This document shows positions 1 through 38,365 of a DNA stretch of 38,365 nucleotides, piece by piece. The first letter of the stretch is position 1. The number at the start of each line of letters is the position of its first letter. A model generated the notes under the pieces. It did not search any database. It saw only the letters and a list, made by a program, of their open reading frames with translations, and was not told the DNA's origin. Both the position numbers and the translations under genes were made by a program. Source of the stretch: Rhodospirillaceae bacterium (GTDB lineage: Bacteria > Pseudomonadota > Alphaproteobacteria > Rhodospirillales > Rhodospirillaceae); the NCBI GenBank assembly GCA_009694245.1, contig SHVO01000011.1, positions 1 to 38,365 on the forward strand, given 5' to 3'.

Positions 1-508
1 AAAACCGGATGCAGCTGGGCAGCGATGTCGAGGGCACCGCGCGGCAGATGACCGGGCGATGCAAATATTCGGAACAAGCATGGTCTTCCAGAATCGGGCA
101 GATCACCCGATCGATCTCGCGCTGGAGCTGCGCCATGGCTTTGGAGCGATCGGCGGCTTCGCGAATGCGCGCCGTAACGCTGCCTTTGCCGCGCAGCGCC
201 CGCGCGAGGAGGAAAATTTCCGGCAGCGACGTGCTGACATAGGTCGTGCAGCAATGCGAACAGCCTTTGGCGCAGGCGACAGGTTGGGTGACATGCTTGC
301 TGAGGCCGGCATCGGCGAGGTCCTCGATGAAGGCGGCGGCGCGGCTGGCGCGGTCCTTGACAGCGGTATCGAGCAACATCAGCGCCATATGCCGGGTGTT
401 GGCCTGCACGGCGCGGGCGTTGTTGCTGGTGAGTTCGAAGACCTGGCCGACAATGGCCTGGTCGTCCTTCAAAAGCTGCCGGCGGATCGAGGCATCCAGA
501 CGTTCCAT
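1..508 (-). CDS. YkgJ-family cysteine-cluster protein, C-terminus cut by window edge
   Basis: The reverse strand is open from an ATG at 508 to the window edge (169 codons, no stop), so the C-terminus lies outside. The start is preceded by TAAGGA seven to eight bases upstream. The product has the YkgJ (zinc/iron-chelating) pattern: CxxxCxxCC at residues 79-87, then Cys137, Cys145, Cys155 and Cys166, with an RPVICRAV segment. These eight cysteines fall at the same residue numbers in the neighbouring gene at 676-1473, and segments such as QANTRH and ASRAAAF are shared, so the two are tandem paralogues. The family is thought to bind a metal or Fe-S centre; the molecular role is not established. 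No signal peptide or membrane segment is visible, so it is probably cytosolic. The REP-like inverted repeat lies just upstream. Confidence 0.85.
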   Translation of the reverse strand, partial: MERLDASIRRQLLKDDQAIVGQVFELTSNNARAVQANTRHMALMLLDTAVKDRASRAAAFIEDLADAGLSKHVTQPVACAKGCSHCCTTYVSTSLPEIFLLARALRGKGSVTARIREAADRSKAMAQLQREIDRVICPILEDHACSEYLHRPVICRAVPSTSLPSCIRF

Positions 509-560
509 GCGGCGTTCCTTAGAGCGGAATGACTTTAGATTGAAGCGGTGGTGATGATAA

Positions 561-638
561 TTGGGGTCGGAGTAAAAATCCGCGCACCGACGTTGGCGAG
601 CTGGACGAGCCGCGAGCGGAATTTTACTCCGACCCCAA
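561..638. repeat. REP-like inverted repeat (GGGGTCGGAGTAAAA core)
   Basis: Two 23-base arms at 561-583 and 616-638 are reverse complements with one mismatch and enclose a 32-base spacer. Each arm carries TTGGGGTCGGAGTAAAA at its outer end. Very similar GGGGTCxGAGTAAAAT palindromes are, from memory, typical of REP elements mobilised by REP-associated tyrosine transposases (RAYT); no transposase gene lies within the window. The element sits in the 167-base gap between two tandem minus-strand genes and could also act as a transcription terminator for the gene at 676-1473. I saw no second copy in this window. Confidence 0.7.
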
Positions 639-675
639 CTATTCGACAAATGATTAGAGCTGAAATCATCCGGCG

Positions 676-1473
676 CTACAGCGTCGGGCCGACGTTCTCG
701 ACCAGCGCATCCATCATAGCGGAAAGTCCGCCGCGGCGCAGATCGGCGGTATCCACCGGCACCTCGGCGAACAGCGGCGCGCCCGCAAGCCAGCGCTCCT
801 CGGCGTCGGCGTGATTCAAGGCGACGGCCAAGGCCTGGTTCATCTCATAATGGACATGGGAAAAGCCGCCGAGCTTTAGGGCCGCCTGCATCATCACCAC
901 CACGTAGGCGCGGATATCGACCGTGCCGCCGGCGAACGGCACCATCTCGCCGCTGTTCCGCTCGAAAATCCTGAGGCAGGCATCGAGCGACGTGGACAGC
1001 ACGGCGCGGCAGACCAGCGGCCGCGGCGCGTATTCCGAGCAAACCTTCGCCTCAAGGATCGGGCAGACCACCCGGGTCTTCTCCCGCTGGTCCTGGGCAA
1101 TGAGTTTGGACTCATCGGCGGCGGCATTGACGCGCGCGGTTTTCTCCGCCTGGCCGCGAACCGCATGGGCTAGATGGAGAATTTCCGGGATGGTCACGCT
1201 GACATAGGTTTTGCAGCAATAATAGCAGCCCTTGGCGCAGGCCACCGGTCCTTGGGTCTTCTTGGCGAGCGTGCCGTCCAGGAGCTTGGCGGCGAAGGCC
1301 GCCGCGCGGCTCGCGCGGCGCTTGATGTGGCTATCACGCAGCATCAAAGCGATATGGCGGGTATTGGCCTGAACGCCGCGGAGATTGCTGTCCATCTCGA
1401 AGGGCCTGCCGATCCAGGCCTGATCTTCCTTCAAGAGCAGCCGGCGTTTGCCGCGATCGAGGCGCTCCTGCAT
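676..1473 (-). CDS. YkgJ-family cysteine-cluster protein (complete paralogue)
   Basis: A 265-residue protein of the YkgJ zinc/iron-chelating type. The metal-binding pattern is CxxxCxxCC at residues 79-87 followed by Cys137, Cys145, Cys155 and Cys166. The reading frame extends upstream to 1560, but the ATG at 1473 is preferred because it has GAAGGA seven to eight bases upstream and because the N-terminus (MQERLD) then matches that of the downstream paralogue (MERLD). The C-terminal ~90 residues have no motif I can name. Both copies are read in the same direction, which points to a local duplication followed by divergence. Biochemical function is unknown; the cysteine set suggests an Fe-S or zinc site. 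No export signal is seen. Confidence 0.85.
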   Translation of the reverse strand: MQERLDRGKRRLLLKEDQAWIGRPFEMDSNLRGVQANTRHIALMLRDSHIKRRASRAAAFAAKLLDGTLAKKTQGPVACAKGCYYCCKTYVSVTIPEILHLAHAVRGQAEKTARVNAAADESKLIAQDQREKTRVVCPILEAKVCSEYAPRPLVCRAVLSTSLDACLRIFERNSGEMVPFAGGTVDIRAYVVVMMQAALKLGGFSHVHYEMNQALAVALNHADAEERWLAGAPLFAEVPVDTADLRRGGLSAMMDALVENVGPTL

Positions 1474-1598
1474 CGCTTGTCCTTCGGGCGAAAGAAGCAA
1501 AGCTACTGCTTGCAGAGGGAGCGGGCAACGCTCCGGCCCCTCACCCTTTTGGCCCCTCAACCTTGATCTTATCGACAGGATAAGGCACGACCACGGCC

Positions 1599-2369
1599 AT
1601 GCCCAATCCCGCCGCGTGCGCCGTTACCGCCGAAGAGATCCTCGCCCGTGTGCTTTACCGTGACGGCCTCATCCTGGTCATCGACAAGCCCGCCGGCATC
1701 CCGGTCCATGCCGGCTTCGGTGGCGGTCCCAATTTGCAAGAGGCCTTCGTCCATTTGACCTTCGGATTGCCGCGCCCGCCGGCGCTCGGGCATCGGCTTG
1801 ACCGCGACACCTCCGGCTGCCTGGTGCTCGGCCGCCATACCAAGGCGCTGCGCGACCTTGGCAAGCTGTTCGCCGACGGCGATGTGCGCAAGACCTATTG
1901 GGCGGTGGTCGAGGGCGTTCCGAAAATCTCCGAAGGCCGGGTCAAAGTGGCCTTGAGCAAAGTCGGCGCCGGTCCCGGCTGGATGATGAAAGCCGATCCC
2001 GCCGGCCTGCCGGCCGTGACCGACTATAAGGTGCGCGGGGTTGCCGAGACGCCGCGCGGGCCACGCGCTTGGCTCGAACTTCACCCCCACACCGGCCGCA
2101 CCCATCAAATCCGCGTGCACTGCGCCGAATTGGGCTGCCCGGTGGTCGGCGACAAGGTCTATGGCGGCATGCTGCCCGCCGGGTCGCAGGGCGATCCGCT
2201 GATGCTGCACGCCCGCGCGATTGCGCTTCCGTTGTATCCGAAGCGCGATCCCATCCGCGTGCGCGCGCCGGTGCCCGAACACATGCGCGCCGATCTCGCC
2301 GCCTGCGGCTACACCGGCGACAAGAGCGGCGATAAAAATCTTGAGAGCGAGTCCACGAAATTAGCTTAA
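1599..2369 (+). CDS. RluA-family 23S rRNA/tRNA pseudouridine synthase
   Basis: A 256-residue RluA-type pseudouridine synthase, which isomerises specific uridines in rRNA or tRNA. The catalytic signature HRLDRDTSG is present near residues 67-75, with the Asp of the RLD triplet as expected nucleophile. The usual opening element for this fold (VIDKPAGIPVH) is at about residues 27-37, and a late motif THQIRVH is at about 168-174. There is no N-terminal S4 RNA-binding domain, so it resembles the short RluA-like enzymes rather than RluC/RluD; the exact target cannot be told from sequence. The gene is divergent from the YkgJ gene and its 3' end overlaps the convergent cinA-like gene by 9 bases, so both stop codons lie inside the other gene. 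Confidence 0.9.
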   Translation: MPNPAACAVTAEEILARVLYRDGLILVIDKPAGIPVHAGFGGGPNLQEAFVHLTFGLPRPPALGHRLDRDTSGCLVLGRHTKALRDLGKLFADGDVRKTYWAVVEGVPKISEGRVKVALSKVGAGPGWMMKADPAGLPAVTDYKVRGVAETPRGPRAWLELHPHTGRTHQIRVHCAELGCPVVGDKVYGGMLPAGSQGDPLMLHARAIALPLYPKRDPIRVRAPVPEHMRADLAACGYTGDKSGDKNLESESTKLA

Positions 2370-3116
2370 TTCGCCGATCACCGGCATAGCGCCCTTGGCG
2401 CGCATCATCTCGGCGACCTCGTTCAAGGCGGCGGCGATCGCCGCCTGGTCGGTCGAACGCGCGACAATGCTTGTCCCGAGCACGCCAGCCCGCATGAACG
2501 GGTAGCTGCCGATGCTGGCTTGCGGATACTTATCCTGGATGGCCGATAATTCCTGGGCGATGTCGCCTTCGCGCACCGTCGCATCCACCGAATTTGAATA
2601 CACCGGATCGCCGCGCGTGAGCAAAGGGGCCGCGGCCTCGAACATGGCGCGCGCGATGCTCGGCACACCGGCCATGATAAAGACGTTTTCGATGCGATAA
2701 CCGGGCGCGGCGGTCACGCGGTTATCGATCAGCTCCACGCCGGGTCCGTCGGGAACTTCGGCCATCTTCAGCCGCGCCTCGTTGGCCTGGTGGCCGTAGT
2801 AGGCGACCAGGCGACGCACCGCTTCGGGATGACGGACGACCTTGCGCCCGAAGGCGCTCGCCACGCAAGCCGTGGTGATGTCGTCGTGGGTGGGGCCGAT
2901 GCCGCCGGTGGTAAAGACGTATGTATAGCGCGCGCGGACCGCGTTGAGCGTCTCGACAATTACCGCGGCAACATCGGGAACGATGCGCGCCTCCTTGAGG
3001 GTGATGCCCATGGCCGCGAGCCGCTGGCCGAGGTAGTGCAAGTTGGAATCCTGCGTGCGGCCCGAAAGAATTTCGTCGCCGATTATCAATAGGCATGCGG
3101 TGGGGACGGCGCTCAT
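2361..3116 (-). CDS. CinA-like molybdopterin-binding domain protein
   Basis: A 251-residue single-domain protein of the MoaB/MogA/CinA N-terminal type. It begins with the characteristic IIGDEILSG strand-loop and contains TTGGIGPTHDD at about residues 69-79, the anion-binding loop of this fold. The C-terminal nicotinamide-nucleotide amidase domain of full-length CinA is absent. Such stand-alone proteins are usually annotated competence/damage-inducible protein A; related CinA domains have ADP-ribose or NMN-linked pyrophosphatase activity, but whether this one does is unknown. The start lies 18 bases after the mutT stop, so it is probably the third gene of an argJ-mutT-cinA transcript. Confidence 0.85.
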   Translation of the reverse strand: MSAVPTACLLIIGDEILSGRTQDSNLHYLGQRLAAMGITLKEARIVPDVAAVIVETLNAVRARYTYVFTTGGIGPTHDDITTACVASAFGRKVVRHPEAVRRLVAYYGHQANEARLKMAEVPDGPGVELIDNRVTAAPGYRIENVFIMAGVPSIARAMFEAAAPLLTRGDPVYSNSVDATVREGDIAQELSAIQDKYPQASIGSYPFMRAGVLGTSIVARSTDQAAIAAALNEVAEMMRAKGAMPVIGELS

Positions 3117-3134
3117 GCCCGACAGTTTCGCGGT

Positions 3135-3614
3135 CTAGAGCAGGTCCTGCAAGACCGGAATTAAGGGCTCGTCGGCGGGCGGCATGGGATAGTTACGTAA
3201 ATGCTCGGCGCGCACCCAGGCGACCTTCTGGCCCTCTTGGGGCGTCACTTTGCCCCGCCACTGGCGGCAGACATAGAGCGGCATCAAGAGGTGAAAGCTC
3301 TCATATGAATGGGAAACGAAGCTGAGCGGCGCCAGGCAACTCGCGCGGATGTCGACGCCCAGTTCCTCGTAGAGCTCGCGGATCAACGCGGCCTCGGGGG
3401 TTTCGCCGTCCTCGACTTTGCCGCCGGGGAATTCCCAAAGGCCCCCCAAATGTTTCCCCGCCGGACGCTGGGCCAGCAGAATGCGGCCGTCGGCATCGAG
3501 CAGCGCCACGGCGACAACGGTAATGACGGGGAGTCCCGCGCGCGGTTCGGGGACAGCCGGATTGAAGCAACCGTCCTCGCCGTCGGCCGGTTGTCCCGAA
3601 CTAGGTGCGGCCAT
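3135..3614 (-). CDS. mutT: MutT-like Nudix (d)NTP pyrophosphohydrolase
   Basis: A 159-residue Nudix hydrolase of the MutT (8-oxo-dGTP diphosphatase) type, which would cleanse the nucleotide pool of oxidised dGTP. The Nudix box is complete: GGKVEDGETPEAA followed by LIRELYEELGV, with the REUxEExGU glutamates present, at about residues 64-87. The segment before it (LLAQRPAGKHLGGLWEFPGG) is typical of MutT. The frame also opens at 3674 inside argJ, but the ATG at 3614 falls two bases after the argJ stop, which favours coupled translation from that start. An argJ-mutT pair is a recurrent alphaproteobacterial arrangement. A related substrate such as another modified dNTP cannot be excluded. Confidence 0.9.
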   Translation of the reverse strand: MAAPSSGQPADGEDGCFNPAVPEPRAGLPVITVVAVALLDADGRILLAQRPAGKHLGGLWEFPGGKVEDGETPEAALIRELYEELGVDIRASCLAPLSFVSHSYESFHLLMPLYVCRQWRGKVTPQEGQKVAWVRAEHLRNYPMPPADEPLIPVLQDLL

Positions 3615-3616
3615 AT

Positions 3617-4849
3617 TTACGTTCTGTATGAACCATTGATATCGATGTAACCATGAGTGAGGTCGCAGGTCCAAACGGTCGCCGCACCTCGGCCGATGCC
3701 GACATCGACTTCGATGATGATCTCGCGCCCCTTCATGTGGGCAGTCACCGGCTCCTCATCGTAGTCCGGCACGGCCTCGCCGGCGCGGGCGACAATGATT
3801 CCGCCGATGGTAATCGCCAGCCGGTCGCGGTTGGCTTTTTCGCCGGCCTTGCCCACGGCCATGACGATGCGGCCCCAGTTGGCGTCTTCGCCGGCGATGG
3901 CGGTCTTGACCAAGGGTGAATTGGCGATCGACATGGCGATGCGCCGTGCGGCCAAATCATTGTCGGCGCCGGTGAGGCGGATTTCGACGAACTTGGTCGC
4001 ACCTTCGCCGTCGCGCGCCACCTGTTTGGCCAAGTCGATCAGAAGCTCATCCAGCTTGGCTCTGAACATCGTGAGACGCGGATCGACCGCGCTCGATACA
4101 AACCTGTGTTTGGCTTGGCCGGTCGCGAACATCAGCAGCGTATCGGAGGTCGAGGTGTCACCGTCGACGGTCACGCAGTTAAAGCTCTTGGCCGCGCCCG
4201 CCGCAATCAGAGTCTGCACGGCAGGGGCTTCCAGCGCGGCGTCGGTGAAGACGTAGGCCAGCAATGTCGCCATGTCCGGGGCGATCATGCCCGAGCCTTT
4301 GCAGATGCCGTTGATGGTGACACTCACGCCGTCGATGGTTGTGCTGCGCGTCGCGGCCTTGGCGAAGGTGTCGGTGGTCATGATCGCCTTTGCCGCGTCC
4401 GTCCAGGCATCCTCCTTCAAAGCGGCCTGGGCCTTGGGCAAGGCCGCGACGATCTTGTCGCTTGGCAGCGGCACGCCGATTGTGCCGGTGGATGAAACAA
4501 AGACTTCGTTGCGTTTGCAGCCGAAAGCCCGGACCGCTCCGCCGACGGTGGCTTCAACGGTCGTGATGCCCTTTTGTCCGGTAAATGCGTTGGCGTTGCC
4601 GGCGTTCACGACCAAGACGCGCGCCTTGCCGCCCTTGAGGTTGGCCCGGCACAGATCCACGGGCGCCGCCGCCGTCAGCGACTTGGTGAGTACGCCCCCG
4701 ACCGCCGTGCCCGGCGCGAATTCCGCAACCAGAAGATCGATGCGGTCCGGATAGCGTATGCCGCAAGCGTGGCTGGCCAGCCGCACGCCCTTGATCGGCG
4801 GCAGCTCGGGCAGCGAGGGCGGAGCTAAGGGCGAAATCGGCAGCGCCAT
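3617..4849 (-). CDS. argJ: ArgJ bifunctional ornithine acetyltransferase / N-acetylglutamate synthase
   Basis: A 410-residue ArgJ, the usual family length. It transfers the acetyl group from N-acetylornithine to glutamate (the cyclic arginine pathway) and may also use acetyl-CoA. ArgJ is made as a precursor that cleaves itself before a conserved threonine, here Thr195 in the segment GMIAPDMATLLAY; this Thr then becomes the nucleophile of the beta chain. The oxyanion-hole region SSTGTIGVPLP lies at about residues 119-129 and TVDGDTSTSDT is in the beta chain. It is the first gene of the argJ-mutT-cinA-like minus-strand group and is divergent from secA across a 315-base gap. Confidence 0.97.
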   Translation of the reverse strand: MALPISPLAPPSLPELPPIKGVRLASHACGIRYPDRIDLLVAEFAPGTAVGGVLTKSLTAAAPVDLCRANLKGGKARVLVVNAGNANAFTGQKGITTVEATVGGAVRAFGCKRNEVFVSSTGTIGVPLPSDKIVAALPKAQAALKEDAWTDAAKAIMTTDTFAKAATRSTTIDGVSVTINGICKGSGMIAPDMATLLAYVFTDAALEAPAVQTLIAAGAAKSFNCVTVDGDTSTSDTLLMFATGQAKHRFVSSAVDPRLTMFRAKLDELLIDLAKQVARDGEGATKFVEIRLTGADNDLAARRIAMSIANSPLVKTAIAGEDANWGRIVMAVGKAGEKANRDRLAITIGGIIVARAGEAVPDYDEEPVTAHMKGREIIIEVDVGIGRGAATVWTCDLTHGYIDINGSYRT

Positions 4850-5164
4850 GGCGGGCTCTGGTCTCTGGGTGACGAGTAAAAAGGGCGCGCTTCAATGACA
4901 TAAGCGCTTCCCAGGGACAAGCGCCTGACCGTGCCCGCCGGTCTTGGCCTTCACGTCATTTTCGGCCCATAAAGCCTCAAAATATCAAGGAAATCCGCGG
5001 AATCTTTCCGGCCCATCGTTGACTTCGGGGCACCCAGCTTCTATCTCTCTCGCAACCACAGCTGAATTCGCGTTCCGTTCTTTGTTCGGCCAGTCTTAGG
5101 ATCAGTCTTCGGCCATCGGGGGGCAGGCTGCGGCCTGTCCCATTTCCCCGTTCTTGAGGTAGCT
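4850..5164. other. argJ/secA divergent intergenic region
   Basis: This 315-base gap has no credible gene; the minus-strand open frame reaching in from 5487 is a shadow of secA. It must hold the outward promoters of argJ and secA. A candidate secA promoter is listed at 5019-5047. Closer to secA a small GC-rich inverted repeat (GGCAGG-N6-CCTGTC, about 5125-5142) is seen. The parvulin-type peptidyl-prolyl isomerase gene that often sits between secA and argJ in alphaproteobacteria is not present here. Confidence 0.6.
5019..5047 (+). promoter_or_regulatory. candidate sigma-70-type promoter for secA
   Basis: TTGACT at 5019-5024 and TATCTC at 5042-5047 are separated by 17 bases, giving a recognisable -35/-10 pair about 115 bases upstream of the secA start. 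The -10 element is imperfect and no transcript data are available. Confidence 0.35.
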
Positions 5165-7882
5165 ATGCTCGGCGCTCTCGCCAAACGCATTTTTGGGTCG
5201 CGCAACGACCGCTTGATCAAGTCGCTGCTGCCCGCGGTCGAGGCGATCAACGCCAAGGAAGCCGAAGTCGCGACTCTCGACGACGAGGGCGTTCGCGCCC
5301 GCACGGCCTGGCTCAAGGGCCGCCTAGAAGCCGGCGAGACTCTGGACGACATCTTGGCGGATGCCTTCGCCACGGTTCGCGAGGCCGCCAAGCGCACGCT
5401 CAAGCAGCGCCACTTCGACACCCAGCTCATGGGCGGCATGGTCTTGCATCGCGGCATGATTTCGGAAATGGGCACCGGCGAGGGCAAGACGCTGGTGGCG
5501 ACCCTTCCGGTCTACCTCAACGCGTTGTCGGGCAAGGGCGTTCACGTCGTCACCGTCAACGACTACCTGGCCGGCCGTGACGCCGAGTGGATGGGACAGA
5601 TTTACCGCTTCCTCGGCCTCACCGTCGGTTGCATCCAGCATCACTTGTCCGACGCCGATCGCCGCGCCGCCTACGCCTGTGACGTCACCTACGGCACCAA
5701 CAACGAGCTTGGCTTCGACTATCTGCGCGACAACATGAAATACACGATGGAAGACATGGCCCATCGCGATTTCAACTACGCAATTGTCGACGAAGTTGAC
5801 TCTATCCTGATCGACGAAGCGCGTACGCCGCTGATCATCTCGGGTCCCTCCCAGGACCGCACCGATCTTTACGATCGGGTCGACAAGGTCGTCCCGCACT
5901 TGCAACCCGAACATTTCGAGAAGGACGAGAAGCAGCGCTCGATCACTTTCACCGAGGCCGGCACCGAGTTCGCCGAGCAGGCCTTGAAGGACATGGGTAT
6001 CCTCACCGAAGGCGCGCTTTACGATCTTCACAACATGTCGCTCGTCCATCACTTGAATCAGGCGTTGCGCGCCCACAACATGTACAAGCGCGACGTCGAT
6101 TACCTGGTCAAGGAAGGCAAGGTCCATCTGATCGACGAGTTCACCGGCCGCATCATGGAAGGCCGCCGGTTGTCCGAAGGATTGCACCAGGCCATCGAGG
6201 CCAAGGAAGGCGTCGACGTTCAGAACGAGAACCAGACGCTGGCCACGATCACTTTTCAAAATTACTTCCGCATGTACCCGAAGCTTGCCGGCATGACCGG
6301 CACGGCCATGACCGAAGCCGAGGAATTCGGCCAGATTTACGGCTTGGAGGTCGTGGACGTGCCGCCGAACATGCCGCGCGTTCGCATCGACGGGCATGAT
6401 GAAGTCTACCGCTCGGCCGAGGAAAAATATTCCGCCATCATCGATTTGATCGAGGATTGCCACACCCGCCAGCAGCCGGTTTTGGTCGGCACGATCTCGA
6501 TCGAAAAATCCGAAACCCTGGCGGCCCTTCTGCGAAAGAATAAGAAGATCACCCCGCAAGTGCTGAACGCTAAGTATCACGAGCAGGAAGCCTTCATCAT
6601 CGCCCAAGCCGGCGTGCCCGGCGCCGTGACCATCGCGACTAATATGGCCGGCCGCGGCACCGACATTCAACTCGGCGGCAACTCTGAAGCGCGGATCATG
6701 GCCGACGAAAAAACCAAGGGCAGCGCGTTGTCCGACGAGGAGAAGGCCGCCATCAGGCGCGATGTCGAGGAGAAGAAGCAGATTGCCCTGCAGGCCGGCG
6801 GCCTCTACGTCGTCGGTACCGAACGCCACGAAAGCCGGCGCATCGACAATCAGCTGCGCGGCCGCTCGGGCCGACAAGGCGATCCCGGCGCCTCCAAGTT
6901 CTTTCTGTCGTTACACGACGACTTGATGCGTATTTTCGGCTCCGACCGCATGGACTCGATGCTGCAGCGTCTGGGCCTCGAACAGGGCGAAGCCATCATT
7001 CATCCCTGGATCAACAAGGCCATCGAGAAAGCGCAGCAAAAGGTCGAGGCGCGCAACTTCGACATCCGCAAGAACCTGCTCCAGTTCGACGACGTCATGA
7101 ACGATCAACGCCGCGTGGTTTTCGAACAGCGGCGCGAGATGATGAGCAGCGAAGACCTGTCGGAAATGATCACCGACATGCGCCACCAGACGATTGACGA
7201 TCTGGTGTCGAAGTTCATCCCCCGGCGCGCCATGCACGAGCAATGGGATATCGCCGCGCTGCACGAAGAGACATTGCGCATCCTTAGTCTCGATCTGCCC
7301 TTGAAGGATTGGGCGGGGGAGGAAGGTATCGCCGACGAGGAAATGCGCGATCGTATTCGGGCTGCCTCCGATGCCAAGATGAACGAGAAGATCTCGGCCA
7401 TCGGGCCGGAACTCATGCGGCGGGTCGAGAAAAGCATCGTCCTCCAAATGATCGACCAGGGATGGCGCGACCATCTCGCGCAACTCGACATGCTCCGTCA
7501 CGGCGTCAACCTCAGAGCCTACGGACAGAAACAACCGTTGCTGGAGTACCAGCGCGAATCCTTCATTATGTTCACCGAACTGATGTCGGGCTTGCGCGAG
7601 CGCGTCTCCACTTTCCTTTCGCGCGTCGAGCTGCGCACCGAGCCGCCGCCGGAAGATCTTCGGCCGCCGGCGCCGCGCCTGCGCGCCGTCCACATGCAGC
7701 CGACCCCCCAGGTTGGTGATAGCGGTCGCGAGGCCATGCGGGTGCTGCCGCGCGTCGCGGCGGAGGAACGCAATCCCACCGATCCCGCGACCTGGGGCAA
7801 AGTCGCGCGCAACGAGGCCTGTCCCTGCGGGTCCGGAAAGAAGTTCAAGCATTGCCACGGCGCCGTGGAAGACGCGGCCTGA
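5165..7882 (+). CDS. secA: SecA preprotein translocase ATPase
   Basis: A 905-residue SecA, the motor that pushes preproteins through SecYEG at the inner membrane. The Walker A motif GTGEGKT is at residues 103-109, and the DEAD-type Walker B region ([16 protein letters not shown]) follows at about 210-225. The second nucleotide-binding domain carries [14 protein letters not shown] and the [11 protein letters not shown] arginine-finger region. The C-terminus ends in the zinc/SecB-binding motif [14 protein letters not shown], where the cysteines and His are all present. The start ATG follows TTGAGGT by a few bases. The stop is only 4 bases from that of the convergent ftsY, leaving no room for a separate terminator. 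Confidence 0.98.
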
Positions 7883-7886
7883 TGCC

Positions 7887-8861
7887 TTAACCTTCCGGAC
7901 TCAAGCCCATCAGGCTGCGGGCGAAGTTCTGCGAGGTAAAGGGACGCAAGTCGTCCGCACCTTCGCCGACCCCGATATAGTGCAGCGGCAACTTGAACTT
8001 CTCGGCCAGCGCCACGACCACGCCGCCCTTGGCGGTGCCGTCGAGCTTGGTCATGACCAAACCGGTCACGCCGACAAGACTCTTGAAAATCTCAACTTGG
8101 GAATGGGCGTTCTGCCCGACGGTGGCATCGAGCACGAGCAAGGTCGCGTGTGGCGCCCCGGGGTCGGCCTTGGCGATGGCGCGCGAGATTTTCTCCAATT
8201 CCGCCATCAGCGCGTCCTTATTCTGCAGGCGGCCGGCGGTATCCACTAGCAGCACATCGTCGCGGCGTTTGCGCGCTTCAAGCAAGGCTTCGAAGGCCAA
8301 GCCGGCGGCGTCGGCGCCGGGGCCTCCCGCGACAACCGCGCAGCCGGTGCGCTTGCCCCAGACCTTGAGCTGTTCGACGGCGGCCGCCCGAAAGGTATCG
8401 CCGGCAGCCAGTGTCACATTCAGACCCTCGCGGCGGAACTGGTGCGCGAGCTTGCCGATGGTCGTGGTCTTTCCGGCGCCGTTGACCCCGACCATGAGAA
8501 TCACAAAGGGCTTTCGTGCCGGATCCACCGCAAGCGGCCGAGCCATGGGCTCAAGGATTTTGGCTATGTCGGCGGCGAAGGCGGCGCGCACCTCCTCGGC
8601 GGAGATTTCCTTGCCGAAGCGCGTTTGCGCGAGCGCGGCCGTCAGCTTGCCGGCGGAGGCGATCCCGAGATCGGCGGTGATCAGCAAGTCCTCGAGTTCC
8701 GCCAGGGCCGCATCGTCCAATTTGCGCTTGGTGAAGATGTCGGAGATACCGCTGACCAGGCGCGACGACGATTTGCCGAGCCCCGACACCAGGCGGGAAA
8801 GCCAACCGCTCGACGGTGGCTGCTCCGGGCCGCCGGCCGATGTGCTGGTGGCGCCGGTCAT
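7887..8861 (-). CDS. ftsY: FtsY, signal recognition particle receptor GTPase
   Basis: A 324-residue FtsY, the membrane-associated receptor that docks the Ffh-4.5S RNA-ribosome complex at SecYEG. The SRP-GTPase G motifs are complete: P-loop GVNGAGKT at residues 125-132, DTFRAAA from 155, DTAGRL at 207-212 and TKLDGTAKGG near 272-281. The N-terminal acidic A domain of E. coli FtsY is essentially missing; only ~45 residues with two repeated SRLVSG segments precede the helical N domain, as is common in alphaproteobacteria. Its ATG overlaps the mtaB stop codon by one base (TAATG), so translation is probably coupled. The partner gene ffh is also in this window. Confidence 0.97.
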   Translation of the reverse strand: MTGATSTSAGGPEQPPSSGWLSRLVSGLGKSSSRLVSGISDIFTKRKLDDAALAELEDLLITADLGIASAGKLTAALAQTRFGKEISAEEVRAAFAADIAKILEPMARPLAVDPARKPFVILMVGVNGAGKTTTIGKLAHQFRREGLNVTLAAGDTFRAAAVEQLKVWGKRTGCAVVAGGPGADAAGLAFEALLEARKRRDDVLLVDTAGRLQNKDALMAELEKISRAIAKADPGAPHATLLVLDATVGQNAHSQVEIFKSLVGVTGLVMTKLDGTAKGGVVVALAEKFKLPLHYIGVGEGADDLRPFTSQNFARSLMGLSPEG

Positions 8862-10129
8862 TAGGCGATCGCTTCGCCGTAAAGGGCGTTCTTGCCGGCG
8901 CCGGTGATGCGCACCGGAATAACCTCGCCCGCGACCCCGGGCGAGGCCAAGTGAACCGGCGCATAGTGAGCGCTGCGGCCTTCACTGCTGTTCTCGACCA
9001 GCACCTCGGCCCAGGTACCGATATAGCCGCGGAGCTGGGAGGCGAGGGCGGCGTGACCCTTCTCGCGTAGCCGCGCGGCGCGCGCTTTGACGACCCGGCC
9101 GTTGACCTGCGGCATCCGGGCGGCGGGCGTTCCGGGGCGGATGGAAAAAGGGAAAACATGCAAATAGGTCAGCCCCGCGTCGTCGATCAAGCTGGCGGTG
9201 TTCGCGAACATTTCATCGGTTTCGGTTGGGAAACCGGCGATCAAGTCGGCGCCGAAAACCGCGTCGGGGCGCAAGGTCCGGATGCGATCGCAGAAAGCGA
9301 TGATGTCGGCGCGCGCGTGCCGGCGTTTCATGCGTTTCAGGATGACATCGTCGCCGGCTTGGGCCGAGACGTGGAAGTGCGGCATCAAACGCGGCTCCTC
9401 GGCGGCCAAACGGAAAATATCCGCATCGACTTCGGCAGGGTCCACCGACGAGAGGCGGAGTCTCGGCAATTCCGGCACGGCCGCGAGCAGACGTCTGACC
9501 ATTTGGCCGAGAGTCGGCGTACCCGGAAGATCGCCGCCGTAGCCGGTGATATCGACGCCGGTGATAACGATCTCGCGGAAGCCCGCGGCCACCAAGCCGC
9601 GCACTTCCTGAACGATCCGGCCCATGGGTACACTGCGGTTGTTGCCGCGAGCGAAGGGGATGATGCAGAAGGTGCAGCGGTGATCGCAGCCCTGCTGAAC
9701 TTGAACAAAGGCTCGGGCGCGACCGTCGAAGCCTTCGACCAAGTGCTCCGCGGTCTCGCGGACTTCCATGATATCGGTAACAAGAACCGGCGTATCCATC
9801 TCTGGCCGGAAACTTTCGGCGCTCATTTTGTGCTCGTTGCCGAGCACGCGGTTGACCTCGGGCATGGCGGCGTAGCGCGCCGGATCCAATTGCACGGCGC
9901 AACCGGTGGCGACGATATGGGCCGCCGGGTGCAGGCGGCGCAGGCGGCGCAGCGTCTGCAAACCCTGGCGTTCGGCTTCCTTGGTCACAGCGCAGGTGTT
10001 GACGATGATCGCTTGGGCTAAGCCGGCATTGCGGGCATGGGCGCGCATGACTTCGGATTCATAGGCGTTAAGGCGGCAGCCCATAGTGACGACTATCGGC
10101 ATCTGGTCCGAAGGTTTCAGCGCCGTCAT
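8861..10129 (-). CDS. mtaB: MtaB tRNA (t6A37) methylthiotransferase, radical SAM
   Basis: A 422-residue methylthiotransferase that converts t6A37 to ms2t6A37 in tRNAs reading ANN codons. The N-terminal UPF0004 domain supplies Cys18, Cys46 and Cys77 for the auxiliary [4Fe-4S] cluster; the radical SAM motif CxxxCxxC is Cys148, Cys152 and Cys155. A C-terminal TRAM-like region with VLVENSSEGRSAHYAPV follows. The MGCRLNAYESE opening is typical of MtaB rather than MiaB. The frame extends upstream to 10210 inside dapF, but the ATG at 10129 overlaps the dapF stop as ATGA and is the natural coupled start. Order dapF-mtaB-ftsY is common in alphaproteobacteria. Confidence 0.95.
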   Translation of the reverse strand: MTALKPSDQMPIVVTMGCRLNAYESEVMRAHARNAGLAQAIIVNTCAVTKEAERQGLQTLRRLRRLHPAAHIVATGCAVQLDPARYAAMPEVNRVLGNEHKMSAESFRPEMDTPVLVTDIMEVRETAEHLVEGFDGRARAFVQVQQGCDHRCTFCIIPFARGNNRSVPMGRIVQEVRGLVAAGFREIVITGVDITGYGGDLPGTPTLGQMVRRLLAAVPELPRLRLSSVDPAEVDADIFRLAAEEPRLMPHFHVSAQAGDDVILKRMKRRHARADIIAFCDRIRTLRPDAVFGADLIAGFPTETDEMFANTASLIDDAGLTYLHVFPFSIRPGTPAARMPQVNGRVVKARAARLREKGHAALASQLRGYIGTWAEVLVENSSEGRSAHYAPVHLASPGVAGEVIPVRITGAGKNALYGEAIA

Positions 10130-10986
10130 GCGAGCAGGCTCGCATTGAGGGTGCCGGCGAAGGCTTCGGCGACCGGGCCGGTCATGATGACATGGCCGTC
10201 GGCGCGCCACTCGATCTCGAGATCGCCGCCGTCGACGGTCACGGTCGCCTTACGGTCGGCAAGGCCCCGTCGCGCGGCGGCCACCAGGGCCGCGCATGCG
10301 CCGGTTCCGCAGGCCCGGGTGATGCCGACGCCGCGTTCCCATACCCGCATCCTCAAGCGTGTGCGGCCCACAACCTGGACGACTTCGACATTGGTGCGTT
10401 CGGGGAACCACCGATGATGTTCAAGCTTTGGGCCGACTGCCGCGAGATCGACGACGGCGGTATCGGGCACGAAGAATACCAAATGGGGATTGCCGACGTT
10501 CACAGCTACCGGGTCGCGAAGCGCGCCTTCGCCGACATCGAGATGCAAGGTATCGGCGGCGTGGGCTAGGGGGATTTCCTTCCATGAATCGCGGGCGGGT
10601 CCCATGTCGATGGAAATATGCCCATTGCCCGCGCGTGCCGCGATGATCGGCCCGGCGATGGTCTCCAATGTCAGCTTGTTCTTGCCGCCTTCATCAAGCA
10701 GCAACCTCGCGATGCAGCGGCTGCCGTTGCCGCAGCTCTCCACCACGCCGCCGTCGGAATTACGAATCGCGAGGTAAACGTCGCCGCCGCCCCGCGGCCG
10801 TTCGATGATCAGGATCTGGTCGCAGCCGACTCCGGTCCGTCGATCGGCGATGGCGCGGGCGGACTTTGGTGTCAGCATGATGTCGGCCCGGCGGGCATCG
10901 AGCACGACAAAGTCATTGCCTAGCCCGTGCATTTTGCGGAAGGGTAGTCCCGCACCCGATTTGTCCAGTGACGCGCTCAATGCCAT
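10126..10986 (-). CDS. dapF: DapF diaminopimelate epimerase
   Basis: A 286-residue diaminopimelate epimerase, converting LL- to meso-DAP for lysine and peptidoglycan synthesis. Both catalytic cysteines of the two-base mechanism are present: Cys85 in SDGGVVESCGNGSR and Cys226 in GITRACGTGACA. The N-terminal KMHGLGNDFVVLD motif is at about residues 18-30. It is the first gene of a dapF-mtaB-ftsY group with overlapping ends. The upstream gap to the divergent nhaA is only about 80 bases, so the two promoters must be close together or overlap. asd, another gene of the DAP pathway, is elsewhere in the window. Confidence 0.96.
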   Translation of the reverse strand: MALSASLDKSGAGLPFRKMHGLGNDFVVLDARRADIMLTPKSARAIADRRTGVGCDQILIIERPRGGGDVYLAIRNSDGGVVESCGNGSRCIARLLLDEGGKNKLTLETIAGPIIAARAGNGHISIDMGPARDSWKEIPLAHAADTLHLDVGEGALRDPVAVNVGNPHLVFFVPDTAVVDLAAVGPKLEHHRWFPERTNVEVVQVVGRTRLRMRVWERGVGITRACGTGACAALVAAARRGLADRKATVTVDGGDLEIEWRADGHVIMTGPVAEAFAGTLNASLLA

Positions 10987-11035
10987 GCTGCGCGTTATAG
11001 GTGCGAGGCTCCCCGCTGTCCAGGGAGGCGCACCA

Positions 11036-11062
11036 ATGTTGGCGGGTTGTGGGAGACGCTAG
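11036..11062 (+). CDS. possible 8-codon leader ORF before nhaA
   Basis: An ATG at 11036 is preceded by AGGGAGG (11022-11028) at a 7-base spacing, the best Shine-Dalgarno sequence in this region, yet the frame closes at a TAG (11060-11062) after eight codons (MLAGCGRR). The presumed nhaA start follows four bases later in another frame. It may be a leader peptide that delivers ribosomes to the weak nhaA start, or it may be an artefact of a small indel. The evidence is positional only. Confidence 0.35.
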   Translation: MLAGCGRR

Positions 11063-11066
11063 CGCC

Positions 11067-12269
11067 TTGGGTATAAAGCCAATTTCAAGCATTGAGGGGT
11101 TTCTCAAAGGCGAGGCGACGGCCGGGCTTATGCTCATGGCGGCCGGCGCGATAGCGCTGGTGGTCGCCAATTCTCCGCTGGCTTCAACCTATGCCGTTTT
11201 TCTCGATCTTCCGCTGACGGTTGGCGCGGGCACCTTCGCGCTCTCGAAAACCACACTGCATTGGGTCAACGACGGCCTCATGGCGGCGTTCTTTTTTCTT
11301 GTCGGGCTGGAGATCAAGCGCGAAGTGGTTGCGGGGGAGTTGTCCACAGGCGCCAAGGCGGCGTTGCCGGTGTTAGCCGCCGCTGCCGGCATGGCCGGGC
11401 CGGCGGCGGTCTATGCGCTCTTCAACTGGGGTTCGCCGGACTTGCGCGGATGGGCGATTCCGACCGCGACCGACATTGCCTTCGCCTTGGGAATCATCAC
11501 ACTTCTGGGCCGGCGGGTGCCGGCGTCCCTGAAGATATTCCTGACGGCGCTCGCCGTCATCGACGACCTTGGGGCTGTCCTGATTATCGCGATTTTCTAC
11601 ACCGACCAACTTTCGTGCCCGGCCCTGGTCGCCTCGGCGCTGTGCATGATTGCTTTGGCAGCTCTCAATCGCCGGGGTGTCCGAAACTGCGCGGCCTACG
11701 TTTTTGTCGGCTTGATCTTGTGGGTGGCGGTGCTGAAGTCGGGCGTTCACCCCACCATGGCCGGCGTCATCACCGCGCTGGCCGTACCCGCGAATACGGA
11801 TGATGCGGGAGAATCGTCGCTGACCGCGCTTGAGCACGCCCTCCACCCCTGGGTCGCTTTTCTCATTTTGCCGCTGTTTGCCTTTTGTAATGCCGGCGTG
11901 GCGGTTGCAGAGATCACGCTTGATGCGCTCACGCATCCCGTCACGCTCGGCATTGTTCTTGGGTTGTTCGTCGGCAAGCAGCTCGGCGTGCTCTCCATCA
12001 CCTGGCTTGCCCAGGCCGCGGGCTGGCTGCGCTTGCCTAGCGGCGCCACGGCTTGGCAATACTACGGCGTCGTCCTGCTGACCGGTGTCGGCTTTACCAT
12101 GAGCCTGTTCATCGGCAACCTGGCGTTCACCGACCCGGAATACCTGGCCTCGGTGAAAGTCGGCGTTCTAGGGGGCTCGCTGCTCTCAGGAATAGCCGGA
12201 TATGTTATATTGCGCCTTAGCTATCGCCCAGCGCCCGCGACCGATCATCATCCCGGCGCCATACAATAG
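11067..12269 (+). CDS. nhaA: NhaA Na+/H+ antiporter
   Basis: An inner-membrane antiporter that expels Na+ (or Li+) in exchange for protons. With the TTG start at 11067 it has 400 residues, close to the 388 of E. coli NhaA, and opens with the family-typical EGFLKGEATAGLML segment. The ion-binding aspartate pair is in VIDDLGA (Asp166-Asp167), the assembly-helix TD is at 135-136 (PTATDIAFALG), and the conserved lysine of TM10 is in LFVGKQLGV. No in-frame ATG lies near the expected N-terminus; GTG at 11049 and GTG at 11001 are alternatives. GGGAGA lies about 10 bases upstream of the TTG. A short leader ORF with a strong ribosome site ends four bases before it. Confidence 0.93.
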   Translation: MGIKPISSIEGFLKGEATAGLMLMAAGAIALVVANSPLASTYAVFLDLPLTVGAGTFALSKTTLHWVNDGLMAAFFFLVGLEIKREVVAGELSTGAKAALPVLAAAAGMAGPAAVYALFNWGSPDLRGWAIPTATDIAFALGIITLLGRRVPASLKIFLTALAVIDDLGAVLIIAIFYTDQLSCPALVASALCMIALAALNRRGVRNCAAYVFVGLILWVAVLKSGVHPTMAGVITALAVPANTDDAGESSLTALEHALHPWVAFLILPLFAFCNAGVAVAEITLDALTHPVTLGIVLGLFVGKQLGVLSITWLAQAAGWLRLPSGATAWQYYGVVLLTGVGFTMSLFIGNLAFTDPEYLASVKVGVLGGSLLSGIAGYVILRLSYRPAPATDHHPGAIQ

Positions 12270-12344
12270 TCGACTATTAATAATCGTCGCCGACGCGAGG
12301 CGCCATTCCTAATTCGTTGGAAATAAGCAAAAAATCTCTCTTTC

Positions 12345-12373
12345 TTGACTCTCCGCCGCTGCTTGCGTAGATA
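12345..12373 (+). promoter_or_regulatory. ffh: candidate sigma-70-type promoter for the ffh-rplS operon
   Basis: TTGACT (12345-12350) and TAGATA (12368-12373) are separated by exactly 17 bases, in the gap between nhaA and ffh, about 130 bases before the ffh start. Position and spacing fit a housekeeping promoter for the ffh-rpsP-rimM-trmD-rplS transcript. Confidence 0.45.
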
Positions 12374-12501
12374 AGCGCAGCTTTCGGCCCGTCTTTGACC
12401 GTTCGCATACGTCCTGAAATTTGGGCCTCGCTCCCGAGGGGGTCCGCCAGTCCGCGATTACGCGCACTGGCGAGTTTGTGCTTTTGGATACGGGAAGTCT
12501 G

Positions 12502-13947
12502 ATGTTCGATAGCCTGACCGACAAACTGGGATCCGTCCTGAGCAAACTGACGCGGCGTGGCGCGCTCACGCCGGCCGATGTTGCCGCCGCCATGCGCGAA
12601 GTACGGCTGGCCTTGCTCGAGGCCGACGTCGCCCTCGCGGTGGTCAAAGACTTCATCGCCAAGGTCAGCGAGAAGGCGGTCGGCGAAGCGGTCGTGAAAT
12701 CCGTCACGCCCGGCCAAATGGTCGTCAAGATCGTCCACGACGAGCTGGTTGAAATGCTGGGCGGCGACCCTTCCGACTCTGGGGCCGCGCTCGGCTTCGA
12801 GTCGGCCGGAATAGATTTAGCCGCCCCGGCGCCGGTCGCCGTGCTCATGGTCGGATTGCAGGGCTCGGGCAAGACCACGACCAGCGCCAAGATCGCCCAT
12901 CGGCTCCAGATCAAGGAAAAAAAGCGCGTCCTGATGGTGTCGCTCGACACCTACCGCCCGGCGGCCCAGGAGCAGCTTGCCATCCTCGGCAAACAAGTCG
13001 GCGTCGTAACTCTGCCGATCATCGCCGGGCAACAGCCCGTGGAGATCGCGCGGCGTGGCCTCACCGAGGCCCGCACAGGTGTATTCGATGTCGTGCTCTT
13101 CGATACCGCCGGGCGCCTGACCATCGACGACGCCATGATGAGCGAAGTCTTGGCCATCCGCGATCTGGTGAAGCCTCACGAGACCCTGCTCGTCACCGAC
13201 GCCATGACCGGCCAGGACGCCGTCATCACCGCGCAATCCTTCAACGAGAAAGTCGGCATTACCGGCATCGTGCTGACGCGCGTCGACGGCGACGCGCGGG
13301 GCGGCGCCGCCTTATCGATGCGCGCGGTCACCGGCCGACCAATCAAACTTTTGGGTGTCGGCGAAAAAGTCGACGCTCTGGAGGCCTTCCATCCAGCCCG
13401 CGTCGCCGGGCGGATCCTCGGCATGGGCGACGTGGTCAGTCTCGTGGAAAAGGCCGTTACCAACATCGACCACGAGAAGGCCGAGAAACTTGCCGCGCGC
13501 ATGCAAGAGGGTAAGTTCGATCTCAACGACATGCTCGCGCAGTTACAGCAGATCCAGCGCATGGGCGACATGAAGGGCATTCTCGGACTGATCCCCGGCC
13601 TCGGGCAGGCCATCAAACAGATCAAAAGCGCCGACCTCGACCCCAAGTCGTTCAAACGCCTGGAGGCCATCATTCAATCGATGACGCCGAAGGAACGCCG
13701 GGTTTCCGACCTTATCAAGGCCTCGCGCAAACAGCGGATTGCCGTCGGCTCAGGAACCACGGTCGCCGACGTCAACAAACTGCTGAAACAGCATCAGCAC
13801 ATGGAAACCATGATGAAGCGCATGAAGAAGATGGGCGGCCTCGGCGCGCTCGCCGGCATGATGGGCGGCGCCGGAGCAGGGGCCGGCCTCGGCGGGATGA
13901 TCGGCAACTTGCCTCGCCCCAGCGGCCCACCTTCTGGCCGTAGATAA
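12502..13947 (+). CDS. ffh: Ffh, signal recognition particle GTPase
   Basis: A 481-residue SRP54 homologue that binds 4.5S/SRP RNA and hydrophobic signal sequences on ribosomes. The N domain occupies roughly residues 1-90, the GTPase P-loop GLQGSGKT is at 118-125, followed by DTYRPAAQEQL, DTAGRL and TRVDGDARGG. The C-terminal methionine-rich M domain follows from about residue 325 and includes the MTPKERRVSDLIKASRKQRI RNA-binding helix-turn-helix, ending in a Gly/Met/Ala tail. The frame opens at 12421, but the ATG at 12502 (MFDSLTDKLG) matches the family N-terminus and has GGGAAG upstream. It heads the classic ffh-rpsP-rimM-trmD-rplS operon. No SRP RNA gene was recognised nearby. Confidence 0.97.
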   Translation: MFDSLTDKLGSVLSKLTRRGALTPADVAAAMREVRLALLEADVALAVVKDFIAKVSEKAVGEAVVKSVTPGQMVVKIVHDELVEMLGGDPSDSGAALGFESAGIDLAAPAPVAVLMVGLQGSGKTTTSAKIAHRLQIKEKKRVLMVSLDTYRPAAQEQLAILGKQVGVVTLPIIAGQQPVEIARRGLTEARTGVFDVVLFDTAGRLTIDDAMMSEVLAIRDLVKPHETLLVTDAMTGQDAVITAQSFNEKVGITGIVLTRVDGDARGGAALSMRAVTGRPIKLLGVGEKVDALEAFHPARVAGRILGMGDVVSLVEKAVTNIDHEKAEKLAARMQEGKFDLNDMLAQLQQIQRMGDMKGILGLIPGLGQAIKQIKSADLDPKSFKRLEAIIQSMTPKERRVSDLIKASRKQRIAVGSGTTVADVNKLLKQHQHMETMMKRMKKMGGLGALAGMMGGAGAGAGLGGMIGNLPRPSGPPSGRR

Positions 13948-14040
13948 TTCGATCGCCGAAGACTTAAGCGAACACTTCAAAGCAGATCTCGAAAATAGAA
14001 CCCAGATAGATAAATACCAAACCAAGGAGAGTGAACTCGC

Positions 14041-14418
14041 ATGTCGCTTAAAATAAGACTGTCGCGCGTCGGCGCGAAAGCTCAGCCGTATTACCGTCTT
14101 GTGGTCGCAGACTCGCGCTTTCCGCGTGACGGCCGTTTCATCGAAAAGGTCGGCACCTACAATCCGCGCGTGCCGCACGATCACAAGGAACGCCTGGTCC
14201 TGAAGGAAGATCGCATCAAGCATTGGATCGGCACCGGCGCCCTACCCACGGATCGCGTGCAGCGCCTGCTGTCGAAAGTCGGCATCACCTCCGCCCCTGA
14301 AATCCATGCCCAGACCAAGAAGGATAAGCCGCGCGCGAAGACTCAAGAGCGGCTGCGCGCCGCCGAAGAAGCGGCGAAGACGGCGGCTGAAGCCGCGGCC
14401 AAGGCAGCGGAAGGCTAG
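14041..14418 (+). CDS. rpsP: 30S ribosomal protein S16
   Basis: A 125-residue S16, a small-subunit assembly protein. The first ~80 residues are canonical ([42 protein letters not shown]). The remaining ~40 residues form a Lys/Ala/Glu-rich tail ([20 protein letters not shown] and further Ala repeats) that is probably an extended or helical appendage, as seen in several alphaproteobacteria. The start is preceded by a strong AAGGAGA. It lies 93 bases after ffh and 10 bases before rimM, within the same operon. Confidence 0.97.
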
Positions 14419-14428
14419 GGCAGTCGCA

Positions 14429-15028
14429 GTGAACATCACGTCACCGCGGGTAACCCTCGGCGTCATTGTCGGCGTTAAGGGTTTGCGCGGCGAGGTGCGG
14501 ATCAAGAGCTTCACGGAGGTCCCCGCGGACGTCGGCGCATACGGGCCGGTTACGACCGACGATGGTCGAAGGTTCGTCGTCACTGTGACGGGAGCCGCGC
14601 AAGGAGTGGTCATCGCCCGCATCGAGGGTGTGGAAAACCGCAACGCGGCCGAGGCACTGAGGGATGTGAAGCTCAATGTCGATCGGACGGCGCTGCCGGC
14701 GACCGACGCCAGCACTTACTACCACGCTGACCTCGTCGGATTGGCGGTTGAGTCGGAAGGCGGCGAGTCGATCGGGAAGGTCAAGGCAGTTCACAATTTC
14801 GGCGGCGGCGACATGATTGAAGTCGAGATGACGAACCGCGAGACCGAACTTGTGCCGTTCACCGCTGCGGCGGTCGCTCGGGTCGATACGGCCGCGGGCA
14901 AAATCACGCTTAATCCGTTGCCGGGTTTGTTTGAAAACGACTCGGAGGCGGACGAACGTGAACGACGCAAAGAACAAGGCGGTAGGGAGGGCGGAGAAAA
15001 AGGCGGACAGCCGAATAATGATGCCTAG
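14429..15028 (+). CDS. rimM: RimM, 16S rRNA processing / 30S maturation factor
   Basis: A 199-residue RimM that assists 30S head assembly and binds S19. The N-terminal RimM domain begins [19 protein letters not shown], and the PRC-barrel domain starts near residue 95 ([20 protein letters not shown]). No ATG fits; a GTG at 14429, ten bases after the rpsP stop with TAGGG upstream, gives the expected N-terminus. The frame also extends upstream inside rpsP, but that part is arginine-rich shadow translation. The last ~30 residues are a charged Glu/Arg/Gly tail outside the usual fold. Confidence 0.95.
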
Positions 15029-15066
15029 GGCCTCGCTCAAAGTCTTGTGGCTTGGGGAGATTTGAC

Positions 15067-15783
15067 ATGGCGGGCGTAGCTTCCTTCCGGGCGGTCGCGC
15101 TGACGCTGTTCCCCCAGATGTTTCCGGGACCCTTGGGCGCTTCGCTTGCCGGCAAGGCCGTAGAGGACGGTATATGGACGCTGGAAACGGTGGACATTCG
15201 GGATTTCGCGAGCGATAAACACCGCACCGTCGATGACAGCCCCTTCGGGGGCGGCGCCGGTATGGTGATGCGGCCCGATGTACTGAACGCCGCCATCGCC
15301 GCGTCCCGCCCGAACGGCACGCCGCTGATCTATTTGACCCCGCGGGGCCGGATTTTGGATCAGGCGCGTGTCAAGGCCCTGGCGGTGGGACCGGGTGTCA
15401 CACTAATCTGCGGCCGCTACGAAGGCGTCGATCAGCGCCTTCTTGAGGCGCAAGAAGTGGAGGAGCTGAGCCTCGGCGACTTCATACTCTCCGGCGGCGA
15501 AGCGGCGGCTATCGCATTGCTCGACGCGGTGGTCCGGTTGCTTCCGGGTGTGGTTGGTAAGGCGGAGTCGTTGGCGAACGAGAGTTTTGAGACCGGCTTG
15601 TTAGAGTATCCGCACTACACGCGGCCCGATACGTGGCAGGGGCGCGAAGTGCCTGACGTGCTCAAATCCGGCCATCATGCTAAAGTCGAAGCATGGCGGC
15701 GGGCTCAAGCCGAAGAGATCACCCGCATGAGGCGTCCGGAGTTATGGGCGCGTTATGAAAAGGCAAGAGACAGCAAAAGATAA
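15067..15783 (+). CDS. trmD: TrmD tRNA (guanine-N1-)-methyltransferase
   Basis: A 238-residue SPOUT methyltransferase that makes m1G37 in tRNAs with a G36 and so prevents +1 frameshifting. The trefoil-knot SAM-binding loops are visible as [12 protein letters not shown] (about residues 111-122) and [12 protein letters not shown] (about 136-147), and the active-site region includes [13 protein letters not shown]. The ATG at 15067 is chosen over the in-frame TTG at 15052 because GGGGAGA lies seven bases upstream. It follows rimM by 38 bases and precedes rplS by 58 bases in the standard order. Confidence 0.97.
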
Positions 15784-15841
15784 GACCGCGCCCCATTAAG
15801 CGGGCAGGCCAGTAGAGATTAGAGTGAAAAGGACGACGGCA

Positions 15842-16237
15842 ATGAACACAATGCAAAAACTTGAACACGACTATTTGACCGAAATGCTGGCCAAGCGCGC
15901 GGTGCCGGAATTTTCCCCGGGCGACACGCTTCGTGTTCACGTCAAGGTGTCGGAAGGCCAACGCGAACGCACCCAGGCTTATGAGGGCGTGTGCATCGCC
16001 CGCAAAAACGCCGGCGTGAATTCGTCCTTCACCGTCCGCAAAATCTCCTTCGGCGAAGGTGTCGAGCGCGTGTTCCCGTTGTTCGGCCCGATCATCGACA
16101 AGATCGAGATTGTCCGCAAAGGCCGCGTCCGCCGCGCGAAGCTTTACTACCTGCGCGATCGCCGCGGCCGCGCGGCGCGTATCACCGAAGAAGTTATGAG
16201 CAGCGGCGAAACCGCCGCGGCTTCCGACAACGGCTAG
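15842..16237 (+). CDS. rplS: 50S ribosomal protein L19
   Basis: A 131-residue L19, located at the subunit interface near bridges B6/B8. Core segments include [40 protein letters not shown] and the basic [18 protein letters not shown]. The ATG at 15842 is preferred to the GTG at 15824 because AAAGGA lies about eight bases upstream. A short Ser/Ala tail follows the core. It ends the ffh operon and is followed by two GC-rich hairpins. Confidence 0.97.
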
Positions 16238-16278
16238 GCCAGGCCGAACACGATCCGGAAAGGCTTGCTCCCGGACCC

Positions 16279-16294
16279 GGCGGCGCGTGCCGCC
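16279..16294. terminator. hairpin after rplS (first)
   Basis: GGCGGC and GCCGCC form a perfect 6-bp stem with a 4-base loop (GCGT), followed by CTTATT. It lies 42 bases after the rplS stop and is plausibly part of the operon terminator, although the T-tract is poor. Confidence 0.4.
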
Positions 16295-16300
16295 CTTATT

Positions 16301-16328
16301 GGATCGCGCGCATCGGAACGCGCGATCC
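16301..16328. terminator. hairpin after rplS (second, 10-bp perfect stem)
   Basis: GGATCGCGCG (16301-16310) and CGCGCGATCC (16319-16328) form a perfect 10-bp stem around an 8-base loop. No T-tract follows. It may be a transcription terminator after rplS, a structure in the leuB leader, or a palindromic repeat. Confidence 0.5.
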
Positions 16329-16383
16329 GAGGGTGGTTGCCGACTTTCCGACAAGATCATGCTCAGACCAAGGCCTTGAGCCC

Positions 16384-17499
16384 ATGACCGCGCCGAAAAA
16401 GAAAATCCTTCTGCTTCCTGGCGACGGCATTGGCCCAGAAGTGACGGGCGCCACGCGTAAGATCATCGATTGGTTTCAGCGCGCCGGCCGCACGGCATTC
16501 GAGATCACCGAGGATCTTGTCGGCGGTATTTCCTATGACCAACACGGCGCGCCGGTGACGTCGGCCGCCCTTGCCCGCGCGAAAGAGGCCGATGCCGTAC
16601 TACTGGCCTGCGTCGGCGGACCGAAATGGGACACGCTGCCGTTCAAGGACCGGCCCGAACGCGGCTTGCTCGCCATCCGCAAGGAAATGGGGCTGTTTGC
16701 CAATTTACGTCCGGCGGTGGTTTTTGACGTGCTCGCGGGCGCGTCCACCCTGAAGGCCGAAGTGGTCAAGGGCCTCGACATCATGATCGTGCGCGAACTT
16801 CTCGGTGGCGTGTACTTCGGCGAGCCCCGCGGAATCGAAACGCTGCCAAATGGAGAGCGCCGGGGCATCAACACGCAAGTCTATACAAGCTCGGAAATTC
16901 AGCGGGTCGCTCGCGTGGCTTTCGAGCTCGCACGCAAGCGCCGGAAGAAGGTCGGCTCCGTCGAAAAAGCCAATGTCATGGAAAGCGGCGTCTTGTGGCG
17001 CGAGGAAGTCACCAAGCTGCATGCCAGCGACTACGGCGACGTCGAGCTTGTCCACATGTACGCCGATAACTGCGCCATGCAGCTGGTTCGCAATCCGAAA
17101 CAGTTCGACGTCATCGTCACCGATAATCTGTTCGGCGATCTGCTCTCCGACCTGGCTTCGATGCTTACCGGCTCTCTGGGTATGCTGCCGTCGGCGAGTC
17201 TGGGGCCGAAGGAGGCGTCGGGTCGCCAGGCGGCGCTCTACGAACCCATCCACGGCTCGGCGCCGGACATCGCCGGAAAAGGCATCGCCAATCCGCTCGC
17301 CATGATTCTGTCTTACGCCATGATGCTCCGCTACTCCTTCAATCTCTCGGCCGACGCCGACCTGCTTGAAAAGGCCGTGCACAACGTCCTCAGCGCCGGC
17401 ATGCGTACGGCCGACATTGTAGAAAAGGGTCAGTCCGCCGTGTCCACCTGGGTCATGGGCGACGCCGTGGTCAGCGAACTGGCACGGCTCGCGGTCTAG
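16384..17499 (+). CDS. leuB: LeuB 3-isopropylmalate dehydrogenase
   Basis: A 371-residue NAD-dependent dehydrogenase that oxidises and decarboxylates 3-isopropylmalate in leucine synthesis. Diagnostic segments are [11 protein letters not shown] near the N-terminus, the substrate loop [14 protein letters not shown], the metal-binding [19 protein letters not shown] and the NAD-binding [15 protein letters not shown]. The frame extends far upstream over rplS, but the ATG at 16384 gives the normal N-terminus. leuC and leuD, which often precede leuB after rplS in alphaproteobacteria, are not between these genes here. Confidence 0.97.
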
Positions 17500-17798
17500 C
17501 GGGCGCCCGGTCGAGGAGCGCCAAATCGAAAAACAACACTAGATTCAAAATGTTGCTCGTATCGACGGGACTCCAAAGCGGGCCGAGGCGCCGGCCGCAA
17601 GATTTTGCCAATCCCGGTGTCGCGACACGCGCCGCATCCCGCATTGAAAAATAACGCATAAAGTCATATGAAGAGGCCGTCGGCTCGCTATGGGTTGACC
17701 TTGTTCCGGCTCCCTATTGAGAGCTGATCCGGTCCCGCCCGTTTTGAAGTTTGGCCCGCTGTGCATGTGCATTGCGGTCATCTGTTCTGGAGAGATAC
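17500..17798. other. leuB-csp intergenic region
   Basis: This 299-base stretch has no gene I can support. It is less GC-rich than its surroundings (for example around 17640-17680) and ends in the GGAGAGA ribosome site of the cold-shock gene. Long structured leaders are known for cold-shock genes, so part of it may be an untranslated leader, but no defined element was recognised. A TTGACC at 17695-17700 lacks a good -10 partner. Confidence 0.4.
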
Positions 17799-18002
17799 AT
17801 GCCGGTGGGCACCGTGAAGTGGTTTAATGCGACCAAGGGTTTTGGCTTTATTCAACCGGAAGACGGCTCGAAGGATGTGTTCGTGCATATTTCGGCCGTG
17901 CAAAACGCCAACCTAGATTCCTTGAACGAGGGTCAGCGCGTCAGCTTCGAAGTTCAGCAAGAGCGCGGCAAAGCCGCCGCCACCAATCTGAAAGCCCTTT
18001 AG
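17799..18002 (+). CDS. cold-shock domain protein (CspA family)
   Basis: A 67-residue single cold-shock domain protein that would bind single-stranded RNA/DNA and melt RNA structure. Both RNA-binding motifs are present: KGFGFI (RNP1) and VFVHIS (RNP2), after the typical [15 protein letters not shown] opening. The ATG at 17799 with GGAGAGA upstream gives the family start; in-frame extension upstream to 17751 is not needed. infA begins 64 bases downstream, and a hairpin separates the two. Whether it is cold-induced cannot be told from sequence. Confidence 0.95.
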
Positions 18003-18011
18003 TGCTTGAAA

Positions 18012-18037
18012 GCGGGATAGCCCACGGGTTGTCCCGC
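18012..18037 (+). terminator. hairpin between csp and infA
   Basis: GCGGGA and TCCCGC (18012-18017, 18032-18037) form a stem with a secondary CCC/GGG pairing inside the loop, followed by ATGTTCTT. It could be a weak terminator or attenuator between the cold-shock gene and infA. Confidence 0.4.
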
Positions 18038-18066
18038 ATGTTCTTGCAAGCCCCCGTGGAGTAGCC

Positions 18067-18342
18067 ATGGCTAAGGAAGAATTGCTCGAATTCGAGGGCA
18101 TCGTCACCGATGTCCTACCCGAAGCGCGTTACCGGGTGAAACTTTCCAACGATCACGAAATCATCGCTTACACCGCTGGGCGTATGAAAAAAAACCGCAT
18201 CCGCACCCTGGTCGGTGACCGTGTCACGGTCGAAGTCACGCCATACGATCTCAATAAGGGACGCCTGGTTTTCCGGCACAAGGATAGTAGCGAAGCGCCG
18301 CCGTCCTCGGGCGGCCCGCGGCATTTCACCAAACGCCGTTAA
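18067..18342 (+). CDS. infA: translation initiation factor IF-1 with C-terminal extension
   Basis: A 91-residue IF-1, which occupies the ribosomal A site during initiation. Residues 1-72 are canonical OB-fold IF-1 ([56 protein letters not shown]). About 19 residues follow, Ser/Pro/Gly-rich and ending in a basic HFTKRR; most bacterial IF-1 proteins stop near residue 72. The start ATG has GGAG upstream. The stop overlaps that of the convergent DUF962 gene, the two sharing TTAA. Confidence 0.95.
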
Positions 18343-18692
18343 GTCCGCGCCGCTGTCACGCCAGCCTTCACGAGATGCGGCTCAATCTGTCCGGTCACGA
18401 ATAATCCAAACATTCTGAAGTCGCTGATCAGCGACCACCACGGATGCGTGAACGTCGCCGGCCTGTTGCGCTCGACGGCACCGTGGGCCACCCAGGCGAA
18501 TCCGTAGCCGGCGAAAGGAACGGCGACAAAGGCCCAAGGGTTCACTGCCGCGCCCAGCATCATCAGAAGAAGTGCCAGCCCCGCTCCGATGTAATGCAAT
18601 GCCCGCGTCATTGGCCGCGCGTGCTCACGCAAGTAGTGGGGCCAAAACGCCGCATAGGCGGCGAATCGCTTGGGCTTGGGGCTCCGGCTCAT
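18339..18692 (-). CDS. DUF962 / Mpo1-like membrane protein
   Basis: A 117-residue protein of the DUF962 (YGL010w/Mpo1-like) family. It shows the family pattern [17 protein letters not shown] near the N-terminus, two hydrophobic membrane segments (about residues 36-72), and the signature [13 protein letters not shown] followed by [13 protein letters not shown]. The yeast relative is a Fe-dependent dioxygenase of phytosphingosine-derived 2-hydroxy fatty acid; the bacterial function is not established, though the conserved histidines suggest a metal enzyme in the inner membrane. The frame reaches 18818, but the ATG at 18692 matches the usual N-terminus. It is convergent with infA. Confidence 0.85.
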
Positions 18693-18824
18693 GTCCCGAT
18701 TATGGCGCAACTCCCGGCGAACGTTGATTTCAAGATCAAGGAGGCGTAGTTTGCCGCTCCTTATTTCCGACCGTCGGCGCCGAACGCCCGGAATCGCGAA
18801 AAACCAGAATGACAACAATGGATT

Positions 18825-19895
18825 ATGGCTATGCCTGACACCTCCCGCACACCCGCCCGCCGCGACGGCTACGTCGTAGCCGTGATCGGCGCCACGGGCA
18901 ACGTCGGACGCGAGATGCTGAACATTCTTTGGGAGCGTAAGTTTCCGGTGTCGAAGGTCTATGCCTTGGCCTCGGAGCGCTCCGTCGGCGCGCAGATCTC
19001 CTTCGGCGAAGACGATGTGCTCAAGGTCCTCGACCTGGCCGCATTCGATTTCAAGGGCGTCAATCTTGCGCTGTCGTCACCGGGGGCGAAGGTGTCGGCG
19101 GTGCACGGCCCGCGCGCGGCGGCAGCGGGCTGCGTGGTAATCGACAACACCTCTTATTTTCGCATGGATGCCGACGTTCCTTTGGTGGTGCCGGAAGTGA
19201 ATCCGGCAGCGATCGCGCGCTACAAGAAGAAGGGCATCATCGCCAACCCCAACTGCTCGACGATTCAAATGGTCGTGGCGCTGAAGCCGCTGCACGACGC
19301 GTTCAAGATCAGGCGCGTGGTGGTCTCGACCTATCAATCCACGTCGGGCGCCGGCAAGTCGGGCATGGACGAACTGTTTAACCAGACCAAAGGCATCTAC
19401 GCCAATCAGGCGGCGGTGTTGACCAAATCCATTTTCACCAAACAGATCGCTTTCAACGTCATTCCGCATATCGACGTTTTTCTCGACGGTGGCGAGACCA
19501 AGGAAGAATGGAAGATGGCAGCTGAGACGCGCAAGATCCTGGACCCTGAGATCAAGGTGCATGCCAACTGCGCGCGCGTGGCCAGTTTCGTTGGTCACGC
19601 CGAGTACATCAATATCGAAACCGAGAAGCCCATCACCGCCCAGGCCGCCCGCGCGGCCCTGTCCAAGGCGCCGGGCATTAGGGTCGTCGATCACCACGCC
19701 GACGAAGGCTACACCACGCCGGCCGAAGTCGCCGGCGAAGACGACGTCTTTATCTCCCGCATCCGCAAGGATTCTTCGGTCGAGAATGGGGTGTCATTCT
19801 GGTGCGTCGCCGACAATCTGCGCAAGGGCGCCGCGCTCAATGCCGTGCAGATCGCCGAAGTTCTGGTGAAGGAATATCTGAACGCGGGGCGCTAG
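18825..19895 (+). CDS. asd: Asd aspartate-semialdehyde dehydrogenase
   Basis: A 356-residue enzyme that reduces aspartyl phosphate to aspartate semialdehyde, the branch point for lysine/DAP, threonine and methionine. The NADP-binding loop GATGNVGREM is near residues 22-31, and the catalytic cysteine sits in NPNCSTIQM (about residue 145). STYQSTSGAGKSG and HANCARV further support the assignment. Starts at 18825 or at the ATG two codons later (18831) are both possible; neither has a strong ribosome site. It ends directly at a palindromic repeat shared with the region after sdhB. Confidence 0.96.
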   Translation: MAMPDTSRTPARRDGYVVAVIGATGNVGREMLNILWERKFPVSKVYALASERSVGAQISFGEDDVLKVLDLAAFDFKGVNLALSSPGAKVSAVHGPRAAAAGCVVIDNTSYFRMDADVPLVVPEVNPAAIARYKKKGIIANPNCSTIQMVVALKPLHDAFKIRRVVVSTYQSTSGAGKSGMDELFNQTKGIYANQAAVLTKSIFTKQIAFNVIPHIDVFLDGGETKEEWKMAAETRKILDPEIKVHANCARVASFVGHAEYINIETEKPITAQAARAALSKAPGIRVVDHHADEGYTTPAEVAGEDDVFISRIRKDSSVENGVSFWCVADNLRKGAALNAVQIAEVLVKEYLNAGR

Positions 19896-20034
19896 AGCAT
19901 TTTAGCCCAAGTGGGAGCCGGTTCGCGCCGGCGAAGGCCGGCAACTTATAGATGCGCGCCTCCGCGCGCCGGAAAATGCGACCAATCAAGACTCTCGAGC
20001 GCGATCACGATTCAACCTGAAAGCTCACATCTAG
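19894..20034. repeat. palindromic dispersed repeat, copy A
   Basis: This stretch between the convergent asd and lysE-like genes aligns along its whole length with 25248-25395. Shared blocks include AAGTGGG, GGTTCGCGCCGGCGAAGG, GATGCGCGCC, GCGACCA and CAAGACTCT. It holds two perfect hairpins: GCCGGC-GAAG-GCCGGC at 19927-19942 and GCGCGC-CTCC-GCGCGC at 19954-19969. The outer part (AAGTGGGxxCCGGTTCGCG, then ATGCGACCAA and CAAGACTCT) resembles a repeat family frequent in rhizobial and related alphaproteobacterial genomes. Placement suggests a bidirectional terminator role. Confidence 0.7.
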
Positions 20035-20693
20035 GCCGCGTTTAGCATCTTGGCGACCATTGCCCCGATAACCAGCCCGCCCGAAAGGGCGATAATGGCG
20101 CCGGAGACCCGGTTCAGCCATGGTAGGCCGTTTGCGATGAATCGTTCGCGAAGTCTTGAGACAGACCCGGCGAGGATCAGCCACCAAATCGCCGAGCCGG
20201 TGAAGACGCCGGCGACCAGCCAGAAGGCAGCGACCGGCGCTGCGTAAACATCGATCCGCCCGAATGCGGCGAATAGGCCCAGGGCCGCGATCATTGTCGC
20301 CGGATTGGTGATGGCCACGCTGACTGCGCCGGCAAAGTCACGCCCGAGGCTGTTCACGGCGACCGCGCCGCCGTTCATGACGACCGCCGACCGGTACGTG
20401 ACCAGACCAAGCGCCAGCACCAATACGCCGCCGATCAGCCCAATGGTCATTTCATAGTCGGTAACAAAAACACTCACCGACGTGATGCCAAGGCCGGCCA
20501 CGACGCCGAAGGCCGTGTCGGCCAGGGCCGCGCCCAGTCCGGCGGCGAATGCTTCCGGCCATCCTCGCGCCAGGGCACGGCGAATGCAAAGCACAGCCAC
20601 CGGGCCTACAGGCGCGGCCAGGGCAAAACCGACCGCGAGTCCGCGCACAAAGGCCAAATCGAAGAATCGCGCCGCCGTCGTCGTGAGTTCCAT
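20031..20693 (-). CDS. LysE-family exporter
   Basis: A 220-residue inner-membrane protein of the LysE/RhtB translocator family, which exports amino acids or related small molecules. The family motif APVGPVAVLCIRRAL occurs near residues 27-41, followed by an ALADT segment in the second helix and TNPATMIAALGLF in the middle; about six hydrophobic segments can be counted. Substrate cannot be inferred. It converges on asd across the palindromic repeat and is divergent from the CoA-lyase gene with a 130-base gap. Confidence 0.88.
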   Translation of the reverse strand: MELTTTAARFFDLAFVRGLAVGFALAAPVGPVAVLCIRRALARGWPEAFAAGLGAALADTAFGVVAGLGITSVSVFVTDYEMTIGLIGGVLVLALGLVTYRSAVVMNGGAVAVNSLGRDFAGAVSVAITNPATMIAALGLFAAFGRIDVYAAPVAAFWLVAGVFTGSAIWWLILAGSVSRLRERFIANGLPWLNRVSGAIIALSGGLVIGAMVAKMLNAA

Positions 20694-20823
20694 GCCCCGC
20701 GTCCTACACCGTTTGCCGCCGCCCTCGCAAGATTTCCGCCTTGCTCGTCCCAGGTTATGATTGCCGGTCGATTGGCCGCGCCGGCCTCCGGCGATTACCG
20801 CCGCTTTAGGAGTTTACGCACAG

Positions 20824-21711
20824 ATGACACCGACCGTCGAACGCGACACGCCACGCCCCCGGCGCAGCATGCTTTACATGCCGGCCTCCAACCCGCGCGC
20901 GCTGGACAAGGCTAAGGCGCTTCCCGCCGACGGATTGATCTTCGACTTGGAGGACGCCGTGGAGCCGGACGCTAAGCCGGCGGCGCGCATCGCGGCTGTT
21001 GCCGCTGCCAACTCCAAGGGCTACGGCCGGCGCGAGATCCTGATTCGGGCCAACGGGCTCGATACGGATTGGTTCAAGGATGATATCGCCGCGATTGCGC
21101 GATCCGCCGCCGATGGCATGGTTCTTCCAAAGGTCAACGACCCAAGAGACGTCCGCCGGGTTGATGACTTGCTGCGCAAAGGCGGAGCGCCTGAAACGTT
21201 GGCATTGTGGGCGATGATGGAAACACCGCGCGGGATCGTTGCGGCCGCGGCCATCGCCGCTTCCACCCCGCGCTTGGCGGGTTTCATGATTGGCACGGCG
21301 GATCTCGCCAAAGATCTGCATTGCGCTCATCCCGCCGACCGTGCGCCAATGCTCTACGCCTTGCAACACTGCGTATTGGCGGCGCGCGCTCACGGAATAT
21401 TCGTGCTGGATGGCATTCACATCGATCTTGAAGACGAAGCCGGGTTTGCCGCCGCCTGTCGTCAGGCGCGCGCCCTGGGCTTTGACGGCAAGACACTTAT
21501 CCATCCCAAGCAGATCGCGACCGCCAATCTTGCCTTCGCGCCGTCTGTCGATGAACTAACGCATGCGCGGCGAATTGTTGCAGCCCACGCCGAAGCCGCC
21601 AAACAGGGTAGGGGCGTTACGCTGCTGGGTGGTCGCCTGGTGGAGAATCTTCACGTCCGCGAGGCCGAGCGGCTGATGGCCCAGGCGGCGGCGATTTCCG
21701 AGTTGAATTGA
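20824..21711 (+). CDS. CitE-like CoA ester lyase (HpcH/HpaI aldolase superfamily)
   Basis: A 295-residue TIM-barrel lyase of the CitE/malyl-CoA lyase group, which cleaves or forms a C-C bond next to a CoA thioester. Typical segments are RRSMLYMPASNPRALDKA (CoA-binding start), LIFDLEDAV (acidic residues), the substrate-binding arginine in IRANG, METPRGI with the metal-binding Glu, and MIGTADLAKDL with the metal-binding Asp region. DGKTLIHPKQI is the usual C-terminal element. The ATG at 20824 with AGGAG upstream gives the family N-terminus. L-malyl-CoA/beta-methylmalyl-CoA lyase or citramalyl-CoA lyase are the likely choices; the position before sdhCDAB is compatible but does not decide. Confidence 0.88.
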   Translation: MTPTVERDTPRPRRSMLYMPASNPRALDKAKALPADGLIFDLEDAVEPDAKPAARIAAVAAANSKGYGRREILIRANGLDTDWFKDDIAAIARSAADGMVLPKVNDPRDVRRVDDLLRKGGAPETLALWAMMETPRGIVAAAAIAASTPRLAGFMIGTADLAKDLHCAHPADRAPMLYALQHCVLAARAHGIFVLDGIHIDLEDEAGFAAACRQARALGFDGKTLIHPKQIATANLAFAPSVDELTHARRIVAAHAEAAKQGRGVTLLGGRLVENLHVREAERLMAQAAAISELN

Positions 21712-21742
21712 CTTCACCGGATGGGGTGAGTAGTACTGGCAA

Positions 21743-21765
21743 GGGGCCGCTCGGGAGCGCGCCCC
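21743..21765. terminator. imperfect hairpin upstream of sdhC
   Basis: GGGGCCGCTC and GAGCGCGCCCC can pair with one bulge around a very short loop, 31 bases after the CoA-lyase stop. It probably separates that gene from the sdh operon; no T-tract follows. Confidence 0.35.
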
Positions 21766-21781
21766 CTCGCCAAAATGTCTT

Positions 21782-21810
21782 TTGACACTTGGCTTTAGCC
21801 CCCCCACTGC
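21782..21810 (+). promoter_or_regulatory. possible sdh promoter (-35 only convincing)
   Basis: A consensus TTGACA at 21782-21787 lies 46 bases before the sdhC start, but the -10 region 16-18 bases downstream (ACTGCT) is poor. It may need an activator or may be chance. Confidence 0.25.
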
Positions 21811-21833
21811 TGAGTTAGCGCATCGGACCCGCC

Positions 21834-22226
21834 ATGACCCAAACCGCAAAACCCGCCGACCGGCCGCTCTCGCCCCACGTATTCATTTACCGGTGGCCCC
21901 TAGCGTCCTTGCTGTCGATCACCCACCGCATCACCGGCATCGGCCTGACCATCGGTACGCTGCTGCTGACGAGCTGGATCGTCAGCGCGACCCACGGCGG
22001 CGATAGCTACGCCGCCTTCACGGCCTTCATAGGTTCGCCGTTCGGATATTTCCTGCTCTTGGGATTCTCGCTCGCGCTGTTCTATCACCTGTGCAACGGC
22101 ATCCGGCATTTGTTTTGGGACGCCGGCATGAACTTCGAGATCGCCCAGACCAATAGCGGCAATTGGCTGGTCCTGTCGGGCACCGTGGTGCTCACCGCGG
22201 CCGCCTGGCTTCTCGCGTTGATGTAA
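21834..22226 (+). CDS. sdhC: SdhC succinate dehydrogenase cytochrome b556 subunit
   Basis: A 130-residue membrane anchor of complex II. The N-terminal signature RPLSPHVFIYRWPLASLLSI and HRITG is complete, and HLCNGIRHLFWDAG carries the histidine that usually ligates haem b. Three hydrophobic helices (about residues 30-52, 67-88, 107-129) are visible. Together with SdhD it forms the quinone-binding site. It starts the sdhCDAB operon, and the sdhD ribosome site (AAAGGAGG) overlaps its stop codon. Confidence 0.95.
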   Translation: MTQTAKPADRPLSPHVFIYRWPLASLLSITHRITGIGLTIGTLLLTSWIVSATHGGDSYAAFTAFIGSPFGYFLLLGFSLALFYHLCNGIRHLFWDAGMNFEIAQTNSGNWLVLSGTVVLTAAAWLLALM

Positions 22227-22242
22227 AGGAGGCCACCGGATT

Positions 22243-22635
22243 ATGTTTGCCCATTACAATCTCCGCACACCCCTCGGCCGCGCCCGGGGGCTCGGCTCTG
22301 CCACGGAAGGCCTGCATCACTGGTGGGCCCAGCGCCTCACGGCGCTCGCACTGATTCCGCTGACCGTGTGGTTTGTCGCCGCCGTCGTCGGCCTCGCCGG
22401 AAGCGACTACGAGCAGTTCGTCAATTGGCTGTCGACGCCCTACAACGCCTCGGCGATGATCCTGTTCCTCGGCGTGTCCTTCCATCATGCCCAGCTCGGC
22501 ATGCAGGTCGTGATTGAGGACTATGTCGGCAATCATGGCTGGCGCATCGGCACGATCGTCGTCGTCAAATTCATCTGCTGCGGCCTCGGGGCCCTCGGCA
22601 TCGTCTCCACGCTGATCGTGACGTTCGGAGTTTAA
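22243..22635 (+). CDS. sdhD: SdhD succinate dehydrogenase hydrophobic membrane anchor
   Basis: A 130-residue membrane anchor with three hydrophobic segments. It begins with an N-terminal [13 protein letters not shown] motif and [14 protein letters not shown], both typical of alphaproteobacterial SdhD, and has [17 protein letters not shown], which supplies histidine(s) for haem or quinone binding. The start has a perfect AGGAGG ten bases upstream. The stop is five bases before the sdhA start. Confidence 0.93.
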
Positions 22636-22640
22636 GCGCC

Positions 22641-24425
22641 ATGGCCGCATACAACATTATCGACCACGAGTATGACGTGGTGGTTGTCGGCGCGGGCGGC
22701 GCGGGCTTGCGCGCCACCTTCGGCATGGTCCAGCACGGGCTGAAGACCGCCTGCATCACCAAAGTTTTTCCGACCCGCAGCCACACGGTCGCCGCCCAGG
22801 GCGGTGTCGGCGCGGCGCTCGGCAACATGGCCGAGGACAACTGGATTTGGCACATGTACGACACCGTTAAGGGTGCCGATTGGCTCGGCGACCAGGACGC
22901 CATCGAGTACATGTGTCGCGAAGCGATTCCGGCGGTGCACGAACTTGAACACTACGGCGTACCGTTTTCGCGCACACCTGAAGGCAAAATCTACCAGCGG
23001 CCCTTCGGTGGTCACATGCGCAATTTCGGCGAGGCGCCGGTGCAGCGCGCCTGCGCCGCCGCCGACCGCACCGGCCACGCCATTTTGCATACGCTCTATC
23101 AACAAAGCCTGAAGCATAAGGCCGAGTTTTTTGTCGAGTATTTCGCGCTCGACCTCATGATGGACAGCGACGGCTGCCGCGGCGTCGTGGCGCTCGACAT
23201 GGCCACAGGGACGATCCACCGCTTCAAGGGCCACACCACCGTCATGGCCACGGGCGGCTACGGCCGCGCTTATTTCTCGTGCACTTCGGCGCATACCTGC
23301 ACCGGCGACGGCAACGCCATGGTGTCGCGCGCCGGTCTGCCGCTGCAGGACATGGAATTCGTCCAGTTCCATCCCACCGGCGTTTACGGCGCCGGCGTCC
23401 TGATCACGGAAGGTGCGCGCGGCGAGGGCGGTTACCTCACCAATAGTCACGGCGAGCGTTTCATGGAGCGCTATGCGCCCACCGCCAAAGATCTGGCTTC
23501 GCGCGACGTCGTCAGCCGCGCCATGACCATGGAAATTCGCCAAGGCCAGGGCGTCGGTCCCGAAAAGGATCACATCCTCCTGCACCTCGAGCACCTTGGT
23601 GCCGAAGTGCTGCATCAGCGCCTGCCCGGGATCACCGAAACCGCCAAGGTTTTCGCGGGCGTCGACGCCACCAAGGTGCCGATCCCAGTATTGCCGACCG
23701 TGCACTACAACATGGGCGGCATCCCCACGAATTACATGGCCGAGGCCATTCGCCCGCAACCCGGCAACCCCGACGCGGTTATACCGGGCCTCATGGCGAT
23801 CGGCGAAGCGGCCTGCGTTTCGGTGCATGGCGCCAACCGTCTCGGGACAAACTCGCTGCTGGATCTGGTCGTGTTCGGCCGTGCCGCGGCACTGCGCGCC
23901 AAGGACCTCATCAAGAAAGGCCTGCCGCACCGGCCGCTGCCGAAAGACGCCGCCGACCTCGCGCTCAGCCGGCTCGAACGCCTGCGTAATGCCAACGGAT
24001 CACTGACCACAGCGCAAATCCGCAAGAGCATGCAGCGCACCATGCAGAACGACGCCGCGGTATTCCGGACGACCAAGACCTTGAAAGAGGGTTGCGACAA
24101 GATGGGTCAGATCGCCGATTCCTTGCGCGACATTAAGGTCTCCGACCGTTCGCTGATCTTCAACACCGACCTTATCGAAGCCCTTGAGTTAGAAAATCTT
24201 ATGGCCTGCGCGCTCTCGACCATCCGGGGCGCCGAAGCGCGTCAAGAAAGCCGCGGCGCCCACGCCCACGAGGATTTCCCAACCCGCGACGACGAGACTT
24301 GGATGAAACATTCGCTGGCTTGGGTCGGCGCCGATTGGAAAGTGAAACTCGATTACCGTCCCGTCCATACCTACACCCTAACCAACGACGTGAAGTACAT
24401 CCCGCCAAAAGCTCGCGTGTATTAA
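22641..24425 (+). CDS. sdhA: SdhA succinate dehydrogenase flavoprotein subunit
   Basis: A 594-residue catalytic subunit that oxidises succinate to fumarate with covalently bound FAD. The dinucleotide-binding GAGGAG is at residues 17-22, and the covalent-FAD histidine is His48 in [10 protein letters not shown]. Active-site segments include [21 protein letters not shown] and [19 protein letters not shown]. The C-terminal segment WMKHSLAW and final [16 protein letters not shown] are standard. It follows sdhD by five bases and precedes sdhB by twelve, in a compact sdhCDAB operon. Confidence 0.98.
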
Positions 24426-24437
24426 AGGACCCGCGCC

Positions 24438-25220
24438 ATGGTTGAGTTTTCACTCCCCAAGAATTCCAAGCCCACTAAGGGCAAGACCCACGCCGCTCCC
24501 GCGGGCGCCAAAAACCTCAAGCGCTTCGAGATCTACCGTTATGATCCCGATACCGGCGCCAATCCGCGCATCGACACCTACGATGTCGACATGGACAGCT
24601 GCGGTCCGATGGTGCTCGACGCGCTGCTCAAGATTAAGGACGAGACCGATCAGACCTTGACGCTGCGCCGCTCGTGCCGTGAGGGAATTTGCGGATCGTG
24701 TTCGATGAACATCGACGGCGGCAATACCCTCGCCTGCCTCAAGCCGATCGAAGATTGTAAGGGCACGGTAAGAGTCTATCCCTTGCCGCATATGCCGGTG
24801 GTCAAGGATCTCGTGCCCGACCTCACGCATATCTATGCGCAATACGCTTCCATTGAACCTTGGATGAAAAATGATACCCCGCCGCCCTCCAGCGGCGAAC
24901 GCCTGCAGTCACCGGAAGAACGCGCCAAGCTCGACGGTCTGTGGGAATGCATTCTTTGCTTCTGCTGTACGACCAGCTGCCCGAGCTACTGGTGGAATGG
25001 CGATCGCTATCTAGGCCCGGCCGTTCTATTGCAGGCCGCTCGTTGGATTAACGACAGTCGCGACGAAGCCACGGGCGAGCGCCTAGATAATTTGGAAGAT
25101 CCCTTCCGGCTCTATCGCTGCCACACTATCATGAACTGCACCAATACCTGTCCCAAGGGACTAAACCCAGCCAAAGCCATCGCCGACATCAAGATGAAAA
25201 TGGTCGAACGAGCGGGTTGA
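24438..25220 (+). CDS. sdhB: SdhB succinate dehydrogenase iron-sulfur subunit
   Basis: A 260-residue electron-transfer subunit of complex II. The [2Fe-2S] ligands are Cys80, Cys85, Cys88 and Cys100; the C-terminal ferredoxin-like domain has Cys171, Cys174 and Cys177 with Cys238 for [4Fe-4S], and Cys181, Cys228 and Cys234 for [3Fe-4S]. An N-terminal stretch of ~25 residues rich in Lys/Pro/Ala precedes the core, as in other alphaproteobacteria. The ribosome site is AAAGGA. The gene ends the operon and is followed by a copy of the palindromic repeat. Confidence 0.98.
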
Positions 25221-25247
25221 AGAATGTGCTCGGAAGTTTTCGGGCTT

Positions 25248-25395
25248 TAGCGCGTTTTCCGACGAAGTGGGTACCGGTTCGCGCCGGCGAAGGCTGGCAT
25301 TAATCAGATGCGCGCCTTCGCGCGCGGGGAAACGCGACCACACCAAGACTCTAAGACCGCGCCACCTAATTCAACTTGAACGAAAAGCGGTCTAG
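25248..25395. repeat. palindromic dispersed repeat, copy B
   Basis: The second copy of the repeat at 19894-20034 lies after sdhB and before the convergent TPR gene. Besides the hairpin GCCGGC-GAAG-GCTGGC (one G-T pair) and GCGCGC-CTTC-GCGCGC, its distal end carries a longer inverted repeat: CTAAGACCGC at 25351-25360 and GCGGTCTAG at 25387-25395. The substitutions between copies keep the hairpins paired. Confidence 0.7.
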
Positions 25396-25399
25396 CCGA

Positions 25400-26420
25400 T
25401 TATGGGTTCATTCGCCGCAGCTCGGCCGCGGCCGCCGCATGTTCGATGCTCAAGGGCTGGCAAAGGGCTTCGGCTTCGGCGAACATTCCATCGGCGCCTT
25501 GGCCGCCCTTGCGAATTGTCAGCCATTCACCGAGGAAAAGCGCCGCCTTACACTGCGCGTCACGGCCGCCTGCGCCGGTATAGTCCGCCCCGGCCTTAAC
25601 GCCGGCAATGAATTGCGCCGGGTCATGGTCGGTCATCATGGCTTCAATCACCGGCCAGGCCCCGCTTCGTTTATCGATGTTGGCGAACGGCTGCGTCGGA
25701 AGCGGCGTGCTGGCGCGCAAATGTGCCTTTGCCAGCCAGATTAAGATAGGAATCGTTTCCGGGTGCGCGCCGCAGCGCCTCTTGAAGATCGGCGGCCGCA
25801 GCTTGCCAGTCGCCTTTGAAGTATTTGGCCAGGCCGCGTCCATAGTGCCAATCAAGATTGGCTCTTCGACTAAGGATCGTATCGAAATCATCAATGGCGT
25901 CTTCGTACCGGCCGGTAATCGTGCGCAGCATCCCACGTGAATAGACGACGTCTATCTTGGTTGCGTCGAGCGCGATGGCATGATCGAGATCCTCAAGGGC
26001 CTCGACGGGCCGGTTCATCTTTTGAAGGGTTTCGGCTCGGGTGGTGCGAATTAGAAAGACCAGCCCTAGGGTGTGGGTCTCACGGTCGGCTGAATCCCGC
26101 GCGCGGGGGCCCAAAGCTTCGAGACTCAAGGGTGTGGGGCTAAGTCTTACGGCCTGGTCGAAGTCCGCGAGGGCCTTGCCATACTCACGCCGTCGATCGA
26201 ACATGATGCCGCGTCGATAGTAGGTCATGTAGTCGCTTAGGTTATCGGCCACGGCTGCGGAAAGAGATTCTTGTGTCGTCCTACCATCCCCGGTGGGTGC
26301 TCCGTAAAGTCCTTGCTTCGACCAAGGGCCCGGGATCAGGGCTAAGCGCTGGGCTCCCAGGAATGCGCCAACGGCGAGGGCGATCGCGGCAACGATCACG
26401 TTGATGCGCATCTTCTTCAT
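25400..26420 (-). pseudogene. TPR-repeat protein with N-terminal membrane anchor, frameshifted
   Basis: One protein of about 340 residues is split over two frames. The first frame (26420 to about 25735) has a short basic start and a hydrophobic segment (residues ~6-24, a signal anchor or uncleaved signal), then TPR-like repeats (YYRRGIMFDRRREYGKALADFDQAV; TRAETLQKMNRPVEALEDLDHAI; HYGRGLAKYFKGDWQAAAADLQEAL). It then breaks at a GGCAAAGGC stretch near 25731-25737. The rest of the protein (AKAHLRASTPLP through to the final ELRRMNP) continues in the +1 frame to the TAA at 25400. Deleting one A from the AAA run restores a single frame. It is either a real frameshift or a base-calling error. It follows the small lipoprotein by 49 bases on the same strand. 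No specific function can be assigned. Confidence 0.75.
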
Positions 26421-26469
26421 GAAAGGCCCCCGCGTTCGCTGGCAGCGCCGTATAGCATATTTGCAGACA

Positions 26470-26808
26470 TTATGGTTTTGGCACGCAGCTGTAAAAAACC
26501 CGACGGGGGGTCAGCATGGCGCACGTCCAGCGCTCTTCGCGTTGGAGTTCGGGAACACGGTCGGTCTTGGCACATTCCGACTCGGCAAGTTTCATGACAT
26601 CGCCTGCCGCCGAGGCGGAACTGGAATAGCAAATTGCCACCAGATCGCGAGTCGAGGGGCCGACCGGCGCCTCCTGGCCGGCTTCGCGGCGGCTGTCCAC
26701 ATAGGCCGCCGTTCCGCAGGCGCTCAGCAGAAGCGCGACGATCGCCAGGGCCAATCGGCGCCCGGATTTAGCCCCAAACAGGCGTCTCCTCGGAGCCATC
26801 GGGCCCAC
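26470..26808 (-). CDS. small cysteine-containing lipoprotein, function unknown
   Basis: A 112-residue predicted lipoprotein. A basic N-terminus (RRRLFGAKSGRR) is followed by a hydrophobic stretch and the lipobox LLSAC, with Cys31 as the lipidated residue. The mature part is ~80 residues with four further cysteines (Cys60, Cys79, Cys96, Cys108), which could form two disulfides in the periplasm. I do not recognise the family. An alternative start three codons downstream is possible. It precedes the TPR protein on the same strand, suggesting a two-gene envelope operon. Confidence 0.7.
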   Translation of the reverse strand: MGPMAPRRRLFGAKSGRRLALAIVALLLSACGTAAYVDSRREAGQEAPVGPSTRDLVAICYSSSASAAGDVMKLAESECAKTDRVPELQREERWTCAMLTPRRVFYSCVPKP

Positions 26809-26934
26809 CTTTCAATGTTATCCACAGGCGCCGCCGGCCTGAGTAATTATGCCGGTCGCCGATCGGGCGTTGTCTTAACCCCTCGTCCTGTTTATCTTTT
26901 CTCCCGGACGCACTTTTGTCGAGGGGAGTTTTCG

Positions 26935-27864
26935 ATGTCCTCAGGAAAATACCGGCTTGTTACCCGCAGCGATTTCGACGGCCTCGTTTGCGCTGCGATC
27001 CTCAAGCAATTGAACATGATCGACGAGATCAAGTTCGTCCACCCGAAGGACATGCAGGACGGCGTGATCGAGATCACCAATCGCGACATCACCACCAATC
27101 TACCCTTCGTAGAGGGCGCCTACATTGCCTTCGACCACCACGAGAGCGAAACCATCCGCGTCGGCAAGAAACAAAACCATATCATCGACCCGAAGGCGCC
27201 GTCGGCCGCCCGGGTCGTATACAACTATTACGGGGGCAAGAAGAAGCTGCCGCGCATATCCGACGCGCTCATGGAGGCCGTGGACAAAGGCGATGCCGCC
27301 CAGTTTAACAAGGACGAAGTCCTCAATCCGCAGGGCTGGGATCTTATGAACTTCATTATGGACGCGCGCACCGGATTGGGGCGCTTCCGTGAATTCACCA
27401 TATCCAACTATCAGCTCATGATGGAACTCATCGACAAATGCGTCCAGATGTCGGTCGATGACATCGTCATGCTGCCCGATGTGGTCGAACGCGTTGACGT
27501 CTATGTCGAGCACGAAGCCAAAGCCAAGGAGCAGATCAAGCGCTCCTCCACGATCCACAAGAATCTGGCGGTCCTCGATTTGCGCAATGAGGAAACCATT
27601 TGGGCTTGCAACCGCTTCCTGATCTACGCGCTCTATCCGCAAACCAATATTTCGATCCATGTGATGTGGGGCTTGAAGAAGCAGAACACCGTATTCGCCA
27701 TCGGCAACTCAATCTTCGACCGCTCCTCCAAGACAAACATCGGTGAGCTGTGTTTGAAATATGGCGGCGGCGGCCACCACGCGGCCGGAACCTGCCAGGT
27801 TCCCAATGATCAGGCAGAGAAGACGCTGAAGGATCTGATCGAAAAGATTAACAAAGACGGTTAA
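26935..27864 (+). CDS. DHH-family phosphoesterase (exopolyphosphatase-like)
   Basis: A 309-residue DHH/DHHA1 phosphoesterase. Metal-binding motifs include SDFDG (Asp13, Asp15), the DHH triad at residues 67-69 in AFDHHES, and the DHHA1-type GGGGHHAAGTC near residues 280-290. The family includes nanoRNases, pAp phosphatases, cyclic-dinucleotide hydrolases and exopolyphosphatases; the size and KYRLVTRSDFDGLVCAA opening match proteins annotated exopolyphosphatase-like, but the substrate is not shown by sequence. The ATG at 26935 has GAGGGGAG upstream; the frame extends upstream without homology. It stands alone between the lipoprotein gene and zapE. Confidence 0.85.
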   Translation: MSSGKYRLVTRSDFDGLVCAAILKQLNMIDEIKFVHPKDMQDGVIEITNRDITTNLPFVEGAYIAFDHHESETIRVGKKQNHIIDPKAPSAARVVYNYYGGKKKLPRISDALMEAVDKGDAAQFNKDEVLNPQGWDLMNFIMDARTGLGRFREFTISNYQLMMELIDKCVQMSVDDIVMLPDVVERVDVYVEHEAKAKEQIKRSSTIHKNLAVLDLRNEETIWACNRFLIYALYPQTNISIHVMWGLKKQNTVFAIGNSIFDRSSKTNIGELCLKYGGGGHHAAGTCQVPNDQAEKTLKDLIEKINKDG

Positions 27865-28116
27865 GCACTCCGACCATATGGCGTGGATCGCTGCGTGCCG
27901 CCTCCGTTCGTTGCGTGGATTTGAAGTTCCAAATATCTCGAGGTACGTTCGCGCCGGAACTTTATGTCTAAAGGCCACGCGAGATTTATCGTTTTCCCGT
28001 ACTGCATCGATCCCAATGTCTCCATCAATGGCTGATGCGGCGCGGCGCGAATCTCGGAATCCCGGCACGAGCTCGGGCGGCACGTTGCGAATGGAAGTTG
28101 CAAATTCATCATCGCG

Positions 28117-29241
28117 ATGACTGAAACGCCACTGCAACGCTATCGCGAGCTCGTGGAGGTCGGCGGTCTCAAGGCCGATCCGAATCAGGAACTAACGGCG
28201 GAAAAACTTTCCAGCCTCGCCCATGCCTTAAAGGGATACGTGCCCAAGAGCGGCAAACGCGGCTGGATGAACCGCTTTGGCCTCAATGCGCGCGAAACAA
28301 CACCGCCGCCCCAGGGTCTTTATCTTTACGGCGGCGTCGGGCGCGGCAAGTCCATGCTGATGAATCTGTTCTATGACACGGCACCGGTAATAGCCAAGGA
28401 ACGGGTGCACTTTCACGCCTTCATGCGCGACATCCATGCCGAGATTCATCGCCGCCGTCAGATGCCGATGTATGAGGACGAGGGCGACCCGATTCCGGGC
28501 ATGGCCGAGGGCATCGCCGACAACACGACGCTCTTGTGTCTGGACGAGCTGGAGGTGCGCGACATCGCCGACGCCATGATCGTCGGGCGACTCTTCCAGA
28601 AGCTGTTTGAACGCGGCGTGGTTATCGTGTCGACGTCCAATCGGCCCCCCGACGAACTTTACAAACACGGCCTTCAGCGCGAGCGCTTTTTGCCGTTCAT
28701 CGCGCTCATCAAGGAACGCCTGGACGTTCTCGCACTGGAATCGGCGCAGGACTACCGCTTGGATCGGCTTGCCGGCGAGACGGTCTATCACGCGCCGCTG
28801 GGACGCGCCGCCGATGCCGCGCTGGATGCGGCTTGGGCACGGCTGACCGACGACGCTCCACTCATTTCCGACTTCGTGCAAATGCCGGGTCGGCGCATAG
28901 CGGTGCCGGCCGCCGCCCACGAGGTCGCGCGTTTTACATTCAGCGATTTATGTGATCAGCCGCTGGGCCCCAGCGACTATCTAGCCGTTGCCGCGCAATT
29001 CTCCACCGTAATCCTGAAGGATATTCCGCAGATGACCGAGGAGAAGAAGGACTCGGCCCGCCGCTTTGTCACCCTGATCGACGCACTTTACGAGCACCGC
29101 ACGGCGCTCGTGTGCTCCGCCGCGGTGCCGCCGGACCAACTCTATTCGGGCCGCGAGGGCGGTTTCGAATTCGCCCGCACGGCTTCGCGTCTGATCGAAA
29201 TGCAGGCCGCCGACTACATCAAGCAACGGCATTTGGAATAG
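28117..29241 (+). CDS. zapE: ZapE / AFG1-like ATPase
   Basis: A 374-residue AAA+ family ATPase of the ZapE/AFG1 type; the E. coli protein associates with the Z ring under stress and the mitochondrial relative helps turn over respiratory-chain subunits. Walker A is GGVGRGKSM (about residues 72-80), Walker B is LLCLDELEV, and the sensor STSNRPPDELY is present. Opening TPLQRYRELVEVGGLKAD is typical. In many alphaproteobacteria zapE lies directly before mdh-sucCD-sucA-sucB-lpdA; here two minus-strand envelope genes intervene. The 252-base gap upstream (27865-28116) holds no convincing gene. Confidence 0.94.
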   Translation: MTETPLQRYRELVEVGGLKADPNQELTAEKLSSLAHALKGYVPKSGKRGWMNRFGLNARETTPPPQGLYLYGGVGRGKSMLMNLFYDTAPVIAKERVHFHAFMRDIHAEIHRRRQMPMYEDEGDPIPGMAEGIADNTTLLCLDELEVRDIADAMIVGRLFQKLFERGVVIVSTSNRPPDELYKHGLQRERFLPFIALIKERLDVLALESAQDYRLDRLAGETVYHAPLGRAADAALDAAWARLTDDAPLISDFVQMPGRRIAVPAAAHEVARFTFSDLCDQPLGPSDYLAVAAQFSTVILKDIPQMTEEKKDSARRFVTLIDALYEHRTALVCSAAVPPDQLYSGREGGFEFARTASRLIEMQAADYIKQRHLE

Positions 29242-29257
29242 CCGGCGATACGGAACC

Positions 29258-30328
29258 CTAAAACTCGCAGGTATTCCGGTTGCGGGCCTCGATCTGCTTT
29301 TTGACGGCGGCGGTTATTTCCTCGTCGGTGGCGTAGAACTCCGGCAGCTGGCGCAGCAGGAGCGTAAAAGTGCCGGCCTTGGCTTCCTGGACTGTGACGT
29401 TCAGCTGCATGGGATTGTCCGCAAACTCAGGGTTCACCACGGCGATCTTCAGCTTGGGCATGCGCGCTTTGAGGCGCTCCACGGTTCCTAGGAACGAATC
29501 GCTGTGGAACGAGCCATTGATATGAATGACTTTGCGCCCGGCATTATTCGCGAGATGAAGCGCGATCGACTCGGCCATGGTGTCGTCGCGCGTCACTTGC
29601 GCCACGAAGCTGCGCAATTGCGTCTCGCTGGGCGGCTTGCGGGGCGCTGCTTTGTCTTTCGAATCCTCGCCACCGTGTCCGGCGTCGCCGCCGACAAAGC
29701 CCAGAAACTTGTCCTTGTAGGGACCGTCCGCTTGGTTCAATTCGGCGGCCACCCAGGCGCGCTGCTCCGGCTTGAGTCGGGTGAAGAAGGCGGTGCCCTC
29801 CCGACCGATACAACGGATGAACTTCTCGGGGGCGTTGGCGGCGACCACCGGCAGCTTATGTTCTTTGGCGTACTCGACCAGCGGCCGATAGCTGGTTGTG
29901 TAGTTGCTCCAGGCCCGGGCTTTTTCAGCGAACGGGGTCTCGCCGATACGTCCCGCCAGGTAATCATCCAGCGCCGGTTGAACGTCGCGCTCGAACTGTT
30001 CCATGGAAAGGCTTAAGTTGGGCGCGCGCGCATGTATCGCCCGTACCAGCGCCATCTCGGCCAAATGATTGCCCGGATGTTGATGGGCCTCGCCGATAAA
30101 GATCACATCAAAGCGGGCGAGCACTTCGGCGGCCTCGTCGACCGAGACGCGCCACGCCGGGCGTGCGCCGGCGTCGGTATAAATCAACGCGTAGGACGTC
30201 AGGTCGGGAAGCGATGCGTCGAGCGTCGTCGATTCCGATCCGGTCGAGCAGGCCGCGAGCATCAGCGCAAGGCCGGGGCCGGCGAAGCGACTCATGGTCG
30301 TGATAAACACTTTGCCGGCACGTCGCAT
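29258..30328 (-). CDS. ChaN-like lipoprotein
   Basis: A 356-residue lipoprotein with a ChaN/haem-binding-uptake domain (the fold of Campylobacter ChaN). The lipobox is LAAC with Cys27 as the lipidated residue. The domain signature is visible as VIFIGEAHQHPGNHLAEM (about residues 74-91), LSMEQFERDVQPALDDYLAG, and a late INGSFHSD. ChaN binds haem dimers through a tyrosine; haem binding here is only inferred. A charged insert (GGEDSKDKAAPRKPPS) interrupts the domain. The ATG at 30328 has GAGGA six bases upstream. It follows the LytM-like gene by 21 bases on the same strand, so the two form an envelope operon inserted between zapE and mdh. Confidence 0.85.
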   Translation of the reverse strand: MRRAGKVFITTMSRFAGPGLALMLAACSTGSESTTLDASLPDLTSYALIYTDAGARPAWRVSVDEAAEVLARFDVIFIGEAHQHPGNHLAEMALVRAIHARAPNLSLSMEQFERDVQPALDDYLAGRIGETPFAEKARAWSNYTTSYRPLVEYAKEHKLPVVAANAPEKFIRCIGREGTAFFTRLKPEQRAWVAAELNQADGPYKDKFLGFVGGDAGHGGEDSKDKAAPRKPPSETQLRSFVAQVTRDDTMAESIALHLANNAGRKVIHINGSFHSDSFLGTVERLKARMPKLKIAVVNPEFADNPMQLNVTVQEAKAGTFTLLLRQLPEFYATDEEITAAVKKQIEARNRNTCEF

Positions 30329-30349
30329 TTTCTGTCCTCAGTTTCCGAG

Positions 30350-31492
30350 CTATTGGGCGCGGCGCTCGCGCATCACCGATCGGGGGTCGATCTGATAGCC
30401 GTCGCGCAAGAGTTCAATATGGAAAAACCGACCCGCTCCCGGATGCTCGCGCCCCACCCACTGCGGATTGCCGATTGGTTCTGCTGCTTCCACGTGACTT
30501 CCCGGCGCCGGCCCCGTGCGATCCACCAGCGCAATCTTTACAGTCATGTTGGCTTGACGTTTTTCGCCTTGGATCACAACCCAGTCATAGAGCGGCATGT
30601 CGGGATATTTCAGGCTTCGGCGAACCACCGTGCCTGCGAAGGGCGCCACCGTCGGCTGGTTGGGTAGGCCCATCATGATCTCGATTCCCGGATGCGGGTA
30701 TTCCTCAGGCCCGGCGGATTTGGCTGAGTTCCATATCCGGCTGACGTCGGGGGCAAAGACATCTCGCTGCCTGAGTTCTTTCAGAAACCAATGACATAGC
30801 GCCCACGACGCGGTTCCAAAATCGATGTCGCAGGCCTTGGCGCGCGAACTCGACCAGGCGATCATGCGCCAGCGACCCTCGCTCAGGCGGAAGAAGCTTG
30901 ATTGCCGGTACGCCAAGCCTTTTACATAGGGCTCGGGCACGTCGAGGATCAGCTCATAGGCACCGTCGGGGAAGCCGGTTAAGGGTTCAAATGCGGGCGT
31001 CGCTGCCTGGCCATCGTTAGCGGACCGGGCGGCCTGGAACCGAGCGGCCGGGACCAGGCCGCCATCATAAAAGTGCAAGGCAAAGGCCTCGGGCATGAGG
31101 CGCTCAAAAGACAGCGTCCAAGGCGCCGTCAGCACCAGGCTGTCCAGCGTATCGGGACCCGGATAGCGTTCGGGAACATTCTCCAGGCCGGCAGCGGCGC
31201 AAAGATCAGGCGCATCATAGAGTACGCAGGCCAGATAGGTCTTAAAGGTGCAGACCGGACTGCTGCCCGGACCTGCGCAAGTCTGGGTAAGGTCGGGGCG
31301 GGGTCCTTGTGGCCGCTCGCTTGTCAGCGTCGTCCAGTAGGCGGGGTTTGGTGGCGGATTTAAGCTCGGCGACTGCGCCTTTCCGGCGCTCGCGCCCGCT
31401 AGTGGTGCCTGGGCCTGGAGGCCTTCGGGATTGGCGAAAATCCCAATTAAAAGTGCGGTAATGGCGGCTTTTGGCCAGTCAGCCCACGACAT
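30350..31492 (-). CDS. secreted protein with degenerate LytM/M23-like domain
   Basis: A 380-residue exported protein. A cleavable signal peptide is seen (MSWADWPKAAITALLIGIFA, cleavage near AQA), followed by a Pro-rich linker and a ~200-residue region I cannot name. The C-terminal ~110 residues resemble an M23/LytM domain: EYPHPGIEIMMGLPNQPTV, APFAGTVV, and finally FFHIELLRDGYQIDPRSVM. In active M23 enzymes the first motif is HxxxD and the last HxH; here the Asp is Glu and the first His of HxH is Phe, so zinc catalysis is doubtful, as in EnvC/NlpD-type activators. The ATG at 31492 has AAGGG upstream; the frame extends to 31768 without signal-peptide logic. ChaN-like gene follows. Confidence 0.65.
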   Translation of the reverse strand: MSWADWPKAAITALLIGIFANPEGLQAQAPLAGASAGKAQSPSLNPPPNPAYWTTLTSERPQGPRPDLTQTCAGPGSSPVCTFKTYLACVLYDAPDLCAAAGLENVPERYPGPDTLDSLVLTAPWTLSFERLMPEAFALHFYDGGLVPAARFQAARSANDGQAATPAFEPLTGFPDGAYELILDVPEPYVKGLAYRQSSFFRLSEGRWRMIAWSSSRAKACDIDFGTASWALCHWFLKELRQRDVFAPDVSRIWNSAKSAGPEEYPHPGIEIMMGLPNQPTVAPFAGTVVRRSLKYPDMPLYDWVVIQGEKRQANMTVKIALVDRTGPAPGSHVEAAEPIGNPQWVGREHPGAGRFFHIELLRDGYQIDPRSVMRERRAQ

Positions 31493-31687
31493 GTCAGCCC
31501 TTCCCAAATGCCCGCAAATGTCTGCCGCCCAATAAAAGCTTAGTTCAGTCCTGGGATTGAGGAAAGCAGCGTATCCGATGCCGGGTCCTGCCTGCCCCCC
31601 TGCTTGCCCTGAGGACAGTATTCGCGCTACCACGACACCACAATTCGCGGTCGCCTCCGGTTCGTAACCGCCGACCGTCATCGATAA

Positions 31688-32671
<984 letters not shown>

Positions 32672-32689
32672 GAACCGGACAGGACTTCA

Positions 32690-33889
32690 ATGAATATTCA
32701 TGAGTATCAAGCCAAGCAACTTCTGAAGAAGTTCGGCGTGCCCGTTCTCGCGGGCGGTGTCGCTTACACCGCCGAGGAGGCGGAGAAGGTCGCGGAAGGC
32801 CTTAAGGCCAGCGTGTTTGTCGTGAAATCGCAGATTCACGCCGGCGGTCGGGGCAAAGGTAAGTTCAAGGAGGCCGCCGCAGGCGGCAAGGGCGGCGTGC
32901 GCGTCGTCAAGTCGGCTGCCGAGGTGAAGGAAAACGCCCGCCAAATGCTCGGCAATACTCTCGTCACGCACCAGTCGGGCCCCGACGGCAAAAAGGTAGA
33001 AAGAGTTTATATCGAGTCCGGCTGCAATATTGCTCGCGAACTTTATCTAGCGATCCTGGTCGATCGCGGAACGTCGCGTGTCACCATCATGGCCTCGACC
33101 GAAGGCGGCGTGAATATCGAGGACGTTGCCCATAACTCACCCGAGAAAATCGTATTTCAGGGCATTGACCCGGCCACCGGGATTCAAGGCTTCCACTGCC
33201 GCAAAATCGCATTTGCGCTCGGCCTTAAGGACAACCAGGTCAAGTCCTGCACCAAGCTCTTGATGGCGCTTTATCGGGCCTTCCTGGAGACCGACGCCTC
33301 GATGCTGGAGATTAACCCGCTGGTGGTTACGACCGAAGGCGAGGTCCTGCCGCTCGATGCCAAGATGAATTTCGATTCCAATGCGCTCTACCGTCATCCG
33401 GACATCGTCGAACTGCGCGATGAGGATGAAGAAGATCCGATGGAGCTTGAAGCATCCCAGCATGACCTTAACTACATCAAGCTCGATGGCTCGATCGGCT
33501 GCATGGTCAACGGCGCCGGCTTGGCCATGGCGACCATGGATATCATCAAGCTCTATGGCGCTTCGCCCGCGAATTTCCTCGATGTCGGCGGTGGCGCGAC
33601 CAAGGAGCGTGTCACCACTGCTTTCAAGATCATTCTCTCGGACCCCAACGTCGAAGGTATCCTGGTGAATATCTTCGGCGGCATCATGCGCTGCGACGTT
33701 ATCGCCGAAGGCGTTGTTTCGGCGGCGCGCGAGATCAGCCTCAACGTGCCGCTGGTCGTCCGCCTTGAAGGCACCAACGTCGCGTTGGGCAAGAAGATCA
33801 TGGCCGATTCCGGCCTGCCGATCATTTCCGCGGATAACCTCGCCGACGCCGCTCAAAAAGTGGTCAAGGCCGTGAAGGAGGCCGCGTAG
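32690..33889 (+). CDS. sucC: SucC succinyl-CoA synthetase beta subunit
   Basis: A 399-residue ATP-grasp subunit that binds nucleotide and succinate. The start [19 protein letters not shown] is canonical; [15 protein letters not shown] is the nucleotide-binding lysine/glycine segment, LEINPLVVT carries metal ligands, and [17 protein letters not shown] contacts the phosphohistidine loop of SucD. The stop codon is directly followed by the sucD start with no gap, consistent with equal synthesis of the two subunits. Confidence 0.98.
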
Positions 33890-34765
33890 ATGGCCGTTCT
33901 CGTTAATAAGAAGACCAAAGTCATTTGTCAGGGATTTACCGGCAGCCAAGGCACATTCCACTCCGAGCAGGCGATTGCGTACGGCACCCAAATGGTCGGC
34001 GGCGTGACGCCCGGCAAAGGCGGCACCACCCACCTCGACCTGCCGGTTTTCGACACTGTCGCCACCGCAAAGAAGGCAACCGGTTGCGACGCGTCGGTGA
34101 TCTACGTTCCGCCGCCGTTCGCGGCCGACGCCATCCTTGAGGCCATCGATGCCGAGCTGGCGCTGGCGGTCTGTATCACCGAAGGCATACCGGTACTCGA
34201 CATGGTGCGGGTGAAACGCGCCTTACAGGGCTCCAAGACCCGCCTCATCGGGCCCAATTGCCCTGGGGTCATCACGCCGGGCGAATGCAAGATCGGCATC
34301 ATGCCCGGTCACATCCACTTGCGCGGCAAGATCGGAATTGTCTCGCGGTCCGGCACGCTGACCTATGAGGCCGTCGCGCAGACCACCGCCGCCGGTTTGG
34401 GTCAAACCACTTGCATCGGCATTGGTGGCGACCCTGTCAACGGCACCAATTTCATCGATTGCCTCGATTTGTTCCTCAATGATGACGAGACCCAAGGCAT
34501 CATAATGATCGGCGAGATCGGCGGCACCGCTGAGGAAGACGCCGCGGCATTTTACAAAGCGGCAAAAAAGAAAAAACCCATTGTCGGTTTTGTCGCCGGC
34601 TCAACCGCTCCACCGGGACGGCGCATGGGTCATGCCGGCGCCATTATTTCGGGCGGCAAGGGCACCGCTGCGGCCAAGTTTGAAGCCATGAAAGATGCCG
34701 GCTTCCTTCTGGCCGATTCGCCAGCGTTCTTGGGGTCGACAATGCTCAAGGCCATGAAGGGCTAA
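33890..34765 (+). CDS. sucD: SucD succinyl-CoA synthetase alpha subunit
   Basis: A 291-residue CoA-binding subunit. [20 protein letters not shown] is the CoA-binding loop, [21 protein letters not shown] is standard, and the phosphorylated histidine is His248 in [10 protein letters not shown]. It forms succinate, CoA and ATP/GTP from succinyl-CoA with SucC. Usually sucA follows; here two unrelated genes intervene before the broken sucA. Confidence 0.98.
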
Positions 34766-34781
34766 TATTCCCTATCCCGTG

Positions 34782-35327
34782 ATGACGATGTGTAAACGAG
34801 TGGTGATCGCCGCCGCGCTTTTCATGGCTGCGGTGATTGGCGCGACACAACCCGCCATGGCGGCCGGGGATCAGTCGCAGCTGATGGTGGGCGCCGGCGT
34901 CTTTGGCTTCGGCGTCGCGAGCGAACCCAACAACGTCGAAGCTCGCATTCAATACCGCTTCAAGAACGGTTTCTTGGGCGGCGACGGCGCCTTTCGCGGC
35001 TTCAAGCCGTTGGTCGGTCTCGCCGCGCAGACCAGCGGCTCGGTCTTCGGTTACGCCGGCTTGGCGCTGCCCTTCGTATTCGGCGCCGATGGCCGCTGGG
35101 AGATCGTTGCCGAAGGCGCGCTCGGCGCATACCGCCAAGGCTCGAGTTTGCTCAATCTCGGCGGCACATTCGAGTTCCATCTTGGGCTTGGCGCCAACTA
35201 CGCCGTAAGCGAGAACGGCCGTCTGGGCGTCGGCATTTATCACATCTCCAATGCCAATTTGCACACCAAGAACCCGGGTGTGAATTCGGTCCTGGCCACC
35301 TATACCTTCACCTTCGCCGGGCCCTGA
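34782..35327 (+). CDS. PagL-like acyloxyacyl hydrolase family outer-membrane protein
   Basis: A 181-residue exported protein. A signal peptide (CKRVVIAAALFMAAV, cleavage near AMAA) is followed by alternating strands ending in an aromatic residue plus GP, consistent with a small beta-barrel. The C-terminal YHISNANLHTKNPGVNS resembles the lipid A 3-O-deacylase PagL active-site region, where His-x-Ser and a downstream Glu form the triad. His and Ser are present; the position expected for Glu seems to be Asn, so activity is uncertain. Starts at 34779 (GTG), 34782 and 34788 (ATG) are all possible; no strong ribosome site. The gene sits between sucD and sucA, outside their metabolic theme. Confidence 0.75.
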   Translation: MTMCKRVVIAAALFMAAVIGATQPAMAAGDQSQLMVGAGVFGFGVASEPNNVEARIQYRFKNGFLGGDGAFRGFKPLVGLAAQTSGSVFGYAGLALPFVFGADGRWEIVAEGALGAYRQGSSLLNLGGTFEFHLGLGANYAVSENGRLGVGIYHISNANLHTKNPGVNSVLATYTFTFAGP

Positions 35328-35336
35328 TCAATTGGG

Positions 35337-36006
35337 ATGATCCTCGCAGCCGAAAAGCGTTTCATCTTCATCCACGTGCCAAAAGCAGCAGGCACATCCA
35401 TCAACAGCGCGGTGTCGATGCATGACGTTTTTTTTCGGCGCGCGCGGCTCTGCGGCGCGGCAGGCCGTTGCGGAGAAAGCCGGACTGCCGCCGGCGACGG
35501 CCGGACTGACCGAACACGCGTCGGCAAAACAATTCATCGCTACATTGGGTCGCGGCGTCTTTAACGACTATTACACGTTCGGTTTTGTTCGCAATCCGTG
35601 GGATGTCGCGGTTTCGTGGTTTCACTACCGCCTGATCAACCCGACGATCGCCGGCCACGCCGAGGCCGCCGCTGCTGGAACCTTTCAGAAATACGTCCTG
35701 CAGTGTCTGACCCAGCCTGATTCGCAGCGCTTGGCGGGCTTGCAATATCCCTACTTGGTCGATGACGCCGGTCAGCTGGCGGTGTCGTTCATCGGCCGCT
35801 ACGTGTCGCTGGAACGCGACTTTGCCACGACGATCGCGCGTTTGGGGATCAGCACCTTGCCGCTCGATCACTTTAATCAGAGCTACCATGCCGCTTGGCC
35901 CGGGCTTTATACGACCGAGACGTTCGGAATTGTTCGCGCGCTGGTCGCTGCCGATGCCCAACTCTTTGGTTACTCGGCCGACCCGGCCACCTACGGCATC
36001 GGGTAA
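35337..36006 (+). pseudogene. sulfotransferase-family protein, frameshifted at a T8 run
   Basis: Two overlapping frames together make one ~222-residue sulfotransferase-like protein (Sulfotransfer_2 type). Frame one has the 5'-PAPS-binding loop FIFIHVPKAAGTSI near the N-terminus; after the run of eight T at 35428-35435 the homology moves to the +1 frame, which has the 3'-phosphate-binding GFVRNPWDVAVSWFHYR and the rest of the protein. Removing one T restores a continuous product (HDVFFGARG). The interruption is a true pseudogene, a slippery phase-variable tract, or a base-calling error. Substrate unknown; such enzymes often modify surface glycans. It begins 9 bases after the PagL-like gene. 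Confidence 0.75.
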
Positions 36007-36066
36007 AGTCCTTGCCCCCGGCTATCGCTCTAATTATTTGACTTATAATGGTTTTATGCCAAAACC

Positions 36067-36087
36067 CCCGGCGTTTCCGACGCCGGG
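36067..36087. terminator. hairpin before sucA
   Basis: CCCGGCGT and ACGCCGGG form a perfect 8-bp stem with a 5-base loop, followed on the plus strand by TCGGTTCTTCC and flanked on the other side by AAAACC. It probably ends transcription from the sulfotransferase gene. Confidence 0.5.
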
Positions 36088-36161
36088 TCGGTTCTTCCTG
36101 CAATCGCAAGACCGATACCTGACCGGGGTGTCGGCCAGCCCTGGAAAGCAAGTCTAAGTCG

Positions 36162-36190
36162 TTGTCGGAAAGGGAATTTTCGTCTATTAT
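36162..36190 (+). promoter_or_regulatory. sucA: candidate promoter for sucA
   Basis: TTGTCG (36162-36167) and TATTAT (36185-36190) with 17-base spacing lie 86 bases before the sucA start. Together with the upstream hairpin this suggests sucA has its own promoter and is no longer simply read through from sucD. Confidence 0.35.
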
Positions 36191-36275
36191 TAAGGTTGAT
36201 CGGCGGCTCGCATTGCAGTCCCATTCCCCTGAGGGGTCAGCGAGCGCCTGATTTGGGACTTTAAGGACCTCACCC

Positions 36276-37992
36276 GTGGACGGCTCTTTCATCACCGGCG
36301 CGAACGCCACGTTTATCGCCGAGCTTTACGCCAACTATCTCAAGAATCCCGCCGCCGTGGACGCCAGCTGGGCGGCTTTCTTTCGTGACGACCTTACCGA
36401 CGACGAGCCCGCGCTGCTGAGCGACCTCCACGGCGCAAGCTGGGCGCCGTCCAGTGCCGCGGTCATCGGTGTCGCCGATCCCGATGCCGCACCGGAAAAG
36501 GGCAACGGCAAGTCGGCGCCAGGTAAATCAAGCGCCGGCGATGCGCCGGCAAGCGCCGATAAGGCCGCCCTTCGCAAGCAAGCCGAGGATTCGATCCATG
36601 CGTTGCAGTTGATCCGCGCCTACCGTGCGCGCGGCCACGGCCTCGCCCATCTCGATCCGCTGGACAACGCAAAGAAGGCCGATCATCCCGAGCTGGATTA
36701 CCGCAGCCATGGCTTTACCGAGGCCGACCTTGGCCGCGAGATTCACCTGGGCGGCATACTCGGCTTTGAGCGCGCGACGTTGCAGCAGATTCTTGACGTC
36801 TGCCGCCAGACCTATTGCGGCACTATCGGCGTCGAGTTCAATCATATCCAGCATCCCAAGCAACGCGACTGGCTGGTGCGGCGGTTCGAAAAAGACCGGA
36901 TGGAGCCCAATTTCTCCAGCTACGGCAAGAAAGCGATCCTGGAACGGCTAACCGAGGCTGAAGGCTTCGAGCGTTTCCTAGGCATCAAATATACCGGCAC
37001 CAAGCGGTTCGGGTTGGACGGTGGCGAAGCCGCCATTCCGGCCTTGGAACAGATCATCAAGCGCGGCGGCCAGCTCGGCCTGAAGCAGATCGTCATCGGC
37101 ATGGCGCACCGCGGACGTCTCAACGTGCTCGTGAACGTCATGAACAAGCCCTTCAGCGCGCTTTTCTCGGAATTTCAGGGCAACTCGTCGAATCCGGAAA
37201 GCGTCGAAGGCTCGGGCGACGTGAAATATCACCTTGGCACGTCGGCGGATCGTGAATTCGACGGCAACGTCGTGCATTTGTCGCTGACCGCCAATCCGTC
37301 GCACTTGGAAGTTGTCGACCCGGTCGTGCTCGGCAAAGTCCGCGCCAAGCAAGAGCAGCTGGGCGACGCCGGGCGCAATCAGGTCATGGGCCCACTCATC
37401 CACGGTGACGCGGCCTTCGCAGGTCAGGGCAGTATCGCCGAGTGCTTCGGCTTCTCGCAGATTGACGGCTACACCACCGGCGGCACACTTCACTTTGTCA
37501 TCAACAATCAGATCGGTTTCACCACGACGCCGCGTTACAGCCGCTCGGGCCTCTACTGCACCGACGTCGCCAAGATGGTTGAAGCACCGATTTTTCACGT
37601 CAACGCCGATGATCCCGAAGCCGTAGTCTACTGCGCGCGCCTGGCTATGGAATTCCGCCAGGAATTCGGCGGCGACGTCGTGCTCGACATGGTGTGCTAC
37701 CGCCGCTTTGGCCACAACGAAGGCGACGAGCCTAAGTTTACTCAGCCGCTGATGTACAAGACGATCGAAGGCCACCCCACGGTGCGCACGATCTATGCCA
37801 AAAAAGCTCGTCCAGGAAGGCCTCTACACCCAGCAAGAGGCCGATCTGATGTTGAGCAAGTTCATGCACATGATGGAGGCCGACTTTGAATCGGCCTCCA
37901 GTTTCAAGCCCAATAAAGCCGACTGGCTTGAAGGCGCTTGGGCAGGATTTGCGCAGATGGGCGACGAGGAAGAGTACCGCGACGACAAGACC
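36276..37992 (+). pseudogene. sucA: SucA (OdhA) 2-oxoglutarate dehydrogenase E1: frameshifted and truncated
   Basis: E1 decarboxylates 2-oxoglutarate with ThDP and passes the succinyl group to lipoyl-E2. A GTG at 36276 after AAGGA starts a normal N-terminus (GANATFIAELYANYLKNP). The segment IGMAHRGRLNVLVNVMNKP and the ThDP/Mg region HGDAAFAGQG ... NNQIGFTTTP are intact. At 37800-37805 an A6 run shifts the frame: the original frame ends at 37889 while E1 homology ([33 protein letters not shown]) resumes in +1. After [10 protein letters not shown], around residue 570, E1 sequence stops, whereas family members have ~950-1000 residues. The transketolase-like pyrimidine and C-terminal domains are gone, so this E1 should be inactive. 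Sequence continues in frame into E2. Confidence 0.85.

Positions 37993-38365
<373 letters not shown>

Follow-up and report, generated by a model that had tools for sequence, protein, structure and literature searches.

Introduction

The E1 and E2 enzymes of 2-oxoglutarate dehydrogenase occur as a natural fusion in the actinobacterial OdhA/Kgd proteins, where the E2 part comes before the E1 part. The NCBIfam model NF008907 describes these multifunctional proteins. The closest separate genes are those of the proteobacterial sucA-sucB-lpdA arrangement. Two further systems are relevant to the locus described here. In Mycobacterium tuberculosis, KorAB is reported to complete the oxidative TCA cycle (PMC2773412). 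Chimeric joins are known to arise during DNA amplification (e.g. PMC1855051).

We analysed a window of 38,365 nt, i.e. the entire contig C43 of a draft genome (G000) of an uncultured Rhodospirillaceae bacterium, which ends at position 38365 within lpdA. The draft has 1,637,570 bases in 63 contigs and an estimated completeness of 76.5%. The original prediction described an in-frame chimera of E1 (SucA) and E2 (SucB) at 37980-38000, which would be either a real lesion or the product of an assembly that collapsed where both genes share a short sequence. We compared the locus with the 18 congeners of G000 (the genus thus has 19 genomes), with further genomes of the family, and with 80 named loci, selected among at least 593 candidates, the closest of which is 'Rhodospirillaceae bacterium isolate SSF9'. 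The closest relative found, G010, is the reference for the comparisons of frameshifts, spacing and dN/dS.

The join between sucA and sucB

The E1 frame does enter the C-terminal part of E2 without a stop at 37980-38000. This can be read directly in the sequence and in the match of the Pfam profile PF00198 to residues 62-152 of the 155-aa ORF (table 1). In G010, the points that touch in the window stand 2,323 bp apart, and both genes are intact: sucA as an ORF of 1,014 codons, which may begin ahead of the true start, and sucB with 423 codons. By subtraction of the ORF coordinates, the loss relative to G010 amounts to ~1.24 kb of sucA, a spacer of 82 bp and 1.0 kb of sucB. These values are near the prediction, in which roughly 1.3 kb of sucA and 0.9 kb of sucB were absent. 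The two join sites are 2,268-2,376 bp apart across eight relatives, G010 included. At the DNA level, the window is 88.6% identical to G010 upstream of the join and 89.6% downstream, and hence both sides fit one genome. The gene lpdA comes next, as predicted, with its start 5 bp past the sucB stop. The spacer between sucB and lpdA is variable: 5 bp in the window (38263-38267), 271 bp in G010 (L015 2162-2432), with ~580 bp extra in G011 and none extra in G009.

Table 1. Features at the end of the contig, in window coordinates.
Feature	Position	Strand	Remarks
Malate dehydrogenase-like gene (mdh)	31691-32671	+	Intact, upstream
sucC	32690-33889	+	Intact, upstream
sucD	33890-34765	+	Intact, upstream
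ORF of 182 codons	34779-35327		From the ORF list
Sulfotransferase-like gene	about 35350-36006	+	Pfam E = 0.0008, slightly below the cut-off of the family; frameshifted at T8
T8 homopolymer	35428-35435	+	+1 frameshift relative to G010 in the sulfotransferase-like gene; single frame in relatives
sucA (2-oxoglutarate dehydrogenase E1), N-terminal part	36276-37889	+	ORF of 537 aa; PF16078 and PF00676 in 36276-37790
A6 homopolymer	37800-37805	+	One base more than the stretch in G010; E1 frame shifted
Fused ORF, 155 aa	37795-38262	+	~65 E1 residues, then the last 88 of E2
Join point	37980-38000 (about 37990-37997)	+	From the comparison with eight relatives
sucB (E2), C-terminal fragment including SYDHRIVDG	37997-38262	+	PF00198 positions 142-231 of 232; 91% identical to G010
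lpdA (E3), first 32 codons	38268-38365	+	Truncated by the contig end

The sequence shared by the two join sites is short. Measured in the relatives, since the parental letters of G000 itself are not in the comparison, the word common to both sites has 7 bp in three relatives, 6 bp in two and 5 bp in G010, but only 3 and 2 bp in the remaining two. With so little shared in these two, a mechanism based on a short word is not certain.

The label of in-frame chimera captures one aspect of the locus and misses another. The join itself keeps the frame, but sucA has lost its frame before the join is reached, which makes the label misleading. At 37800, the A6 run breaks the gene 190 bp ahead of the join and leaves separate ORFs at 36276-37889 and 37795-38262, contradicting the claim that E1 is a single open frame up to the join. 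In the first of these ORFs, the homology to E1 stops at ~37805, and the remainder is out of frame until the stop at 37889.

Profile searches of the window ORFs and of G010 agree with the claim that essential domains of both enzymes are lost. The N-terminal domain and E1_dh of SucA are present (PF16078, PF00676), with E1_dh reaching only profile position 252 of 300 in the 36276-37790 piece. Transket_pyr and OxoGdeHyase_C are found in neither window ORF, and both are found in G010. On the SucB side, the lipoyl domain, the E3-binding domain and a full catalytic domain are missing from the window ORFs, where the end of PF00198 is what remains; all three are present in G010. Given these losses in E1 and E2, no function would be expected of the fused ORF. 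It also differs from the natural fusion, which has the E2 catalytic domain upstream of a complete E1 in one frame: the order here is reversed and E1 is incomplete and frameshifted.

Comparison with relatives

The E1 part is 95% identical to that of G010 over 505 aa. When searched in 61 genomes (G000 counted), it matched 59; G018 and G047 have no match, and G048 matches over 30 residues only. In 17 of the 18 congeners, the 505-residue stretch lies completely, or almost so, within an open frame of 850-1,057 codons free of stops. Full-length sucB is present in one copy in 16 of the 18, and is cut at contig starts in the other two (G008 and G018).

The 155-residue fused protein has a match in 71 of 73 family genomes. 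Among the matches listed for these genomes, G000 is the only one in which residues 1-155 lie in one frame. Both the E1 tail and the E2 end were found in 51 of the 80 named loci, where they are at least 2,144 bp apart. No match to the E1 tail was seen in the remaining 29 loci, which are uninformative on spacing. Hence, the same join is found neither in a genome other than G000 among the matches listed for the 73 family genomes nor in the 51 informative loci, and we have no sign of a fusion conserved in the clade. The exact sequence of the join has no match in viral contigs, a result of little weight. Two genomes (G087 and G078) have open frames of ~1,400 codons around their match to E2 that could be taken for a natural E1-E2 fusion. 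These are shadow frames of sucA running into sucB, and the separate sucA and sucB genes are normal.

Frameshifts along the contig

The stretch homologous to the A6 run keeps one frame in the five relatives where the site was found (L015, L017, L018, L019 and L020), which have AAGAAG or another broken run in a single open frame. The word search used to locate the site missed L016 and L021 and gave a spurious match in L022; these genomes have long open E1 frames.

We surveyed the rest of the contig with 39 conserved ORFs from G009. The window matches 34 of them, 29 as a single match in the same frame. The five exceptions are sucA, sucB, the sulfotransferase, a paralogue pair and mdh. The apparent frameshift of mdh, compared in G009, G017 and G012, resulted from a base doubled in the joined query and is not a real lesion. 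The short N-terminal matches of ORFs 3138-3590 and 29261-30271 were also considered as frameshifts and rejected, as the extra stretch of the relatives mostly holds stops. Beyond sucA and the sulfotransferase-like gene, no further frameshift was found among the 34 matched ORFs, in a survey that is blind to frameshifts close to the end of a gene or in ORFs that are not conserved.

The window has 20 homopolymer runs of at least six bases. Before position 34,600, 14 of these are inside matched stretches and without frameshift, and four are outside such stretches. Both runs past 34,600, T8 and A6, break a gene. The three lesions (T8, A6 and the join) are all in the final 3 kb of the contig, with about 370 bp left after the join.

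Selection on the remnants

In comparison with G010, the E1 part has a dN/dS of 0.083, the E1 tail (60 codons) one of 0.123 and the E2 part one of 0.047. Replacements specific to the window amount to 2.9 per 100 columns in E1, 5.0 in the E1 tail and 4.6 in E2, inside the range of 1.2-10.3 obtained for the other ORFs compared. The latter leave out ORF 11001-12230, which has no match in one relative, and may include some shadow frames; the stops inside some of the window segments compared precede the start codons, as read by eye in the ORF list. Among the 87 columns of E2, four that do not vary in eight relatives carry a replacement private to the window; the same count is zero for G010, five for G012 and three for G016. 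The equivalent counts in E1 are four in the window and three in G010. Three of the four in E1 (K to N, L to P and I to S) are within ~19 residues, at 37377-37433. Radical replacements specific to the window number three in E1, compared with 0-2 in four relatives.

These values give no clear sign of relaxed selection on the remnants. The private and radical replacements could reflect either decay or bad sequence. Since a very recent real lesion would look alike, the constraint on the remnants argues only against an old decay.

Other copies and alternative enzymes in the draft

The original prediction had allowed for an intact copy, or an alternative enzyme, elsewhere in the genome. In the draft, we found candidates for the second and not the first. 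The 63 contigs of the draft hold no second sucA (E1), and a profile search finds the E1 C-terminal domain (PF16870) nowhere in them. The missing 2.3 kb, searched as DNA, has no match better than E = 0.07 in the draft contigs, and there is no closely similar copy of the E2 C-terminal part of sucB elsewhere in the draft. An acyltransferase on C19 was examined as a second sucB and rejected: it is only 38% identical, and the adjoining lipoamide dehydrogenase 40% identical. The continuation of the contig was not recovered either. The remainder of lpdA was not found on the other contigs of the draft. For the final 616 bases of the window, matches to other contigs are no better than E = 0.04, and a comparison of the window end with the first 2 kb of 20 of the 63 contigs gave no exact overlap of 15 to 31 bases. 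With a completeness of 76.5%, the failure to find an intact version is weak evidence against its existence.

The draft has two alpha/beta pairs of 2-oxoacid:acceptor oxidoreductases, on C45 and C18. Both alpha subunits pass the TIGR03710 cut-off of 483 bits (619 and 602 bits). The C18 beta subunit passes TIGR02177 with 328 bits, while that of C45, scored over the part contained in the stretch analysed, reaches 247 for a cut-off of 262. We take both pairs to be of the 2-oxoacid:ferredoxin type, with 2-oxoglutarate as a putative substrate. PF01855 has a match over the cut-off in all 19 genomes of the genus. Together with the long E1 frame of 17 of the 18 congeners, this indicates that the oxidoreductase neither requires nor predicts the loss of SucAB. 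The C18 pair is at L040 (G000:C18) 107-2802, and among the 18 congeners a second PF01855 match over the cut-off is found in G015 only. The G+C content of C18 (0.579) is inside the range of 20 other contig starts. This pair may be accessory, or it may come from a foreign contig in the bin.

Discussion

The sequence comparisons make it likely that the fusion is an artefact, produced at a contig end with poor support. We prefer this explanation because the join is so close to the contig end, because it follows two homopolymer frameshifts of which one is in a gene unrelated to the TCA cycle, and because no relative was seen with the join. With one frameshift in an unrelated gene, the quality of the local sequence accounts better for the lesions than the decay of a single operon does. 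A dying operon, too, would be expected to show lesions clustered in sucA and sucB. In the organism itself, the mdh-sucC-sucD...sucA-sucB-lpdA region is probably collinear and of the type usual in the genus. Few or poor reads would underlie the final ~3 kb of the contig, and this poor support would have produced two one-base homopolymer insertions, followed by a jump of ~2.3 kb over the short shared word, probably through a chimeric or deleted molecule or read; the contig would then have stopped ~370 bp further on. So short a shared word is unlikely to mislead an assembler by itself, and hence a chimeric molecule or read must be assumed. Between the two readings offered originally, the artefact is therefore the better supported, although not as the bare collapse that was proposed: it seems more likely that the contig ends in a read that is chimeric or poor.

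A real and recent deletion of ~2.3 kb between short direct repeats, together with the frameshift of sucA, is an unlikely explanation, though one with several points in its favour. The lineage or strain would have lost 2-oxoglutarate dehydrogenase, and would obtain succinyl-CoA through a 2-oxoacid:ferredoxin oxidoreductase or not from 2-oxoglutarate. The short word common to both join sites is also typical of real deletions, the draft has neither another PF16870 domain nor another sucB of the same type, and the two TIGR03710-type alpha subunits on C45 and C18 have adjoining beta subunits. KorAB, as reported for M. tuberculosis (PMC2773412), provides a precedent. Yet, the genus-wide presence of PF01855 alongside E1 makes the oxidoreductase no marker of SucAB loss, the remnants lack clear relaxed selection, a third lesion affects the unrelated sulfotransferase-like gene, and the locus is at a contig end. 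A more specific version, in which SucAB was just lost by short-repeat deletion and the oxidative TCA cycle runs via one of the two oxidoreductases, seems distinctly improbable; apart from the common enzyme, 17 of the 18 congeners have no counterpart over the cut-off to the oxidoreductase of C18. We give hardly any credence to a working E1-E2 enzyme that would be the reversed counterpart of the actinobacterial one. The preserved frame at the join and the SYDHRIVDG motif kept in the E2 piece would suit such an enzyme, but it would lack Transket_pyr and OxoGdeHyase_C in E1, and the lipoyl domain, the E3-binding domain and the first 141 of 232 catalytic positions in E2. The frameshift moreover cuts the ORF off from the E1 start, and the arrangement is seen in no relative, be it among the matches listed for the 73 family genomes or in the 51 informative named loci. 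It is equally hard to believe that recoding unites the two ORFs into one protein with the A6 run as a slippage site. A run of six A followed by G is a possible slippage sequence. Against this, the five relatives with the site found have a broken run in one open frame, and the joined protein would still be without the lost E1 and E2 domains.

The two main explanations have different consequences. If the join is an artefact, it is a warning only: a broken core-pathway gene at the end of a draft contig should not be taken for a metabolic loss. If it is real, it would mean that a central enzyme was lost recently and that a ferredoxin-dependent enzyme took its place, a metabolic switch that can be tested. 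Should SucAB be lost, survival on a 2-oxoacid:ferredoxin oxidoreductase might be possible, by comparison with KorAB as reported in M. tuberculosis (PMC2773412).

Comparison with known systems

If the locus is an artefact, as we find likely, its form resembles that of amplification chimeras (e.g. PMC1855051), in that two nearby sites are joined at a short shared word. The likeness rests on the form of the join and not on the preparation of the G000 sample. The locus shares with the actinobacterial OdhA/Kgd the presence of pieces of both enzymes in one ORF, but the order in the window is E1 then E2, and both parts are without essential domains. The closest match is the proteobacterial sucA-sucB-lpdA arrangement as found in G010. 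The window has the same gene order, with lpdA next, and 95% and 91% identity in E1 and E2, respectively. It differs from this arrangement in having one more base in sucA and in being without 2,323 bp at the border between sucA and sucB.
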